64,000 bases of DNA from Luteibacter sp. OK325 (GTDB lineage Bacteria; Pseudomonadota; Gammaproteobacteria; Xanthomonadales; Rhodanobacteraceae). The position numbers and the translations under genes were made by a program. Location: the NCBI RefSeq assembly GCF_003050935.1, contig NZ_QAOX01000004.1:124001-188000 (forward strand), read 5' to 3'. The notes under the pieces were generated by a model, which made no database searches, had not been told where the DNA came from, and saw nothing but the letters and a program-made list of their open reading frames with translations. Of this stretch, positions 1 to 64,000 are shown piece after piece; position 1 is the first letter of the stretch; each line of letters starts with the position of its first letter.

Positions 1-1
1 C

Positions 2-826
2 GTGCATCTCGTCGACGGAAGGTCGTCACTGCTACCCTTCATTGACGCCGAGATCTCCAGCGCCCTCACGACGGCCCTGACCGCGCTGGGTGTACACCTG
101 CATCTGGGCGAACGTGTCGCGCAATGCGTCACCCATGACGATGGCAAGGTCGAGGTGATACTGGCATCGGGTGAGTCACTGGCCTGCGACGATGTACTGG
201 TCTGTTCCGGGCGGACCAGCAACACCGAACGATTGAACCTTGGCGCCGCAGGCATCGCCCCTGGGCACCGTGGCCTGATCGATGTCGACGAGAATTTCCG
301 CACCACGGTGCCCCATATCTACGCCGCAGGCGATGTGATCGGCGCACCGGCTCTCGCCGCGACGGGTATGGAGCAGGCCCGTGCCGCCATGAACCGCGCC
401 CTCGGATCGGACCTCAAACGCGACGTCGCCTCGCTACTGCCCACGGGCATTTATACGATTCCCGAGATCGGCTCCATCGGCGCGACGGAAGAATCGCTTC
501 GCGCGGCAGGCGTCGACTACATCGTGGGCCGCTGGCGGGCCGCCGACACACCGAGGGGATGCATCCTCGGCGACGACCACGGCATGATCAAACTACTGTT
601 CCGGCGTGACGACATGAAGCTCCTCGGAGCGCACGTGATCGGTGAACACGCCACCGAGACCGTGCACATCGGCATGATCGCCATGCTTCTCGACGCCGGC
701 GCCGACCTCTTCAACCGCGCCTGCTTCAACTATCCGACGCTTGGAGACCTTTACAAGTACGCGACTTACGATGCGTTGATCCAGACGCGAACATCGCGGG
801 AAGTCGTGGTGCAACCGGCAAAGTAG
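2..826 (+). CDS. sthA: Soluble pyridine nucleotide transhydrogenase, C-terminal part (partial)
   Basis: This is the 3' portion of a flavoprotein disulfide-reductase-family gene; its 5' part lies outside the window, and the GTG at base 2 is probably internal. The fragment holds the end of the NAD(P)-binding domain, the second FAD-contact motif (IYAAGDV, about residues 107-113 of the fragment) and the C-terminal dimerisation domain. The segment HVIGEHATETVHIG matches the equivalent place in E. coli SthA, and no redox-active CxxxxC is expected in this half. SthA-type enzymes transfer hydride between NADPH and NAD+ in the cytoplasm. A dihydrolipoamide or glutathione reductase paralogue is the alternative, but the HxxGxxAxExVHIG segment favours SthA. 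The stop is the TAG at 824-826. Confidence 0.8.
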   Translation: MHLVDGRSSLLPFIDAEISSALTTALTALGVHLHLGERVAQCVTHDDGKVEVILASGESLACDDVLVCSGRTSNTERLNLGAAGIAPGHRGLIDVDENFRTTVPHIYAAGDVIGAPALAATGMEQARAAMNRALGSDLKRDVASLLPTGIYTIPEIGSIGATEESLRAAGVDYIVGRWRAADTPRGCILGDDHGMIKLLFRRDDMKLLGAHVIGEHATETVHIGMIAMLLDAGADLFNRACFNYPTLGDLYKYATYDALIQTRTSREVVVQPAK

Positions 827-979
827 CCGGAAAGCATGGCGCGCCCAAGATCCACAGGGCGCCCAACGCGCGCTGTTGGCCGCTCGCCGCCTTAGTCGAG
901 ATTCATCGTCACCGAATCAGCGGCAATTACTACGCCTCCCCCAAGGAGCCCATTCGTCGTAAGACGGAGGGTTGTTTCG

Positions 980-1445
980 CTACTTGACGCACGACGTGAT
1001 CGATGCGGTCGAATCCAGCGGCCGTAGCGGCTGAGACCAGGCTCCCCCTGCCTCAGCCATCGATGCGAGCGTCGCCTTCCCCACCACGCCGTCGGGACGC
1101 AGCCCGTGATCGTGCTGAAAGGTCTTCACAGCGAAATCGGTACCGGGACCAAACGCCAACGGCATCACCTCTATCCCCCAAGCGAACAACCCCGTTGTGC
1201 TCCTTGTCATGAGCCTACGGAGACTTGCCTTCGGCCAGTGCGATCCCGGCTCGCAGTGTAGGACCGTGACCCGTCTGGATGAGCTTATCGGCATACGACC
1301 TGTCGGTGGCATATCCCGCTTTCGCCATAGCCGCGGCCTCCTTTTCCAGATCCCCCTTCACACCCGGGTCGAAGAGACCCGCTTTCGCGTACCGAGGATT
1401 ATCGGCCAGGAAGTTTCCTCGATCCGCCACCGAGTCCGCGTACGA
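980..1445 (-). pseudogene. Remnant of a glucosaminidase (FlgJ/LYZ2-like) gene with a peptidoglycan-binding domain
   Basis: Two minus-strand pieces in different frames look like parts of one cell-wall hydrolase. Piece 1 (about 1215-1445) reads SYADSVADRGNFLADNPRY followed by AGYATDRSYADKLI, the typical end of an N-acetylglucosaminidase domain, and stops at a TAG. Piece 2 (980 to about 1190), in another frame, reads FGPGTDFAVKTFQ followed by GLRPDGVVGKATL, a typical peptidoglycan-binding-1 repeat. An in-frame TAG sits just upstream of piece 1 and no glucosaminidase catalytic core remains, so the gene has lost its 5' part and is frameshifted. Nothing suggests that either piece is still expressed. 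Confidence 0.65.
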
Positions 1446-1748
1446 CTAGTGTGAAATCGCTACCGGAACGCTGGTCTTGAATGGCGTGCGTGTGTCGGCT
1501 GCGTCACCCCTCGTTGCCCATTCTCCGGTTACAACGATTTTTCCGTCTTCAATCGGACTGGACGAGGGCATAGATAGACTCGCCGGCTGCTACGCAGTGC
1601 GACGCACGATTCTGGTACCAACCGGGACGCACAGGAATCGGTGTACTCCAGCGTATTTTGTGTGATGCCAACCTTACCGGCGACGGAAGTTCTTCGGGCC
1701 GTGGCCATATCAGCTAGCACGCAGCCGCACCATTCTTCGCCGCCAAAG
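1446..1748. other. Intergenic stretch without recognised gene
   Basis: About 300 bases lie between the glucosaminidase remnant and the small DUF-type gene. Both strands carry only short open frames of unlikely composition (Arg/Ser-rich, no ribosome binding site). I see no convincing terminator, RNA gene or repeat. The DNA may be further decayed material from the same broken gene. Confidence 0.5.
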
Positions 1749-2027
1749 TCATCTGTCCATCCCCTTCTCCCAACACATCCGAGCATGCGCCTGCGCCGTG
1801 CACTGCACGCCCATATGCATCAGCGCGCCGATCGCCTCCATGCCATGCGCCACACGTTGGCAGTCCAACGTATCAGCTTCATGGATGAAGTCGGCAAGTA
1901 GCCGCGTGAGGCTGCGGGCGTATTGAAGCCATTCGGTGGCTTCGTTCATCAGGTCGTGTGACGTGGCTTCGGGGTCAATGTGGTAGTGGAATCCGGGGTG
2001 GGTGCTGTGACGTTTTGTTGTGGCCAT
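1749..2027 (-). CDS. Small conserved protein, resembles DUF6124/DUF3077-type proteins
   Basis: The product is 92 aa, acidic to neutral and without a signal peptide. The ATG at 2027 is chosen because AAGGAGA lies six bases upstream; longer readings add a sequence without a ribosome binding site. The region HIDPEATSHDLMNEATEWLQYARSL followed by a second long helix resembles small Pseudomonas proteins of the DUF6124/DUF3077 kind (an N-terminal strand ending in a conserved Pro or Asp, then two amphipathic helices). This assignment is from memory of the pattern only, and the function is unknown. It stands alone, with the decayed wall hydrolase downstream and a long non-coding stretch upstream. Confidence 0.6.
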   Translation of the reverse strand: MATTKRHSTHPGFHYHIDPEATSHDLMNEATEWLQYARSLTRLLADFIHEADTLDCQRVAHGMEAIGALMHMGVQCTAQAHARMCWEKGMDR

Positions 2028-2541
2028 GACGTTCTCCTTGCCTGCCGCCCCCGTATCCAGGTGCGACACGCCACGCATCGCGCAGCGTGCCGCGGATCTA
2101 ACGGATTCGCGGGTTCATCGGCTGCCCGTGTCCGGACGCCGTGCGGCTTGATTGACGAAGTGTGTTGCGACGGAAAGCAGCGCCTGTTCTCGGGTCCACA
2201 CGGCGGCGCGCCGTGTTGCTCGGCCGAGAAAAAACTCAGGGTTGCGGCTGCCGCCGCGGTTCTTCAACCGTGTCTGCGGGGAATGCAGAGCGCCCGGTGA
2301 CCGATGGGGGTGTCGCCGGGGGGATCCGGCGGGCGAGCGGGTACCGTATGATCGGTGTTAGCCATATCAACTTATATCCAGTTGGTTTTGGTTAGCGGTC
2401 CAGGGGTGCGCTAACACCTCTGGGCCGCGCTTCTCACCGCATAGAGCGATGGTTGCCTGCGCAGCATTCACAGCGACGACGCAGGCAACGGAATCACCGT
2501 ATCAAAACAACTTGAAGTTGTCTGTAGGCGTCGCTACCGAT
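2028..2541. other. Intergenic region between the small gene and the GH2 gene
   Basis: About 510 bases lack a credible gene. The region should hold the promoter of the small minus-strand gene starting at 2027 and the end of the GH2 operon transcript. Apart from the stem-loop at 2400-2423 I see nothing that can be named. Confidence 0.5.
2391..2423. repeat. Nested inverted repeats downstream of the GH2 gene
   Basis: Two overlapping dyads are present. GTTAGCG (2391-2397) pairs with CGCTAAC (2409-2415). CCAGGGGTG (2400-2408) pairs with CACCTCTGG (2415-2423) with one G-T pair and a 6-nt loop. The second could be a transcript-end stem-loop about 120 nt after the GH2 stop, but no U-tract follows. 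The TTAGCG/CGCTAA half-sites also resemble LacI-family operator halves, though 11 nt apart. The role is undecided. Confidence 0.35.
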
Positions 2542-4464
2542 TCAGGGCTGACCGTTTGCTCGAATCGTCGCTTCGTTGATCGCCCGCACCCTGCCCTCAT
2601 CCACCTTCTCGACCTTGCGATCGTAGGTGTAGAGACCATTGTGCTCACCTTCGACATCGGTGATCTGCGTATAGACGCTGCCCGACACACCGATGCCCGG
2701 GCCCTTGTCACGCAACACGGCGGTGTTGGCGACGTAGCCATCGTTTAATGCGGCGTTGTCTTTCACGTCGCCATACGGATTGATCGCGGTGTTTGGCCAG
2801 ATGTGGCCGGGAACGCCGAGTGTCAGGCCACCGTGCTCGCCATCCATCGAGGCTCGCGTCGCATCAGGAGCGGGCAGACCCGGGCCCTGGTAGTCATGGA
2901 TGTCGATGAGATCGCCCGCGTGTGGATCGCCCTTGGTGTCGCAGCAATTGGCACCGCTACGCGCATTGACCAGGCGTGAGGGGTCGAGCTTCTTGATCTG
3001 CGCGGCGAGTTCGGCGGCGGCGGGAATGCTCCACTGCCCCCACCCCTCGTTGAACGGAATCCAGCCGATGATCGACGTCTCGCCCTTGAGTTGCTCGACA
3101 ATGGCAGAGACGTCCTTGCGGAAGCCCGCCTTGTCGGCGTCGCTGAGCTTCTCGTTATGCCCGTTCGGCAGCGCCGGCATGTCCTGCCATACCATCAGGC
3201 CAATGCGATCGGCCCAGTAGTACCAGCGTGCCGGTTCCACCTTGATGTGCTTGCGAATGGTGTTGAAACCCAGGTCCTTGGTTTTCTGGATGTCGAACTT
3301 CAGTGCCTCGTCGGTGGGTGCGGTATGGATGCCGTCCGGCCAGTAGCCCTGGTCCAGGGTGGCCAGCAGGAAGGTCGGCTTGCCGTTCAACACGATCCGG
3401 TTGAGGCCGCCCACCTTCGCGATACCGATGGTGCGCAGGCCGGCGTAGCTGGTCACCTCGTCGCGTTGCTTGTCCTGCTCGAGCGTGGCCTTGAAGGTGT
3501 AGAGGAAAGGATCCTGCGGGCTCCAGAGCCGCGGATGCGCAATCGTCAGCCGCAGCGGCGTGCCGACCGGGCCTTTCGCTTCGCCCACCGGCTTGCCGTC
3601 CGCATAGGCGGTCACTCGGAGAGTGGCGCCAGCGTCGCTGCCCTGTAGCTTCGATGTCACCGTGAAGCCATCCAGGCTCGCCACTGGCGTGAAGTCCAGT
3701 TGCGCCAGGCTGGTCGCCGCCACGGGCTCGAGCCACACCGACTGCCAGATGCCGGAAGCTGCGGTGTAGAAGATGCCCTCCGGCTTCAGCCGCTGCTTGC
3801 CGACCATCACGTTGGCGCTATCCACGGGTGCGTGGACAGCGACGACGATTTCCTGCGAGCCACTGGGACGAAGTGCCTGTGTGATGTCCGCACCGAAGGA
3901 CGTGTAGCCGCCTGTATGCCGCGCTACTTCCTTGCCGTTGACGTAGACCGTCGCGTCCTGCGCTACCGCGCCGAAGTTCAGGCGCACGTGTTTGCCTTGC
4001 GCGGTATACGACGCCGGGATGTCCACCAGACGGCGGTAGACCATGAAGTCGGCGTGCTTCTGCACGCCGGAAAGCACGGACTCGATCGGGTACGGCACGA
4101 GCACCTGATCGTTCAACGATTTGCCGAACGACGGTGTGCCCTGCCCGTCTGTGGCGGCGTACTGCCACAGGCCGTTGAGGCTCATCCATTGGGGGTGGTC
4201 GAGGGATGGGCGGGCCAGTTGGGGGCGGGGGTATTCGGGCAAGGCGTTGGTCGGCGAAACCGCTGAGGTCCATGGTGTTGCCAAGGGGGCCGACTTGCCG
4301 TTCCAGACTGCTGAATTGTCTGACGCTGCCATGGCTGTGGGAGCGGTGCCCAGGGCGATGGCGATGGCGAGCCAGGTTTGTGGGTTGGCTACTTTGGGCC
4401 ATCGCCGCTGAAGCGGCTCCCACAGATTACGCTGCTCCGACGCTGTTTTTGCGGTGTTCTTCAT
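2542..4464 (-). CDS. Secreted glycoside hydrolase family 2 protein
   Basis: This 640-aa retaining beta-glycosidase of the beta-galactosidase/beta-mannosidase superfamily is probably periplasmic. A long N-terminal region ends in a hydrophobic stretch and ALGTAPTAMA (cleavage near residue 46). A sugar-binding jelly-roll domain (about 75-230), an immunoglobulin-like domain (about 230-345) and a TIM barrel (about 350-640) follow. The acid/base is E473 in WIPFNEGWGQW, and the likely nucleophile is E543 in DGEHGG, where relatives read GEFGG. The start is supported by AGGA seven bases upstream, and it lies 9 nt after the GH92 stop, so the two are co-transcribed. The substrate cannot be read from sequence; a beta-mannoside or beta-galactoside within a mannose-containing glycan fits the neighbours. 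Confidence 0.85.
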   Translation of the reverse strand: MKNTAKTASEQRNLWEPLQRRWPKVANPQTWLAIAIALGTAPTAMAASDNSAVWNGKSAPLATPWTSAVSPTNALPEYPRPQLARPSLDHPQWMSLNGLWQYAATDGQGTPSFGKSLNDQVLVPYPIESVLSGVQKHADFMVYRRLVDIPASYTAQGKHVRLNFGAVAQDATVYVNGKEVARHTGGYTSFGADITQALRPSGSQEIVVAVHAPVDSANVMVGKQRLKPEGIFYTAASGIWQSVWLEPVAATSLAQLDFTPVASLDGFTVTSKLQGSDAGATLRVTAYADGKPVGEAKGPVGTPLRLTIAHPRLWSPQDPFLYTFKATLEQDKQRDEVTSYAGLRTIGIAKVGGLNRIVLNGKPTFLLATLDQGYWPDGIHTAPTDEALKFDIQKTKDLGFNTIRKHIKVEPARWYYWADRIGLMVWQDMPALPNGHNEKLSDADKAGFRKDVSAIVEQLKGETSIIGWIPFNEGWGQWSIPAAAELAAQIKKLDPSRLVNARSGANCCDTKGDPHAGDLIDIHDYQGPGLPAPDATRASMDGEHGGLTLGVPGHIWPNTAINPYGDVKDNAALNDGYVANTAVLRDKGPGIGVSGSVYTQITDVEGEHNGLYTYDRKVEKVDEGRVRAINEATIRANGQP

Positions 4465-4473
4465 TCGTGGTCC

Positions 4474-6861
4474 TTAATGCGTTGCGCTCGACATGGAGGC
4501 CGGCGCGTCGTGCGGGTCGGTGCCCCAGGTCTTGCTGGGCTCGGGGCCCATGGTCAATTCAAGGGTAGCGCCGTTGGCGATGTCGGCATGGCTGAACCAG
4601 GGTTTGGTCCAGGGCTTGCCGTTGAGCGTGGCGGACTGGATGTACATGTTCCGCTCGGAGTTGTTGCGCGCGACGATCTCGAAGACCTTGCCGTTGCCCA
4701 ACCGCAGGCGGACGCGGTCGAAGATGGGGCTGCCGATGATGTAATCGGGCGTGGCGGGATCGACCGGGTAGAAGCCCATGGCGCTGAGCACATACCACGA
4801 TGATGTCGAGCCCTGGTCGTCCATGCCGGGGTAACCGTAGCCGGTGGCGTCGCTACCGTACAGATCGGCGAGGATGCGGCGTGTCAGTGCCTGCGTCTTC
4901 CAGGGCTGGCCGCTCCACGCGTATAGATACGCGGCCTGCTGGTCCGGCTGGTTGCCCTGCACGTACTGACCGATCACGCCCGTGCAATCGCGGCAGATGC
5001 CCTTGGGCGCGTAGGGGGTACTGAAGAACGTGTCGAGCTTGGCATTGAAGGCGTCGCGTCCGCCGAGCAGGTTCATCAGGCCCTGCACGTCGTGCGGCAC
5101 CAGCCAGAGCGTGGACCAGCCCGAGCCTTCCTTCATCATGAAGTTGTAGTACGGCTCAGCGGGGTCAAACGGCGAGATCCACTTGCCGTCCTCGGTGCGG
5201 CCACGGAAGAAGCCTACCGAGGGATCGAACACGTTGCGGTAGTTCGCGGCGCGGCGCTGGAACATCTCGGCATCGTCTTTCTTGCCGACGCGCCGGGCGA
5301 GATCGGCGAGCGCGTGATCGTCCCAGGAATACTCCAGCGTCGTGGCGACGCCGGCCTTGCCGCCGGCATAGGGCGGGCTCGGATTGCCCGGGGGAACGAT
5401 GTCGGAGATCCAGCCGTTCTTGTCGTATTCGGCGAGGTAACCGCGCGGTCCCTTCGGATCCGTCGCGTTCTTGCGCAACACCTCGTACGCGCCGGCGTAG
5501 TCGAACGGTATACCGCGCTGCATGGCGCCGTCGTAGAGGAACACGGCGTGGTCGCCATGGAACGAGGTGTTCATGTACCCGTGTTCGCGCGCCCGCTCCA
5601 GCTCGGAACGCATGATGTCCTGCACGACCTTCGGCTGGAGCAGCATCAGCAACGCGATCTGGTTGCGGCCGGTGTCCCAGTACGGCACGGGGCTGTAGAG
5701 ATCGTACGCGGCAACTTTGAGCTGGCCCTTGGCATCCGTGTACTGCTCGCCCTTGCGCGCGACAACGCGCGGGCTGGCAAAGGAGTGATAAAGCGTCGAG
5801 TAGAACAACGTGCGCTGCTTCGGCGTGCCACCGGTGACCTCGACACGATCGAACAGCTGGGCCCACGCGGCGCGCGCCTTGGCGTGCACGCTATCGAAGT
5901 CCCCGTCCGCCGCATGCAGCCGCTGATCGGCTTCGTCGGCACTGTGGCCGTGGGCGATCCTCACCAGTACCTGGTCGCCGTCCTTGGTATCGAAGGTGAC
6001 ATAGGCACCCGCATAGTTGCCCGATACCTTGCGCTGACCGGTCTGGATGTCCTCGTGACCGAGACCCTCTCCCTTGTCGCTGACATTGGCGTGGAACGTG
6101 CCAAAGGCGGCGAAAGGACGCGAGAACTCCGCGACGAAGTACGGGCCGTCCGCGTCGTGGTTGCCGTGGCTTCCCGTATCGACACCGCGGATCGTGCGAT
6201 CGCCGACGACTTCCACGTCACCACCCGCGCGACGAAGGTTGACCACCACGTTCGAGCGGTGGCTGGCCGGGAAGGTGAAGCGCATCAGGCTGGTCCACTG
6301 CGTTACCGTCAGTTCGGCGCGGGTGTGGAACGTGGCGAGATCGACAGCGTAGTAACCCGGCGATGCCTTCTCGGTCGATTTGTCGTAGTACGACGCGGCG
6401 TAATCCGGCGGCACGGTCCAGTCGCCCACCACCGGCATGATCATCGGCGCGGCGCGTGCACCATACGTCGAGCCACCACCGGTGAAACCGATCATCGCCG
6501 GGCGCCCATAGGCGTAGGCCACGGGAACACCCGTGGCGAAGCTCAGGTCGGCATTGATGTTGACCGGCGCCGCATCGGTCGAGCTCTGCGGCAGGCTCGC
6601 ACCTGGCGAGGTCATGCCCGAGTACAGCGGCTCGCCCGGCGGCGGTGCGTTGCCGATGAACTCTTGCTTATCCAGTGGTGCGGTGCCGACCAGCGGGTTG
6701 GCTTCGTCGACAGCCGCGGTGGCGGCGACGGCTTGTTTGTCCTTTGCGGCATGGACGGCGCCGACGGCGCCGACGGCGCCGACGGCGCCGAGCGCAACGA
6801 CAGAAAGGGCCACCGCGAGCGCGCGGTGGCGGTAGATACGTAGCTGAGGGGGATTCATCAT
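4474..6861 (-). CDS. Secreted GH92 exo-alpha-mannosidase
   Basis: This 795-aa protein has an N-terminal signal peptide (to about residue 39), a beta-sandwich domain (about 55-300) and an (alpha/alpha)6 catalytic domain (about 310-770). GH92 enzymes are calcium-dependent inverting exo-alpha-mannosidases. Diagnostic segments are KEGSGW followed by VPHDVQGLMNLLGG (general acid Glu), GNQPDQQAAYLYAWSGQPW, and the Asp pair in GMDDQGSTSSW followed by GFYPVDP (general base). Many family members read EGNAW and GNEP plus HH at the first two places, so the linkage preference may differ from classical alpha-1,2 enzymes (family knowledge from memory). The gene is the middle of an operon with an upstream TonB receptor and a downstream GH2 gene. 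AGGA lies just before the tandem ATG ATG start. Confidence 0.9.
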   Translation of the reverse strand: MMNPPQLRIYRHRALAVALSVVALGAVGAVGAVGAVHAAKDKQAVAATAAVDEANPLVGTAPLDKQEFIGNAPPPGEPLYSGMTSPGASLPQSSTDAAPVNINADLSFATGVPVAYAYGRPAMIGFTGGGSTYGARAAPMIMPVVGDWTVPPDYAASYYDKSTEKASPGYYAVDLATFHTRAELTVTQWTSLMRFTFPASHRSNVVVNLRRAGGDVEVVGDRTIRGVDTGSHGNHDADGPYFVAEFSRPFAAFGTFHANVSDKGEGLGHEDIQTGQRKVSGNYAGAYVTFDTKDGDQVLVRIAHGHSADEADQRLHAADGDFDSVHAKARAAWAQLFDRVEVTGGTPKQRTLFYSTLYHSFASPRVVARKGEQYTDAKGQLKVAAYDLYSPVPYWDTGRNQIALLMLLQPKVVQDIMRSELERAREHGYMNTSFHGDHAVFLYDGAMQRGIPFDYAGAYEVLRKNATDPKGPRGYLAEYDKNGWISDIVPPGNPSPPYAGGKAGVATTLEYSWDDHALADLARRVGKKDDAEMFQRRAANYRNVFDPSVGFFRGRTEDGKWISPFDPAEPYYNFMMKEGSGWSTLWLVPHDVQGLMNLLGGRDAFNAKLDTFFSTPYAPKGICRDCTGVIGQYVQGNQPDQQAAYLYAWSGQPWKTQALTRRILADLYGSDATGYGYPGMDDQGSTSSWYVLSAMGFYPVDPATPDYIIGSPIFDRVRLRLGNGKVFEIVARNNSERNMYIQSATLNGKPWTKPWFSHADIANGATLELTMGPEPSKTWGTDPHDAPASMSSATH
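6754..6789. repeat. Four tandem copies of a 9-bp unit in the GH92 signal peptide
   Basis: The unit GACGGCGCC on the plus strand occurs four times in perfect tandem. On the coding strand it gives repeated Gly-Ala-Val in the hydrophobic core of the GH92 signal peptide. Because the unit is a multiple of three, slippage would lengthen or shorten the signal core without a frameshift. Confidence 0.9.
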
Positions 6862-6924
6862 GTTTTCCTGGGGACGGAAACGAAAGCGGGGTCGGGCTTG
6901 TCGCCCGACCCCGCTGGACTTTCT

Positions 6925-9900
6925 TTAACCACCATCACCGAACTTGTACGTGATCCCTACGTAGTACTGGCGTCCTGCATATTCGAGGCTGACCAGTCGT
7001 GCCGTCGTGTCGCTGCCCAGGTACTGGTGCGGCGTCGACTTCGACAGGTTGATCACCGATGCGGTCACCACGAAGTGCTTGTTGAACTCGTAGTCACCGT
7101 TCAGGTCGATCTGGTGATACGGCGCCGAATAAATCGGCAGGCCGGCCGCCAGACCCTGCATGGTCCGTCCGGTGAAGTTGTCACTGGCGCGAAGCAGCAG
7201 GCCGTTCTTTTCATAGAACACCGACACATTGGCTGCGTACTTCGCGCTACCGATCAGCTCGGACTTGCCGACCTGCGTGTCGCCCAGGGAAACCGGGGTT
7301 TCCGTGGTGTGATTGAGCGTGTAGTTGGCGATGTAACCGAAGCCATTGTCCCAGGTGTGCTGGGTGTAGAACTCAATGCCCTTGGACGTGCCCGAGCGGC
7401 CATTGGCATTGGTGCTGTACTGCATGAAGTTCGTCGGCGTACCGTTAACGTCGACACTGATGTTGTTGACGGTGACCGGTACGACGAAGTTCTTCACCTT
7501 CTTCTGGAACAGATCGATACCAACCACCGAATGCGGTGCGTAGTACCACTCGGTCGCCAGGTCGAACTGGGTCGCTGTGAACGGCTTCAGGTCTGCATTG
7601 GCGCCGCTGCCGTACCAACCCGGCAAGGGGGCACCGAACTGCTTGCGATCGTTGTAGTACTCCTGGGTGTTGTTGGTGAGGCTGCCCAACTGGGCCAGGT
7701 CGGTGTAGTTGGCGCGAGCCAGCGCCTGCGAGCCCGCGGCGCGGACCACGACGTCATCCAGGACGTTCCACGCGATATTGAAGCTCGGCAACGCCTTGTT
7801 GTAGCGCTTGCGCGTGGAGCTGTTCTCGAACGTCTGCACGACCGCCTGCTCGCGCGGCTGGTACTGGAAGTCGCCCGGTGCGCAGGCACCGCCGGCAATA
7901 TTCTGGCCGGTGGTCGGGCAGATCAGGATGTTGCCACCGCCGTCGTGGTAGTACACCGCGTTGTTGGTGGTGATCTCGTTGGCGACGGTCAGGTCCTGCC
8001 CCGTGCTGACAAAGCGCAGGCCCACGTTGCCGCGGATCGTACCGGTGTCGAAGTTAGCCTGCACATAAGCCGCGGCGATCTTTTCCTGGATCGACGACTT
8101 GTCATCGGGGTGGTTGTAGAGCACCCGGTCGTAGGTCTGGTTGAGATAGTTGTAGTACGCCGGGTAATTGATCGCCGGGAAGGTGCTGTCGCTGTAGGCC
8201 TCGTTGGTCCCGTCGAGCGAGTTCGCCTGGAGGAAGCCCGCCGGCAACTGGCCGGCATTGGGATCGCAGGTCTGAAACTGCAGCGTCGTGCCCTTGCAGT
8301 ACCAGCGCTGCTCGTTGTTCGTCTGCTCAGCGTGATTGTCGCGGTACTTGAACCCGAACTGCAGCGACTGGAACCAGGTGGAATCGAAGGCCCAGGTGAG
8401 ATCGGCCTGGGCGAAGTTCTGCGAGTTGCTGGTATTGACCATGTTCGAACCGGTCGAGCCCAGATCCACCTGCCCCGCGCCAGCCAGCATGTTCTGCAGT
8501 ACATCGGGCGAGGCCGTGAGTGTCGGCTTGCCACCCAGCGTCCATGCGGCACCATCGCTACCATCCACCCACTGGCCGTTGACGAAGTTGCGCGGCTTCG
8601 CCGCCATGGACAACTGCACCGACGGGCCGCCCGTGGCCCAGGTACGGCCGACGTTGAACGAGCCGCTGAGACTGCCGCCGTTGTCCCACTCACCTTCGAG
8701 GTTGAGGGTCTGCGAGGTGGCCTTCTCGACGTTGTAGCTGCCATTCAGCCACGGAATCTCCGTGGAGCAGGTATCGACGGCCTGTCGCGCCGCACCGGTG
8801 ACCGGGTTGGTCAGCGAGTTACAGCCCACGCCGGCGGGCGGCAGCACATAATTCGCGCCGGTGACAATGGTGTGCGACGGATCGAACGTCAGGCCGTTGG
8901 GTGCGAGCAACCTGCCCTGCTGATCCGCGTAATTGCTGTTGCTCGGCAGGCCCCACTCGGGCACTTCCAGCGTGTTGGTGATCTGGGTCTGCTGGCGCTG
9001 GAAGCGGAAGTAGTTACCCGTCAACAGCAAATGGTCGCTGGGCTTGAACTGCATGGTCGCCTGGGCGCCCTTGGTCTTCAGGTCCAGCTCGTTGCGACTC
9101 GTGGAAAACTGCTGCGGCATCCAGTAGCCCGAATCGACGTTGCCAGCCTGATCGACGACACCGCCGCCCGACCACAGGTCGAGATTGGGCGCCACGTCGG
9201 GACCGTACGGCCGGCCATGCACGTCCGTCGGCGGCGCGGTACACGTGGCCTGGCTGGTACAGTCATTGCTCCACCAGTGCCAGCTGTCGGCCTTGGCGGT
9301 GTAATCGATATCGCGACGCTTCTGGTACGAACCGGCGACGAGGAAGCCAAACGTCTCGTCCTTGTTCTTCCACGACCACAGGGCCGAGGTCTGCGGCGTC
9401 TTCTTGCTGCTGTTGTCCGAGCCCGCTCCATTGAGGGACACGAAGCCGTCGTTCGCCTTCATTTCCAGCGGACGGCGCGTGTGCAGGTCCACATTACCGC
9501 CGATGCCGCCTTCGTCCAGGCGTGCCTCGAGGCTCTTGTAGAGCTTGATCTCGGAGAACATGTTCGCCGGCATCAGCGTGTAGTTGAACGAGCGCGTCAG
9601 GCCGGCCGAGGTATCGGCCGAGGCTACGTAGTTGCCGTTCAATTCGGTCAGCGTCAGCTCGGGCGCCAGGCCACGAATGCTGACCGTCTTGCCTTCGCCC
9701 GATTCGCGGCTGATGACCACGCCAGGCACGTGCGCCAGCGCATCGGCGATGTTCTTGGCGGGGAACTGCGCGATGTTCTGCGCGTTGATGACTTCGACGA
9801 TGGAATTGGCGTCACGCTTGTCCAGCACGTTCTGGTCGATGGACTGGCGGTACGTCGTGACGACGACGGCGTCCATGTTGGTCGTACCAGCCGCCGTATC

Positions 9901-10116
9901 GTTGGCCTGCTTATCTGCCTTCTTGTCCTTGTCGTCTTTCTTTACCGTTGAGCTAGTGGTCGTTTGTGCCGGCGCAGACGCTGTCGTGGTGACGGGCGTG
10001 GATGTTTGCGCGAAGGCTGCCGTTGGTACCCCCAGATACCCGACGAACGACAAGGTGGCTGTGGCGAGCGCGGCACAAAGCGGCTTGCGCTTAAGCATAT
10101 GTGGCAGATAAGTCAT
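6925..10116 (-). CDS. TonB-dependent outer-membrane receptor (carbohydrate-type)
   Basis: This 1063-aa protein has a signal peptide (MLKRKPLCAALATATL to AFAQ), a Thr/Lys/Asp-rich linker (about 38-80), a TonB-box-like MDAVVVT, a plug domain (about 85-210, with FPAKNIADALAHVPGV and GEGKTVSIRGL) and a long beta-barrel ending in a terminal aromatic-containing strand. It matches the large Xanthomonas/Caulobacter receptor family used for energised uptake of oligosaccharides. The gene is first in an operon with GH92 and GH2, so its cargo is probably a mannose-containing oligosaccharide (inference). Translation may begin at the ATG at 10116 or the ATG at 10098, which starts the cleaner signal peptide; a GAGGG lies upstream of the first. 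Confidence 0.9.
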   Translation of the reverse strand: MTYLPHMLKRKPLCAALATATLSFVGYLGVPTAAFAQTSTPVTTTASAPAQTTTSSTVKKDDKDKKADKQANDTAAGTTNMDAVVVTTYRQSIDQNVLDKRDANSIVEVINAQNIAQFPAKNIADALAHVPGVVISRESGEGKTVSIRGLAPELTLTELNGNYVASADTSAGLTRSFNYTLMPANMFSEIKLYKSLEARLDEGGIGGNVDLHTRRPLEMKANDGFVSLNGAGSDNSSKKTPQTSALWSWKNKDETFGFLVAGSYQKRRDIDYTAKADSWHWWSNDCTSQATCTAPPTDVHGRPYGPDVAPNLDLWSGGGVVDQAGNVDSGYWMPQQFSTSRNELDLKTKGAQATMQFKPSDHLLLTGNYFRFQRQQTQITNTLEVPEWGLPSNSNYADQQGRLLAPNGLTFDPSHTIVTGANYVLPPAGVGCNSLTNPVTGAARQAVDTCSTEIPWLNGSYNVEKATSQTLNLEGEWDNGGSLSGSFNVGRTWATGGPSVQLSMAAKPRNFVNGQWVDGSDGAAWTLGGKPTLTASPDVLQNMLAGAGQVDLGSTGSNMVNTSNSQNFAQADLTWAFDSTWFQSLQFGFKYRDNHAEQTNNEQRWYCKGTTLQFQTCDPNAGQLPAGFLQANSLDGTNEAYSDSTFPAINYPAYYNYLNQTYDRVLYNHPDDKSSIQEKIAAAYVQANFDTGTIRGNVGLRFVSTGQDLTVANEITTNNAVYYHDGGGNILICPTTGQNIAGGACAPGDFQYQPREQAVVQTFENSSTRKRYNKALPSFNIAWNVLDDVVVRAAGSQALARANYTDLAQLGSLTNNTQEYYNDRKQFGAPLPGWYGSGANADLKPFTATQFDLATEWYYAPHSVVGIDLFQKKVKNFVVPVTVNNISVDVNGTPTNFMQYSTNANGRSGTSKGIEFYTQHTWDNGFGYIANYTLNHTTETPVSLGDTQVGKSELIGSAKYAANVSVFYEKNGLLLRASDNFTGRTMQGLAAGLPIYSAPYHQIDLNGDYEFNKHFVVTASVINLSKSTPHQYLGSDTTARLVSLEYAGRQYYVGITYKFGDGG

Positions 10117-10248
10117 TTCTTTTTATTTCCCTCAGTGGTGTGCGCCCTTATGGATCCGGCGCGATGGTCCCCCGTTACATCACTGCTGCAGATGTGCGCT
10201 ATTGCTGCATGCGTCCTCCCTATACCTGCATTTCAATCGATCTAAACT

Positions 10249-10260
10249 TTGACCGGTCAA
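10249..10260. promoter_or_regulatory. Perfect 12-bp palindrome upstream of the TonB receptor (candidate operator)
   Basis: TTGACCGGTCAA is a perfect palindrome with a central CpG, as in many LacI-family operators. Read on the minus strand it contains TTGACC, which could serve as a -35 element. It lies about 130 bp upstream of the receptor start. No LacI-type regulator gene is in the window, so the binding protein is unknown. Confidence 0.45.
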
Positions 10261-10836
10261 CGGGCGCGTAGCTCATTGACGATGGATGTTTCACTTCCCC
10301 GGATGCGCCGCGGGGAGGCTCGCTACACGAAACTCAAGGCAGCGCTAGCCGTTGCTGCCTGCGTCGATTGACGAGAGGCAACGTAGTGATGGAAAGCGGT
10401 GTTCCCCGCCTACTGACTACTAGGGGGAATTCGGCGGCAACTCTCCGGGCCGCGGAAAACAGTCTCCATGGGCAAGGTCTCGCGCGCTTCGCGCGGGCTT
10501 GTGCTCATGGACGTACAGGTGGTGCTTGGTTTCATGTGGCGGCTTCCCCTTCCCCTAGACAGGCCCGGCAGGAAGCAGCAATGTCCCGGGCGGCGCATGA
10601 CGCGCACATCCCTCTGCCCTCCCCACCCCAGTCCAAACCGTTGGCATCTTTCGCGGCTTGGATCGATCTAAATCCCCTGGGGACAGATTAAGACGCTAAA
10701 GCGGGAAGGTGTCACGCTGCGGTGCAAAAATCTTAAGCCGGCTGGTTATATTCGCAACGACAGGCTGGGCCGCCGTTGCGGCGACCGATGTTGACCGGGA
10801 AGGGAAATCACGACGTCGTCCATTACCAGAGACGAC

Positions 10837-10872
10837 GCGTGCGCGTGATCGAGCGAGCGATCACGCGCACGC
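10837..10872. terminator. 15-bp perfect inverted repeat after the methyltransferase operon
   Basis: Arms at 10837-10851 and 10858-10872 are perfectly complementary (15 bp) around a 6-nt loop, and start about 54 nt past the methyltransferase stop codon. The stem would be very stable. There is no U-tract on the minus-strand transcript, so it is either a non-canonical terminator or a 3'-end-protecting structure. Confidence 0.5.
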
Positions 10873-10925
10873 GCACGCGGAGCGAACCCTGAGACCTGCG
10901 CGCAGGAAGTCGTTAGGGGGAACGG

Positions 10926-11771
10926 TTACGCTGTAACTGTGGGTTCAACACCCGAGCCATAGATCGCATCGAGTTCGTCGAGGCGCGCGCGCCAGACGGC
11001 ATTCGGTTTAAGGGCCTGCGCGGGCGGAATCACAAGCGTTTCCTGTCCGGTGTACTCAGCGGAGGTGAAATCACGCAGTGCCACGCGCTGGATGTGCGGC
11101 CCTTCAACCGGCAGTGTCGGCGCGCGATAGACGATGACCTCGTGGTCGGGCGAATAGTCCTGGCATAACCTTTCAACCAACAGTTCCCGATACGCGTCCG
11201 GCGTTTTGAATCGGCCAAGGGAGCGATCACCGACGACACCGAGCTGCCAGAGGATCACGTGGCTCGTCGTATCCAGGTTGCGCTCGAAGAACAGTAGCTG
11301 GCTGGCCTCGAGATGCTGGCAGCCGAAGCGGGCCGGATCGATGCCGAGATCGGCATACAGGCAGTCTTCGGCGGATATGCCAGGCTCCATATAAGCCTCG
11401 TAGCCTTCAGCGCGGGCGACCTCGATCACCTTATGCGGCGACCAGGCGAAAATGCCCGGGTGACCGTAGAACACGGCGCAGACCCGCTTCCCGGCACGCA
11501 CTTCAGCCATCATCACCTCGACCCATTCACGATAGGTCTTCATGCGTGACTTGCCCGGACGGTAGTACGGCTGGAGACTGCGGACCTCCGGATTCAGGCG
11601 TTGTAGCCAGAGCTCCACGACGTGGTCCGAGAGTGCAGCGAAGACGACGTCCGCGGTCTCGATATAGCTGCGCGCAATCGGCGTCAGGTGGGAACCCAAG
11701 GTAATGCCCATGCCAACGGAAGTGATGCTGCCGCGGCGGGCTTCAGTCGATACCGGATCAGATGTATTCAT
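10926..11771 (-). CDS. Split-borosin-type peptide alpha-N-methyltransferase (tetrapyrrole-methylase fold)
   Basis: This 281-aa protein is a SAM-dependent methyltransferase of the tetrapyrrole methylase superfamily, and its pattern follows the borosin backbone N-methyltransferases rather than porphyrin enzymes. It opens with GSITSVGMGITLGSHLT, has ARSYIETADVVF, then LQPYYRPGKSRMKTY, YGHPGIFAW (102-110), MEPGISAEDCLYADLGIDP and HLEASQLLFF. Y70, R76 and Y80 have the same spacing as the catalytic Tyr/Arg/Tyr set described for OphMA-type enzymes. There is no fused C-terminal core peptide, as in the two-protein Shewanella system (SonM with substrate SonA). The start overlaps the GGDEF gene stop by 4 nt. 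The small protein encoded first in the operon is the obvious candidate substrate. Methylation of that peptide is inference. Confidence 0.82.
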   Translation of the reverse strand: MNTSDPVSTEARRGSITSVGMGITLGSHLTPIARSYIETADVVFAALSDHVVELWLQRLNPEVRSLQPYYRPGKSRMKTYREWVEVMMAEVRAGKRVCAVFYGHPGIFAWSPHKVIEVARAEGYEAYMEPGISAEDCLYADLGIDPARFGCQHLEASQLLFFERNLDTTSHVILWQLGVVGDRSLGRFKTPDAYRELLVERLCQDYSPDHEVIVYRAPTLPVEGPHIQRVALRDFTSAEYTGQETLVIPPAQALKPNAVWRARLDELDAIYGSGVEPTVTA

Positions 11772-13582
11772 AGACTCATAGTATGCAAAGGTAATTGTGA
11801 CGAACGCGCACCGTCGTCCCCGTCGCCATCGATGACGACGCGGTTACGCCCCATGTGTTTCGCCTGATATAGCGCGGCATCCGAGGCACGGCACAGTCGC
11901 TGTAAGTCGTAGCCTGCGCTGTCGGTACTGGCCAGACCGATGCTGGCCGAGACGGAAATCACCAGGCCGTCCATAACCAGCGGTGATGCCGTGAGCGCCA
12001 ACCGGATTCTCTCGGCGACCACGCTACCCTGCAATCGCGGCGTATCCACCAGCAACATGCCGAACTCCTCGCCACCGAGGCGCCCGAGCAGATCGGCACG
12101 GCGCAACTGTCCTTTGCAGATCGCGACAGCGTGCTTCAGCACAGCATCGCCCAGGGCGTGCCCGTGCGTATCGTTAACCTGCTTGAAATGATCCAGGTCA
12201 AGAAAGACAAGGCAGCCGTCGCCGGATCGCTTTTCAAGGACCTGGAGTGCGCGAACGGATTCGCTCATGAAATGCTGATGATTGAAAATTCCAGTGAGTC
12301 CATCGCACGACGACAACCACTTGAAACGAAGCTGTGAACGCTTGATGCGTACCATCCAGAAGACGATCGAAAGAAGAACGAGGAACATCACCACGATATA
12401 GAGACGACTCGTCTCCACGGCCTTGGCATCCAACGCCTGCTGGAGCCGCAGAATGCGATTTTCCTTGCTCAGGCCCTCGGTTTCGAGCTTCTCGGCGCGA
12501 AAGTGCTGATTGGCCGCCTCATAGGCCGCATTCCTGACGTTCGCATCGCGCAGGTAGCCTTGGTCCTGGACGACGTAGTGTTCGTAGTAATCCAGCGCGC
12601 TGGCATCGTGCCCCTGTGCCTTCTCAATCGAGTACAGCACCCGGTAAGCGAAGCGCAGCGCCTCGTTGACGTCACCAACGTGGTTCATGGCAACGACCTC
12701 AAGCGCGGCTCTGCGTGCTTCGCTGGCGTTGCCCATTTGCTCGTAGATTCGGGCGCGTGCACTGGCCAGATCGATGAGATGTGGAAAGTACTTGCTTGCC
12801 TGGATGGCAGGCGTGAGCCGACGGACGGTCGCCAGCGCCTCGATCAGCTTGTGTTCGCTCAGCAACCGATCCACCAGGATGAGTGAGGCGGCATTGGCGA
12901 AAATCGGCTGGCGGTCCGCAGTGCAGGCGTCTATTGTCGCCATCAACTCCGGGCTGCTAGCTGTCAGCTGGCGGGACCCCTCGAGCGCGACGACTTTCTG
13001 CGCCATGCCCGGGCAGGGAGATTGGCCGGCCGGCGTCGCGCTCAACATCATATCGGCATACTTCAGTGCCTGCTCCGGCTGGCCCGCATACGCAAGCATC
13101 TGCGACAGGTTTGCCAACAATATGAATCGGGCCTGCGGATCAGTCACCACATCCAGGGTGTCCGCCGCGCGGGTCGTCATGGCGTAAGCCTCCGCGTACT
13201 TCCCCCGGCCGGTCAGGTTGTTCATCAGCATGGCGCTCGCGCGAACGCCTACCGGATCATCGTCCGACTCCCCCATGACTTCCTGGAAAGCCGTGGCCGC
13301 TTCAGGATAGCGTCCCTCGTAATTGGCCTCCCAGCCATCGAGGTAGCGCAGATACCGCTTTTCGGACTTCGTCAGTGAGCCCACGTCGCCATGGAGTTCG
13401 GCCAGCTTCTCAACGAAGCCGGCGTGATCCGTCGTGCGTATAGCATCGACCTGCGCGAGCCGATCCGCGCTCGGCGCTGCCGACCGCGCGGAATCGGCAT
13501 GAGCCCCCTGGACTTGCATCCACACTGCCAGCCCCACCAGGACCGGCCAGGGTCGCATGTAGCGACGACAGCGGAGGGCCAT
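11768..13582 (-). CDS. Membrane-bound diguanylate cyclase with periplasmic helical-repeat sensor region
   Basis: This 604-aa protein has a signal sequence or first membrane segment (about 12-30), a long TPR-like helical region (about 40-370) predicted to be periplasmic, a short coiled coil (about 372-395), a membrane segment (about 397-417) and a C-terminal GGDEF domain (about 430-590). The active-site loop is GGEEF at 503-507. An RxxD allosteric site (RRAD) lies five residues before it, and FLDLDHFKQVNDTHGHALGD is canonical, so it should make c-di-GMP. It starts 12 nt after the small peptide gene (GAGGGA ribosome site overlapping that gene's TGA) and overlaps the methyltransferase start by 4 nt. 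Sharing an operon with a borosin-like pair suggests that it senses or signals for that peptide, which is speculative. Confidence 0.9.
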   Translation of the reverse strand: MALRCRRYMRPWPVLVGLAVWMQVQGAHADSARSAAPSADRLAQVDAIRTTDHAGFVEKLAELHGDVGSLTKSEKRYLRYLDGWEANYEGRYPEAATAFQEVMGESDDDPVGVRASAMLMNNLTGRGKYAEAYAMTTRAADTLDVVTDPQARFILLANLSQMLAYAGQPEQALKYADMMLSATPAGQSPCPGMAQKVVALEGSRQLTASSPELMATIDACTADRQPIFANAASLILVDRLLSEHKLIEALATVRRLTPAIQASKYFPHLIDLASARARIYEQMGNASEARRAALEVVAMNHVGDVNEALRFAYRVLYSIEKAQGHDASALDYYEHYVVQDQGYLRDANVRNAAYEAANQHFRAEKLETEGLSKENRILRLQQALDAKAVETSRLYIVVMFLVLLSIVFWMVRIKRSQLRFKWLSSCDGLTGIFNHQHFMSESVRALQVLEKRSGDGCLVFLDLDHFKQVNDTHGHALGDAVLKHAVAICKGQLRRADLLGRLGGEEFGMLLVDTPRLQGSVVAERIRLALTASPLVMDGLVISVSASIGLASTDSAGYDLQRLCRASDAALYQAKHMGRNRVVIDGDGDDGARSSQLPLHTMSL

Positions 13583-13594
13583 GCCGATATTCCC

Positions 13595-13924
13595 TCAGGT
13601 CGAGGGTGTGTCGCCGTCAGCATCGTCCGGACGCTGCTTCGGCTCGTCGTCCTTGCCGTCGCCATGGTCGTCATCATGATGATGGTGATGATGGTCGTCG
13701 TGACCGTCGCCCTCATGCCCGCCCGTCTGGGTCATGTGTTCGACGTGCATCTGCTTCAGACCCAGTTCTTTCGTCAGGCCCGCACTGTCGCCATTGGCAA
13801 CCAGCTCGCGCAGGCCTTCCGAGGCTTCGCTCGCTTCCAGCACTTGTGCCAATGCTTCGGGCGAGGCGCGCCGCAAAGCTGCATCGCGGCCAATGGCTTC
13901 CAGTAGTTCGACGGTGTCGCGCAT
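13595..13924 (-). CDS. Small protein with borosin-precursor-like helical domain and His/Asp-rich tail
   Basis: This 109-aa product is first in the operon. Residues 1-58 form a small helical domain (LLEAIGRDAALRRASPEAL, then LVANGDSAGLTKELG) resembling the binding domain of the Shewanella split-borosin substrate SonA, in which LGQDAQL and MTGDMEKLKTLSG occupy equivalent places (recalled from memory). Residues 59-109 are a low-complexity tail with eleven His, including six in a row at 78-83, many Asp, and few hydrophobic residues (V61, M64). It is the candidate methylation substrate. A metal-binding protein unrelated to methylation is the alternative. AGGGGA stands about 8 nt before the ATG. 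There is no signal peptide. Confidence 0.65.
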   Translation of the reverse strand: MRDTVELLEAIGRDAALRRASPEALAQVLEASEASEGLRELVANGDSAGLTKELGLKQMHVEHMTQTGGHEGDGHDDHHHHHHDDDHGDGKDDEPKQRPDDADGDTPST

Positions 13925-14177
13925 GATCTTCCCCTGAGGTTGGTTGCAATGACGGACCGCTACGAGGCTGTATCGGCAGGTTGCCCGATTTCTTTAGTCG
14001 CTTGGTCCGGAATAGCTGGCTGGACATCCGAAGCATCCGCCGTCTGGATATAGTTGCGTGCGGCGAGTGTCCGGCAGGCTTCGGTCGACGATAATGCTGG
14101 CATAGCCATCCGCCAATAATGCGACAAAACTCACGGTTTCGGCAGGGACCATCGTGTAGCAAGTTCTTGGAGTCGAT

Positions 14178-14765
14178 ATGTGGGGACGTGGAGGACATGA
14201 CGCCGTGGTACTCGCGGCGGGTGGTAGCGCCAGCCTGGGGAAGCCCAAGCAACTGTTGACCATTTCGGGGGAAACCCTGCTGCAGCGCGCGGTGCGCCTG
14301 GCGAAGGCGACCTGTCCGACCCGCCTTCTGGTGGTACTGGGCGCCCACGCCGAACAGCTGGCGCCCTTGGTCACCGGCACGACCATCGTCTTCAACCCCA
14401 CCTGGGAAACCGGCATCGCTTCCTCATTGACCCGGGCCGCCACCGCGCTCGCCGGCCGGACGTACCCGGTGCTGGTCACTGTGGTGGACCAGCCGTGCCT
14501 GGATCCGGATCACCTTCAGAAACTCTTCGCCGCCTTCGACGGCAGCTGCGACGTTGTCTCTGCCTACGGTGATGCGTTGGGGCCGCCGGCCCTTCTCCGT
14601 CCCGAAACTATGGCTCTTGCCGGCACGCTTCAGGGCGACGCCGCCTTCCGGCGTCTGTGGGCGGGCGGTCACCCGGCGGCGGTGCGTCGCGATGCGCTGG
14701 GCCGGAAACTGGATACCCCGGAGGACGTGGCGGACGCTGTTCGCGCAGGCTTGCTGGACGGCTAG
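14178..14765 (+). CDS. MobA-like nucleotidyltransferase (MocA/CTP:molybdopterin family)
   Basis: This 195-aa protein has the fold of MobA-like NTP transferases, which attach GMP or CMP to molybdopterin or activate related alcohols. The N-terminal loop reads VLAAGGSASLGKPKQLL (residues 11-27). Family members usually have an Arg in the middle of this loop (LAAGxSxRxGxxK), where this protein has Ala-Ser. VTVVDQPCLDP corresponds to the metal-binding DxP region, and a C-terminal DTPEDV is typical of MocA. No molybdoenzyme gene is nearby, so the acceptor is uncertain. It is divergent from the borosin-like operon, with 253 bp between them. GGAG lies seven bases before the ATG. Confidence 0.75.
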   Translation: MWGRGGHDAVVLAAGGSASLGKPKQLLTISGETLLQRAVRLAKATCPTRLLVVLGAHAEQLAPLVTGTTIVFNPTWETGIASSLTRAATALAGRTYPVLVTVVDQPCLDPDHLQKLFAAFDGSCDVVSAYGDALGPPALLRPETMALAGTLQGDAAFRRLWAGGHPAAVRRDALGRKLDTPEDVADAVRAGLLDG

Positions 14766-14777
14766 GCGGCCGACGCC

Positions 14778-16088
14778 TCAGAGTCGCCCTGCCCGCTTGA
14801 TCGCCAGGTAGCGCTCCACCAATCGCCCGGACAGCTCGCTGGCAAGCACATCCAGCGTGGCAATACCTTCCCGCCGCAAGCGCGCGTGCACCGCGTCCCG
14901 CTGGTCCAGGTAGCGCAGGGCGCCGGCGGTGCGGATAGCGGCTTCCAGACTCTCCGTACCGCTCGTCGCGGCACGATCCAGCGCCAGTTCGCGCAGGCTT
15001 ACCACCAGCACGAGATGCCGGCGCGACATCATCTTTACCGCTGCGCGCAGCTCCTCGTCGTCTTCGTCGCGCACATTGGTCACCAGCACCACCAGCGCGC
15101 GCCGTCGCTGGCGCGTCTGCAGCTCGCTGGCCGCGTGGAGGTAATCGGTGGGCGTGGATTCGGCGCGCAGGTCATAGCCAGCACCCAGCAGCATGTCCAT
15201 GCCACCGGCACCCTGTTGGGGCGCCAACCAGCGCGTGTTCTGGCCGGCGCATGCGAGCAATCCGACGCTATCGCCCTGGCGCAGCGCGATGTAGGCCAGC
15301 GCGAGCGAAGCGTTCAGTACATGGTCGAAGTGGCCCACGCCCTCGTCTTCGGCCAGCATGCGGCGGCCGCAGTCAAGCATCAGCACGACCTGCTGATGGC
15401 TCTCATCGCGGTACTGGCGGGACATCAGCCGGCCGGCGCGCGCCGTGGCTTTCCAGTCGACCTTGCGCAGGCTGTCGCCGACGCGGTAATCACGCAGTTC
15501 CTGGAATTCCGTACCTTCGCCGCGCCGGCGTTGCAGCCGCGCGCCTACGGAGCGCGAGGCCAGTTCGACGCTCAGCCCGGCCATGCGCGCGAGCGGTGCA
15601 AAGTTGGGAAACACGCGTACATCCGCCGCGACGTCCAGCGTGCGGCGTTGGTGCCAGAAACGCCAGGGCGAGGTCAGTTCCACCTGGCAACCCGCAAAGG
15701 CGAACTTGCCTCGCGAGGCCGGCCACAGCGCATACGAGAACCCGAGCTCGCGCGAAGGTGCGAGGTCGACCGTGCGCGGCAGGCCCTCGACGCGCCAGCC
15801 GCCAGGATGCATATCGTGGATGCGTACGCGACGTTTATGCGTGCCCGCGTGGCGCAGGCGCAACGTCACATCGAGGCGCTCGCCCAATGGCAGCACGGCG
15901 TCGAGTTCGCGCGTCAGTTCGGGCGAGGCCTGCCGGCCCAGGCGAAATACGTCGCACACGAGGGCGACGGCGCACAACGCACCAAGCAGGCACCACCATG
16001 ACAGCGGAAGCAGCTCGAACGACACGAGTACGCCCACGGCGAACCAGGCGCCGATGAGTGACAGCATGGCGGCGGCGGGACGGATCAT
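14778..16088 (-). CDS. DUF58 domain protein with degenerate vWA-like fold
   Basis: This 436-aa protein has two N-terminal membrane segments (about 5-25 and 28-46) and a cytoplasmic DUF58/vWA-like region. The DUF58 hallmark is FQELRDYRVGDSLRKVDWKATAR followed by a conserved RQYRDE. The position of the vWA metal site reads LDCGRRM instead of DxSxS, so metal binding there is unlikely. DUF58 proteins accompany MoxR ATPases as membrane-linked partners. The start at 16088 overlaps the MoxR stop by 4 nt (ATGA); upstream in-frame sequence is the shadow of the MoxR gene. It is the last gene of the eight-gene cluster. Confidence 0.88.
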   Translation of the reverse strand: MIRPAAAMLSLIGAWFAVGVLVSFELLPLSWWCLLGALCAVALVCDVFRLGRQASPELTRELDAVLPLGERLDVTLRLRHAGTHKRRVRIHDMHPGGWRVEGLPRTVDLAPSRELGFSYALWPASRGKFAFAGCQVELTSPWRFWHQRRTLDVAADVRVFPNFAPLARMAGLSVELASRSVGARLQRRRGEGTEFQELRDYRVGDSLRKVDWKATARAGRLMSRQYRDESHQQVVLMLDCGRRMLAEDEGVGHFDHVLNASLALAYIALRQGDSVGLLACAGQNTRWLAPQQGAGGMDMLLGAGYDLRAESTPTDYLHAASELQTRQRRRALVVLVTNVRDEDDEELRAAVKMMSRRHLVLVVSLRELALDRAATSGTESLEAAIRTAGALRYLDQRDAVHARLRREGIATLDVLASELSGRLVERYLAIKRAGRL

Positions 16089-17092
16089 CGGCGCGGCGCG
16101 GCCACTTTGTGCAGCAGGCCCTTGAGGATGTCTTCGGCGTGCTGGCCGTCGATCAGCGCCTCGGGCGCCAGTAGCAAACGATGGCGAAGCGCGGGAATCG
16201 CCACGCTGCGCACGTCGTCGGGCGTGACGAAGTCGCGGCCGTCCACCAGAGCAGCGGCTCGCGCGAGGCGCACCAGCGCCAGACCACCACGGGGACCTGC
16301 GCCGGCGAGCACGCCTGCCCACTCGCGGGTGGCGCGCGCGATTCGCACGGCGTAATCGACCACCTCATGATCCACGCGCAAGGTCGCCACCATGCGCTGG
16401 ATGGCCATCAGCTCCGCCTCGTTCATTACGGGCGATACGCGGGACACGTCGAGGTCCGCAGCCACCTGCCCGTCCAGGACCTCGGTCACCATACGTGTCT
16501 CGTCGGCGAGCGTCGGGTATTCGATCTGCACTTTCACCAGGAAGCGATCCAGCTGCGCCTCGGGCAGCGCATAGGTGCCTTCTTGTTCAATGGGGTTCTG
16601 CGTAGCGACCACCATGAACGGCTGCGGCAACGGGAAACGCCGGCCTTCGATCGTGACCTGGTTTTCCTGCATGGCTTCCAGCAACGCCGCCTGCGTCTTG
16701 GCCGGTGCACGATTGATTTCATCGGCCAGCAGCAGGTTGGCGAACACCGGCCCACGACGGATCTGGAAACGCTCCGCCTTCATGTCGTACACCGCATGCC
16801 CGGTGACGTCGGTGGGCATCAGGTCGGGGGTGAACTGCACGCGGCCGAAGGTGCAACCCACGGCGCTGGCAAGCGCGCGCACCAGCAAGGTCTTGCCCAG
16901 GCCCGGTACGCCCTCGATCAGCACGTGGCCGGCAGCGAGCAAGGCCATCAGCACCTGCTCGAAGACCGGTTGCTGGCCGATGAACGCGCGACCGACCTGG
17001 CTGCGCAGCGCAGCGATGCGTGCGGCGACTTCCGCCGGGGTAAAGGTGATCGGGGCCGCGACTTCGCGCGGGGTGTCGACGGACGTGTTCAT
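16085..17092 (-). CDS. MoxR-family AAA+ ATPase
   Basis: This 335-aa cytoplasmic ATPase is typical in length for MoxR/AAA_3. Walker A is GVPGLGKT (61-68), Walker B is LLADEINR (121-128), and sensor 1 is VVATQNPIEQEGTYALPEAQLDRF. MoxR ATPases act as chaperone-like remodelling factors working with vWA/DUF58 proteins, often in envelope stress or enzyme maturation. The gene is coupled to DUF4350 upstream and DUF58 downstream by 4-nt overlaps. The client protein is not identifiable from the locus. Confidence 0.95.
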   Translation of the reverse strand: MNTSVDTPREVAAPITFTPAEVAARIAALRSQVGRAFIGQQPVFEQVLMALLAAGHVLIEGVPGLGKTLLVRALASAVGCTFGRVQFTPDLMPTDVTGHAVYDMKAERFQIRRGPVFANLLLADEINRAPAKTQAALLEAMQENQVTIEGRRFPLPQPFMVVATQNPIEQEGTYALPEAQLDRFLVKVQIEYPTLADETRMVTEVLDGQVAADLDVSRVSPVMNEAELMAIQRMVATLRVDHEVVDYAVRIARATREWAGVLAGAGPRGGLALVRLARAAALVDGRDFVTPDDVRSVAIPALRHRLLLAPEALIDGQHAEDILKGLLHKVAAPRR

Positions 17093-18174
17093 GGGTGTCT
17101 CCGCAATCGGGAAAGAATGGCGACGCTGTCGCGAAACGCGTTGGCGTCGACGGGAGGCCGGAAAGCGAGCGCGACGTCGGCGGGGGCCTCGTCGAAACGT
17201 TCGGCCAGGCGAGCGTGGAGCGACTCGCCTTCGAGGTCGTCAGCACCAGGGTCCAGGCGCCGCGCGCGGGCAAGTACGCCAGCGCAGACACGTGCATGTA
17301 AACCGCGGCCACGGTCGCGCCGATAAAGGAACTCGCCCGCGGCCTGCACGTGCTCCACCAGCGCGCGGCGATCCGCGCGCCGGGTGTCCAGAAGCGGACC
17401 CAGACGTACGGCGCGCGACACGGCCCACGCCGCCAGCAACAGCGTAAACGCAAGCATGGCCGGCCAGCCACGCGTGAACAGCAGGCTCCAGATGCGATCG
17501 CCTTCCACACGGTAAACCAGCGCGGCAGATTGTTCGTGGTCGTCCAGATGCAGCACCCGCACGACGAGGCGGCGTGCCACGGGGTCTTCGATGCCGCGAC
17601 CGCTGAAGGGTTCCAGGGAGGGTACAAGGGTGATCGTGCCTTCGCCGTAGTGGAACGTCACCATCAGGTCGCCCTTGGTGTCGCTGATCCCATCGATGCG
17701 GGCGGCGGCGCGCAGCTTCACGCGCGTACCGCACCACTCGTAGGATTTCTCAGCTGCCTGCCCCTGCAGCTCCACGCAGCCGGGGCCTGCCGACGCGAGG
17801 CCAACCGCCTTGCCCAGGTTCTTCCAGAAAAAAGCGCGGGTCATCTCCGCTTCCGAACCCGTGCGCAGCACTACCCTGCCCCCGTCATCCGCGAGCGCAA
17901 GCAGGTCGACCGCGTCATCGCGATCCAGGTTGGCGGGATTCACGCCGAACACCACCAGCGACTCATCCCCCACGGGAATACCACTGACAGAATGGGCCGG
18001 AATACCCATGCCACGCATCGCGCGCTCCAGCGCGTAGAAGCGATCCGTGGCCGCCTTGCCGGAGGGCGGCACGTCGACATCGACTTCCTTGCGTTCGAAC
18101 GTGCTGAAGAACGCGCCGACGCACAGCAGCACGAGTGCCCCGATGGCCAGTGCCCATGCATTGCCCCTGCTCAT
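17089..18174 (-). CDS. DUF4350 domain membrane protein
   Basis: This 361-aa protein has an N-terminal membrane anchor (about residues 6-22), an external DUF4350 domain (about 30-235), a second membrane segment (about 250-270) and a cytoplasmic helical tail. The VVFGVNPANLDRDDAVDLLALADDGGRVV segment has the GATase-like layout reported for DUF4350. The ATG at 18174 is chosen because it overlaps the DUF4129 stop by 4 nt and begins the hydrophobic anchor. Proteins of this type are found beside MoxR/DUF58 pairs; the molecular role is unknown. Confidence 0.85.
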   Translation of the reverse strand: MSRGNAWALAIGALVLLCVGAFFSTFERKEVDVDVPPSGKAATDRFYALERAMRGMGIPAHSVSGIPVGDESLVVFGVNPANLDRDDAVDLLALADDGGRVVLRTGSEAEMTRAFFWKNLGKAVGLASAGPGCVELQGQAAEKSYEWCGTRVKLRAAARIDGISDTKGDLMVTFHYGEGTITLVPSLEPFSGRGIEDPVARRLVVRVLHLDDHEQSAALVYRVEGDRIWSLLFTRGWPAMLAFTLLLAAWAVSRAVRLGPLLDTRRADRRALVEHVQAAGEFLYRRDRGRGLHARVCAGVLARARRLDPGADDLEGESLHARLAERFDEAPADVALAFRPPVDANAFRDSVAILSRLRRHP

Positions 18175-19685
18175 GCGCGCTCCACCGGCCAGCCGCCGAG
18201 CAAGACGGCCAACTCCTCGTCGGAGGGATATCGATCCGCGTAGGCCGCGTACTGCCACGTGCGCACGATGCGAATGGCGCGACGACCGGCGTCGTCGTCA
18301 TCGAGGCGGCGCGCGCCGGCGATGGCGTCGGCCTCCGTGGCGTCCGGATGCACCGGTTCGTCCAGCCGCACGGCCATGCGCTCCACGGTGCCGCGATAAA
18401 GCAGGGCCAGCGCTTCGCGTCGCGAGCCCGACCGCCACAGGACGTGTACCTGCTCGCCGAAGCCCTTCGGCACGGCGACCTCCACGGCCGTTTCCTGCAC
18501 GGCGCTGGGCACGGTTGTGCGAGCCACCGCGGGATCGCCCCGGCGCGAGGGCCAGCGTCGCAGGGCGAACCATGCGAGCCAGGCGACCGCCGCCACCAAC
18601 AGCGCCAGGAGAAGGCCTTTCAATGCCAGGCCGACGCCGGCGAAGTCGCCTTGTTCGATCGACTTCTCGGGGGTGATTTCCTCGGGCTTGGGGGCCCTCG
18701 GGTGTTTCGGCACCCAGTGCCAGGCGCGTGTCTTGCCACCGAGCAAGGGATCGGCCAGCACCTTGGCCGAGACATCATTCATTCGCTGGTCGGCGCCCGG
18801 CTTTGGCACGGGGAATGCCGATTCCACGGACACCTTGACGGCATCGGGCTTGCCGCCACGCGGCGCGTCGGCGGCGTGCGCCGTCGACGTGGCGAAACAC
18901 GTGGCGATCAACAGAATCGCGGTGGTCGCGGTGGTCAGCAGACGGTTACGCAGGCGCCGGAACGCGAGGTCTACATCCCACGCTTCGAGTTCGGTGCGGC
19001 GGCCGAGATAGAGCGCGAAGCCACCCGTCGTGCACAACGGCTCCGCGACCGACATGCCAAGGTAGTAAGCCACGATGAGCGGCACCGAAAGCCAGTGCGG
19101 CATGGCGCGCAGAAATCCTGCATTGAACCAGTACGACTCCCACAACTCGGCGGGCACGAACATCGGCAGGAACAGCAACAGGCTCAGCGCCAGCACTAAC
19201 TCGAACATCGTGCAGGTCAGTGTCAGTCCCGTCCCGGGGCCCTCCACGCCTCGTCCGAACACACGCCAGCGCCGGGAACGCTCGCCGCGATCCAGTCCTT
19301 CGAGGTAAACGATGGGTTGCAACACGCAGCGGCGCGGATCGAACCGACGAATCGTCAACCACGCCGGCAGTCCCTTCAGCCCCCACGCAAGCGTACCGCG
19401 CAACGCGCCGCGCCAATCGGGCGCCTCCGCGAACACCGCACGCGACACCACATAGAGCGGGATACGCGCGAACACCGGCTTCAGCCACCACAGAAACAGC
19501 AATGGCAGCCACGGCTTGCCCAGCCACTGTTCCAGGGCGATGGCCATCGCCAGGAAGGGCAACGAAGCGATGAACCACGCCGTAAAGATCGGCCGCGCGT
19601 GGCGACGGAGCATCGCCGCGCCGAGGTCTACGGACTCGCGTGCGCTGCGCACGCGTAGCACCACGGAGATACGCTCAATCTCCAC
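18171..19685 (-). CDS. DUF4129 domain multi-spanning membrane protein
   Basis: This 504-aa protein begins with a GTG at 19685 preceded by GGGAGG at good spacing, and it overlaps the SpoIIM gene end by 11 nt. About five hydrophobic segments occupy residues 25-270, a periplasmic linker spans about 275-345, one more segment lies near 355-380, and a C-terminal DUF4129 region follows, containing LWRSGSRREALALLYRGTVERM and TWQYAAYADRYPSDEE. DUF4129 is common in MoxR/SpoIIM clusters and in transglutaminase-like loci. The function is unknown, and the tight coupling implies a shared membrane complex. Confidence 0.85.
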   Translation of the reverse strand: MEIERISVVLRVRSARESVDLGAAMLRRHARPIFTAWFIASLPFLAMAIALEQWLGKPWLPLLFLWWLKPVFARIPLYVVSRAVFAEAPDWRGALRGTLAWGLKGLPAWLTIRRFDPRRCVLQPIVYLEGLDRGERSRRWRVFGRGVEGPGTGLTLTCTMFELVLALSLLLFLPMFVPAELWESYWFNAGFLRAMPHWLSVPLIVAYYLGMSVAEPLCTTGGFALYLGRRTELEAWDVDLAFRRLRNRLLTTATTAILLIATCFATSTAHAADAPRGGKPDAVKVSVESAFPVPKPGADQRMNDVSAKVLADPLLGGKTRAWHWVPKHPRAPKPEEITPEKSIEQGDFAGVGLALKGLLLALLVAAVAWLAWFALRRWPSRRGDPAVARTTVPSAVQETAVEVAVPKGFGEQVHVLWRSGSRREALALLYRGTVERMAVRLDEPVHPDATEADAIAGARRLDDDDAGRRAIRIVRTWQYAAYADRYPSDEELAVLLGGWPVERA

Positions 19686-20652
19686 TGCGCCTCCCGCGGC
19701 CGCCGAACATCAGCCAGACAATCACCAGCAACCAAAGCAGCGCGGCGCTGCCGAACTTCACCACGTCCGGGAAGGCAGCCACGGACGACCAGAAGGCCTC
19801 GATGAACGCGGCGATCACCAGCATCAGGAAGGCGCCAAGCACCAGCTGTGCACCGACACCGCCCGCCTCGCGCAGGGCATCGCCGCGGCGCATTCGACCG
19901 GGCGCCAGCAGCGTATAACCCAGGCGCAGGCCTGCGCCTCCGGCGATGACGATGGCCGTCAGTTCAAACGACGAATGCGCGGCGACGAAGCGCCAGAACG
20001 GACCGCCATATCCGATGGCGTCCAGGTGGCCGGCGATACCGCCGAACATGATCCCGTTGGTCACCAACACGTAGATCGCGCCAATGCCAAAGAACAGGCC
20101 TGCCGCGAATGTGCGGAAGGCGATACCGACGTTGTTGAGCACGTAGAAGCCGAACATCGCCACGTCCGTGCCGCTGGTACGGCCGATCTTGTCCCGCGCG
20201 GGGTTGTACATCTGCTCGAAGCGATCCAGTGCCTGTCCGCTGAAAATCATGCTGGCCACATCGGGCCGGAAGTGGATCATCACCAGGCACGCTATGGTCG
20301 GCACGTACAGCAGCGCCGCGGCAATGGCCATGGCCTTCCACTCGCGGCGGACAAGGCGTGGAAATCCCGCCACGATGAACTCGCCGACGCGGTGCCAGCG
20401 CGGCGCAGGCGGGCGGTAAAGCAGGCGATGGCCCTGGTCGACGATACGCTGCAAACGGTCGGTCACTTCGTGGCTGTAGCCGCGTGCGCGAGCCATGGCC
20501 AGGTGCTGGCAGATGCGCCGGTACTGACTGGGAAAATCCAGCCCTCGCTCGGCCAGGGCCGACGACCACGCCTTGCGACCGCTACCGCGCATCCAGCCCT
20601 CTACTTCCGACCACCCCGCATCGTGCAGGGCCACGAACCGCTCCTGCTTCAT
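19675..20652 (-). CDS. Stage II sporulation protein M (SpoIIM)-like membrane protein
   Basis: This 325-aa protein has a charged cytoplasmic N-terminus (1-100) followed by about six membrane segments. It belongs to the SpoIIM/YdcO-like family (segments FGFYVLNNVGIAFRTFAAG and IAAHSSFELTAIVIAGGAGL-like). In non-sporulating bacteria these proteins occur with RDD and MoxR genes and have no known sporulation role. The ATG at 20652 overlaps the stop of the preceding RDD gene by 4 nt. No catalytic residues are apparent. Confidence 0.88.
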   Translation of the reverse strand: MKQERFVALHDAGWSEVEGWMRGSGRKAWSSALAERGLDFPSQYRRICQHLAMARARGYSHEVTDRLQRIVDQGHRLLYRPPAPRWHRVGEFIVAGFPRLVRREWKAMAIAAALLYVPTIACLVMIHFRPDVASMIFSGQALDRFEQMYNPARDKIGRTSGTDVAMFGFYVLNNVGIAFRTFAAGLFFGIGAIYVLVTNGIMFGGIAGHLDAIGYGGPFWRFVAAHSSFELTAIVIAGGAGLRLGYTLLAPGRMRRGDALREAGGVGAQLVLGAFLMLVIAAFIEAFWSSVAAFPDVVKFGSAALLWLLVIVWLMFGGRGRRSGD

Positions 20653-21329
20653 GTGCGCCCCAGCAACCAGTTGGCGTGCGCCAGCAACTTGCGCAGTCCC
20701 GCATTGCCCATTCGGCCGGTGAGCGGTTCCAGCAGATCGCCCAGTTCGCGCTGCCGTGCTTCGTGCAGGTTGCGGCCGCGCTCGGCGAAGGCCACGAGCG
20801 CCTCCTGTTCTTCCAGGCGCAGCGGCGTGGACGGCGGCTCGGGTGCCTCGTTCGGCACCTGGGCCAGGGCACCACGCTGCAGCACGTGGACCACCATCGT
20901 ACCGGCGACGATATCCCCGATGCGGCGACTGTGAGGATCGATCAGGCAACAGACCAGGCCGATGCCGTAAATGCCCGGCAGGCCATCGACCGTACGCAGC
21001 AGGTTGCGAATGACCGAGGGCAGCAAGGTCACGGGCGTGCCGTCGGCATTGACCACGCGCAGGTTCATCACGCGCTTGCCCACCGTCTGCCCATCCATCC
21101 AGACCTCGCAAACGACGCCGTAGATCCAGTACGCCGCGAACAGCACGAGCATGCCGATACCGGCGCCAGCCGCACCCAGCATGCCGAGCACGGCCAGCAG
21201 GAGGCACGCCGCCACCGCACGCAGCCCGAAGTCGATAAGCCATGCATGCGCACGCACCGTCGCCCCGGCTGCGTGCAAGCGGAGCGAGACACCTTCAGGC
21301 GTCTCGATCTGGCGAACCGTATCGAGCAT
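20649..21329 (-). CDS. RDD-family membrane protein with C-terminal cytoplasmic extension
   Basis: This 226-aa protein carries an RDD domain (about 25-150: AHAWLIDFGLRA, two to three membrane segments, DGQTVGKRVMNLRVV, DIVAGTMVVHV) followed by a helical cytoplasmic tail of about 75 residues that the two neighbouring RDD proteins lack. RDD proteins are small membrane proteins; some act as transporters, but the role here is unknown. The start at 21329 overlaps the stop of the next RDD gene by one base (TGATG). Confidence 0.85.
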   Translation of the reverse strand: MLDTVRQIETPEGVSLRLHAAGATVRAHAWLIDFGLRAVAACLLLAVLGMLGAAGAGIGMLVLFAAYWIYGVVCEVWMDGQTVGKRVMNLRVVNADGTPVTLLPSVIRNLLRTVDGLPGIYGIGLVCCLIDPHSRRIGDIVAGTMVVHVLQRGALAQVPNEAPEPPSTPLRLEEQEALVAFAERGRNLHEARQRELGDLLEPLTGRMGNAGLRKLLAHANWLLGRT

Positions 21330-21820
21330 CAGGCGTCGACGACAATGGTGCCGGCGACGTAGTCGTGGCCGCAGCGGCGCTCGCTGGCGAAGATGACGCA
21401 GGCATCGATCAACGCCACGACCGCGCCCACCTTGGGAATCACCGTCACCGCGGTAAGCGGCAACCAACGCAGGAGCACGATGCGCCACAGCGGAGCTGGC
21501 GAACCATCGGCCATGACGACCTTGGTGCCGACGATTTTCTTGCCCAGTGTCTGGCCGTTTTTGCTTAGCAGCACCAGGTTGATGATGCCGAGCACGAGCA
21601 TGAAGCCAAAGCCAAGCACGGCCGCAATGGGCGTCATGCCTCCGCTCTTCATGGAATAGGTCCAGGGAGCGAGGCAGATGGTGCTGAAAATGCCGTCGAG
21701 GAAGGCCGCGCCGAAGCGCTGGCCGCGCGTGGCCTTGGCACGTTCGAGACTGGCTGGGCTGACAACGAAGGTTTCGAGCTCTGCCTGGGGTGCGGCGTAC
21801 GGATTGCTGTCCATGTGCAT
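21329..21820 (-). CDS. RDD-family membrane protein
   Basis: This 163-aa protein begins MHMDSNPYAAPQAELE, a short Pro/Ala-rich head shared with the next gene, then has an RDD domain (RGQRFGAAFLDGI, membrane segments, NGQTLGKKIVGTKVV, GHDYVAGTIVV). The ATG at 21820 follows AGGAC at about 5 nt; the ATG at 21814 is an alternative. It and the neighbouring RDD gene are evident tandem duplicates. Confidence 0.88.
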   Translation of the reverse strand: MHMDSNPYAAPQAELETFVVSPASLERAKATRGQRFGAAFLDGIFSTICLAPWTYSMKSGGMTPIAAVLGFGFMLVLGIINLVLLSKNGQTLGKKIVGTKVVMADGSPAPLWRIVLLRWLPLTAVTVIPKVGAVVALIDACVIFASERRCGHDYVAGTIVVDA

Positions 21821-21840
21821 GTGTCCTGCCGGGTGGGGAA

Positions 21841-22347
21841 TCAGGTGTGGACGACGATCGTGTCGGCCATGTAATCGTGTATGCAGCGCCGCTCTTCGCC
21901 GAAGATCACCAGCATGTCCACAAGGGAAAAAATTACCCCGACAAAGGGGACGAAGGCGATGACGCGCACCAGGAAGATCCGCAGTACCAGGATGCGCCAC
22001 AGGTCGCATCGGCTACCGTCCGTGCGGACGATCGCGATACCCATCGCGCGCTTGCCCAGGGTCTGACCGAAACGGGAAAGCAGAACGATATTGCCGATGA
22101 GCAATGCCAGGCCGAAGATGCCGAAGACGATGACGCCCGGAAGCGCGGGGACCAACCCCTTTCCGACACCACGGCCCAGACCCGCAGCCAGTGCGGTGAC
22201 CAGCACGAGCGCGAACAGGATGACGCTATCGATAAGCACGGCGCCAAGGCGCGACCCACGCGTGGCCTTGTTCGATCGCAGATCCGCCGGCAGGCGCGGC
22301 GGCAGCTCCAGCTCCGCCTGCGGAGCGGCGTAGAAATTGTCGGTCAT
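21841..22347 (-). CDS. RDD-family membrane protein, first gene of the MoxR cluster
   Basis: This 168-aa protein begins MTDNFYAAPQAELE and carries an RDD domain (RGSRLGAVLIDSV, membrane segments, FGQTLGKRAMGIAIV, IHDYMADTIVV). AAGGGA lies just before the ATG. It is about 20 nt upstream of its duplicate and is the first gene of the eight-gene operon, so the operon promoter should lie in 22348-22435. Confidence 0.88.
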   Translation of the reverse strand: MTDNFYAAPQAELELPPRLPADLRSNKATRGSRLGAVLIDSVILFALVLVTALAAGLGRGVGKGLVPALPGVIVFGIFGLALLIGNIVLLSRFGQTLGKRAMGIAIVRTDGSRCDLWRILVLRIFLVRVIAFVPFVGVIFSLVDMLVIFGEERRCIHDYMADTIVVHT

Positions 22348-22435
22348 TCCCTTTAACCCCCTGAGCGCCCCCCGGCGCCGAGGCGAGTATAGGCACGGCA
22401 CAGGCCGGCCGCAAAGAGGGGGCACCGACCCGTGG

Positions 22436-22990
22436 TCAGGAGGCGTACGGTCGCGTGGACGACCCCAGCTCGTGCTGGAGCCTGTTTGCGAATGCCTCTA
22501 ACTTTGCCGGATCGGCCTTGAATACCAAAATGCCGAACAAGTCATCCAGATCGTAAATGTCACGATCGGGGTCAAAGGTGAAAGCGCCACGCGAGCGGAC
22601 GATTCGCTGGCTATCGTAGGTCGCCTGCTTTTCGCCAAGGATGATAACGATCAGCCGAGAGTAGATACCGTCGAGGCCATGCGCGAAGAGCTTCTCCTGC
22701 GTCTCGACGATCTTGTCAGTAGTCCCCGAGATGGTGACCTGAATCGCACAAGCCTCCGCCGATGAGCCAAGGCCGACGGCAGGGAAGCTCGTCTCCAGGT
22801 TCAGATTGACGAGGTCCGTATAGCCGAAAACGATCGCCGTGATATCCCTGGCCAGTGCCTCGTCGAAGATGGCAACGTCCAGCAGTCCAGCCTGCGAGTA
22901 GATCTCTACGTAATGCTTGTACGCGGCCACATAGGTCGCAAGGCGACCAGCGAGCGCCTGATTCGAATCGTTCAAGACCAGACGCTCCAT
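22436..22990 (-). CDS. Stand-alone SMEK-domain protein
   Basis: This 184-aa protein consists almost entirely of a SMEK-type domain, normally the N-terminal module of larger defence-associated proteins (for example ABC-three-component systems). Matching points are an N-terminal helical part, VFGYTDLVNLNLE (54-66), AIQVTIS (82-88) followed by a DKIVETQEKLF helix, LIVIILGEKQ, and a final IYDLDDLFGILVFKADPAKLE. Relatives usually carry an Asp-rich turn (PAIDLGD) before the QVT strand, where this one reads PAVGLGS, so a nuclease-like site may be lost. The start at 22990 is uncertain, and an in-frame start at 23089 is possible. No effector domain or partner gene is adjacent. Confidence 0.6.
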   Translation of the reverse strand: MERLVLNDSNQALAGRLATYVAAYKHYVEIYSQAGLLDVAIFDEALARDITAIVFGYTDLVNLNLETSFPAVGLGSSAEACAIQVTISGTTDKIVETQEKLFAHGLDGIYSRLIVIILGEKQATYDSQRIVRSRGAFTFDPDRDIYDLDDLFGILVFKADPAKLEAFANRLQHELGSSTRPYAS

Positions 22991-23218
22991 GGGGTGCTCT
23001 TCATGCACGACATGGTGTTGCAGCTGCGGTATCGCGTCAATGCGAATCCCCGTGAACGATGCCAGGCCATGGGCTTCGCGGCCAGCCATGCTGGAACTGG
23101 ATAGGTCTTAGCCAGAACCGACGGCTACCGGGCCTGTGGGGCCGGGAGGATAGTCACTCCATCGGAACGGAGCTCTGAATTCGTGTCCTCCTCTCTCGTC
23201 TGCCTCAGGAATACCGTC

Positions 23219-24097
23219 ATGTCCAAGAAAGTACTGATCACGGGTGCCACCGGTGACACCGGCCGTGCCGCGGTCCGCGAAGCCCTGGCCCTCGGCCTGG
23301 AAGTCCGCGCCATGGTCCGCCGCCACGATGACCGCTCCGCTGCGCTTGCTGCCCTGGGCGCGGAAGTCGTCCTCGGCGACCTGCAGGAGGTAAACACCCT
23401 GCGCGATGCCATGCGGGGTATCGAGTCGGCCTACTTCGTCTATCCGGTGGCACCGGGCCTTCTTGCCGCCACGGTCAATTTCGCTCAAGCGGCGAAGGAG
23501 ACCGGCGTGAAGACGATCATCAACCTGTCTCAGCGCTCGGCCGACCGTGAGTCCAGCAGCAACTCTTGCCGCGACACCTACATCTCGGAAGAGGTCTTTA
23601 ACTGGTCCGGCGTGCCGGTAGTGCACCTGCGTCCGACTTACTTCCTCGAATGGCTGCTCTATCCCTGGCAGCTGCCGTACCTGCAGAAAGGCATCCTGCG
23701 CATGCCGGTCGGCAAGGGTCGCCACTCGCCGATCGCCGCAGACGACCAGGGACGCGCCATTGCCGCCCTGCTGAAGAACGCGGATGGCTATATCGGCAAG
23801 ATCGTTCCGCTCTCTGGCCCGACTGAGATGGACCATGAGCAAATGGCTTCGGAACTGACCGAAGCACTCGGACGCAAGATCGTCTTCCAGGATCTTCCGG
23901 TCGGGGAGTACGCCGAATCGCTGACCGCGATGGGTGTACCGGCATACATCGTCCAGCATCTCAGCGGCGCCATGGTCGACTACCAGCACGGTCACATGGC
24001 CGGTGCCGACAACAACGTCGAGCAGATCACCGGCCGCCGTTCAATGACCGTAGGCGAGTTCGCTCGCTTGCATGCCGACCAGATCAACGGCAACTGA
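23219..24097 (+). CDS. NmrA-like NAD(P)-binding reductase/regulator (atypical SDR)
   Basis: This 292-aa cytoplasmic protein has an N-terminal Rossmann motif GATGDTG (9-15), and MVRRHDD at the end of strand 2 suggests NADP preference. It lacks the usual SDR YxxxK, as in NmrA/QOR2-type proteins (NINLSQRS-like strand, VVHLRPTYFLEW). Such proteins bind or reduce quinones or act as redox sensors. AGGA lies eight bases before the ATG. The carbonic anhydrase gene follows 31 nt downstream, so the two may be co-transcribed. Confidence 0.82.
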   Translation: MSKKVLITGATGDTGRAAVREALALGLEVRAMVRRHDDRSAALAALGAEVVLGDLQEVNTLRDAMRGIESAYFVYPVAPGLLAATVNFAQAAKETGVKTIINLSQRSADRESSSNSCRDTYISEEVFNWSGVPVVHLRPTYFLEWLLYPWQLPYLQKGILRMPVGKGRHSPIAADDQGRAIAALLKNADGYIGKIVPLSGPTEMDHEQMASELTEALGRKIVFQDLPVGEYAESLTAMGVPAYIVQHLSGAMVDYQHGHMAGADNNVEQITGRRSMTVGEFARLHADQINGN

Positions 24098-24128
24098 TCT
24101 CCACCCCCATCATCGCTTCGAGGTAGTT

Positions 24129-24656
24129 ATGGACGTCATCACCCAGTTCGTTCAACGCAACGCCGAATTCGCCCAGCACGGTTTCCACGAAGAGCTGAAG
24201 ATCATCCCGACGCTGAAGACGCTGATCCTCGGTTGCGTCGACCCACGCGTCGATCCCATGGACATACTGAAGCTCGAACCGGGCGAAGCGGCGATCATCC
24301 GCAACGTCGGCGGCCGCGTGAACCCGTCGCTGTTCGAGACCATGAAGATCCTGAGCACGGTATCCAAAGCAGGCGGCGTGGAAGTGGGCAAGGACTGGAA
24401 CCTGGTCGTTCTCCAGCACACCCAGTGCGGCATCAACGGTTGCTATCACAACGCGCCGGAACTGCTCGCACCGTACATGGGCGTGCCACTGGAACAGCTC
24501 GATACGCTGGCGATCACCGATCCGTACAAGGCGGTTGCCATCGATGTCGCCGCGCTGAGGGCCCACCCGGTACTGGGCAAGAACTTCACCATCTCGGGTC
24601 TCGTGTACGACGTGACTACCGGCCTCATCGAGACGATCGTTCCGCCGGAAGCCTGA
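24129..24656 (+). CDS. Beta-class carbonic anhydrase-like protein
   Basis: This 175-aa protein has beta-carbonic-anhydrase zinc ligands: C36 and D38/R40 in GCVDPRVDP, then H97 and C100 in QHTQCGI. Beta-CAs interconvert CO2 and bicarbonate. The protein is somewhat short but complete around the active site. Start: GAGG upstream of the ATG. It ends 37 nt from the convergent P1B ATPase gene. Placement next to a zinc locus may be coincidental since it is on the opposite strand. Confidence 0.85.
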   Translation: MDVITQFVQRNAEFAQHGFHEELKIIPTLKTLILGCVDPRVDPMDILKLEPGEAAIIRNVGGRVNPSLFETMKILSTVSKAGGVEVGKDWNLVVLQHTQCGINGCYHNAPELLAPYMGVPLEQLDTLAITDPYKAVAIDVAALRAHPVLGKNFTISGLVYDVTTGLIETIVPPEA

Positions 24657-24693
24657 GGCTCGTCCTCAGCATTCAGCACCATCGCCCCTACCC

Positions 24694-26565
24694 TCACCTC
24701 TCATCGAACTTCAACAGACGCCCGGCACTGGCTAACACGACGAAGGCGGCGCAGTTCTGCAGAACGGCCGCCGTCAACGCCCCGCCACTGCGACCGCCGC
24801 TGGCCAACGCGAGTGCGATGAGCACGACGGTCCAGACGGCGCTCAACGCAAGATTGAGCTGAAGCGTGCGGCGCGCGCGGCGACCGAGACGAACACAGGT
24901 GGCGACGCGGGAAAACTCGTGTCCGGTGAGTACGACATCCGCCGATGCGATGGCGATGTCGCTGCCCTGGCCGCCCATGGCTATGCCCACCGCGCCGGCC
25001 CTGAGTGCCAGTGCGTCGTTGATGCCGTCGCCAACCACGATCGGTCGTTGTCCCGCATCGACCATGCCCCTGACGAAGGCCATCTTGTCGTGCGGCAGTG
25101 CGCCCGATATCACCTCGTCGAGGCCGACGAGAGCCGCGACGCGGTGGGCTTCGACGTCGCGGTCGCCCGTGAGCAGTGCCTGCCGGTCGATGCCGAGCTC
25201 GCGCATCGCCTCCAGCGTCGCCGCCACGCCGTGACGAACTTCATCCGCCAGCAGGACCCAGCCAAGAAATCGTGCCCCTTCGGAGACGCCTGCGACGGGC
25301 CCCGCATGCGCCGGGGCCGGGTTGAACGCCACGCCATGGGTGGCGAACAACTCTTCGCGGCCGAGTAGCACCTGTCCCTGCGTCGTCACGGCAGCCATGC
25401 CGAATCCAGCCTGTTCATGCACGTCCGTAAGGGCCACGTCGTCGTCACCGGCAAGATGCGCCAGCGCACGACCGACCGGATGACTGCTGACGCGCCCGAG
25501 TGCGCGGGCGACCGCGCCAAGATGCGCGGATTCGACACCTGCTTCACACCGAACCGCAACGACGCGAAGGTGACCCGTCGTCACCGTGCCCGTCTTGTCG
25601 ACCACGAGCGCATCCGCATCGGCGAGACGCTCGAGGAAGATGCTGCTCTTGAGGAGGATGCCGTGGCGCGCGGCGACACTGACCGCGGCAAGCGCCATCG
25701 ACGGCGCGGCAAGCACCATGGCGGAGGGGCATGCGGCGACGAGGAGTGCGAGGACCGCGGCCGAGTTGAGCGTCGTGAACCAGACCATGGCGGCGAGCAG
25801 GATGACCAGCAACAGGTATTTGCCCGCATAACGTTCCAGCAAGCGCGTGACGGCTGGCTTGCTTCGTTCGGCTTCCTGCATAAGGGCCACCACCCTGCCC
25901 AGCGCGCTATCCTCGCCGATGCGTGTGACGCGCACGAGGAGCACGCCATTCAGGCTCACTGAACCACCCAGCACGGTTTGCCCGACCATCGCTTCCACCG
26001 GCAAGGACTCGCCCGTCAGCGAGGCGGTGTCCAGACTCGCCATGCCATCGACGACCACGCCATCGGCCGGCACTTTGTCACCAGCTCGCACTTCCACGAT
26101 GTCATCCGGCCGAAGCCTCGCAACATCGATTGATTCGACCAGGCCATCGGCGCCGACGCGGCGAGCCACGGCCGTGGTGAGGTTCGACAGGGCTTCCACC
26201 GCCTCGCGTGAGCCGAGCAGGGAACGATCCTCCAGCACGCGTCCGACCATCATCACCACCGGCAGCAGGGTGGCCGTCACGAAATCCGCCGAGACCCAGC
26301 ACGCAATCACCGCAAGGGCGACCAGCTGGTCGACCACACCGTGGAGGTCCGGATGCCGGAGGCTGCGAAAGGCGGCCACCATGACCGGACCACCCATCAG
26401 GACCGCCGCGATCGCGGTGAGAAGTTGTCGCTCGACGGTCATGGTGTCGGACGCCACCCCGACCAGCCACGCCAGCCCGAGCAAGCCCAGCGACCACAGG
26501 ACAAGAACGATACGCAGGCGCCAGCCGCGGCGCTCGCGACTCGTGAGCAGTGCATTCCCGTTCAC
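24694..26565 (-). CDS. P1B-type metal-transporting ATPase, zinc-locus associated
   Basis: This 623-aa P-type ATPase lacks an N-terminal metal-binding domain. It has four N-terminal membrane segments (about 18-110), the actuator loop TGES (184-187), a transmembrane metal motif CPS (279-281) and the phosphorylation loop DKTGT (323-327), then SSHPVG in the nucleotide-binding domain and GDGINDALAL. The CPS motif does not fix the metal. It is the last gene of a ZIP plus three-SPFH run, overlapping the upstream SPFH gene by 4 nt. In a Zur-linked operon, zinc (or a metal that competes with it) is the likely cargo; import or periplasmic loading is as possible as export. Confidence 0.9.
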   Translation of the reverse strand: MNGNALLTSRERRGWRLRIVLVLWSLGLLGLAWLVGVASDTMTVERQLLTAIAAVLMGGPVMVAAFRSLRHPDLHGVVDQLVALAVIACWVSADFVTATLLPVVMMVGRVLEDRSLLGSREAVEALSNLTTAVARRVGADGLVESIDVARLRPDDIVEVRAGDKVPADGVVVDGMASLDTASLTGESLPVEAMVGQTVLGGSVSLNGVLLVRVTRIGEDSALGRVVALMQEAERSKPAVTRLLERYAGKYLLLVILLAAMVWFTTLNSAAVLALLVAACPSAMVLAAPSMALAAVSVAARHGILLKSSIFLERLADADALVVDKTGTVTTGHLRVVAVRCEAGVESAHLGAVARALGRVSSHPVGRALAHLAGDDDVALTDVHEQAGFGMAAVTTQGQVLLGREELFATHGVAFNPAPAHAGPVAGVSEGARFLGWVLLADEVRHGVAATLEAMRELGIDRQALLTGDRDVEAHRVAALVGLDEVISGALPHDKMAFVRGMVDAGQRPIVVGDGINDALALRAGAVGIAMGGQGSDIAIASADVVLTGHEFSRVATCVRLGRRARRTLQLNLALSAVWTVVLIALALASGGRSGGALTAAVLQNCAAFVVLASAGRLLKFDER

Positions 26566-27602
26566 TGACCCACCCCCGGTACGATGACGTGACCGCTATC
26601 GCCGGCCGGGACGGTATCGACGCGCTCGGCCACGTCGAAAAGTGATTTGATCCGCTCCCGATATACCTGGTCGAGCACCGTCGAATGACTCATGGTTGTG
26701 TTCTTGCCAAGTGCGAGCACCAGGGCGGAGTTCGCCTCGGCCGCACTCACGGTTTCCTGCGCCTTCGCGCGCGCTTCGTCGAGGGTTTGCGCACGGGTCT
26801 GCTCCGCTGTCTGCCGCCGGATTTCCGCCGTGGTACGCGCCTGCGCAAGGGCACGCTCGACCTGTTGCGACACCTGGAGAACGTTGTCGAACGACGCCTT
26901 GGCGCCGGCGGGGATACTGGCGACGACATCGGTGCGCGCAACGTGGATTCCGAGGCCGTTCCGGGCGCGCCCCATGGCATCCAGACGCTGGTTGATAAGC
27001 GCAACGAGGTCGGTGCGAAAACGCTCCCGGCGCGCGGCATAGGAGGGGTCGTCAGCGCGCTCCGGGCGAGCGACGAGAATGGAATCCAGGTCCCGACTCG
27101 CACAGACCCGCACCGCGGCAGCGATCACGGCACGACGGAGCGCCGGCTCGACATGCTCGGCAGAGATCACGTACGCCGTCGGGTCCGTGATCTGATAGAA
27201 CACCGTCACTCTCAGGTGCACGATGCCGCCGTCGCCAGTCAGGAAGAACCAGGTGTTTTCACGTGCCTCGTCGTTGACGATGTAGCCGGTCGACAACTCA
27301 TCTCCCGGCGGCGGCAATGAACCGCCGATCTCCAGTGTCTCGGGAGAAAACTGTACCTGCCGGCCCGGCGAAGGCAGCACGGTGATGCGATCGATGGGAG
27401 CCGGCCATGTCACCAGGAGTCCAGGCCCACTTTCACGAATGACCTGCCCGAAGCGGGTGACGACCGCCTGGTTGTCCGGAGTGATGCGGGAAATCCCCGT
27501 CACCGCCCATGCCATGGCGAGCAGCCCGACGAGACCGAAGAGCAGGCGAAAGGACCACTTGAGCGCATCGCCAAGAAGGGACGTTGCTGGGATCGCGCTC
27601 AT
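26562..27602 (-). CDS. SPFH-domain protein, HflK-like
   Basis: This 346-aa protein has one membrane segment near the N-terminus (about 16-37) and an SPFH/band-7 domain (about 38-250: ITPDNQAVVTRFGQV, then GPGLLVTWPAPID), followed by an Ala/Gln/Arg-rich coiled coil (about 240-300). HflK/HflC pairs form large cage-like membrane assemblies that control the FtsH protease in E. coli. This is one of three such paralogues in a row, outside the usual hflX-hflKC context, so its partner is more likely the neighbouring P1B ATPase or ZIP transporter. Start and stop overlap neighbours by 4 nt. Confidence 0.88.
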   Translation of the reverse strand: MSAIPATSLLGDALKWSFRLLFGLVGLLAMAWAVTGISRITPDNQAVVTRFGQVIRESGPGLLVTWPAPIDRITVLPSPGRQVQFSPETLEIGGSLPPPGDELSTGYIVNDEARENTWFFLTGDGGIVHLRVTVFYQITDPTAYVISAEHVEPALRRAVIAAAVRVCASRDLDSILVARPERADDPSYAARRERFRTDLVALINQRLDAMGRARNGLGIHVARTDVVASIPAGAKASFDNVLQVSQQVERALAQARTTAEIRRQTAEQTRAQTLDEARAKAQETVSAAEANSALVLALGKNTTMSHSTVLDQVYRERIKSLFDVAERVDTVPAGDSGHVIVPGVGQ

Positions 27603-28543
27603 GGCCGGGCTTTCGCGGGCGCTGCGGCGCGCGGCACCGGTCCGTCGACCAGCAGGCGAAAGGGTGCCGCATCCGTGCGCAGGACCAGGCGCGTGCTGGG
27701 CGTGATCGTGGCATCGAGCGTATCGAACGATCGCAACAAGGTGTACAGCGCCGGATCGGATGTATACGCCTGCTGGTAAACCGTGGCGGACTTCACCTGC
27801 GCATCCGCCTCGATGGACGAGGCCTCGGCCTTGGCGCCGGCGATTGCGATGCGCGCGTCACGCTCCGCTTCGGAGACGACCTGGGCTGCCTCGCGCTGGC
27901 CTTCTGCCGAGCGCTGCGCGGATGCCGTGTCACGCTCCGCCTTCATCCGCTCGATGGTTGCCTGCAGCGCTTCGGTCGACAGTGTGAGACGCTCGATCCC
28001 CGCCTGCTCGACGTCCACCCCATAAACCGCTCGCGCCTGTTGGCCCACCAGGGTTTTCAGGCGTTCCTCGAAGGCCGCCAGCCGGACTTTGTCAGGGTCG
28101 GTGTTCACCAGTTGGGCGAGATCGAAACTGCTGGCCGTGATTTCAAGTGACGACGCCATGAGGCTCCTGAGCTGCGAAGCGGCGATATCCGGCTGGTTCT
28201 GCACTGCGCGCAGATAGCGCTCGATCGCATCCGCATCCTGGGGAACGCGCCAGACCACGTACGCCTGGACGAGCACGCGGAGGCCGTCACGGGTTCCCAC
28301 GTCCTGCAGACCGCTGGAGGTGGTTCGAAGACGCAGGTCGATATCCGTGGTCGCCTCGATCGGCGCTGGCCATTTCAGCGCACCGCCAGCGGTAACGAGC
28401 ACGCGCACCGGCTTGCCAAGGCGCGTGATGACGACGCCCTGCCCCGGGCTCACCACGACGAAGGAGGCTGCCGCCACGGCAAGGCCGACAATGGCTGTGG
28501 CGACGATCCACCGTGCGCTTTGCCGCATGTTGGAAGCGTTCAA
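27599..28543 (-). CDS. SPFH-domain protein, HflC-like
   Basis: This 314-aa protein has a membrane anchor (about 12-32), an SPFH domain (VVVSPGQGVVITRLGKP, LKWPAPIEATTDIDLRL) and a coiled coil (about 195-250), ending in a Pro/Ala-rich tail. TTG at 28543 is taken as the start because AGGGGGA lies six bases upstream and the TTGA overlaps the previous gene's stop; the ATG at 28528 is the alternative. It resembles the HflC half of HflKC complexes. It sits between a larger SPFH protein and an HflK-like one, implying a three-component assembly. Confidence 0.87.
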   Translation of the reverse strand: MNASNMRQSARWIVATAIVGLAVAAASFVVVSPGQGVVITRLGKPVRVLVTAGGALKWPAPIEATTDIDLRLRTTSSGLQDVGTRDGLRVLVQAYVVWRVPQDADAIERYLRAVQNQPDIAASQLRSLMASSLEITASSFDLAQLVNTDPDKVRLAAFEERLKTLVGQQARAVYGVDVEQAGIERLTLSTEALQATIERMKAERDTASAQRSAEGQREAAQVVSEAERDARIAIAGAKAEASSIEADAQVKSATVYQQAYTSDPALYTLLRSFDTLDATITPSTRLVLRTDAAPFRLLVDGPVPRAAAPAKARP

Positions 28544-30417
28544 AGTGTTCCCCCTGTGGATCCGGCGAACGGCCGCAGGTCCAGCGTGGTTTGAGTACCG
28601 TCGATGCGATGGTCGACGACGGTGAGGTGGGCCTTGCTCAGGTCATTGCGAAGGTGGGTCAGCCAGCTCTCGAAAACAAAGACATCGCGTCCGGCAGCGT
28701 GGCTTCGCGTATCGGCTTCGAACGTCGTCCTGGTCGCGGTCGCCGACGCCAGCTGCTCCGCCGCCCCGGCTTTCGCGAGGTCCACCGTGCGCAAGGCGTC
28801 CTGACTGGCCGAACCGCGCAGCGCGAAGGCGCGCGCACGGCTGTCGAAACGCATGGCATCGGCACGGATCGCCGATGCCTGGACGTTGTGGTACGCGACC
28901 GCCGCCGCGGGAGGCGGATGAATGGCTTCCACCACCACGCCGACGATCGCAATACCTGCGTGGAAGGCGCCGACCTCGGCCTGCAGGTCACGCCTGAACC
29001 GTTCGACGAAGACACTACGGTTCTCGCCCAGAAGCTGATCGAGGGTGGACGTCGCAAAGTGCGAGACGAGAAGGCGGCCCGCCGATACACGTATCAATCC
29101 TGTCGCGTCGGATGTCCCATAAACGGAGTCGAGCACCTCGTCGTGGGTGTCGGGAACGCGGAAGATCACGCGAAGGTCGACGTTGACGATCTGGAAGCCT
29201 TCCCGTCCTCCCGCGCTGCTTGCGATGAGATAACTCGCCTCGCCAGGATGACTCGCATCCCACAGTCGGTCTGCAGGCGGCTCGGGAATGGCTTCGGCGT
29301 CCATGCCGGCATCGACATCCGCACGGCCTGCACTGGCGAGCTCGGCAAGCAACCGGCCCCCGGGCCGCGCCGAGAAGACGATCGGCATCTGGTGAACGAC
29401 ACCCAGCTCGATGGTTCGCGTGCGTGACAGGGGCCACGGCGGGTGGATATGCAACCCCGGACCGATGAGCGCGACCGGACGGCCCATGCGTTCGACCACC
29501 GCACGCTGGTCGACACCCAGCACCGTCACGCCGGTGGCGAGCCAGGCGAACGCCGCGAGCGCCGCGGCGACGGGCAGCGATGCGCGCAACGCATACGCGA
29601 GCACCCAACTCTGCGACAGATCGATGCCATAGGCCTGCCGCAGCCAGTCACCTCCACGTGACAGGCTCGGCCATCGCAAACGTAGCAGGCTGGCCGTCCA
29701 TGTCAGTGCCGCCGAGGTCCGTTCGGTGAAGGGGCGTGCCGGGGCGAACAGGAGTGCGGTCGCGCGAATCATCGCCTCAGTGGCCGCGAGCGAAACCAGC
29801 CCGAGCGGCACGAAGGCCAACCACTCCGCCCAGAGGTAACCGAGCGAAGCAAAGAGCGTCGCCGCACCAAGGATCAGGGTGGATACGAGCGGAATGCGCA
29901 CCACCGTCTCAACCGGCGGTCCCGAGTCGGTCGAACGCAGCGCGAGAAAGCGCTGCAGGACGAGTAGCGGCATGCCGGCAACGAGGAGGATCGCCGCCGG
30001 ATACGTGGCCGGTGCGCCCACGGCCTGGCCAACGGCCTTGAACAGGCCCGCAGCGACGATCAGACACACGCCACCGCCGCCGAAGGCGATGGAACCCGGA
30101 AGCCAGTCGCCTACCCAGTCGATGCCGTCGAAACGGCGGCGAGCCTCACGAACGGACAGCACACCTCGCCGAAGCACGGTGTTGGCGGGAAGTCGCCGGT
30201 AAACCATGGCGCGGAAAGGTCCGACCCATGCCTCTGGCCGGCCTCGTACTTGCACCGTAACGCCTTCGCTGAAGAAGCCGGTGGCAGCGAACAGTAAGGT
30301 AAGCCCCATGACGCGTACCGGCACGCTTGCCGATGCAAGACAGGCGATGGCGCCAACAAAAAGGACCGCGGCCAGCGCGTGGAGCGCCGATGCCGGCAGC
30401 GAGCGTTCGATGGTCAT
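28540..30417 (-). CDS. Large SPFH protein with polytopic membrane domain
   Basis: This 625-aa protein is about twice the usual HflK length. The first 300 residues contain about seven hydrophobic segments (near 10-30, 33-50, 108-128, 137-155, 172-190, 193-215, 277-297). An SPFH domain follows (LGVDQRAVVERMGRPVALIGPGLHIHPP, about 302-560) and then a coiled-coil/helical tail. The ATG at 30417 overlaps the ZIP stop by 4 nt. Fusion of a polytopic domain to SPFH suggests a membrane scaffold rather than a simple protease modulator. The same expanded form may be a hallmark of this zinc-linked SPFH trio (inference). Confidence 0.85.
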   Translation of the reverse strand: MTIERSLPASALHALAAVLFVGAIACLASASVPVRVMGLTLLFAATGFFSEGVTVQVRGRPEAWVGPFRAMVYRRLPANTVLRRGVLSVREARRRFDGIDWVGDWLPGSIAFGGGGVCLIVAAGLFKAVGQAVGAPATYPAAILLVAGMPLLVLQRFLALRSTDSGPPVETVVRIPLVSTLILGAATLFASLGYLWAEWLAFVPLGLVSLAATEAMIRATALLFAPARPFTERTSAALTWTASLLRLRWPSLSRGGDWLRQAYGIDLSQSWVLAYALRASLPVAAALAAFAWLATGVTVLGVDQRAVVERMGRPVALIGPGLHIHPPWPLSRTRTIELGVVHQMPIVFSARPGGRLLAELASAGRADVDAGMDAEAIPEPPADRLWDASHPGEASYLIASSAGGREGFQIVNVDLRVIFRVPDTHDEVLDSVYGTSDATGLIRVSAGRLLVSHFATSTLDQLLGENRSVFVERFRRDLQAEVGAFHAGIAIVGVVVEAIHPPPAAAVAYHNVQASAIRADAMRFDSRARAFALRGSASQDALRTVDLAKAGAAEQLASATATRTTFEADTRSHAAGRDVFVFESWLTHLRNDLSKAHLTVVDHRIDGTQTTLDLRPFAGSTGGTL

Positions 30418-31163
30418 CCCTGCTCCATGCGCGCTGCCAGCCACATGACCAATAACCCCGCCGATGCCCCTATGACCGGAGCCGCGCGCTGATTAGGTGC
30501 CAGCCTTGCCCATATACCGGGAAGAATGTCCGCCAGCGCGACATAGAGGACCGTGCCTGATGCCGCCGCCAGCGCCAGCGCCAGGCGACCCGGTGACAAC
30601 GGAACAAGGTGCATGAGCAGAGCCCCGGCTGGCACGCCCAGTGCCATCAAGACCGAGAGCGCGAACGCACGACGTGGCGGATACCCGCCCGCCACCAGCA
30701 CGCTCGCACTGCTGAGTTCGCGCGGCACCTCGTGAAGGGCTATCGCCAGCATGACCGCGATACCCGCGGACTCTCCGGCGAGGAAGGCCGCGGCCACGAT
30801 GATGCCGTCCACCAGGTGATGCACGAAGTCCCCGGCAAGGTTCATGCGTGCAAACGGCGTACGTTGCGTGCCATCCAACATCGGCACGAGCGGCGCGCGC
30901 CGAACCCAGCTCTCGACCACGACAAGGGCCAGCGCACCCGCGGCGAGCGCCAGCATGACATGGTCGAAGGGCTGCCCTGTCTCCAATGCCTCTGGCAGGA
31001 CATGGAGCAAGGCGTCGCCGACGAGAAGACCGACGGCAAGGGACTGCAACCACACCAGCCAGGGCGACAAGGCGCCGCCCGGCAGCCAGGCGACGAGGCG
31101 CGAAACCAGTGACGTGGCGCCCAGAAAACAGGCAGCCAGCAATACTTCATGGACAGGAATCAT
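30414..31163 (-). CDS. ZIP-family divalent metal transporter
   Basis: This 249-aa protein has about eight membrane segments. The metal-binding helices read DFVHHLVDG (H115, H116, D119) and ALHEVPREL (H144, E145, P147), the diagnostic ZIP HxxxD and HExP pair. ZIP proteins move zinc or iron into the cytoplasm. Start overlaps the alpha/beta-hydrolase stop and stop overlaps the large SPFH start, each by 4 nt, so it is coupled in a run fitting zinc uptake under Zur. Confidence 0.9.
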   Translation of the reverse strand: MIPVHEVLLAACFLGATSLVSRLVAWLPGGALSPWLVWLQSLAVGLLVGDALLHVLPEALETGQPFDHVMLALAAGALALVVVESWVRRAPLVPMLDGTQRTPFARMNLAGDFVHHLVDGIIVAAAFLAGESAGIAVMLAIALHEVPRELSSASVLVAGGYPPRRAFALSVLMALGVPAGALLMHLVPLSPGRLALALAAASGTVLYVALADILPGIWARLAPNQRAAPVIGASAGLLVMWLAARMEQG

Positions 31164-33088
31164 CCCTTCACGACCGGCAACGCGATGAACGTCGCATCAC
31201 CGCCACGAAACACCTGCTGCGTCGCCGGCTGGAAGTCGGCGGGCGTCGCAAAGAAGATGTTCGGTACGAACTTCTGCGGATTGCGATCGTAGAGGGGGAA
31301 CCAGCTCGACTGGATCTGCACCATGACCCGATGCCCGGGCAGGAATACGTGGTTGGCATTCGGCAGGCTGAAGTCGTACGGCAGCGCGGCACCCGCGGTC
31401 AGCGCCGTGGGCTTGTCGAATCCCGTACGGTAACGGCCACGGAAGATGTCCATGGCGATACCCAGTTCGTAGCCACCCATCTCCGGCTGCTCAGGAACCT
31501 GGTCCGGATACACGTCGATCAGCTTGACTACCCAGTCGCTATCGGTGCCCGATGTGCTGGCCACCAGGTGAACCTGTGGCGGACCACTGATACGCAGCGG
31601 CTCGGTGAGCACGGCGCTGGTATAGGTCAGTACGTCCGGGCGCGTGGCGGCGGCACGCTGGTCGTCGGTCAGCCAATGCTGCCATCCCTTGCCGGCCATC
31701 GGTCCGACGGGCCGCGGACGGTACGGCACCGGATGGTTCGGGTCGGAGACGAAGCTATCGGACCCGCTCTCCGCGAGGGCGCCCAGCTGCAGCTTGCCAT
31801 CTGCATCCGGGCGAATGGCGAGCGTCGAGGGAACGCCGTTCGTCTCGGGCCACGCCTTCGACGTCGTCCAGACATTCTGGCCGGTCATAAAGGCGTTGAC
31901 CGGTGCGGGTACGTCCGGCGCATCCTTGAGATAGTGCGCGAGGAAGGGCCTGAGGATGTGCTGGCGGAAGTAGAGACTGGTATCACTGCCAAAGCGCACG
32001 GCACCCAGGCTGCTGCCGTCGCCGACTTCCTGGCCGTGGAACCACGGACCGACGGCGAGAAACAAGCGCTGGTCGCTGTCATGGGGCTTCATCGCGTGAT
32101 AGACCGCCATCGCGCCGTAGATGTCTTCCTGGTCCCAGAGGCTGGCGACCAGCATGGTCGGTACCGAGACGGGCTCGTTGCCGAGCACCTTGTCGACGGC
32201 CTGGTCGCGCCAGAACGCATCGTAGGCGGGATGCTGCGTCAGCTTGTTCCAGAAACCGAGCTGTTCCATGCCGTAGGCCCTGGCCACCGCGCCCGCAGAT
32301 ACGCCTTCGAGGAAGAACTGGTAGTCGTCGGCATAGTTCGACCACCACTTGAGCGTGTTCTTCCTCGAAGCGGTCTGCTCGTAGATGTATTCGAGGCCTT
32401 GCTGACGGAAGGCGCCGTGGTGGAACCAGTCGTCGCCCATCCATCCGTCGACCATCGGATTCATCGGCACCGCAGCCTTCAATGCCGGGTGCGGATGAAT
32501 GATCGCCATCAACGGCTCGAAGCCGTCGTAGGAAATGCCGAGAATGGCCACGCGGCCGTTACTCTCCGGCACGTGTTTCACCAACCAGTCGATGGTGTCG
32601 TAAGCGTCGGTGGAATCGTCGACGGGTGTCGGGTTGAGCGGGCCATGGAGCGGCCGATTCATGACGTAGTCGCCCTGGGAACCGTACTTGCCGCGGACGT
32701 CCTGAACCACACGGATGTAACCGTCCTGGATGAGGACATCGCTTGCGTCGTCGTCATGACTTACCGCCACGCCGAGGTGACCGCTCTCGACGGCGCTGGT
32801 CATTTCCGTTGCGTTGTAGGGCGTGCGTGTCAGCAGGATGCCGGCGTTCTTCGCATGCTTTGGCACAAGAATGACGGTGTGGAGCTTCGCGCCGTCCCGC
32901 ATGGGAATCATGACGTCGCGCGTTTCGTAGTCGAAGGCGTCGTGCACCGGTTTGAAATGCTCGGGCGTCTCGCTCGGATACGACGCGTACACGCCCTTCG
33001 CGGGGGGTTCCGCGCTTGCCACGGGCGACAGGGCTACCGCGAGCGCGGCGGCAAGCAAGGAGCGGGAGAACGTCATGATCAGGTTCAA
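31160..33088 (-). CDS. Secreted CocE/NonD-family alpha/beta hydrolase (alpha-amino-acid ester hydrolase-like)
   Basis: This 642-aa protein has a signal peptide (to about residue 26, SPVASA). An X-Pro dipeptidyl-peptidase-type alpha/beta hydrolase domain holds nucleophile S186 in GISYDG, a likely Asp in SLWDQEDIYG and a His in GPWFHGQ, and a C-terminal jelly-roll domain follows (about 410-630). Family members hydrolyse alpha-amino-acid esters, beta-lactam side chains or cocaine-like esters; some are exopeptidases. Its place inside a zinc-starvation operon is unusual: it may process a peptide or ester-type metal ligand (speculation). The start at 33088 is 40 nt after the preceding gene; M5 is an alternative start. 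Confidence 0.85.
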   Translation of the reverse strand: MNLIMTFSRSLLAAALAVALSPVASAEPPAKGVYASYPSETPEHFKPVHDAFDYETRDVMIPMRDGAKLHTVILVPKHAKNAGILLTRTPYNATEMTSAVESGHLGVAVSHDDDASDVLIQDGYIRVVQDVRGKYGSQGDYVMNRPLHGPLNPTPVDDSTDAYDTIDWLVKHVPESNGRVAILGISYDGFEPLMAIIHPHPALKAAVPMNPMVDGWMGDDWFHHGAFRQQGLEYIYEQTASRKNTLKWWSNYADDYQFFLEGVSAGAVARAYGMEQLGFWNKLTQHPAYDAFWRDQAVDKVLGNEPVSVPTMLVASLWDQEDIYGAMAVYHAMKPHDSDQRLFLAVGPWFHGQEVGDGSSLGAVRFGSDTSLYFRQHILRPFLAHYLKDAPDVPAPVNAFMTGQNVWTTSKAWPETNGVPSTLAIRPDADGKLQLGALAESGSDSFVSDPNHPVPYRPRPVGPMAGKGWQHWLTDDQRAAATRPDVLTYTSAVLTEPLRISGPPQVHLVASTSGTDSDWVVKLIDVYPDQVPEQPEMGGYELGIAMDIFRGRYRTGFDKPTALTAGAALPYDFSLPNANHVFLPGHRVMVQIQSSWFPLYDRNPQKFVPNIFFATPADFQPATQQVFRGGDATFIALPVVKG

Positions 33089-33128
33089 GGAGAGGTGTCC
33101 TGGTGTTTAACGGAGTGTGCTGACGGGC

Positions 33129-33893
33129 TCATTGGCACGTCGAAGGAAGGCGCATCACGACATCGCGAATCTGCTGGGCGGCGGCGTCGGCCGTACCGCT
33201 GCATAACCCGGTCACGCGCCTGCGCGCTTGCGCACGCAAAGCCGTGCACTGCCACGCTCGCGGTGCGTCGAGCGGCAGGACGGCATAGGCCACGCCGTTA
33301 CACGTATCGGTGGCGCGCTCGGCCAGCGAGCGACCTGCGAATTCGGCCGACGCCGATGTCAGTGAGGGATCGAAGTAGCTATCTGGAAATGCCGCCACGT
33401 AACCCGAAAGTGTCACGCGCTGCCGAAAGGACCCGATCGACAGATCGACCGGTCCGTCGCAGGGCAAGCGGGCGGCCAGCTCGCGGATGCCCGCAAGCCA
33501 TGCCGAACGGCTGCCCGTATGTGGTCCCAGTACGCTTGTCAGTCCGGCGAGCACCGGTAATCGGGCACGCGCCGCCATGACGCCGAGTTCATGGGCATGA
33601 GCCGGCGCACAGCGGCCGTAGGCTGCCGCCACCGTGAGGAAAACAACGTCATTGGCCGCCTCAGGCGTCGAGACGAGCGACGGTCCAATAAGGGACAACG
33701 CCTGGCCGGCTTCGACCTCCTTCAATGCCGCGCGGGCGTGCCCTTGCGGTGGCGCCGAAGTCGGCGCTCCGGCCACGCCGCCTGCGTGGTCGCCGTGGTT
33801 CGCGCCCCGCTTTGCGACAAGCACGGAAAGATACGCAGTAAATACGCCCGCGACGATAAGGAGGAAGCGCGGACGGGTCAGTAGAGCTCGCAC
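33129..33893 (-). CDS. Unknown exported/anchored protein in the zinc operon
   Basis: This 254-aa protein has an N-terminal hydrophobic segment (about 9-25) that is a signal peptide or anchor, then a short His/Gly/Asp stretch (NHGDHAGG) that might bind metal. A helical domain with several Cys (for example YGRCAPAHAHELG, LPCDGP, DTCNG, QWQCTAL-like, GLCSG, LPSTC) could form disulfides in the periplasm. I do not recognise the family. It begins 6 nt after the COG0523 gene stop and precedes the CocE-type hydrolase, so it is a member of the run. Confidence 0.7.
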   Translation of the reverse strand: MRALLTRPRFLLIVAGVFTAYLSVLVAKRGANHGDHAGGVAGAPTSAPPQGHARAALKEVEAGQALSLIGPSLVSTPEAANDVVFLTVAAAYGRCAPAHAHELGVMAARARLPVLAGLTSVLGPHTGSRSAWLAGIRELAARLPCDGPVDLSIGSFRQRVTLSGYVAAFPDSYFDPSLTSASAEFAGRSLAERATDTCNGVAYAVLPLDAPRAWQCTALRAQARRRVTGLCSGTADAAAQQIRDVVMRLPSTCQ

Positions 33894-33899
33894 TGGCGC

Positions 33900-35183
33900 T
33901 CAATGCTCCGTCAGCGTCCACGAGGGAAACGGATCGAACATCCGAAGCCACGCTTCCGGTCCACGCGCGAACTCATCGTCCTGCAACAGGCAAGCGTCGA
34001 GCGCCTGCCGGATATCGGCCTCCGGCATGTCTACGCCGATGAGCACCAACTCCTGACGTCGGTCACCGAACCTCGGATGCCAGATATCGATCAGCGCGCG
34101 ACGTTCGGCCTCGTGCGGCAGCTCGTTCTCGTCCGGCGCGGACACACCGAGGTCTTTCAGGCCAAACGGTTCCCTTAGTCCCGCATCCACACGCATGCGG
34201 CTAGCCCACCAATGCCCACCCGCCAACGACTCCGTCGACCCCCCGGCGACGGCAAGGCTTCCCACCCAGTCCATGCGACTGGCTAGCCAGAAATAGCCCT
34301 TGGCACGCAAAACACCGGGGATCCCCGCGTTGAGCATGTCCATGAACCGCGCGGGATGGAACGGCCGGGCGTTCCGATAGACGAAGCTCGTGATGCCGTA
34401 CGCCTCGGTCTCGGGCGTGTGCTCGCCCATCAGTTCTTTCACCCAGCCCGGCGCCTTCTGGGCACGTTCGTAATCGAAGCTTCCCGTATTGAGAATGTCC
34501 AGAAGGTCGACCTCGCCGTGGGCCGCGTCGACCAGCCGTGCGTCGCGGTTGAGCGCGCGGAGCACACGCCGCACCTCCTGCCTTGCGCTCTCGTCGAGCT
34601 GGTCACACTTGTTGACGACGATGACATCCGCGAACTCGACCTGCTCGGTCAGCAAGGTCACCAGCGAACGCTCGTCATCTTCGCCAGCGGCCTCGCCGCG
34701 TTGCTCGAGGCTATCGCTCGAACAGAAGTCTCTTACGAAACTCCTGCCATCGACCACGGTAACCATGGTGTCCAGCCGGGCGACATCGGACAGGGAAAAG
34801 CCGGCTTCGTCGCGTACGTGGAACGTCGCAGCCACGGGCAACGGTTCGGATATGCCGGTCGATTCGATAAGCAGGTAGTCGAACCGGCCCTCGGCGGCGA
34901 GACGCTTTACCTCTTGCATGAGATCGTCGCGAAGCGTGCAGCAAATGCAGCCGTTGGAGAATTCGACCAGCTTCTCGTCCGTGCGACTGAGCTCAGCCCC
35001 ACCGTTCCGTACCAGGCCGGCGTCGATATTGACCTCGCTCATGTCGTTAACGATGACGGCGACACGCAAGCCCTGGCGGTTACGAAGAACGTGGTTGAGC
35101 AGCGTGGTCTTTCCGGCGCCAAGGAAGCCGGAAAGAACGGTGACCGGCAACGTGGGAGCGCTGGCGGATACGAGGTTTTTCAT
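33900..35183 (-). CDS. COG0523-family GTPase, putative zinc metallochaperone (ZigA/YeiR-like)
   Basis: This 427-aa G3E-family GTPase has Walker [10 protein letters not shown] (19-27), the metal site GCICC (78-82), NKCD near residue 190 and a C-terminal CobW-type domain containing several His. COG0523 proteins deliver zinc or other metals to client enzymes under scarcity, and many are Zur-regulated. AGGATAT precedes the ATG. It lies 24 nt after the DUF3299 gene. The CobW (cobalamin) role is unlikely because no cobalamin genes are near and the neighbours are zinc-starvation genes. Confidence 0.92.
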
Positions 35184-35207
35184 GGGATATCCTGCGAGTC
35201 TTCGGTG

Positions 35208-35948
35208 TTACTCGAATGCACGACGAAGTCTGTCGTCGTCGCTGCTGCTGTAGGTCTCGAGCGTGCCGTTATCCACGGCGTAGGCCGAGGCGGCGAGCGC
35301 GTTCTCGGTCACCTGCGTGTGAAGCACGCCCTTGAGTGTCAGGGGGTCATAGAGGCTCGGCGTGGGTATGCCGTGGGATAGCCGCACGTGCACCAGCATG
35401 TTCGGTGGCGGCGGGGGCACGTGGATGCACGCGCCATAGAACGGCACGAAGAAGAACTCGACCATGTTGCCGTCACCATCGGACTCCAGCGGCACGACGT
35501 AACCCGATAGCCGCACCTTGGCGCCATTGAGCGCCTCGACGGTGTGCAGCGTGCCTATCTGCTTCATGCGCTGGTTGCCGACGTGCAGCACCGGCGGTGC
35601 ATTCTCGAGGGCCTTGAAGTCCTCCGGGGGCACCATCTTCGTCCAGTCCAGATCCGCGAAGCCGTTCTCGTCCGGAGGCCCGAGCACATCCGAACCTGGC
35701 TTGGGCGCTGCCTTCGCCACGCCGTGCGCCGCGGCGTAGGCATTGGCGGCGGCAATTCCGGCGGCGCCCGGCGCAGCACGCCGCGCGCGCCCGGTATCGG
35801 CTTCCGCCTGCGCCTGGGCAAGCGCGCTCGTGGCAGGGGAAGCCGGGCCGTCTGCAACGCTGTCTCCGGAGGGCCCGGAACACCCCGCGAAAAGAGCAGC
35901 CAGCGCGGCGGCCGCACCTACCCGAGCAAGCAACGTAACGCGCTTCAC
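35208..35948 (-). CDS. DUF3299 lipoprotein of the zinc-starvation operon
   Basis: This 246-aa protein starts at a GTG (35948) overlapping the permease stop by 4 nt (GTGA). The N-terminus is a lipoprotein signal with lipobox LFAGC (C23). An Ala-rich linker follows, then the DUF3299 domain (VRLSGYVVPLE followed by FFFVPFYGACIHVPPPPPNMLVHV). DUF3299 proteins are paired with an ABC ATPase, an FtsX-like permease and DUF2796 in Zur-regulated operons of other proteobacteria (for example PA4063-PA4066 of Pseudomonas aeruginosa, recalled). It probably works as a periplasmic partner of the exporter-like complex. Confidence 0.9.
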   Translation of the reverse strand: MKRVTLLARVGAAAALAALFAGCSGPSGDSVADGPASPATSALAQAQAEADTGRARRAAPGAAGIAAANAYAAAHGVAKAAPKPGSDVLGPPDENGFADLDWTKMVPPEDFKALENAPPVLHVGNQRMKQIGTLHTVEALNGAKVRLSGYVVPLESDGDGNMVEFFFVPFYGACIHVPPPPPNMLVHVRLSHGIPTPSLYDPLTLKGVLHTQVTENALAASAYAVDNGTLETYSSSDDDRLRRAFE

Positions 35949-37201
35949 TGGCGCACCTGCAGGCCATCGATCAACGAACGTCGGTAGGCAATCGCGCCGG
36001 GAATGGCACCCGCGAAGGCCCCCAGAACGATGACGGCGGCCAGCAGCCACCACTCGGTGGCGGACGGTGCGAGCTCCAGCACCAGGCCGGCGTTGGCCAG
36101 CAGATAATCGTGTCCGATGGCGACGACAGCGAAAAGAAACAGGCACCCGAGCAGTGCACCGAACATCGTCAGCAACGTGCTTTCGATGACCAGAAGCGCA
36201 AAGACAGTTCGGGCGGATGCGCCGACTGCCCTGAGAATGGCCATCTCACGGCGACGCTCGTTCAACATGGCCAGGAGCGCGGTCAACATGCCTGACATGC
36301 CAACCAGAACGACCATCGCGCTCACGGCCCGAAGCGCATTCTCGGCGGTGCCAATGAGGTGCCAGAGTTCGCCGAGAGCGACGCCGGGGAGTACCGCGAG
36401 CAAGGCTTCTTCCGGGTACTCGTTGATCGCCCGTTGCACGGCAAACGACGACAGGCGTGACTTCAGGCCGACCAGGCAAGCGGTAATAGCCTTCGGCGTC
36501 AGATCCATATGGCGCGTGCTCTCCGCGCTTACTTCCAACCCCGGCAGGCGCATGCCGCCGCGCCAGTCGACATGGATGGCCTCGATGGCCTCGAGGCTCA
36601 CCGCGATCGTCGCGTCCACCGGCGTGCCGGTTGGCGCGAGGATACCCTTGATGCGGAAAGGCTTATCCGCGTGCAGCGACGTGGCCGGCCCACCGAGTCC
36701 ATGCGCGAGCACGATGGTGTCGCCTACGTTGTAATGGAGCTGGCGAGCGACCTCCGCGCCGATGACGGCGTCGTAGAGGTCCGCGAAGGGGGCGCCACTG
36801 GTGAAAGACAAGGCCTGCTTCGCTCCGTAGTGGTAATGGACAAAGAAATCCGTCGTGGTGCCGACGACGCGAAAGCCGCGATGCGAATCACCCAGGGACA
36901 GCGGTACGGTCCAGGAGACCTCCGGCATGGCCCGGATGTCTTCGTAGGTTTTCCAGGTGATGTTGTTGGTCGCCTCTCCCACGTGGAAGATCGCGTACAG
37001 CAGCAGGTTCACCGGCCCCGAGCGGGCACCGACGACAAGGTCGGTGCCCGACACGGTGCTGGAAAAGCCGCGTCGTGCGTCGACACGGACGCGTTCCACG
37101 CCAAGGAGAAGAAAGACGCTGAGTGCGATGGTGACGACCGTCAGGAGCACGCCCGTACGACGTTGGCGAAGACTCTTCAGTGCAAGCGAGATGAGGTTCA
37201 C
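35945..37201 (-). CDS. FtsX/MacB-type ABC transporter permease
   Basis: This 418-aa protein begins with a GTG at 37201, two bases after the ATPase stop. It has an N-terminal membrane helix (about 15-35), a periplasmic MacB-like domain (about 40-280) and three C-terminal helices (about 285-310, 335-360, 380-405), with RREMAILRAVGASARTVFALL typical of FtsX-domain permeases. Such LolCDE/MacB-like systems do mechanical work on periplasmic or outer-membrane partners rather than classical transport. It is coupled to the ABC ATPase and DUF3299. Confidence 0.9.
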   Translation of the reverse strand: MNLISLALKSLRQRRTGVLLTVVTIALSVFLLLGVERVRVDARRGFSSTVSGTDLVVGARSGPVNLLLYAIFHVGEATNNITWKTYEDIRAMPEVSWTVPLSLGDSHRGFRVVGTTTDFFVHYHYGAKQALSFTSGAPFADLYDAVIGAEVARQLHYNVGDTIVLAHGLGGPATSLHADKPFRIKGILAPTGTPVDATIAVSLEAIEAIHVDWRGGMRLPGLEVSAESTRHMDLTPKAITACLVGLKSRLSSFAVQRAINEYPEEALLAVLPGVALGELWHLIGTAENALRAVSAMVVLVGMSGMLTALLAMLNERRREMAILRAVGASARTVFALLVIESTLLTMFGALLGCLFLFAVVAIGHDYLLANAGLVLELAPSATEWWLLAAVIVLGAFAGAIPGAIAYRRSLIDGLQVRQ

Positions 37202-37203
37202 GG

Positions 37204-37920
37204 TCAGGCCACCATCTGCGAACGCGGACGGTCGCCGAGACTCACGGCGCGATCGAAGTGACGGGCGAGATTCATGTCGTGGCTCACGAAAACAACGCCG
37301 GTGCCGTGCCGTGTGCATTCGGCGAGCAGGAGGCGAAGGAAGGCGTCGCGGTTGTCCGCATCGAGCGCCGACGTGGGCTCGTCGGCGATGAGAAGCTGCG
37401 GACCGCCGATAAGGGCACGGGCGACCGCCACGCGTTGTTGTTGACCGACACTGAGGTTGCCCGTGCGTGCGCGCTCGACGAGCTGCGCCACCAGCCCCAG
37501 CGACTCGAGAAGTCGGACCGCTTCGGTGCGTTGCGCGTGATGCGTGGCACCCGCGCGTGTCGCGCGAGCACGGGACCACGCGCAACCGAGCAACACATTC
37601 TCGACCGGGCTGAGGAAGGGCAACAGGTTGAACTGTTGAAAGACGTATCCGAGGTGCTCGGCGCGAAAATGGTCCCGCTGCGACGCGGATAACGTGGAAT
37701 ACGGAACGCCAAGCACGGTGACTTCCCCGTTGGACGCCCGCAGCACTCCCGAGAGCAATCCCAGCAGCGTGCTCTTGCCGCTGCCACTGGGTCCGCACAG
37801 AAACATGCGCTCGCCCGGCGCAACCGCGAAGTCATCCATCGTCAATATCGCGTCCGACCCGGGCCACGTGAACCGCAGCCCGCGGCACGACACCAGCGGA
37901 GCGTCGCCATAGGGAATCAT
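37204..37920 (-). CDS. ABC transporter ATP-binding protein (LolD/MacB type)
   Basis: This 238-aa nucleotide-binding protein has Walker A CGPSGSGKST (42-51), Q-loop VFQQFNLLPF, signature NLSVGQQQRVAVARAL, Walker B LLIADEPTSALD and switch His in VSHD. The signature differs slightly from LSGGQ. It overlaps the DUF2796 stop by 4 nt and directly precedes the permease gene. Confidence 0.93.
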   Translation of the reverse strand: MIPYGDAPLVSCRGLRFTWPGSDAILTMDDFAVAPGERMFLCGPSGSGKSTLLGLLSGVLRASNGEVTVLGVPYSTLSASQRDHFRAEHLGYVFQQFNLLPFLSPVENVLLGCAWSRARATRAGATHHAQRTEAVRLLESLGLVAQLVERARTGNLSVGQQQRVAVARALIGGPQLLIADEPTSALDADNRDAFLRLLLAECTRHGTGVVFVSHDMNLARHFDRAVSLGDRPRSQMVA

Positions 37921-38441
37921 GGGGACAACGTCACATGCGTCATGGGGCGGTCCAGCACCTGCTGCGTCGCGCCGTTGGCGGTCACGATGTCGACGACCAC
38001 GCGCTGCAACGCAGGGAACGCCGCGAACAGGCCGACTTCAATGGCATCGAGCTGTGCGGGAGCCGCACACGTGAACTGATAGGTCACGTCGAAATCACCG
38101 TGGCCGCCCGGCTTTGCGTTGGCGTCGAACCCGTCGGCGACGACCTTCGCGGGAGGCGCCGTGCAGTTGGCCCCGCCGGCAGGTACGAGCCATTTACCTA
38201 CCCGAAGCGTCTCCCTGGCCTTGGCGAGTGCTTGCGCCTGTTCAGTGGTGGCCGGTGGATGCTCGAACCCCACGGCGTCGTGGCCAGGAATGCTCAAGGC
38301 GACCACCAGCGTCGGGCCTTCCGACGACACCTGGAGCGTTGCCTGTCCGTGGACATGAGGACCCAGGTGACGCTCTTCGGCGGGTAAGCGCCCTGCCGCC
38401 AGGGCCAGGACCAGCAGAAACGGGACTGTTCGTAAGTTCAT
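37917..38441 (-). CDS. DUF2796 periplasmic zinc-binding-like protein
   Basis: This 174-aa protein has a signal peptide (about 1-21) and an early His cluster ERHLGPHVHGQA (H25, H29, H31) typical of DUF2796, which is thought to bind zinc in the periplasm. It is the first gene after the palindrome at 38456-38480, so it probably leads a Zur-controlled transcript reaching down to the P1B ATPase. The ribosome binding site is weak (AGGCC). Confidence 0.9.
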   Translation of the reverse strand: MNLRTVPFLLVLALAAGRLPAEERHLGPHVHGQATLQVSSEGPTLVVALSIPGHDAVGFEHPPATTEQAQALAKARETLRVGKWLVPAGGANCTAPPAKVVADGFDANAKPGGHGDFDVTYQFTCAAPAQLDAIEVGLFAAFPALQRVVVDIVTANGATQQVLDRPMTHVTLSP

Positions 38442-38455
38442 GTGCGCACCGGCCT

Positions 38456-38480
38456 GTGTATGTTATAACATAACGTACAC
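38456..38480. promoter_or_regulatory. Zur-box-like palindrome upstream of the DUF2796 operon
   Basis: An 11-3-11 palindrome with a single mismatch surrounds the core GTTAT-AAC-ATAAC (38462-38474). The core agrees with the proteobacterial Zur consensus (GTTATANTATAAC-like). It ends 14 nt upstream of the ATG at 38441, with 20 nt between core and ATG. The AT-rich block stands out in GC-rich surroundings. Confidence 0.8.
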
Positions 38481-38513
38481 GAGAACCTCGGCGGCGCGCT
38501 AGTCTTTTCATCG

Positions 38514-39806
38514 TCAGTGCGTTGTCGCCTCGACGTAGGTTTTGCCCGCCTCCACCGTCGTAACGTACGGGCCCGACCAGTCACGCTCGAAGATGCGCGT
38601 GAGTGTCGCCGCGGGACCCGCCCCACGAACGAAGACCGATGCATCTACCGACGTATGGAAATAGCTGGACTCCCAGTTTCCCGTACCGATGTAGACACCG
38701 CGATCGTCGACCACCGCGTACTTCGCGTGTTCGACACGCGCATAGGGAATGAAGCCCGTCGGTGACGGCGGAACGCGACTGAACTTGACCGTGATGTTCG
38801 GCATCAGGCTGAGGCTCTTCAGATAGCCCTGCATGGGTTCATGAAGTGCCCAATCAGCCACGATGATCCGGACATCGACCCCGCGCGCCGCGGCATCGCG
38901 CAGCGCCGCATCGACCGGAGTCCACCAGCCCTTCTCACCATAGCCACGCAGCGCCGAGAGCGTCATCACCTGCACGCGAACGATGTGCTGCGAACTATTG
39001 ATGAGATCGACCAGGGCAGGCTCCTCGGCCGTTACCCAGTCGGGCATGAGCGGGGCGGGACTGAACGCCGGATAGGAAACCACGTTGCCTTCGCCCGGCA
39101 CGCCCAGGATCTCAGGGTCGGTCACCGTGACCGGGGCGAACGTGAGCGCCGCCGCGGCATGTTTTCCCGGTGTCGGCGACGCTGGACTTCCGGCCAGTTG
39201 CCAGTCGAAGTCGAACGTCGCGCCGAACGTCTGCGCAAAGCGCCGATTGCGTATGCGAGCCCCTATTTCATGGATCTCGTTCAAGGCGCGCCAGTCCCAG
39301 TTCTGGCTGCCGACAAAGACATCCGCGTGGTCGACCACCATGTACTTGGCGTGTAACACACCGCCGGTCAGCGTCTTGACCGGCAGCACGCGAATCTCGA
39401 AGCCAGGCAAGGCACGGAAGCGGTCGATGCTTTCATGGTTGTCCGCAAGGAACGTCTGGTCGACCAGGATGCGCAGCTTGATGCCTGAGCGAGCACGTTC
39501 GACCAGCGCATCGAGGACCGGCGCCAATGGGCCACCGGGTTTGTCGGCAATGTAGAAAGCGGCGATATCGATGCTGGTCTTCGCGCTGCGAATCATCTCC
39601 AGCCAGACGGTCTGCGTGCGTCGAACACCCGGCTCACCGTAGATGGACGCGTCGGGCACGCTTTCGACCAACTCGAAATCCGGCGGCGGAGGCATCTTTT
39701 CCCGGGCTGCCAGCGCGCTGGCAGACAGTCCCATGACAAGCAGCGAAGCGATGGCGACCCAGCGCCGTAGAGCGGGAGTAACGACGGGGTGCGGGAGGGG
39801 TGACAT
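38514..39806 (-). CDS. Secreted phospholipase D-like protein with two HKD motifs
   Basis: This 430-aa protein has a signal peptide (about 1-33) and two phospholipase-D half-sites: H152-K154-D159 in HAKYMVVD followed by GSQNWDW, and H360-K362-D367 in HAKYAVVD followed by GTGNWE. PLD-superfamily enzymes hydrolyse or transfer phosphodiesters, and exported members act on phospholipids or as cardiolipin-synthase-like enzymes. The ATG at 39806 starts the signal peptide directly. A Zur-box-like palindrome lies just upstream at the same distance as for DUF2796, so it is probably induced by zinc shortage, which is unusual for a PLD. Confidence 0.88.
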   Translation of the reverse strand: MSPLPHPVVTPALRRWVAIASLLVMGLSASALAAREKMPPPPDFELVESVPDASIYGEPGVRRTQTVWLEMIRSAKTSIDIAAFYIADKPGGPLAPVLDALVERARSGIKLRILVDQTFLADNHESIDRFRALPGFEIRVLPVKTLTGGVLHAKYMVVDHADVFVGSQNWDWRALNEIHEIGARIRNRRFAQTFGATFDFDWQLAGSPASPTPGKHAAAALTFAPVTVTDPEILGVPGEGNVVSYPAFSPAPLMPDWVTAEEPALVDLINSSQHIVRVQVMTLSALRGYGEKGWWTPVDAALRDAAARGVDVRIIVADWALHEPMQGYLKSLSLMPNITVKFSRVPPSPTGFIPYARVEHAKYAVVDDRGVYIGTGNWESSYFHTSVDASVFVRGAGPAATLTRIFERDWSGPYVTTVEAGKTYVEATTH

Positions 39807-39823
39807 GGGCGTCCGGTTCGGTT

Positions 39824-39844
39824 GAATGTTATAAAATAACACTC
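39824..39844. promoter_or_regulatory. Zur-box-like palindrome upstream of the PLD gene
   Basis: A 9-3-9 palindrome with one mismatch surrounds the perfect core GTTAT-AAA-ATAAC (39828-39840), with 21 nt between core and ATG. It is placed between the stop codon of the efflux outer-membrane gene and the PLD start, so PLD has its own promoter. Sequence and spacing match the box at 38456-38480. Confidence 0.78.
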
Positions 39845-39849
39845 CTTTT

Positions 39850-41364
39850 TTACCGTATGACTGCGGCGGCCGGCACGTCCCCGCCGCCGATGGCCTTGTA
39901 GATCGCTACCAGCCTGATGGCGAGCTGCGCATCGCTATCGGCGCGGTCACGCTGGGCGGCGAGCAGTGTCCGCTCGGCATCGAGCGCCTCTATGAAGGTG
40001 GTTCGTCCGTTCCGGTAGCGAACGTCGGCGAGCGAATAAGCGTCGCGAGACAGACGCTCGCGCTCGGCGAGCTGCGCATTGCGCTGGCGTTCCGCCGAGT
40101 AAGCGTTCAGTGCCGTGTCGATATCCGACCAGGCCTGCAACACGCTCTTCTGCCAGGTCACGGCTGCCTCCTGCTGCTGCAACTTGCGCAGTGTCACCAC
40201 ACTGCGGCGGCGGCCCATGTCGAAGATGGGCAGGTCCAGGCTTGGTCCGATCGACCAGTGTCGGCTACCCCAGTCACCGAAGTCCCCCGACTGCAACGAT
40301 TCAAAGGCAAAGCTGCCGCCCAGCGTGATGCGCGGGTAGAGGTCGGCTACCGCCACACCGGTATTCGCTGTGGCTTCGTGCAGCTGCGCTTCGGCCTGGC
40401 GGATGTCCGGTCGGCGGCGCACGACATCCGACGGGATGCCCAGCGCCAGGCTCGGGAGAACCGGCTTTGTATCGGCATCCGCGAGCGGCGCCAGCCTTGC
40501 CTGCAGGCTGCCCGGCGTCTGGCCGATCAGTACCGAAAGTTGATCAAGTGCATTCGCCTCCTCCGCGAGCAGCGCAGGCAGTCGCGCCCGAAGGTCGGCG
40601 AGCAGCGCCTGCTGCTGCGTGGTGTCGAGGTCGCTGGCCATGCCCCCGTCCGCCCTCGCCTTCATGAGCGTGAAATGGTCCTGGGCCGCGTCGAGGTCGG
40701 CACGCGTCAACGCGATCTGCCGCTGCGTGCCACGCAATGCGAAGTACACACGCGCCACGTCGGCGGCAACATCCAGCCGCGCGCCATCGAACAGTGCACC
40801 CGATGACGATACCTGGGCATCGGCCGCTTCCACTGACCGTCGCACGCGACCCCAGAAGTCCGGTTCCCACGAGGCGTCGAAGCCACCCTGATAGACGGTG
40901 TACGGCTGGCTCAGCAACTTCACCAGGGTGTCGCGTTGATCGGCAGGTGCGAGTACATCGATCGTGCGGCTGGTCGCACCATTCTCACTGGGGCGCTGAC
41001 GTTGGGCGCTAGCCGCCATGTCGACCTGCGGACCGCGCTGCGCCGCCGCCGTCTGGCGTTGCGCGCGACTCTCGGCGAAGCGCAACGCGGCTGTCTGTAG
41101 GTCGGGGTTAGCCGTGGCGGCATCCGCTTCCAGTCCGTCGAGCACGGGATCACCGAAAGGCTTCCACCACTCGGCCGAAGCGATCGCGGCGCCCGTCGGC
41201 GGGACGGCATCGTGCAGCGAGGCATCGCCGGCACGCAGCGACGACCAGTCGGCCGGCACCTGCGCCTGGGGCTTCTTGAAGTCCGGCCCGACGGCGCAAC
41301 CGCTCAACACGGTGATGGTCGCCATCGTCAGCAAGGACAGGGAAAGAGAAGACAGGGTGCGCAT
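39850..41364 (-). CDS. RND/ABC efflux outer-membrane factor lipoprotein (NodT/OprM type)
   Basis: This 504-aa protein has a lipoprotein signal (VLSGCAVGPDFKKP, Cys near 22) and two TolC-like repeats (about 60-260 and 270-480) with the family segments SAEWWKPFGDPVLDGL, LGIPSDVVRRRPDIRQAEAQLH, DLYPRITLGGSF and WSDIDTALNAY. It forms the outer-membrane duct of tripartite exporters. The start at 41364 is 14 nt after the second ABC-2 permease stop, and it completes the YbhGFSR-like operon. Confidence 0.92.
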   Translation of the reverse strand: MRTLSSLSLSLLTMATITVLSGCAVGPDFKKPQAQVPADWSSLRAGDASLHDAVPPTGAAIASAEWWKPFGDPVLDGLEADAATANPDLQTAALRFAESRAQRQTAAAQRGPQVDMAASAQRQRPSENGATSRTIDVLAPADQRDTLVKLLSQPYTVYQGGFDASWEPDFWGRVRRSVEAADAQVSSSGALFDGARLDVAADVARVYFALRGTQRQIALTRADLDAAQDHFTLMKARADGGMASDLDTTQQQALLADLRARLPALLAEEANALDQLSVLIGQTPGSLQARLAPLADADTKPVLPSLALGIPSDVVRRRPDIRQAEAQLHEATANTGVAVADLYPRITLGGSFAFESLQSGDFGDWGSRHWSIGPSLDLPIFDMGRRRSVVTLRKLQQQEAAVTWQKSVLQAWSDIDTALNAYSAERQRNAQLAERERLSRDAYSLADVRYRNGRTTFIEALDAERTLLAAQRDRADSDAQLAIRLVAIYKAIGGGDVPAAAVIR

Positions 41365-41378
41365 GGGGAGTACCGAAG

Positions 41379-42506
41379 TCAGACGAGACGATGACGGAAG
41401 AGCCACGCCGAGAACGGCAGGGTCACGGCGGCGATGATGAGCAGCGGCACGATGTCGCCGATGACGGTTCCCAGGCCGACGCCTTCCAGGTACACCCGCT
41501 GGACGAGGTGGATGGCGTAGCGTGCCGGGTTGATGGTGGTGAGCCACTGCATGGCGATGGGCATGTTCGCGACCGGCGTCGTCATGCCCGACAGCAGCAC
41601 CAGCGGCATCATCAGCACGAAGGTGTAGAGCATGGCCTGCTGCATGTTCACGGCCAGTGCGGAAATCGCCAGACCGATACCGACGCACGCCACGGTAAAA
41701 ACCAGCAGCCCGATGTACAGCGTAACCAGCGAACCGGCCAGGGGAATGTGGAACCACAGCGTCGCGATCAGAAGGACCAGCGTGGACTGGACCAGGCCGA
41801 CGAAAATCGACGGCACGGATTTGCCGATCATGATTTCCGCTGGCGTGCATGGGGTCACGAGCAACTGGTCGAAGGTGCCCTGCTCCCGCTCGCGCGCCAC
41901 GGAGAGCGCGGTGAGCATGAGCGTCTGCAACATGCTCAGTACCGCGATCATGGACGACATCATGAACCAGCGTGTCTCGAGGTTCGGGTTGTACCAGGCG
42001 CGCACGTCCACCGTGAGCGGTGAGGTGCCGCCGCCGTGGCTCTGCCGCCAGTCCGCATTGAAGCGAGACACGATAGCGCCCAGATAGCCGGAAGCCGTGC
42101 CCGCTGTCGTCGAGTTTCGGGCGTCGAGGATAAGCTGCACGGGTGTGGTTTCACCCGCGCTGAGCCTTTGCTCGAAACGAGGCGCGATGTGAAGCACGAA
42201 AAGGACTTTGCCGGCGTCGACGATGGGGGCGATGTCATTCTCGTTGTGCAGCGTCGCGACGCGACGGAAGACGCCGGATCCTTCGACATTCGCGATCAGT
42301 TGCACGGCCGCCGGGCCGTGGTCCTGGTCGAGCAGCGCGTAAGGCGCCTCGCGCAGATCCAGCGTGGCCGCGTAACCGAACATGAGCGACTGCAGCAAGG
42401 CCGGCACGAACAACAGCACGCGGCTGGCCGGATCCTTCAGGATGACCAGCAGCTCCTTGCGGCAGAGATTGGCCACGCGGCGGAGGAAAGCGAGCATGGC
42501 ATTCAT
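41379..42506 (-). CDS. ABC-2 type permease (YbhR-like)
   Basis: This 375-aa protein has one N-terminal membrane helix (about 27-46), a periplasmic domain (about 50-175) and five C-terminal helices, with AREREQGTFDQLLVTPCTPAEIMIGK typical of ABC-2 exporters of the YhhJ/YbhR kind. It is the second of two paired permeases and overlaps the first by 4 nt (ATGA). The pair with the fused ATPase exports drugs or small cations in E. coli YbhFSR. The substrate here is unknown. Confidence 0.9.
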   Translation of the reverse strand: MNAMLAFLRRVANLCRKELLVILKDPASRVLLFVPALLQSLMFGYAATLDLREAPYALLDQDHGPAAVQLIANVEGSGVFRRVATLHNENDIAPIVDAGKVLFVLHIAPRFEQRLSAGETTPVQLILDARNSTTAGTASGYLGAIVSRFNADWRQSHGGGTSPLTVDVRAWYNPNLETRWFMMSSMIAVLSMLQTLMLTALSVAREREQGTFDQLLVTPCTPAEIMIGKSVPSIFVGLVQSTLVLLIATLWFHIPLAGSLVTLYIGLLVFTVACVGIGLAISALAVNMQQAMLYTFVLMMPLVLLSGMTTPVANMPIAMQWLTTINPARYAIHLVQRVYLEGVGLGTVIGDIVPLLIIAAVTLPFSAWLFRHRLV

Positions 42507-43633
42507 CCGATCAGCTTCCGTGTCTTCATGCGTGCGGCCGCGAGCACCACCACGGCGTAACCGATGAGGATGACGCAATTCTTCAGGATCACCGGCCACA
42601 GGTTGCCGGCGAGGAACAGGCTCTTCAGCACTTCCATGTAGTGGGTGGCGGGAAGAATCCGACCCACCGCCTCCACGGCCAGCGGCATGTTACGCAGGTC
42701 GTAGATGAAGCCCGAGAGCATGAGGGCCGGCATGAAGCTGGTGACCAGGGCAAGCTGACTCGCGGTGAACTGATTCTTCGTCACCGCCGAGATCAACAGG
42801 CCGATGCCGAGCGCCACGAACAGGTAGAAGACCGACACCAGCAGGATCAGCCACAGCGAACCGTAGATCGGCACGTCGAAAAGGAAACGCGCCGCCAACA
42901 GGCACATCAGCAACCCGATCATGCCGACACCGAAATACGGGATGATCTTGGCAAGCAGGATCTCGAGCGGCCTCACCGGCGTCACGAACAGAGCCTCCAG
43001 CGTGCCGCGTTCCCATTCGCGTGCCATCACCAGCGCGGTGAGGAAGGCGCCGACCAGGGTGGTGATGAGCACGATGAGGCCCGGCACGAGGAACCAGGTA
43101 CTCGTGTTGGCTTCGTTGAACCACAGGCGCTGCTCGAGGTACACGCTCCCCACCGACGCTCCCGGCGAGGCGCCGGAGCGGTCACCCTGAAGCACGGTTG
43201 ATTGCGCCAACGCACTCTGCACATAGCCTTCAATCGTGCGTGCCGTATTGGCGTCGGCGCCGTGCAGGATCAGCTGCGCGTGGGCATCGCCCAGACCCAG
43301 GCGTCGGGAAAAGTCGGACGGTAAGCGCAGGATGGCGTCGACCTTCCGGTCCAGCATGAGAGCCTCGGCGTCATGCATGCTGTTGACCACCCTCGGCGCC
43401 AGATAGGGCGACAGCCGCAGGCCGGCGATCATGTCGTTGGCGGTCACGGAATGGTCTTCCATGACAACGGCGACCGGTGCGTTCTTCACGTCGAAGGAGA
43501 GTCCATAGCCGAAGATCAGGATCAGGACGGCCGGAAGCGCAATGCCCATCATGAGGTTGCTGCGATCGCGCAGCAGCTGTTTCACTTCCTTACGGGTCAG
43601 CGCCAGGAGACGCTGCCAGAAGCCGCCGTTCAT
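42503..43633 (-). CDS. ABC-2 type permease (YbhS-like)
   Basis: This 376-aa protein has the same architecture as its neighbour: an N-terminal helix (about 24-44), a periplasmic domain (about 50-170) and five C-terminal helices, with AREWERGTLEALFVTPVRPLEILLAK. It overlaps the ATPase gene stop by 4 nt and the second permease start by 4 nt. The two permeases are likely a heterodimer. Confidence 0.9.
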   Translation of the reverse strand: MNGGFWQRLLALTRKEVKQLLRDRSNLMMGIALPAVLILIFGYGLSFDVKNAPVAVVMEDHSVTANDMIAGLRLSPYLAPRVVNSMHDAEALMLDRKVDAILRLPSDFSRRLGLGDAHAQLILHGADANTARTIEGYVQSALAQSTVLQGDRSGASPGASVGSVYLEQRLWFNEANTSTWFLVPGLIVLITTLVGAFLTALVMAREWERGTLEALFVTPVRPLEILLAKIIPYFGVGMIGLLMCLLAARFLFDVPIYGSLWLILLVSVFYLFVALGIGLLISAVTKNQFTASQLALVTSFMPALMLSGFIYDLRNMPLAVEAVGRILPATHYMEVLKSLFLAGNLWPVILKNCVILIGYAVVVLAAARMKTRKLIG

Positions 43634-45426
43634 GCCGCCTCCCGCGCACCGCCGCGTGACGCCTTGCGGTTCTGTTCGACGATGCCGATAAAGGCCTGCT
43701 CCATGTCGAAGGTGCGCGCGTCGGTTTCACCGGCCTGACGACGGATCTCCGCCGGCGTGCCGAGAGCGAGCACTTTGCCGGCATCCTGGATCACCACGCG
43801 ATCGCAATATTCGGCTTCTTCCATGAAATGCGTGGTGATGACGACCGTCGTCCCGGCCTCGGCCAGGGCGGTGATGCGTCGCCAGAACTCGCGTCGCGCC
43901 AGCGGATCCGCGCCGCTGGTGGGTTCATCGAGAAAGAGGATGTCCGGCGCATGCAGCAGGCCCGTGGCCATGGCCAGGCGTTGCTTGAACCCGCCGGGCA
44001 GCAAACCCGCCTGGGCATGCCCTGCATCGTCCAGTTCGAACTGCGACTTCACCGCGGCCATGCGTTCACGCAGGCGCGTGCCGGACAGGCCATAGGCTCC
44101 GCCGAAGAACGTCAGGTTCTCGTCGACCGTGAGGTTGCCGTAGAGCGCGAACTTCTGTGAGACATAACCGATCTGCTGGCGGGCATGGGCGCGTGCCTTG
44201 CGCAGGTCGTGGCCGGCGACGCGCAACGTGCCGCTGCTGGCGGGAAGCAGGCCGCACAGCATGCGAAACGTGGTGGTCTTTCCCGCACCGTTCGGGCCGA
44301 GCAGGCCAAAGATCTCGCCGCGGCTGACGGAGAAACTCGTGCGATCCACCGCGGTGAAATCGCCGAAGGTGCGGACCAGATCCTTTACCTCGATGACGGA
44401 CTGATCGGTCTTCGCCGAGGCAGGCTTCGATGTCGATGTCGACGTTGCAACGGCCGCCGCTGATGAAAGGTCGCGCTGTACTTTGGACCGCAACGCCAGC
44501 ATGAATCCGTCTTCGAGCGTCGGCGGCATCGGCTCAGCCCGCGATGCCCCCAGAACGCGCGCCAGGTCGGGATCGCCCTGCTCCACCGTCGCCCGGGTCC
44601 GGACGAAGTGCACCTTGCCGCCACGCGGCACCGCATCGACGGTATCGTCGTCGTCGAGCAGGCGTGCCTGCAGGTGGCGCGGTGCTTCGTCGGCGGGTGG
44701 CGTCACCGCAAAACAGAGGTCTTCGGCGGTATCCCGTATCGACTCAGGGGTTCCCTGCGCCAGCACCTTGCCGTCATGCAAGATGGCCACGTGCGCGCAG
44801 CGCGCCGCCTCATCCATGTACGACGTACTGACGAGCACGCTGAGGTTTTCTTCTCCCACCAGCTGTTCGAGGATCTCCCACAGCTCACGGCGCGACAGCG
44901 GATCGACGCCCACCGTAGGTTCGTCGAGGAGCAGAAGTTCAGGCGACCGCACCAGGGTGCAGGCCAGGCCGAGCTTCTGTTTCATGCCGCCGGAGAGCTT
45001 TCCCGCGGGGCGGCTCGTAAAACGCCCCAGGTCGGTCATCTCCATCAGGCGCTGGTAGCGCTTGCCGCGTACGTCCTGCGGTACCCCGTGGAGGTCGGCA
45101 TAGAGGTCCAGATTCTCCTGCACGCTCAGGTCGTCATACAGCCCGAAGCGTTGCGGCATGTAGCTGATCCGGTTCTGGATCGCCTGCGGGTCGGTAGCCG
45201 CGTCGATGCCAAGCACGGTCATCGTTCCCGTGTCGGCAACCATCAAGCCGGCGGCCAGTCGCAACAAGGTGGTCTTGCCTGCACCATCGGGGCCGACCAG
45301 CGCGGTGAGCGCCGCGCTCTTCACTTCGATGGAAACATCGTCAAGGGCGACGACGGTGCGGCCCGCCTTCTTGATGACGAAGCGTTTGCCGACCCCCTGC
45401 GCAACGAGTGCCACCGGCGTGTTCAT
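43630..45426 (-). CDS. Fused double-domain ABC ATPase (YbhF-like)
   Basis: This 598-aa protein contains two complete nucleotide-binding domains joined by a linker (about 305-350). Domain 1 has GPDGAGKTT, a KLSGGMKQKLGLACTL signature and LLLLDEPTVGVDP. Domain 2 has GPNGAGKTT, GLLPGGFKQRLAMATGL and ILFLDEPTSGADP. The fusion is typical of YbhF, which drives a YbhS/YbhR heterodimer. Start and stop overlap neighbours by 4 nt. Confidence 0.94.
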   Translation of the reverse strand: MNTPVALVAQGVGKRFVIKKAGRTVVALDDVSIEVKSAALTALVGPDGAGKTTLLRLAAGLMVADTGTMTVLGIDAATDPQAIQNRISYMPQRFGLYDDLSVQENLDLYADLHGVPQDVRGKRYQRLMEMTDLGRFTSRPAGKLSGGMKQKLGLACTLVRSPELLLLDEPTVGVDPLSRRELWEILEQLVGEENLSVLVSTSYMDEAARCAHVAILHDGKVLAQGTPESIRDTAEDLCFAVTPPADEAPRHLQARLLDDDDTVDAVPRGGKVHFVRTRATVEQGDPDLARVLGASRAEPMPPTLEDGFMLALRSKVQRDLSSAAAVATSTSTSKPASAKTDQSVIEVKDLVRTFGDFTAVDRTSFSVSRGEIFGLLGPNGAGKTTTFRMLCGLLPASSGTLRVAGHDLRKARAHARQQIGYVSQKFALYGNLTVDENLTFFGGAYGLSGTRLRERMAAVKSQFELDDAGHAQAGLLPGGFKQRLAMATGLLHAPDILFLDEPTSGADPLARREFWRRITALAEAGTTVVITTHFMEEAEYCDRVVIQDAGKVLALGTPAEIRRQAGETDARTFDMEQAFIGIVEQNRKASRGGAREAA

Positions 45427-46436
45427 GGCTGCGCCGCGACCGTACCCGGCAGCTCCACGGTGGCCGGCATGCCCATGCGCAGGCGGTCATCCGGATCCTC
45501 GACATTGATGCGCACTTCGTAGACCAGGCTGGTCCGCAGCTCGTTGGTCTCCACGTTCTTCGGCGTGAACTCGGCCACCGACGAGATGTAGCCGATGCGA
45601 CCGTCGACCGGATGCCCGGGTGCGCTATCGGTCGTCACGCGAGCTGACTGCCCCGGCTTGATCAAACTGAGGTTGGTTTCGGACACATAGGCACGCACCC
45701 ACTTCGGATGGACCAGGGCCAGGGCATAGGCCGGCCGCTGCGGCGATGCCATGTCGCCCGGCTCGAGCAAGCGGCTGCGCACCACGGCGTCGGAAGGCGC
45801 CTTGAGCACCGCGTCGTCGAGCTGCTGCTTCGTTACCGCGCTGTCGGCCATGGCGGCATCGCGCTGGGCGCGCGCTTCGTCGATGTCTTCCTTGCGCGGG
45901 CCGGCCACGGAGAGATCCTGGGCCTTGCGCTGGGCATCCAGCTTCGCATCGGCCGAGCCGGCGGCTGCGACGGCATCGTCGAGCTCTTCACGACTCACGG
46001 CGCGACCGGCCGTGCCCTGGCTGATCGCCCGAAGGCGGTCGAGCGTCTGGTGCGCCTTGCGTGCGTCGGCGACAGCGGCACGTACATTGGCGTCGGCCTG
46101 GGCGATCTCCTGCGGCCGATTGCCCGCCTCCATCCGGCGAAGCACTTCGTCCTGCACAGCAAGCTGGGCCTGCGATCTGGCCAGTCGCAATGTCAGCGTG
46201 GTCGTGTCCAGGGTGGCGAGCACCTGCCCGGCGGTGACCCGGTCCCCTTCGTTCACCCGCATCTGCAGGATCCGCTCGTTGGCGTTGAAGGCCAGCGAGA
46301 CCTGACGGATGTCCACGTTGCCATGCAGAACGATGGCCTCGGGTGCCTTGGGACGCATGAGCCACCAGATCGCAGCGCCTACGGCGACAACGAGGACGAC
46401 AGCGGCGACAACGATGCCTGGCTTGGGTTTGGGCAT
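45423..46436 (-). CDS. HlyD/YbhG-type membrane fusion protein
   Basis: This 337-aa protein has one membrane helix (about 8-26), a barrel-sandwich (lipoyl-like) half (FNANERILQMRVNEGDRVTAGQVLATLDT), a long helical hairpin (about 85-210), then LKAPSDAVVRSRLLEPGDM and a beta-barrel domain. It bridges the inner-membrane ABC exporter and the outer-membrane factor. It is first in the operon and is divergent from the TetR-type gene, sharing the operator at 46489-46512. Confidence 0.92.
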   Translation of the reverse strand: MPKPKPGIVVAAVVLVVAVGAAIWWLMRPKAPEAIVLHGNVDIRQVSLAFNANERILQMRVNEGDRVTAGQVLATLDTTTLTLRLARSQAQLAVQDEVLRRMEAGNRPQEIAQADANVRAAVADARKAHQTLDRLRAISQGTAGRAVSREELDDAVAAAGSADAKLDAQRKAQDLSVAGPRKEDIDEARAQRDAAMADSAVTKQQLDDAVLKAPSDAVVRSRLLEPGDMASPQRPAYALALVHPKWVRAYVSETNLSLIKPGQSARVTTDSAPGHPVDGRIGYISSVAEFTPKNVETNELRTSLVYEVRINVEDPDDRLRMGMPATVELPGTVAAQP

Positions 46437-46488
46437 GGGATGGGCGCTCGACCTGGGGAATGCCGGCAGTCTAGGCCGACTTTTTCAA

Positions 46489-46512
46489 TAAATCAAATGC
46501 AAATTTGAATTA
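46489..46512. promoter_or_regulatory. Inverted repeat in the divergent promoter (candidate TetR/CecR operator)
   Basis: TAAATCAAAT and ATTTGAATTA form a 10-4-10 inverted repeat with a perfect 6-bp inner arm (TCAAAT/ATTTGA) and nine of ten pairs overall. It lies in the 106-bp AT-rich gap between the exporter operon and the TetR-type gene, which is where a repressor controlling both would bind. Confidence 0.65.
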
Positions 46513-46542
46513 TATCTTTGCCGATTCCTCTACAATGGACCC

Positions 46543-47217
46543 ATGGCCGACCAGCATCTTCCAAAATCGCACGCCGCGAAACGGGCCCCCCGGCAGGACG
46601 GCGAGAACACCCGCTTCCACCTCCTGGACGTGGCCGGCCGGCTCTTCGCCGAGCACGGCTACCTGGGCACCTCCAGCAAGGACATCTGCCTGCGCGCGGG
46701 GGTGAACATCGCCGCGGTGAACTACCACTTCGGCAGCCGCGATGGCCTGTATGGCGCTGTGCTGGTCGAAGCCCATCGACAGGTGGTCAGCCAGGAATCG
46801 CTGCTTGCCTTCGTGCAGTCGGACCTGGGCGCGCGGGACAAGCTTCGCGGACTTATCAGCCATTTCGTCGCGCAGGCCGGACAAGGCGAAAAATCGTGGG
46901 GCTTCCGTGTCGTGCTACGCGAGATGATGTCGCCCTCGCCCATGGCTTCCACGCTGATCAACGAGGCCATCGCGCCGAAGGCAGGCATCGTCGCCGGCCT
47001 GATGGCGGGCTATCTGAATCTGCCGATCAGCCATCCCGCCGTACAGCGCGGAATGATGATGACCATCGTGCCGTGCATCACCATGTTGCTCGGACCCGAA
47101 GGCCTGCGCACCACGGTGCTACCTGCATTGAATCCCACCTCGGAGGGACTGGTCGAGGACATGACGACCTTCGTGCTTGCCGGTCTCGATGCCCTTGCGG
47201 CGGCTCACGCCAGCTAG
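46543..47217 (+). CDS. TetR-family regulator of the CecR (YbiH) type
   Basis: This 224-aa protein has an N-terminal TetR helix-turn-helix domain (about 22-70: FAEHGYLGTSSKDICLRAGVNIAAVNYHFGSRDGLY) and a CecR-type C-terminal ligand domain (FRVVLREMMSPSPM). It is divergent from a ybhGFSR-like operon, the same arrangement as ybiH-ybhGFSR in E. coli, where CecR represses the exporter. It probably represses both itself and the exporter through the inverted repeat upstream. The inducer is unknown. Confidence 0.9.
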   Translation: MADQHLPKSHAAKRAPRQDGENTRFHLLDVAGRLFAEHGYLGTSSKDICLRAGVNIAAVNYHFGSRDGLYGAVLVEAHRQVVSQESLLAFVQSDLGARDKLRGLISHFVAQAGQGEKSWGFRVVLREMMSPSPMASTLINEAIAPKAGIVAGLMAGYLNLPISHPAVQRGMMMTIVPCITMLLGPEGLRTTVLPALNPTSEGLVEDMTTFVLAGLDALAAAHAS

Positions 47218-47321
47218 CGACCGATTGGCCGGCACGAGGTCGGCATCTTCGCGGGACGACGGTTCAGCCACTTATACCCCGATGCACGGCATCTCCACCG
47301 GTTCGGACGATAATCGTCGCC

Positions 47322-49958
47322 ATGAAAAAGCGTCCTGCCCCCATGGCCTCCGTGCACGACAACGGCTTCGTCCGCGTCCGCGGCGCCCGCGAGCACAATC
47401 TGAAGAACATCGACGTAGCCGTGCCGCGCGATGCGCTGGTGGTGTTCTCGGGCGTCTCGGGATCCGGCAAGTCCTCGCTGGCCTTCGGCACGATGTACGC
47501 GGAAGCGCAACGCCGTTACTTCGAATCCGTCGCACCGTACGCGCGGCGCCTGATCGACCAGGTGGGTGTGCCCGACGTTGACGACATTGAAGGCCTGCCA
47601 CCGGCCGTGGCGCTGCAGCAACAGCGCGGCACTCCCGGCACACGGTCTTCGGTCGGCAGCGTCACCACGCTCTCCAGCCTGGTACGCATGCTCTATTCGC
47701 GCGCAGGCAGCTATCCGGCGAAGCAGCCGATGCTTTTCGCCGAGGACTTTTCGCCGAACACGCCCCAGGGTGCCTGCCCGAACTGCCACGGTCTCGGCCG
47801 CGTGTACGAGGTGACCGAACAGACGATGGTTCCCGATCCGTCGCTGACCATCCGCGAACGTGCTATCGCTTCCTGGCCGCCCGCGTGGCACGGACAGAAC
47901 CTGCGCGACATCCTGGTGACGCTGGGCTACGACGTGGACATCCCCTGGCGTGATCTGCCGAAGAAGCAGCGCGACTGGATCCTGTTCACCGAGGAGCAAC
48001 CCGTAGCACCGGTGTACGCGGGATTCACGCCCGCCGAGACGCGCGCGGCACTGAAGCGCAAGACCGAACCGAGTTACATGGGCACCTACATGGGAGCCCG
48101 TCGTTACGTGCTGCACACCTTCGCGACAACGCAGAGCCCGTTGATGAAGAAGCGCGTGTCGCGATTCATGATCGGCAGCCTCTGTCCGGTTTGCGACGGC
48201 AAGCGCCTCAAGCGCGAGGCGCTGTCGGTCACGTTCGCTGGTGTCGACATTGGCACGTTGTCCGCCATGTCGTTCGACCAGCTGGTCGAGACGCTGCGTC
48301 CTGCGGCCGAAGGGCGCTTCGATGAGCTCGCTGCGGCGGGCAAGGCCACGCAGAGCCGCGCTGCCGGCAAGCGCGATATCGCCAGGCGTGTCGCTGCCGG
48401 TGGGCTGGGACACGAAGGTTCCTCGGACGTGCGTCGCACGCCGAATCTCTCGGAAGAGAAGCGCATTGCCGCACAACGCATCGCCCAGGACCTCGTCGCA
48501 CGCATCGGCACGCTGCAGTCGCTCGGACTGGGCTATCTGTCGATGGACCGCAGTAGCCCTACCCTTTCGCCTGGAGAACTTCAGCGCTTGCGTCTTGCCA
48601 CGCAGATACGCAGCAATCTGTTCGGCGTCGTATACGTGCTCGACGAGCCCTCCGCGGGACTGCACCCGGCAGACGGCGAAGCGCTGTTCACTGCACTGGG
48701 ACAATTGAAGGCATCGGGAAACTCGATCTTCGTCGTCGAACACGACCTCGACATGATGCGTCGTGCCGACTGGCTGGTCGACGTGGGTCCGGATGCGGGT
48801 GAACGGGGTGGCGAGATTCTCTATAGCGGCCCACCTGCCGGATTGGCCAGGGTGACCGCTTCGCATACCGCGCGCTATCTGTTTGGCGACACGCGGGTCA
48901 CCCGACGCGCCCCGCGTCAGCCAAGCGGCTGGCTCGAACTGCGTAATGTCACGCGGAACAACCTCAGCCGGCTGGCTGCACGCTTCCCGCTCGGTACATT
49001 CACCTCCGTGACGGGCATTTCAGGATCAGGCAAATCAAGCCTGGTCAGCCAGGCCCTCGTGGAACTGCTGGGTGAGCACCTCGGACACGAGCCACGCGTT
49101 GTCGAGGACGAAGGCGACGACACGGAGCCGAGCGTGATCGCGACGACCACTGGCCACATCCACTCCGGCGCCGATGCTGTCACACGTCTCGTCCAGGTCG
49201 ACCAGAAGCCTATCGGACGAACGCCGCGCTCGAACCTCGCGACCTATACCGGTCTGTTCGACCACGTGCGCAAGCTGTTTGCCGCTACGAAGGCCGCGAA
49301 GGCGAAACGTTACGATGCAGGTCGCTTCTCGTTCAACGTAGCCAAAGGCCGCTGCGAGACGTGTGAGGGTGAAGGCTTCGTCAGCGTCGAGCTGTTGTTC
49401 ATGCCCAGCGTGTATGCGCCCTGCCCCACCTGCCACGGAGCGCGCTACAACGAGCAGACGCTGGCGATTCGCTGGAACGACCGGAACATTGCCGACGTGC
49501 TGCACATGACTGTGGAGGAGGCCTGCGAGTTCTTCGCCAGCGAAGCCAACGTGCTGAAGTCGCTACTGCTTCTTCGCGATATCGGCCTCGGCTACCTGCG
49601 CCTTGGCCAGCCGGCCACGGAGCTCTCCGGCGGTGAAGCCCAGCGCATCAAGCTCGCCACCGAGCTGCAACGCGCCCAGCGCGGCAGCAGTGTCTATGTC
49701 CTGGATGAACCCACGACGGGCCTTCATCCGTCGGATGTCGACAAGCTGGTCGCGCAACTCCAGGGGCTCGTCGACGCAGGTAATACCGTCATCGTCGTCG
49801 AGCATGAGATGCGCGTCGTGGCGGGCAGCGACTGGGTGATCGACGTGGGCCCGGGCGCTGGCGACCAGGGCGGAAAGATCGTCGCCGCCGGTACGCCTGA
49901 GGGCGTCGCGCGGTCGAAAGAGAGTCGTACCGCGCCTTATCTTGCAACCCTTCTGTAG
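47322..49958 (+). CDS. UvrA-like ABC ATPase, class II (UvrA2-type)
   Basis: This 878-aa protein is shorter than canonical UvrA (about 940 aa). It has two ABC modules with Walker [11 protein letters not shown] near residue 43 and SGSGKSS in the C-terminal half, UvrA signatures ([13 protein letters not shown] and [13 protein letters not shown]) and zinc-module cysteines CPNCHGLG and CETCEGEGF, then CPTCHG. Class-II UvrAs lack part of the UvrB-interacting region and are linked to DNA-damage or drug tolerance. The ATG at 47322 begins right before the first conserved module; no clear ribosome site is seen. The canonical uvrA is not in the window. Confidence 0.9.
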
Positions 49959-49985
49959 GAGCCGACTTGTCGCGCGATGGAAAAC

Positions 49986-50396
49986 TCAGGGCCGGGGCGG
50001 CGGCGTCGCCACGTAGATATTCACTTGCAATTCGTTTACTTGATACGTCTTTACAACGGATTCGACGGCCCTGAAGTCGATTCTCAATCTACCAGGAGAA
50101 ACCCACGTGACCCGAGGCTCATCACGCGTCATCGCGGGAACGTACTCGAACACCTCGATACGCCTTGCCTCCCCGCGCTTCACCAGGTAAAGCAACACCG
50201 TGTCCGAGTGCGCAAAGTTATCACAGATGGTTTCTTCGGTATGAAGAACGTAGTCGCTGGCGCCCGAAGCGGGCACTTCCCGATCGTCGTGAACACAGTC
50301 CTGGACCGGTGGCTCATCGTTGGAGCAGCCGACGATCATTAGCCAACAAAGCGCTGCGATCCATCGCAACGGGAACTTTCCGGAGATGATGTTCAA
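49986..50396 (-). CDS. Small lipoprotein after the RHS tip gene (candidate immunity protein)
   Basis: This 136-aa reading begins with TTG at 50396, just past the RHS tip stop at 50398-50400. It opens with a lipoprotein signal (ALCWLMIVGC, lipobox Cys24) followed by an acidic mature part, SNDEPPVQDC, and a beta-rich domain ending in Pro-rich ATPPPRP. No ATG start is available at a sensible place. I do not recognise the family. Its position directly after a variable RHS tip is where toxin immunity genes usually lie, but a toxin activity for the tip is not shown. Confidence 0.6.
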   Translation of the reverse strand: MNIISGKFPLRWIAALCWLMIVGCSNDEPPVQDCVHDDREVPASGASDYVLHTEETICDNFAHSDTVLLYLVKRGEARRIEVFEYVPAMTRDEPRVTWVSPGRLRIDFRAVESVVKTYQVNELQVNIYVATPPPRP

Positions 50397-50397
50397 G

Positions 50398-51428
50398 CTA
50401 GTGCGTGCCCTGTTGCGAAAAGATGAGATCAGATGGAGCGGACGGACGCCCGTGTGGGAAGTTCTTCGCCTGCGCACTTTGCCACCCCCTGACCCACCAT
50501 TGCGTCTGGCCTGGCGAGTTGGCATTACTTGAGTTTCTACGCGAGTACACCGCGCCGATGGTTTCTGTTTGGTGCAACGTATAGCCAGCCCCATTCATAT
50601 AAATGCCAACATTGAAGTTGGAAGCATTTGTGTAGGCACCGTAGAACACACCCTGACTGCGCTGGACATCATAAGTTCCTCCTTGCCCGATAGCCTGCTT
50701 GATGGAGGCGTACGAAGCATGATCGAAAATATTATCTTTATCCTTCACACCAGCCACATATACCGCACTGAAATCGTAGTTCCCTGGGGCATAAAATCCC
50801 GCACCGTCCATACTGGCAAAAAAGTATGCGCCGTCCGGGACGCCGTGGGAAATCTCATACTTGCCACTAGTCGGACCGTTGTTTTGACCTATTGAAGCGA
50901 TCGCGCCATCGTGGCTATCGTGGGAATCAAACGCGCACACGTTGGCCGCGCTGGCGCACGGGTCGGTCTCCCTTCCGTCACTATTCGTGTTTCGCCCATC
51001 CGGATCGACATTAGTAACCGGATTTCCGTTCGCGTAGACGAATCTGTTAGTTCGGAATACGCCCCCATTCGCAGGGGTTATCGGATCGACGCTTAGAAAG
51101 CGTCCGCGTCGGGGTCGTAATACCGAGCCTGCATGTAGATGAGCAGGCTGTCAGCGTCGAATAGGTGTCCCGTATAGCCAGGTCCTGCGGTGGGTGAACC
51201 CGCCGCCTGCGTGCCGTAAGGCTTGAAGTCGGCTGTGGCGATGATATTGCCCGACGCGTCGGCCAATATCAGGGGGGTCCCCTGCATGTCGGAATAATAA
51301 TAGGTCACTGTCGTCGTGGCGTTAACCGTTGCGACAGAAAGCGAGGACGCTACGACGGCGAGGATAAGCGAGTCGACTCCGCTCAGCCGACGCCTCGATG
51401 TGCGCATGATGGGCCGCATCGTCTTCAT
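50398..51428 (-). pseudogene. Secreted short RHS-core protein with variable C-terminus, frameshifted
   Basis: The intact gene would encode about 343 aa: a signal-like N-terminus (MKTMRPIMRTSRRRLSGV then a hydrophobic run), an RHS core (YYYSDMQGTPLILADASGN, YTGHLFDADSLLIYMQARYYDP), then GRFLSVDPITPANGG, FVYANGNPVTNVDPDGRN and a tip of about 190 aa (NVCAFDSHD to QQGTH). The reading frame breaks at RYYDP: the coding strand has GACGCGGACGC where GACGCGGGACGC would restore GRFLSVDP, so one G is missing at about 51104-51105. As it stands translation stops at 51093-51095. The ATG at 51428 comes just after the big RHS gene's stop and overlaps its Shine-Dalgarno region (GGGGGCTGAAG). The tip is unknown: Gly/Tyr/Asn-rich with a WWVRGW motif. 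Confidence 0.75.
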
Positions 51429-51430
51429 CT

Positions 51431-54400
51431 TCAGCCCCCAGCCAGCCAATCGGTTTCATAGGCGCTCCAGGCGGAACACCCCGTCGCGTTACACGCCTGC
51501 ACCCGATACTCGACCAGGCCACTGGCCAACGTCACCTGGCTATGCGAAGTGACATTCCCCCAGTTCGTAACGACGGGGAGATAAGGTGGATTCGTGTACT
51601 CGATGTTGTAGTAGGTCGCGTACGCCGAGGCATTCCACGTCAGGTGGATGTTCGGCCTCGCCGAGCCGGTCTGCGTCAGCGTGAAGCCGGTGGGCGTAGC
51701 CGGGATCAGCGCGACGCTGACCGTTGTCGTTCCGCTCCAGGGACCGCAGCCCCCGGCGTTGCAAGCCTGGACCATGTATGCATAGGTGCCATTGACACGG
51801 CCGCTCGTCGACCAACTACCCGCATTGGCGTATTGAACCCCGGTCCATCCCCCGCCGTTGACGCTTTCAGCCAGGTTGTAAGCGGTAGCGCCCGCGACTC
51901 CCGTCCAGCTGATTGTCCACGCACCGCTGCTGTTCCCCCCACCACCAGCGATCGACGGCGCGGATGCCGGCGGTACGGTGACAGCCACTGCACCACTGCC
52001 AATGAATGCACTGCACCCGTTCGCGTTGCAGGCCTGCAGCCGGTACACCGCGCTTGCCGTGACCCCCACGTTCACGCTCACCGATGTCGCGCCGGCATGA
52101 TAGACGGTGTTCCAGGGACCCCCGTTGAGGCTCTGCTCCAGTTCGTACACCGTGGCATAGGCCGTTGCAGGCCAGCTGACAGGAACAATTCCGGTGCTCG
52201 TCGATGGAACGCTGATGGACGAAGGAGCCGGCGGAATGTGGGCGATGACGACGTTGGCCGACGTGGTGGCCGCGCTGCACCCATTCCCACTGCACGCACT
52301 CACACTGTAGGAGTAGGCGCCATCGGCCGGATTGTTGACGGACATGGTCGTGCCGGCAATGTTGACCGGACTTCCACCGATGCCGTTGTACGTCTGTTTC
52401 ACGCTATAGACCGTCGCGCGGGCGCTTGCGGTCCAGCTGACCGATATCGTGGCCAGGTTGCCAGACGCGGTGGCTGTCACCGAGGCCGACGGCAAGGGAG
52501 CCGTGATCGATGCCGGCACGATCGCATTGCCGGAGCCAGGCAGGGTCTGGTCGTCACTGCCAATGCGCGCAAGGCCGACGCCAACCACGTAGATCGGCTG
52601 GTTCCCATAGGTGACTCGCGTCGCATCGGTCAGGGCAACCGTGAAGCGGTAGGCGGCACCGCTACTGTGGCACGCCGTTGCGACCGACGGTTCACTGGCC
52701 ACGTTAGCCGGGAAGGTTCCGATGAGGGTCCCCGTACCGGCCGGGCCACCCAGGTACACGCGAACCGAGAGCGAGTCGGCGAACCCATCCGAACAGGTCC
52801 ACCCGGCTAGCGTGGCCGTCTCGGAGGTGGCATTCGATACGCCGTCGACGTTGCCGATCACCTTCGAGGTGATCGTATCCGTCGACGCGACGAGCTTGCT
52901 ACCGAGGTAGAAATAGTCCTTGCCGTTACTGGTGGATGGATCGAATTCCCAGAGCAGCTGCCCTGCCCCGCTATACGCGTAGTAGGTGGGCGTTGCCCCC
53001 GATCCGGTCGGCGCCTTCTTTACACGACGGCCGGCGGCGTCGTACGCATAGGTATCCGTGCCCGCAATCGCCGTGAGCCGGTTGGCCAGATCGAATGTCA
53101 ACGCCGCGCCGTCCTTCGACGTTGTGTTGCCGCGCAGGTCGTAGATGAACTGGTGTAACGTCGTCCCCGCGTTGGTTATCGAGTCGAGTTGATTGAGGGC
53201 GTTGTAGTTGTAAGTATTCGTGCCGCCGCTGTTGGTGATACTGCGGATATTGTTGAGCGCATCGTAAGTGTAGGACTCGGTCCCCCACAGATTCCCGGCC
53301 GTCGCCTGCGTCAGGCGATTGATGTTGTCGTACGTCATGCTGCGCGACCGTTGGCCGCCGGCGACCTGGTCGGTAATTCCGGTGACGTTCGCATTCGGAT
53401 CGTACGAGAGTGCCTCGCTCAGAGACGGCGCAGACAACGTGCCGTACCTGAATTGCCCGAGCAGATTACGGGCATTCTGCTGCGCGACATACGGCGTACC
53501 GTTGCCCAGGTTGAACGATGCCAGGCTGCCGTCCGGGGCGTAGCTGGCCGCGGAGGCGAAGGCTCCCACCTGCGTGGGACGACCGAGGGCATCCGGCGCG
53601 TAAGCGGCGCACTGGTTGTCCGGATACGTCATGCTCGCCGGAGCCTGGTTGGTGTCGTAGCCATACCCGATCGACCACACGTAGCCCTCGACCTGGAGCT
53701 GTTCCTGCGTCAGGAGCCCCAGCTCGTTGCGGCCATAGGTCCACGACGTGATCCCCGACGTTGCCGCAGCGGGGTTACCCAATGGGTCATACGTGTAGGT
53801 GACCGTGTCGGTGTTCGAGCCCACCGGGTATTGAATCGACAGAACACGGTTCATCGTGTCGTAAGTGCGCGTCGTTCCAGCGGCGGCAACGACCTGATCC
53901 TGCCCGCAGCCCGTCAGGTCCGGGGAAGCGCCGGCCACTTGCCACACGATATTGTTCGCATCGTCGTAAGCGAACACTTCGCTGCCGCTCTCCGGCTCAG
54001 TGGTCCGGCAGAGCCGATGGTAGCCGTCGTACACCATGCTTTTGCTGACGGCGTTGCCGCCACCGGACTGCACGATCGAGGTCGGGCTTCCATAGACGTC
54101 ACGCGCGATCTGCTGCGTGATGCCTTCCGGCGCCGTGACCAAAACCGGCTTGTCGTACGACGGCGTGTCGAACGCCTGGTAAGCCGTCATGGTGGCAATA
54201 CCCTTGGCATCCGTGACCTGCCTGGTCGCGTTTGCGAGGTAGGCGGTCGACGTGGTCAGGTTGCCGTTTTCGGAGGCCTGTACGGCCTGGTACACCCGCC
54301 CGAGCGCGTCGTAGTAAGTCGTCACACCCGTCCAGCCCGTGCCGTTTCCGTTTACGAAGTCCGGATTCGCGCCGAGCGGATAGGAAACGAAGGTCTTCGC

Positions 54401-56890
54401 ACTACGCCAGTCGAAGTCGGTCCGCGCCGAGGTTTCAAGGCCAAGGTCGCCCGCGCGGTAGTTACTTGCGAGGATCGGCCTGAGCATGGCGTCAAAGTAG
54501 GTGACCGACACCTTGCTACCCAGGGTCACCGTCCGCCGCCAGTGCGCGCCACCGATGCCCCGCTCGTCGCCGACGTACTCATAGGCGATCGTCTGCGCGT
54601 TCCAGGCGCCCTGGTCGCCCGTGCACGTCAACGCGTGTCCTGCCGGATAGGCAATCGACGCCAGCCGACCCACGGCGTCGTAGGTGTAGCTCGTGGTGTG
54701 CTGCGCCTGGTCCGTCAGCGACGCGACCTGGCCAAGATCGTCGACGGATATCGACTCCGATGTTCCGTCCGGGTATCCAATAGCCTGCGGGATGCCGCGC
54801 TTGTAGTTACCGAGGGTCGTTGTGTTGCCTTTGTTGTCCGCGAAGCTGGCCAGCTGGCCCTGACCATCGAACGCGTAGGTCATCAACGTCTCGCCAAAGA
54901 CCTTGCGGGTCTGCAACGTCACGTTGGCCGGGTTATAGACGTTTTCGCTTTCCGCCACGCCCGTGGCCGTGTTTACGACGGTCGTGGGAAGGCCAAGCGT
55001 CCAGTGCGGAAGATCGTTGAGATAATCCGTCCGCTCCTGGAGGGTGCTGGCAGCCTGGAAGGAGTTGTAGCGGGTGACAACCAGCGGCATGGCATAGGCG
55101 TCGAACAGATCCACGTTCCAGCGATACGTGTCTCCTTCCTCGACGATGTCCTTGCGGACCACGGGGATCCATTCGTCCAGCTGCGCGGAGTTGACCGGGA
55201 GTTCCCGCGACAGGCCCAGGGATGCCGGCCATGGACCACCGGTTGCCGATGCATAGGTCAGGATTTCCGATCGTAGCGGCGTGCCGCCCACCGCCCCGGC
55301 GTACGCGTCTGTCCTCTGCAGCAGGGTCTCCGTGGCGTCGAACTGATTGCTGAAGGTGTACCGGGTCGTATTGCCCGCGGGGTCCAGCACGTCCGTGTAA
55401 GTCGTGGTGACGCATCCGCCGCCGCACTGGTACTTCCATGACGGACTACTGGGGGAGTAGGTATAGCTCCACGTCGCCGGGGTCACCTTGGTACCCGAGA
55501 ACGATTTCGAAGTAATCGAGGTCGTCGCGTACACGGTAGGAAGGCGACCCACCAGGACGGGGTTGTTGCATGGCTCGTCGACGTTCGATCGAGACCGGAT
55601 CATGGTCTGTGCGCCGAACGTACCGAGCAGCCCGGACGGGTGCGTGATCGTCCCGGAGCCTGACTGGGCGTAGTCGGGGAATGCGGTGAAGAAGCAGGTT
55701 CCCTTATCACCGAACTCGAGGAGCGAATCGGAATTGGTTGCCGGCAGGCCGCCGAGGTTGAAGCTCCACGACGACCCATCGGGAAGCTGCACCGAGGTCA
55801 GCCTTGGAATCGTCGGATCGCTGGAGTAGTTGTAGTTCCAGGTTCGGGGCGCCGCGCTGCCCGGCTGGAGCACGATGGACGTGATGCGGAACGAGGTATA
55901 GCTGGTGGACGGCGATTTCACCGGACCAGGGTCTGCCGTGGGTACCTGCCACTGGGCCCAGTTGATTGTCACCTGGCGGCCATCGGAGGCCTGGATCGAC
56001 GTGAGGTTGCCGTTGCCGTCGTAGCCGTAGTTGACGGTATTGCCGAAGCGATCGACCACCTTGGAGACCATGAACATCAGCGTGCGACGCTTCAGCGCCG
56101 CGCTGCCCGGATTCACGACCGCATCGGCACTGCGATAGGTCACCCAGTCCAGCCAGTACTTCGTACCGTCGGGGGATACCGCGAGATAGCCCTCGCCGGG
56201 AACGCCGTTTGCCGTCTGCGCAAGACAGCCCACCGCCCACTTCTCTTTCGTGATGATGGGGAAATTGATCGCGGCGCCATTGGCGTCCGTCATCTGGGGA
56301 GAGGTAGTGAATCCGCCGCGGCTCAGTAACGTCTGTGCGCCCGCGCCTGGCATGATGAGTTGGTAGCCATGCCACCACGAATCCGCGCCATAGGTGGCGA
56401 CTGTACCCGGCGATGAGACGAACATCGATGGCGCGGCATCGAAACTGGAGCAGCGCGTCGTGCCCTGATAATCGTCGAGAAGAAACCACTGCCAGGTAAG
56501 CACGCCCGCGACCGTGTTCTGCTCGGGCGCGGAGAGTGTTTCGATATGGGGAAGATCGAGCGACCAGTCGACAAACGCGTTCGCGTGGAATGGATGGAAG
56601 GCGACCGAGGGATTGATTCCGGGAATCGAGAAGGTTCGCGAAAGCGTAATCGCCGGCCCGATGCCGTTTGCGCTGACGTCCGTCTCGTTGAAGGACAGCG
56701 ACCCGTCGTAAAGACCTATCCGTTCGCCAAAGGGATTTTCCCCCAGGGGCGATATGTCATCAGTGACATGGATGCGCTTCTTGTATTCCTGCTCTGGCGT
56801 GACCGCCGATTGAGCGGAGACCTTCAACCCTGAAAATGCCATCGCGCAGGCAAAGAACGCCGACGCCCAGACCCGAGCAGACTTGCGCAT
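51431..56890 (-). CDS. Large secreted RHS/YD-repeat protein with four C-terminal FN3-like repeats
   Basis: This 1819-aa protein has a signal peptide (to about residue 26, KVSA). The N-terminal part includes a SpvB/TcdB-like opening (GERIGLYDGSLSFNETDVSANGIGPAITLSRTF). Many YD/RHS repeats (YTYDAVGRLASI, VYDGYHRLCRT, YTYDALNNIRSI, IYDLRGNTTSKDG) span about 320-1400. Four repeats of 85-95 residues, each ending near VQACNAxGC or similar, follow in 1480-1815 and look like fibronectin-III modules. It lacks the usual DPxGxxxG core and toxin tip, which are supplied by the separate downstream gene. It is probably surface-exposed or released, and its role is unknown. Confidence 0.88.
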   Translation of the reverse strand: MRKSARVWASAFFACAMAFSGLKVSAQSAVTPEQEYKKRIHVTDDISPLGENPFGERIGLYDGSLSFNETDVSANGIGPAITLSRTFSIPGINPSVAFHPFHANAFVDWSLDLPHIETLSAPEQNTVAGVLTWQWFLLDDYQGTTRCSSFDAAPSMFVSSPGTVATYGADSWWHGYQLIMPGAGAQTLLSRGGFTTSPQMTDANGAAINFPIITKEKWAVGCLAQTANGVPGEGYLAVSPDGTKYWLDWVTYRSADAVVNPGSAALKRRTLMFMVSKVVDRFGNTVNYGYDGNGNLTSIQASDGRQVTINWAQWQVPTADPGPVKSPSTSYTSFRITSIVLQPGSAAPRTWNYNYSSDPTIPRLTSVQLPDGSSWSFNLGGLPATNSDSLLEFGDKGTCFFTAFPDYAQSGSGTITHPSGLLGTFGAQTMIRSRSNVDEPCNNPVLVGRLPTVYATTSITSKSFSGTKVTPATWSYTYSPSSPSWKYQCGGGCVTTTYTDVLDPAGNTTRYTFSNQFDATETLLQRTDAYAGAVGGTPLRSEILTYASATGGPWPASLGLSRELPVNSAQLDEWIPVVRKDIVEEGDTYRWNVDLFDAYAMPLVVTRYNSFQAASTLQERTDYLNDLPHWTLGLPTTVVNTATGVAESENVYNPANVTLQTRKVFGETLMTYAFDGQGQLASFADNKGNTTTLGNYKRGIPQAIGYPDGTSESISVDDLGQVASLTDQAQHTTSYTYDAVGRLASIAYPAGHALTCTGDQGAWNAQTIAYEYVGDERGIGGAHWRRTVTLGSKVSVTYFDAMLRPILASNYRAGDLGLETSARTDFDWRSAKTFVSYPLGANPDFVNGNGTGWTGVTTYYDALGRVYQAVQASENGNLTTSTAYLANATRQVTDAKGIATMTAYQAFDTPSYDKPVLVTAPEGITQQIARDVYGSPTSIVQSGGGNAVSKSMVYDGYHRLCRTTEPESGSEVFAYDDANNIVWQVAGASPDLTGCGQDQVVAAAGTTRTYDTMNRVLSIQYPVGSNTDTVTYTYDPLGNPAAATSGITSWTYGRNELGLLTQEQLQVEGYVWSIGYGYDTNQAPASMTYPDNQCAAYAPDALGRPTQVGAFASAASYAPDGSLASFNLGNGTPYVAQQNARNLLGQFRYGTLSAPSLSEALSYDPNANVTGITDQVAGGQRSRSMTYDNINRLTQATAGNLWGTESYTYDALNNIRSITNSGGTNTYNYNALNQLDSITNAGTTLHQFIYDLRGNTTSKDGAALTFDLANRLTAIAGTDTYAYDAAGRRVKKAPTGSGATPTYYAYSGAGQLLWEFDPSTSNGKDYFYLGSKLVASTDTITSKVIGNVDGVSNATSETATLAGWTCSDGFADSLSVRVYLGGPAGTGTLIGTFPANVASEPSVATACHSSGAAYRFTVALTDATRVTYGNQPIYVVGVGLARIGSDDQTLPGSGNAIVPASITAPLPSASVTATASGNLATISVSWTASARATVYSVKQTYNGIGGSPVNIAGTTMSVNNPADGAYSYSVSACSGNGCSAATTSANVVIAHIPPAPSSISVPSTSTGIVPVSWPATAYATVYELEQSLNGGPWNTVYHAGATSVSVNVGVTASAVYRLQACNANGCSAFIGSGAVAVTVPPASAPSIAGGGGNSSGAWTISWTGVAGATAYNLAESVNGGGWTGVQYANAGSWSTSGRVNGTYAYMVQACNAGGCGPWSGTTTVSVALIPATPTGFTLTQTGSARPNIHLTWNASAYATYYNIEYTNPPYLPVVTNWGNVTSHSQVTLASGLVEYRVQACNATGCSAWSAYETDWLAGG

Positions 56891-57126
56891 GCTTCATTCC
56901 CCTGTCCCCTCTCCCTGAGGGCGGCTGAACGTACGTCGGACTCTTCCAGCTGGTCAACGGGAATTTTTCCGAGGTAAGTTCTTGCGGTTCACGACCCCAA
57001 CGCGCGGGCTAAAAGACAGGAATGTCCAGGTGTTGCGCCGCGGATCGCAAAAACTTGCCGATCCACAAATAATCGTACCCGGCATAAGCGAGTGCAGCCG
57101 GTCTCCAGTCCGAAGCCAGACTGCTT

Positions 57127-58293
57127 TTACGTGGCCTTGGTCCCAGGCGCCGTCATAAGCAAAGCTTCGTGCTGGTTCAGCGTCGGCGCGGCGAAGGGTT
57201 CCGGCGCGGGTGTACGGCCAAAGTGAATCGGATGATTCACCCCGCGGTACTGACCGACCACCGGGTGATCGAACGTGGCGACGAGGCCTTCGGCGACGAC
57301 CTGTGGGTGGTCGAACATGTCTTCGATGCGGCGGGCGGCGGCGCTGGGCACGGCGTCGCCAAAGTGAGCTTCCCACTCTAGAGCCGTGCGCGAGGCGAGT
57401 GCGGCATGCAGCTTAGGCACGATTTCCTCATGGTGCTCGGCGCGCTTGCGCACGGTGTCGAAGCGCGGATCGTTGTAGAGCGCGTGGAGATCCGTGCGCT
57501 CGCACAGGGCCTTCCAGAAATGGGGCGTATTGGCCGAGATGTAGATGTAGCCATCGCGCGTCGGATGAATACCGGTGACGCCACCCGAACGCATGTCGCG
57601 GCCGATATCCAGCGACTCACCTTCAGCCCAGATCATCCGCGCCGACTGCATCGTCAACGCACTGCGCAACAGGGACACGCCTACGTACTGGCCCATGCCG
57701 CTGCGTTCGCGCTCGTACAGCGCCGAGGAGACACCGGCGGCAAGCAACGCGGCGGCGTAGTAATCGACCACCGAACCGAAGATCACTTCCGGAGGGCCAC
57801 CGCGCTTACCCTGCAGGGTCGACATGCCGGTCATGGTCTGAAGTACCTGGTCGTAACCGGCCTTGTCCTTCATCGGGCCCTGGTCGCCATAGCCGGTGAC
57901 GGCGCAGTAGATCAGGCGCGGATTGATCAGGGCGAGGCGGTCGTGGTCGATGCCGAGCCGAGCCGGCACGCTGGGACGAAAGTTGTGCACCAACACGTCG
58001 GCCTCGCGCACCAGACGCAACAGCGCCGCATGATCCGACGGATTTTTCAGGTCCAGCACGATGCCGCGCTTGCTGCGGTTCACGCCGAGGAAGGCGCGAC
58101 TCTCCGTGACCAGCGTTGACGGGTATTGGCGCAGGTTGTCGCCGCCAGGCGGCTCGATCTTGATGACGTCCGCACCCTGGTCGGCCAGCAAGGTGCAACC
58201 GTAAGGTCCGGCGATGTACGCGCTGAGGTCCAGCACCCGCACGCCGGCGAGGGGGCCCGAGGGGGCGCGGGGGGGCGGTGTCGGTGTTTCCAT
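57127..58293 (-). CDS. CaiB/BaiF-family CoA-transferase
   Basis: This protein of 388 aa (from the ATG at 58293, which has GAGG five bases upstream; a GTG start at 58353 would add 20 residues) is a family-III CoA-transferase (formyl-CoA/carnitine type). It has GVRVLDLSAYIAGPYGCTLLADQGADVIKIEPPGGD, NRSKRGIVLDLKN, and the catalytic Asp in GSVVDYYAA. It moves CoA between carboxylic acids; the substrate cannot be inferred. It is monocistronic and 118 bp from the GH127 gene, so a functional link to the arabinoside locus is not clear. Confidence 0.92.
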   Translation of the reverse strand: METPTPPPRAPSGPLAGVRVLDLSAYIAGPYGCTLLADQGADVIKIEPPGGDNLRQYPSTLVTESRAFLGVNRSKRGIVLDLKNPSDHAALLRLVREADVLVHNFRPSVPARLGIDHDRLALINPRLIYCAVTGYGDQGPMKDKAGYDQVLQTMTGMSTLQGKRGGPPEVIFGSVVDYYAAALLAAGVSSALYERERSGMGQYVGVSLLRSALTMQSARMIWAEGESLDIGRDMRSGGVTGIHPTRDGYIYISANTPHFWKALCERTDLHALYNDPRFDTVRKRAEHHEEIVPKLHAALASRTALEWEAHFGDAVPSAAARRIEDMFDHPQVVAEGLVATFDHPVVGQYRGVNHPIHFGRTPAPEPFAAPTLNQHEALLMTAPGTKAT

Positions 58294-58411
58294 GCGTGCC
58301 TCGTTATCCACAGCTGCCAGGTCCCGTTTGCGTCCATTCACTTTGCCGGACACGAGGTGCGGGAAACACCCCGGCGCGATATGTTCTGGCAGCAGAAAAA
58401 CTTGTTTGAAT

Positions 58412-60247
58412 CTACAAGGACTGTTCCGGCGCCAAGGGCAGCCAGGTAAGGCGCCAGGCGCCGTCGCGCCGCCCGCCCGTCGAAAAATATGGCGTAAAGC
58501 GCAGCGGCGCCCGGCAACCCGGATCCAGACGCATTACCGGTGGCTCCCCTTCCTCACGCGGAAGAAGCGTAAGCCAGCTCGCCTGCGGCTCCTCCGGTAG
58601 TTTTACGGTCTCACTCGTCTTGAAGCCGTCGATGAGTTCGGTGGCGAATACGAGTGGCCCACAGGTAAGGCCGATGTAGTCGAGGTGCAGTACTTCCTGG
58701 TGGATCGCACTACCGTCCGGCGCGCGCGATTCCTGGATGTTGCGGTTGCTGGCCCGATGCAGGATCGGTTGGGCCGGGAAGCGGGCGACGAGCACATCGC
58801 CCTCATGCCATTCACGCTTGACCGCCGCATACTGCCCGGGTAGCGCCGTCACGCCCGTATCCTCGCCATTGACCATAAGGGTCGCACCCTCGGCCCAGCT
58901 CGGCACGCGCACCCGCAGAGCGAAGCGCGCCGACCGTTCGACGGAAACGGTGATACGTATGTCATCCGGATAAGGCCATGCAGTGGCCTGGCGCAACAGC
59001 ACGCGTCCTGGCCCTTCGAGCGAGGCCGACGAACTGCCAGGGCCATAGATGTTGATCTCCAGCGTTCGCGCGTCACGGGCGATTGCCGCAATATCCGGCA
59101 GCTCCTCGACCGCCATCGCACCGCTCGACTTGCAACAGCGCCAGTACGTCGTGTGCACGCGGCGGCCGTTGGGAAAGACGTAGTAGCACCAGTCTTCGCC
59201 ATCCGGCGCTTGCGCAGCGAGCAGGTCGTTGTATGCGGAACGCTCGATTTCTTCGGCGTAACACGCTTCGCCGGTGATCAGGAGCAACTCGCGATTGAGC
59301 TGGATCCACGCCAGCGTGGAGCAGGTTTCCACGTAACCTTCCGGACTGAACGCACCCGGCGCATTGAACACCTCGCGCGAACGATGCGCGACACCGCCCC
59401 AGGGGCCTCCACCCAGCGTCAGATGGTGGTCGCGAATGCTGCGCCATGCATGTTCGACCGCACGTAGAAGATCCAGCTCACCGGTGACACGGTGCAACTT
59501 GGCCATGCCGACCAGGTTCCACGCCAGCTGGTACGCCTTGCCCGTCGCGATGAAGGCAACATCGGTTCCGGCCAGGCACTGGTCGAGCAGGGCCAGTGGC
59601 GGGTGCGCATTGGCCTGGCGGAGGACAAGCCGGGCGAGGTCGAGATAGCGCGGATCGCCTGTGGCCAGATGCAGGTCCACCGCAGGGTCGAGCAACACTG
59701 TTGCCGACATGCCGAAGTGATTGCCCAGGTCGGTGATGTCGATGCCGCCTGCGGTAAGCGTGTGCAGGCAGAGATCGCCAATGCGGCGTACGGCGTCGAG
59801 ATAGCTCTCGCCGCCGAAGTGACGATGCACTTCCAGCAGGCCAAGCATCAGGTAGGCGTGTGTCCAGATGTCCCAGGTGCGCGCGCTGGGCTCGCCGTTC
59901 CAGCTGACCGGCTTCGGCGGGCGCTGGACCATGAAACGGCGCTCCGGGGCATACGTGCCCAGGTAGCCATCGGCTTCCTGCACGGAAACCAGGTAGTCGG
60001 CCACGCGCAGCACACGACGACGGAGCGACTCGTCGTCGCTTCGGGCGGCAGCCCGCGATGCAGCCACCAGCCACTTACCGGCGTGCTCACCGTACCAATC
60101 GCCCTCCTCGTTCAGTGCCCGGCGCTCGGGTGCGAAAAGGGCTATGGCCGGGCTGTGCTCGTCGACGATGAAATGCGACAGGCGTCCCCGCAGGTTCGCC
60201 GCGAGTGCGTCGCCAAGCAGGCCTTCGAATTGCGTGGCCGCCTTCAT
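58412..60247 (-). CDS. GH127 beta-L-arabinofuranosidase
   Basis: This 611-aa protein has an (alpha/alpha)6 barrel (about 1-420) with the GH127 zinc cysteine-glutamate cluster: E307 and C309 in VETCST, and C371 and C372 in WRCCKSS. These are equivalent to E338, C340, C417 and C418 of HypBA1, with a Cys nucleophile. Two beta-domains follow (about 430-611). There is no signal peptide, so it acts in the cytoplasm on imported beta-arabinofuranosides such as those of plant hydroxyproline-rich glycoproteins. The ATG at 60247 overlaps the SUMF1-fusion stop by 4 nt. It closes the TonB receptor-hydrolase-fusion-GH127 operon. Confidence 0.92.
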   Translation of the reverse strand: MKAATQFEGLLGDALAANLRGRLSHFIVDEHSPAIALFAPERRALNEEGDWYGEHAGKWLVAASRAAARSDDESLRRRVLRVADYLVSVQEADGYLGTYAPERRFMVQRPPKPVSWNGEPSARTWDIWTHAYLMLGLLEVHRHFGGESYLDAVRRIGDLCLHTLTAGGIDITDLGNHFGMSATVLLDPAVDLHLATGDPRYLDLARLVLRQANAHPPLALLDQCLAGTDVAFIATGKAYQLAWNLVGMAKLHRVTGELDLLRAVEHAWRSIRDHHLTLGGGPWGGVAHRSREVFNAPGAFSPEGYVETCSTLAWIQLNRELLLITGEACYAEEIERSAYNDLLAAQAPDGEDWCYYVFPNGRRVHTTYWRCCKSSGAMAVEELPDIAAIARDARTLEINIYGPGSSSASLEGPGRVLLRQATAWPYPDDIRITVSVERSARFALRVRVPSWAEGATLMVNGEDTGVTALPGQYAAVKREWHEGDVLVARFPAQPILHRASNRNIQESRAPDGSAIHQEVLHLDYIGLTCGPLVFATELIDGFKTSETVKLPEEPQASWLTLLPREEGEPPVMRLDPGCRAPLRFTPYFSTGGRRDGAWRLTWLPLAPEQSL

Positions 60248-62430
60248 GCGGCATCGACCACGCAACGGAATCCGACACAGCCGGAGCGATCCTTGCCTGG
60301 TGACATGAGCAGGTATTTTCCGTGCTGATCGAGACGGTAGGCCTGCGGAAAATACCAATGCGAGGTCTGCGGCTGGTAGCTGCTTCCACCACGCAATACA
60401 GCAGCGCGGGTGTGTTCGTCGAGGAACTCGTCGGTCCACTGCCACACGTTGCCGACCAGGTCGAGCACGCCGAAGGGGCTGGCCGCCTCGGGAAAGGCAT
60501 CGACATCCGTCGGCGCGCGCAGTCGCCGGCCGCGATTCACGGCGGGAACGAGGTCATCGCGCCAGTCGTCACCCCACGGGTAACGACGCCCGTCGCTGCC
60601 CTGTGCGGCATATTGCCATTCCCATTCGTGCGGCAGACGCTTACCGGCCCAGGCGGCATACGCACGCGCATCCTCGATCCCAACCCATGTCACCGGCTTG
60701 TTCTCCCATCCGGCCGGCGGCTTGCCATCCACCCAATGAAGCAGGAAGTTGTGGGTGTCGAGCGGACGCCAATCCGTGCTGTCGAGGAAGACGGCGTACT
60801 GTGCATTGGTGACGGGCGTACGATCGATGTGGAAGGCGTCGATCTGCATGTGCCGACGGTGCCCACGACGCGCACTGCTCTCCCACGGGTACTGCACGTC
60901 GTTACCTTCCCACGTCTGCCCTTCGATCTCGACGCCGCCCACGACGAAGTCGAACGGGCCGGCAGGAATGGTCAGCATGCCTGCCGGCGCAGCGGCAACA
61001 CGTAAGGTCGCCGTCACTGGGCGCATGGTCTGCGGCAGGCTGCGCCACGTCGAGGACAAGGAAGCCAGAGGCGTGGCGGATGCTTCGCGCATCGTCGCCA
61101 GGAAACCGGCCAGACCATCGACCGAGGCGCCAGCTGCCAGCGCGACCACCGCGCCGAAGCCACGACCTTCCATTAGGAACGCCAGCACCGCCTTGCCGTC
61201 ATGGATTCGCGGTGAAAGTTCCACACCGTTCCAGGCGTCCATGTAGCGGGTGCCTTCGACATGGGGCACGGCGAGCTGTTCGCCGGCGACCACGTACTCC
61301 TGGCGATTCACCACGGTCCACAGCGTGTACGTCTCCGTCGGAAAGCGACTGGCAAACACGCCAGCCTGCTGGGTGCGTTCGTAGGGACGCCAGTCCATGC
61401 TGACCATGGCCGGAGCGAACTGCCGCTCGATGGTGGCGATGCGACGCAGCGACTCCGCATCACGTGGCGTCAGGCCGTTCCAGATGCCCCACACGTTCTC
61501 CCAGGCGTTGTAACCCACGCCGTTGAAAAAGATGTACTGGAGGTCGTGATTGCGATCGCGTCCCCAACGGTTCTCGTAGTTGATCATGTGGCGTGGTTCG
61601 AGCCACTTGAACTTCGCCACGGGTGGAATGACCTCGTTCGGCGCCTTCTTGCCCCAGCTCTGCACGTTCCAGATCAGCTGCTCTTCGGCACTGATCGTGG
61701 ACTCCGGCTGCAGCACCACGGGATGCCCCGCAGCATCGCAGGCGTCGAAAAATGCGCGCGGCACGCCGTTGTACGTGTCGCCATTGACGCCATCCGCACC
61801 CAGCGCCGCAACCAGCTTCGCCATCGCGTCCCAGTCACTCTCTTCCGCCGGGCGCGTCCCGTTGTCCCAGGGCATGGTGGGCAGGAAGACGCGGACGCCA
61901 CGCCGATGGAAATCGTCGACGGCGACGCGCAGCCCGTCCAGGCCACCGGGCAGGTCGAACGCGAGGTCGGTCTTGTTGCGATCGTCGATGCCGATGTTGG
62001 GATAGACGAACCAGATCAGCACGCTGTCGATCCCGCCAAAGCGGGCTTCGAGATCGTCCAGGTAGCGATCGACGGTGTAGCGCCCCGCCACCGGGTCGTA
62101 GAAGTAACGATCCTCCACCATCATCTGCGCGTGGACGAAGTTGCGCTGCGCCCACTGCAATTCGGGCCGGCGATAGTTGGCGTCGTCATAACCAATGCGC
62201 GTGAGATGTTCACGGCGCCAGTCGCGCAGTTCGCGTACCCAGTCGTCGGCACTGCCGTCCACGTCCATCTTCCAGTGGCCAATCTCGGCGAAGGGCCAGC
62301 CAGGGGCCTTGCCTGGCGTCGGCAGATAACGGCCGGTGGTCACGTGGGAGAACTTGAACTCGTGGGTGACCCGAGGGGTGTCGTCGTGGTCGTCAGGGGA
62401 CTGGGTCATGGCGGGAAACCTGGGGGTCAT
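60244..62430 (-). CDS. Glycosidase-like barrel fused to a SUMF1/FGE-fold domain
   Basis: This 728-aa protein is a rare fusion. Residues about 30-480 look like a TIM-barrel glycosyl-hydrolase-like region (VLIWFVYPNIGIDD, FLPTMPWDNGT, GADGVNGDTYNGV, FNGVGYNAWENVWGIW). Residues about 500-728 form a SUMF1 (formylglycine-generating-enzyme/EgtB-like) fold (GHRRHMQIDAFHIDRTPVTNAQYAVF, AWAGKRLPHEWEW, YPWGDDW, LDLVGNVWQWTDE, RGGSSY, GFRCV). The FGE active-site CxxxxC pair expected before the final GFRC is absent, so it is probably not a formylglycine enzyme. There is no signal peptide. The start at 62430 overlaps the serine hydrolase stop by 4 nt. Confidence 0.8.
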   Translation of the reverse strand: MTPRFPAMTQSPDDHDDTPRVTHEFKFSHVTTGRYLPTPGKAPGWPFAEIGHWKMDVDGSADDWVRELRDWRREHLTRIGYDDANYRRPELQWAQRNFVHAQMMVEDRYFYDPVAGRYTVDRYLDDLEARFGGIDSVLIWFVYPNIGIDDRNKTDLAFDLPGGLDGLRVAVDDFHRRGVRVFLPTMPWDNGTRPAEESDWDAMAKLVAALGADGVNGDTYNGVPRAFFDACDAAGHPVVLQPESTISAEEQLIWNVQSWGKKAPNEVIPPVAKFKWLEPRHMINYENRWGRDRNHDLQYIFFNGVGYNAWENVWGIWNGLTPRDAESLRRIATIERQFAPAMVSMDWRPYERTQQAGVFASRFPTETYTLWTVVNRQEYVVAGEQLAVPHVEGTRYMDAWNGVELSPRIHDGKAVLAFLMEGRGFGAVVALAAGASVDGLAGFLATMREASATPLASLSSTWRSLPQTMRPVTATLRVAAAPAGMLTIPAGPFDFVVGGVEIEGQTWEGNDVQYPWESSARRGHRRHMQIDAFHIDRTPVTNAQYAVFLDSTDWRPLDTHNFLLHWVDGKPPAGWENKPVTWVGIEDARAYAAWAGKRLPHEWEWQYAAQGSDGRRYPWGDDWRDDLVPAVNRGRRLRAPTDVDAFPEAASPFGVLDLVGNVWQWTDEFLDEHTRAAVLRGGSSYQPQTSHWYFPQAYRLDQHGKYLLMSPGKDRSGCVGFRCVVDAA

Positions 62431-63701
62431 GGAAGAGCATGGTAGACGAGGTCGTAGAACGGCCGCGCGAGGCGCGGCAGGTCCTTGCGACCGTCGTCGC
62501 GAGGCAGGTGCTGGAGCATGAGGATGGCGACCAGGTGCTCATGCGGATCGATCGTATACGTGGTCGATGCCGCGCCGGCCCAGCCGTATTGGCCTATCGA
62601 GCCGAGCTGGCCGCGACGGGCGGGATCGATCACCACGTAGCCCCCGATGCCGAAGCCCTCTCCCGCGTTGAACTGGGTCACCGGCGGGTCGAGCATGCCC
62701 AGGTGGTTGCGCATCATCCCCTCGACGGTCTTGCGCGCGAGGAGCCTGTGTCCAGCGTAGCGGCCGCCATCGAGCAGCATCTGGGCGAAATGCGCGTAGT
62801 CGTCCGCGGTGGAATACAGACCGCCTGCACCACTCATGTAGCGGTTCAGCGGCTCGCCGGGGTGCGCGGCGCTCGGACCGTCGGCGATCACGAGATGGCC
62901 GTCGTCCGCCATGCGGGTGATGTCGACCACACGGCCGCGACGGTCGGTTGGAATGCTGAAGCCCGTATCACGCATACCTAGCGGCGTGAAGATCCGCTCC
63001 TGCAGGAAGTCGGCGAACGGCTGCTTCGAAACGACTTCGACGACGCGCGCCACCAGTTCGAGCGAAGCGCCGTCGTAACCGAAGCGGGTGCCGGGGTCGG
63101 CCGCCAGGGGCACGCGGCTCATCCGTTCGGCAAAGCCGGCCAGATCGTTCGCGCCGTGGGGATCGATGCGCTCCATCAGCGTGACGGCCTCGTGCTCACC
63201 CGCCAGGCCTGCCGGGTAACCCGAGGTGTGCGTGAGGAGATCGTGCAGAGTGAGCTTGCGCGATGCGGCGCGCAGCGTCGGTGCCGTGGCCGTCCCACCC
63301 GTCATCACCTGCGGATGCTCGAAGCCAGGCAGCAGCTCAGCCAGTGGCGTGTCCAGCGACACCTTGCCCTCCTCCACCAGCATCATGACCGCTACCGACG
63401 TGACGGTCTTGGTCATCGAGTAGATGCGGAAGATGGCATCGCGCCGCATCGGCCGCTTGCGCGCGAGATCTTCGTAACCGTACGTGCCCACATCGACTAC
63501 GCGTCCATCGTGGACGATCAGCGTGACACCGCCGAGGTATCCTTCCGTCCCCGTGGCATCGCGCATGAACGTGTGCAGTGGGTCCAGCCTGTCTCTGGGC
63601 CACGCATCCGCCGCGATGGCCGCCGAAGCGCAGAGCAGCAGTCCCAGGCACAGCGAAGCCGCGCGCGAGGCGCGGCTTCGCCAGATCGATCGCTCGGTCA
63701 C
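62427..63701 (-). CDS. Exported serine hydrolase (beta-lactamase-fold / EstB-like)
   Basis: This 424-aa protein has a signal peptide (to about residue 31) and a class-C-beta-lactamase-type fold: the SxxK active-site motif SMTK, and YDG at the position where family members have YxN. It is probably an esterase or peptidase rather than a true beta-lactamase. A GTG start at 63701 overlaps the TonB receptor stop by 4 nt. In an arabinoside-use operon it may remove acyl (acetyl or feruloyl) decorations, which is inference. Confidence 0.88.
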   Translation of the reverse strand: MTERSIWRSRASRAASLCLGLLLCASAAIAADAWPRDRLDPLHTFMRDATGTEGYLGGVTLIVHDGRVVDVGTYGYEDLARKRPMRRDAIFRIYSMTKTVTSVAVMMLVEEGKVSLDTPLAELLPGFEHPQVMTGGTATAPTLRAASRKLTLHDLLTHTSGYPAGLAGEHEAVTLMERIDPHGANDLAGFAERMSRVPLAADPGTRFGYDGASLELVARVVEVVSKQPFADFLQERIFTPLGMRDTGFSIPTDRRGRVVDITRMADDGHLVIADGPSAAHPGEPLNRYMSGAGGLYSTADDYAHFAQMLLDGGRYAGHRLLARKTVEGMMRNHLGMLDPPVTQFNAGEGFGIGGYVVIDPARRGQLGSIGQYGWAGAASTTYTIDPHEHLVAILMLQHLPRDDGRKDLPRLARPFYDLVYHALP

Positions 63702-64000
63702 AGCGTGATCGTATAGGTCAGCGACGTGACGCGGCCACGGCCCGACCAGTAGTTCTGGTAGCCCGCCAGCTGCGACCAGCTGAGGATGTACTGCTTGTCG
63801 AGCAGGTTCTCCACGCCGAGCGACAGCTTGCCGTAGCGTTCCAGGTCGTAATTCACGCCCAGGTCGAACAGGGTGTATCCGTGCGTTTGCTCGCTGTAGC
63901 TGAAGGTCGCCCCGTCATAGGCGCGCGTATCGTTGCCCGACACGTGCCGCCCGAACAGCGAAGTGGCACCGAGCGTGGCGTCGCCGTGCGCCGAATAGTT
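63698..64000 (-). CDS. TonB-dependent receptor, C-terminal end (partial)
   Basis: The last 100 or so residues of an outer-membrane receptor run to the window edge (frame open at 64000). VSLGVENLLDKQYILSW-like and a final VTSLTYTITL strand are typical of TonB-dependent receptor barrels, including the C-terminal hydrophobic residue. ENLLDKQY is common in siderophore-type receptors, but coupling to glycosidase genes suggests a carbohydrate cargo. The signal peptide and plug lie outside the window. Confidence 0.85.
   Translation of the reverse strand, partial: NYSAHGDATLGATSLFGRHVSGNDTRAYDGATFSYSEQTHGYTLFDLGVNYDLERYGKLSLGVENLLDKQYILSWSQLAGYQNYWSGRGRVTSLTYTITL

Follow-up and report, generated by a model that had tools for sequence, protein, structure and literature searches.

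A split-borosin cassette of Luteibacter sp. OK325 with a TPR-GGDEF cyclase as candidate receptor of its peptide

The closest described counterpart of the locus analysed here is the type IV split borosin pathway SonM/SonA of Shewanella oneidensis, which, as described in PMC8429565, comprises a separate alpha-N-methyltransferase and a small precursor with a helical leader. The same paper names Y58, R67 and Y71 as the catalytic residues of SonM and states, as of 2021, that no type IV borosin pathway had yet been tied to a final natural product. At least part of the association between borosins and GGDEF proteins is already in print: in PMC11395268, the legend of figure 1 explains a “GGDEF” element in a drawing of borosin types, for which the paper cites Imani 2022, Cho 2022 and Lee 2024. 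In the open literature searched, borosin and GGDEF occurred together in this paper only, no paper combined borosin with c-di-GMP, and none of the papers found discussed a role as peptide receptor.

The window, a stretch of 64,000 nucleotides from Luteibacter sp. OK325 (contig NZ_QAOX01000004.1, positions 124,001 to 188,000), carries an operon of three tightly stacked genes for a precursor, a cyclase and a methyltransferase (Table 1). The cyclase starts 12 bp past the precursor stop codon and has four bp (ATGA) in common with the methyltransferase gene; the overlapping and closely spaced genes described in the original prediction were found at exactly the coordinates given for them. Its labels for the two neighbours of the cyclase, precursor and methyltransferase, were also right, as a match of the 281-aa protein to SonM and OphMA and a borosin-type precursor of 109 aa indicate. 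Compared with SonM/SonA, the window precursor is longer and ends in a His/Asp-rich tail, and the gene order is precursor-cyclase-methyltransferase. The window genome itself carries two full cassettes, C4 and C5.

Table 1. Coordinates of the cassette and its parts within the window.
Feature	Position	Strand	Basis
Split-borosin precursor gene, 109 aa	13598..13924, stop codon 13595-13597	(-)	Iterative profile search; profile A2-SonA 8e-11; A3-A5 hhalign; A5-SonA
Leader resembling a borosin-binding domain, residues 1-55, modelled as five short helices	13760..13924	(-)	Profile and model
Putative core, residues 56-68	13721..13759	(-)	Position behind leader domain, as in SonA (inference)
His/Asp-rich acidic tail, residues 69-109	13598..13720	(-)	Tail counts among cyclase-adjacent precursors
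TPR-membrane helix-GGDEF diguanylate cyclase, 604 aa	11768..13582	(-)	Pfam, motifs, model
TPR sensor region, residues 38-340, predicted periplasmic	12563..13471	(-)	Pfam, alignment, model; topology from sequence reading
Putative transmembrane helix, residues 394-411	12350..12403	(-)	Sequence reading
RxxD inhibitory-site motif RRAD, residues 494-497	12092..12103	(-)	Sequence
GGEEF active-site motif, residues 503-507	12062..12076	(-)	Sequence
Borosin alpha-N-methyltransferase, 281 aa	10926..11771	(-)	Homology to SonM; kept catalytic residues

The methyltransferase matches the Pfam tetrapyrrole methylase family, and its nearest relative in the PDB is SonM (7ltc_A; phmmer 7.1e-68 over residues 14-263), with the OphMA group also near. 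In the phmmer alignment, Y70, R76 and Y80 fall on the three catalytic residues of SonM listed above. By homology, the protein is a discrete borosin alpha-N-methyltransferase, and both its kept catalytic residues and the likeness to SonM/SonA suggest that it would methylate the core of the window precursor.

For the precursor, the window sequence alone found neither a PDB relative nor SonA. Profile A2, built from 22 precursors of relatives including bridging rows, matches SonA at 8e-11. No direct match to SonA was obtained with profile A3, which holds 13 precursors, that of the window and those of Luteibacter, Dyella, Rhodanobacter and similar loci, without the bridging rows; a direct A3-SonA link was thus discarded, and the connection exists only via intermediate families, from A3 to profile A5 of Burkholderiales-type and Shewanella precursors (hhalign, 92.3%, 5.4e-7) and from A5 to SonA (3.5e-14). 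Because this chain of profiles links the precursor to SonA, we read the cassette as a split borosin and the 109-aa peptide, by homology, as its precursor with a SonA-like leader. In the structural model (mean pLDDT 65.2), a leader of five short helices is followed by an unstructured part, and a Foldseek search with this model returned SonA as the top match (E 4.0) and as three of six matches, all of them weak (E 4.0 to 9.1). The precursor has no evident signal peptide. Metal binding as a common role of the His-rich tail was considered and rejected, since long His runs occur only in a few precursors of the window’s genus; outside those cases the tails are acidic with little His.

In the cyclase, the Pfam GGDEF domain (6e-36) spans residues 426-581, and the GGEEF and RRAD motifs in it agree with the intact cyclase with RxxD I-site that had been read from the sequence. 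With its GG[DE]EF signature present as GGEEF, the domain is a predicted diguanylate cyclase that should make c-di-GMP. The TPR matches are weaker (TPR_12 3e-05, under the curated Pfam cut-off). The model of the whole protein is locally confident (mean pLDDT 88.1, pTM 0.58); in it, a long helix connects a helical-repeat domain to a GGDEF fold. The GGDEF half resembles solved GGDEF domains (Z ~23-27), and general TPR proteins turn up among the GGDEF rows in the fold search with the whole model. The fold of the TPR region resembles that of peptide-binding and other TPR proteins, a likeness that alone indicates no function, and two cysteines of this region, C190 and C220, are invariant among 19 aligned relatives. 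The N-terminus reads as signal-peptide-like and residues 394-411 as one membrane helix before the GGDEF domain; the periplasmic helical-repeat sensor that had been proposed is consistent with the TPR matches and the model, with its periplasmic side taken from this reading of the sequence. Among 93 distinct related ORFs that combine TPR and GGDEF, a set that includes one protein of other architecture (GAF/PAS/GGDEF/EAL, locus L050), GG[DE]EF is kept in all 93, RxxD at the I-site position is kept in 48 and lost in 45, and a crude hydropathy scan finds two hydrophobic segments upstream of GGDEF in only 58.

Conservation within the window’s taxonomic order (Xanthomonadales) gives strong support to a partnership of the cyclase with the peptide and its modifying enzyme. 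We surveyed 41 related genomes, 31 of them with the methyltransferase, which together hold 51 methyltransferase, 75 TPR and 90 precursor places. A TPR match lies within 6 kb of 45 of the 51 methyltransferases, a precursor among the matches listed lies within 2.5 kb of 47, and 89 of the 90 precursor matches have a methyltransferase or a TPR match at most 6 kb away. Chance neighbourhood of the cyclase is ruled out by these 45 paired methyltransferases, compared with an expected ~6-7% of random genes with a GGDEF gene within 6 kb, as estimated from the window genome alone (4.94 Mb with ~25 GGDEF genes, from 26 matches of which two share a frame). At the level of the family, the methyltransferase is present in 94 of 147 genomes with 139 copies, at least 108 of which have a TPR match no more than 6 kb away, and in 108/108 the nearest such match is on the same strand; among the TPR matches listed in these 147 genomes, 124/150 lie within 6 kb of a methyltransferase. 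In the related loci, a GGDEF match was present in each of the 94 ORFs with a match to the TPR profile, a check that covers genes lying whole within their stretch. The only families common to at least three of 32 neighbourhoods were, besides the trio with its shadow ORFs, additional GGDEF proteins; no conserved exporter or protease appeared in this search (32 loci, flanks of ~3-8 kb), which compared crude ORFs of at least 100 aa by blastp at 1e-12, so that small or distant genes could escape.

Seen from the sensor, 46 of the 75 TPR matches have both a methyltransferase and a precursor nearby, 15 a precursor only, three a methyltransferase only and 11 no partner (methyltransferase within 6 kb, precursor at most 2.6 kb upstream). 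For two of the three cases with a methyltransferase alone, precursor candidates exist that the profile missed, and two of the 11 isolated TPR matches (genomes G001 and G013) are 66% identical to the TPR region of the window. For 61/75 TPR matches, a precursor on the same strand lies upstream at a distance of at most 2.6 kb. Because 15 of these 61 pairs have no methyltransferase within 6 kb, the bond between precursor and sensor outlasts that between enzyme and sensor. The lasting feature is therefore the precursor-TPR sensor pair and not the middle position of the cyclase. Inspection of single loci yielded clear precursors at L071 and L105, first overlooked since the cyclase ORF had been drawn too long, a divergent precursor at L096 and a short acidic candidate at L098; L073 has no precursor, and no convincing precursor match was seen at L102, L103, L111, L117 and L122-L127.

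The original prediction of a cyclase embedded between peptide gene and enzyme is true for the window, but this arrangement is not conserved. When 70 layouts were counted by stop-codon order, with a few places counted twice, the commonest was methyltransferase-precursor-cyclase (42/70, plus four with two cyclases and three with an extra precursor match in front), whereas the window’s order of genes occurred in eight, namely the window itself, L099 and six Burkholderiales-type or unassigned MAG loci. A survey of homologous operons, as had been suggested, thus found the partnership kept across the Xanthomonadales but not the three-gene order. Eight of the 70 layouts had no cyclase in this count, two of them uninformative: L037 ends shortly past the methyltransferase, and in L042 the TPR gene runs off the contig end. 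The methyltransferases most similar to that of the window in the related-genome search (91-92%) belong to genomes G009 and G019, at a site that corresponds to the window’s site by its flanks (TonB receptor in both, MoxR/DUF58 in G019 only); there, the methyltransferase is flanked by three short precursors, with no TPR-GGDEF gene found in 19 kb. Absence or random replacement of the cyclase while the other two genes stay adjacent had been named as the observation that would speak against the idea; this case exists in part, in G009 and G019, and five of eight more distant methyltransferase loci have no TPR or GGDEF match. Within the Xanthomonadales, such absence is an exception. The middle position of the cyclase is a local arrangement, and the partnership is general in this order without being universal.

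Farther afield, the methyltransferase is present in 9 of 369 genomes of a class-wide sample (E 1e-20). Of the eight loci besides the window genome, two have a TPR-GGDEF gene (L133, L134), one has a TPR-kinase only (L135) and five have neither, with no TPR or GGDEF match near the methyltransferase in L136-L140; distant borosin loci are thus often without the sensor. In L134 (genome G326), a precursor is followed by a TPR-HisKA-HATPase-REC protein, the methyltransferase and a TPR-GGDEF protein, and the TPR profile scores the kinase at 2.1e-45. L135 (G386) has a methyltransferase and a precursor, then a TPR-HisKA-HATPase-REC-REC-Hpt protein (TPR profile, 1.8e-18). A TPR half that remains beside the peptide gene through a change of output would be expected of a receptor and its ligand, and we propose such a relation. 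In the 369 class genomes, matches to the TPR profile (at E 1e-12) and to the precursor profile (at E 1e-4) fall in the same three genomes, a co-occurrence that is no more than suggestive, as two of the three are of one family, linked loci supplied both profiles and scoring covered only a few candidates per genome. A contig search found the same trio in Burkholderiales-type MAGs and in Shewanella gaetbuli, where methyltransferase, precursor and TPR-GGDEF gene stand in a row (L051).

Co-divergence of the core with the TPR region was at first a hint in the same direction, as the core follows TPR once GGDEF and methyltransferase are accounted for (partial r 0.295), yet this weak signal survived length-matched and clade-removal controls poorly. 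With column numbers matched, TPR comes out ahead of GGDEF in just 76% of the subsamples; with a clade of 11 removed, GGDEF leads (0.27 vs 0.10), and core-TPR within that clade is -0.25; with a clade of 22 removed, the methyltransferase leads (0.36 vs 0.25).

We propose, with about an even chance of being right, a split-borosin cassette with its own receptor, whose TPR domain would bind the exported borosin peptide and report it as c-di-GMP. The methyltransferase would bind the leader domain of the precursor and methylate backbone amides of the core, and the methylated peptide would then be trimmed and exported from the cytoplasm by factors encoded elsewhere. In the periplasm, the TPR domain of the cyclase would bind the mature peptide, and the signal would run through the membrane helix and the long connecting helix to the GGEEF domain, which would make c-di-GMP. 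The original prediction had tied the peptide or its export to c-di-GMP signalling; we infer a functional coupling of the peptide and c-di-GMP, and found no tie between the cyclase and peptide export. A comparable principle is represented by RRNPP proteins, peptide receptors of Firmicutes in which a cytoplasmic TPR receptor binds a short peptide. As in RRNPP, a TPR domain is proposed here as receptor for a small peptide encoded next door; in contrast, the window TPR domain reads as periplasmic, membrane-anchored and fused to GGDEF (to a histidine kinase in two other genomes), and the window peptide is not known to re-enter the cell. The window sensor may work like an RRNPP receptor, yet it is not classed as one.

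It is possible, if rather doubtful, that the cyclase instead regulates the pathway, with the TPR domain sensing an unrelated periplasmic cue and c-di-GMP then turning on peptide production, processing or export, or a biofilm state in which the peptide acts. Co-linearity and tight spacing would fit such regulation equally well, and with no linked exporter, control of a distant one is conceivable; the 15 precursor-TPR pairs that stand apart from any methyltransferase, however, fit a peptide sensor better, and the histidine kinase output of the TPR sensors in L134 and L135 is unlike a fixed c-di-GMP switch. Even the absence of any functional link, with an old operon held together by co-transfer and shared ancestry, was considered. 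The G009 and G019 site, which lacks the cyclase and keeps the rest, and the five class-wide loci free of TPR and GGDEF matches would suit this explanation, but the pairing survives changed gene order in the Xanthomonadales and in Burkholderiales-type loci, as well as the absence of a methyltransferase nearby and, in a further two genomes, an exchanged output; we regard this explanation as very improbable.

The acidic tail bears on a further, unlikely explanation, in which the leader-bearing, acidic-tailed precursor acts on the cyclase from the cytoplasm without export: alone or in complex with the methyltransferase, it would touch the membrane protein or its GGDEF domain and tune it. Defined as at least eight acidic residues after residue 67, the tail is present in the Xanthomonadales on 63/65 precursors directly upstream of a TPR-GGDEF gene (exceptions L099 and L100) and on 0/31 precursors elsewhere (62/62 and 0/30 without four distant loci), and cyclase and precursor genes are mostly no more than 60 bp apart or overlapping when the longest ORF is taken, both of which would suit a direct contact. 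Against this stands that 26 of the 31 tail-less precursors stem from two genomes (G009, G019), so that the counts are not independent, that the TPR domain is periplasmic by sequence reading, and that the tail is absent from all nine cyclase-adjacent precursors of the Burkholderiales-type and Shewanella loci L044-L051. Because these precursors lie next to a cyclase and have no tail, the tail is a lineage feature.

Returning to the receptor model, a partner sensor that is conserved and has c-di-GMP as its defined output would offer a direct assay for the mature peptide and its role. The gene set may be ordinary to a borosin specialist; its interest is that the function of bacterial borosins becomes testable. 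If the model is true, backbone-methylated peptides would join the known bacterial signals. Tentatively, and at somewhat less than an even chance, we extend this to the group as a whole, whose split borosins would be signals rather than antibiotics: each backbone-methylated peptide would have a dedicated periplasmic TPR receptor fused to GGDEF or, at times, a histidine kinase, and the whole would form a peptide-to-second-messenger communication system of Proteobacteria, with tailed precursors paired to the receptor and short ones that in some genomes stand in arrays. In G009, 11 precursors lie between one methyltransferase and one cyclase, and in G019 seven.

The window's genome holds a second complete cassette in the usual gene order, with one short precursor and one carrying the acidic C-terminal tail, and a third TPR-GGDEF gene, upstream of which lies a tailed precursor; no methyltransferase is present in the 9-kb stretch examined around this third gene. 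In G009 and G019, the close relatives without a cyclase at the site corresponding to the window's, 11 and seven borosin precursors, respectively, are flanked by one methyltransferase and one TPR-GGDEF gene, and in both arrays every precursor except the final one is short, without the acidic tail.

Locations of the features (G, genome, G000 being the window's; C, contig; L, fetched locus)
Feature	Location	Locus
TonB-dependent receptor	window:6925-10116	
Cyclase residues 190 and 220	window:12923-13015	
Second cassette	G000:C5:78252-81410	L053
Third TPR-GGDEF	G000:C6:55552-57061	L107
Precursor array	G009:C1 ~1.823-1.826 Mb	L070/L128
Precursor array	G019:C21 ~62.8-65.0 kb	L075/L129
TPR-GGDEF	G001:C1:751470	L102
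TPR-GGDEF	G013:C87:7211	L103
TPR-histidine kinase	5758-8718	L134
TPR-histidine kinase	6067-9315	L135
Methyltransferase match	G014:C1:4512633	
Methyltransferase match	G033:C32:40089	

The TPR sensor also occurs fused to a histidine kinase with a receiver domain (L134) or with receiver and Hpt domains (L135), in both cases adjoining a borosin precursor and methyltransferase. Two further TPR-GGDEF genes (L102, L103), whose TPR region is 66% identical to the window's, have neither precursor nor methyltransferase nearby and are possibly orphan receptors. Within the cyclase's TPR region, residues 190 and 220 are both cysteines, invariant across 19 aligned relatives, and may form a periplasmic disulfide.

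Downstream of the window's cassette, on the same strand, lies a TonB-dependent receptor gene of the Xanthomonas-Caulobacter type; such a gene also adjoins the methyltransferase in G009 and G019. The methyltransferase matches in G014 and G033, which may represent disrupted genes or extend beyond the stop codon, each contain one internal TGA.
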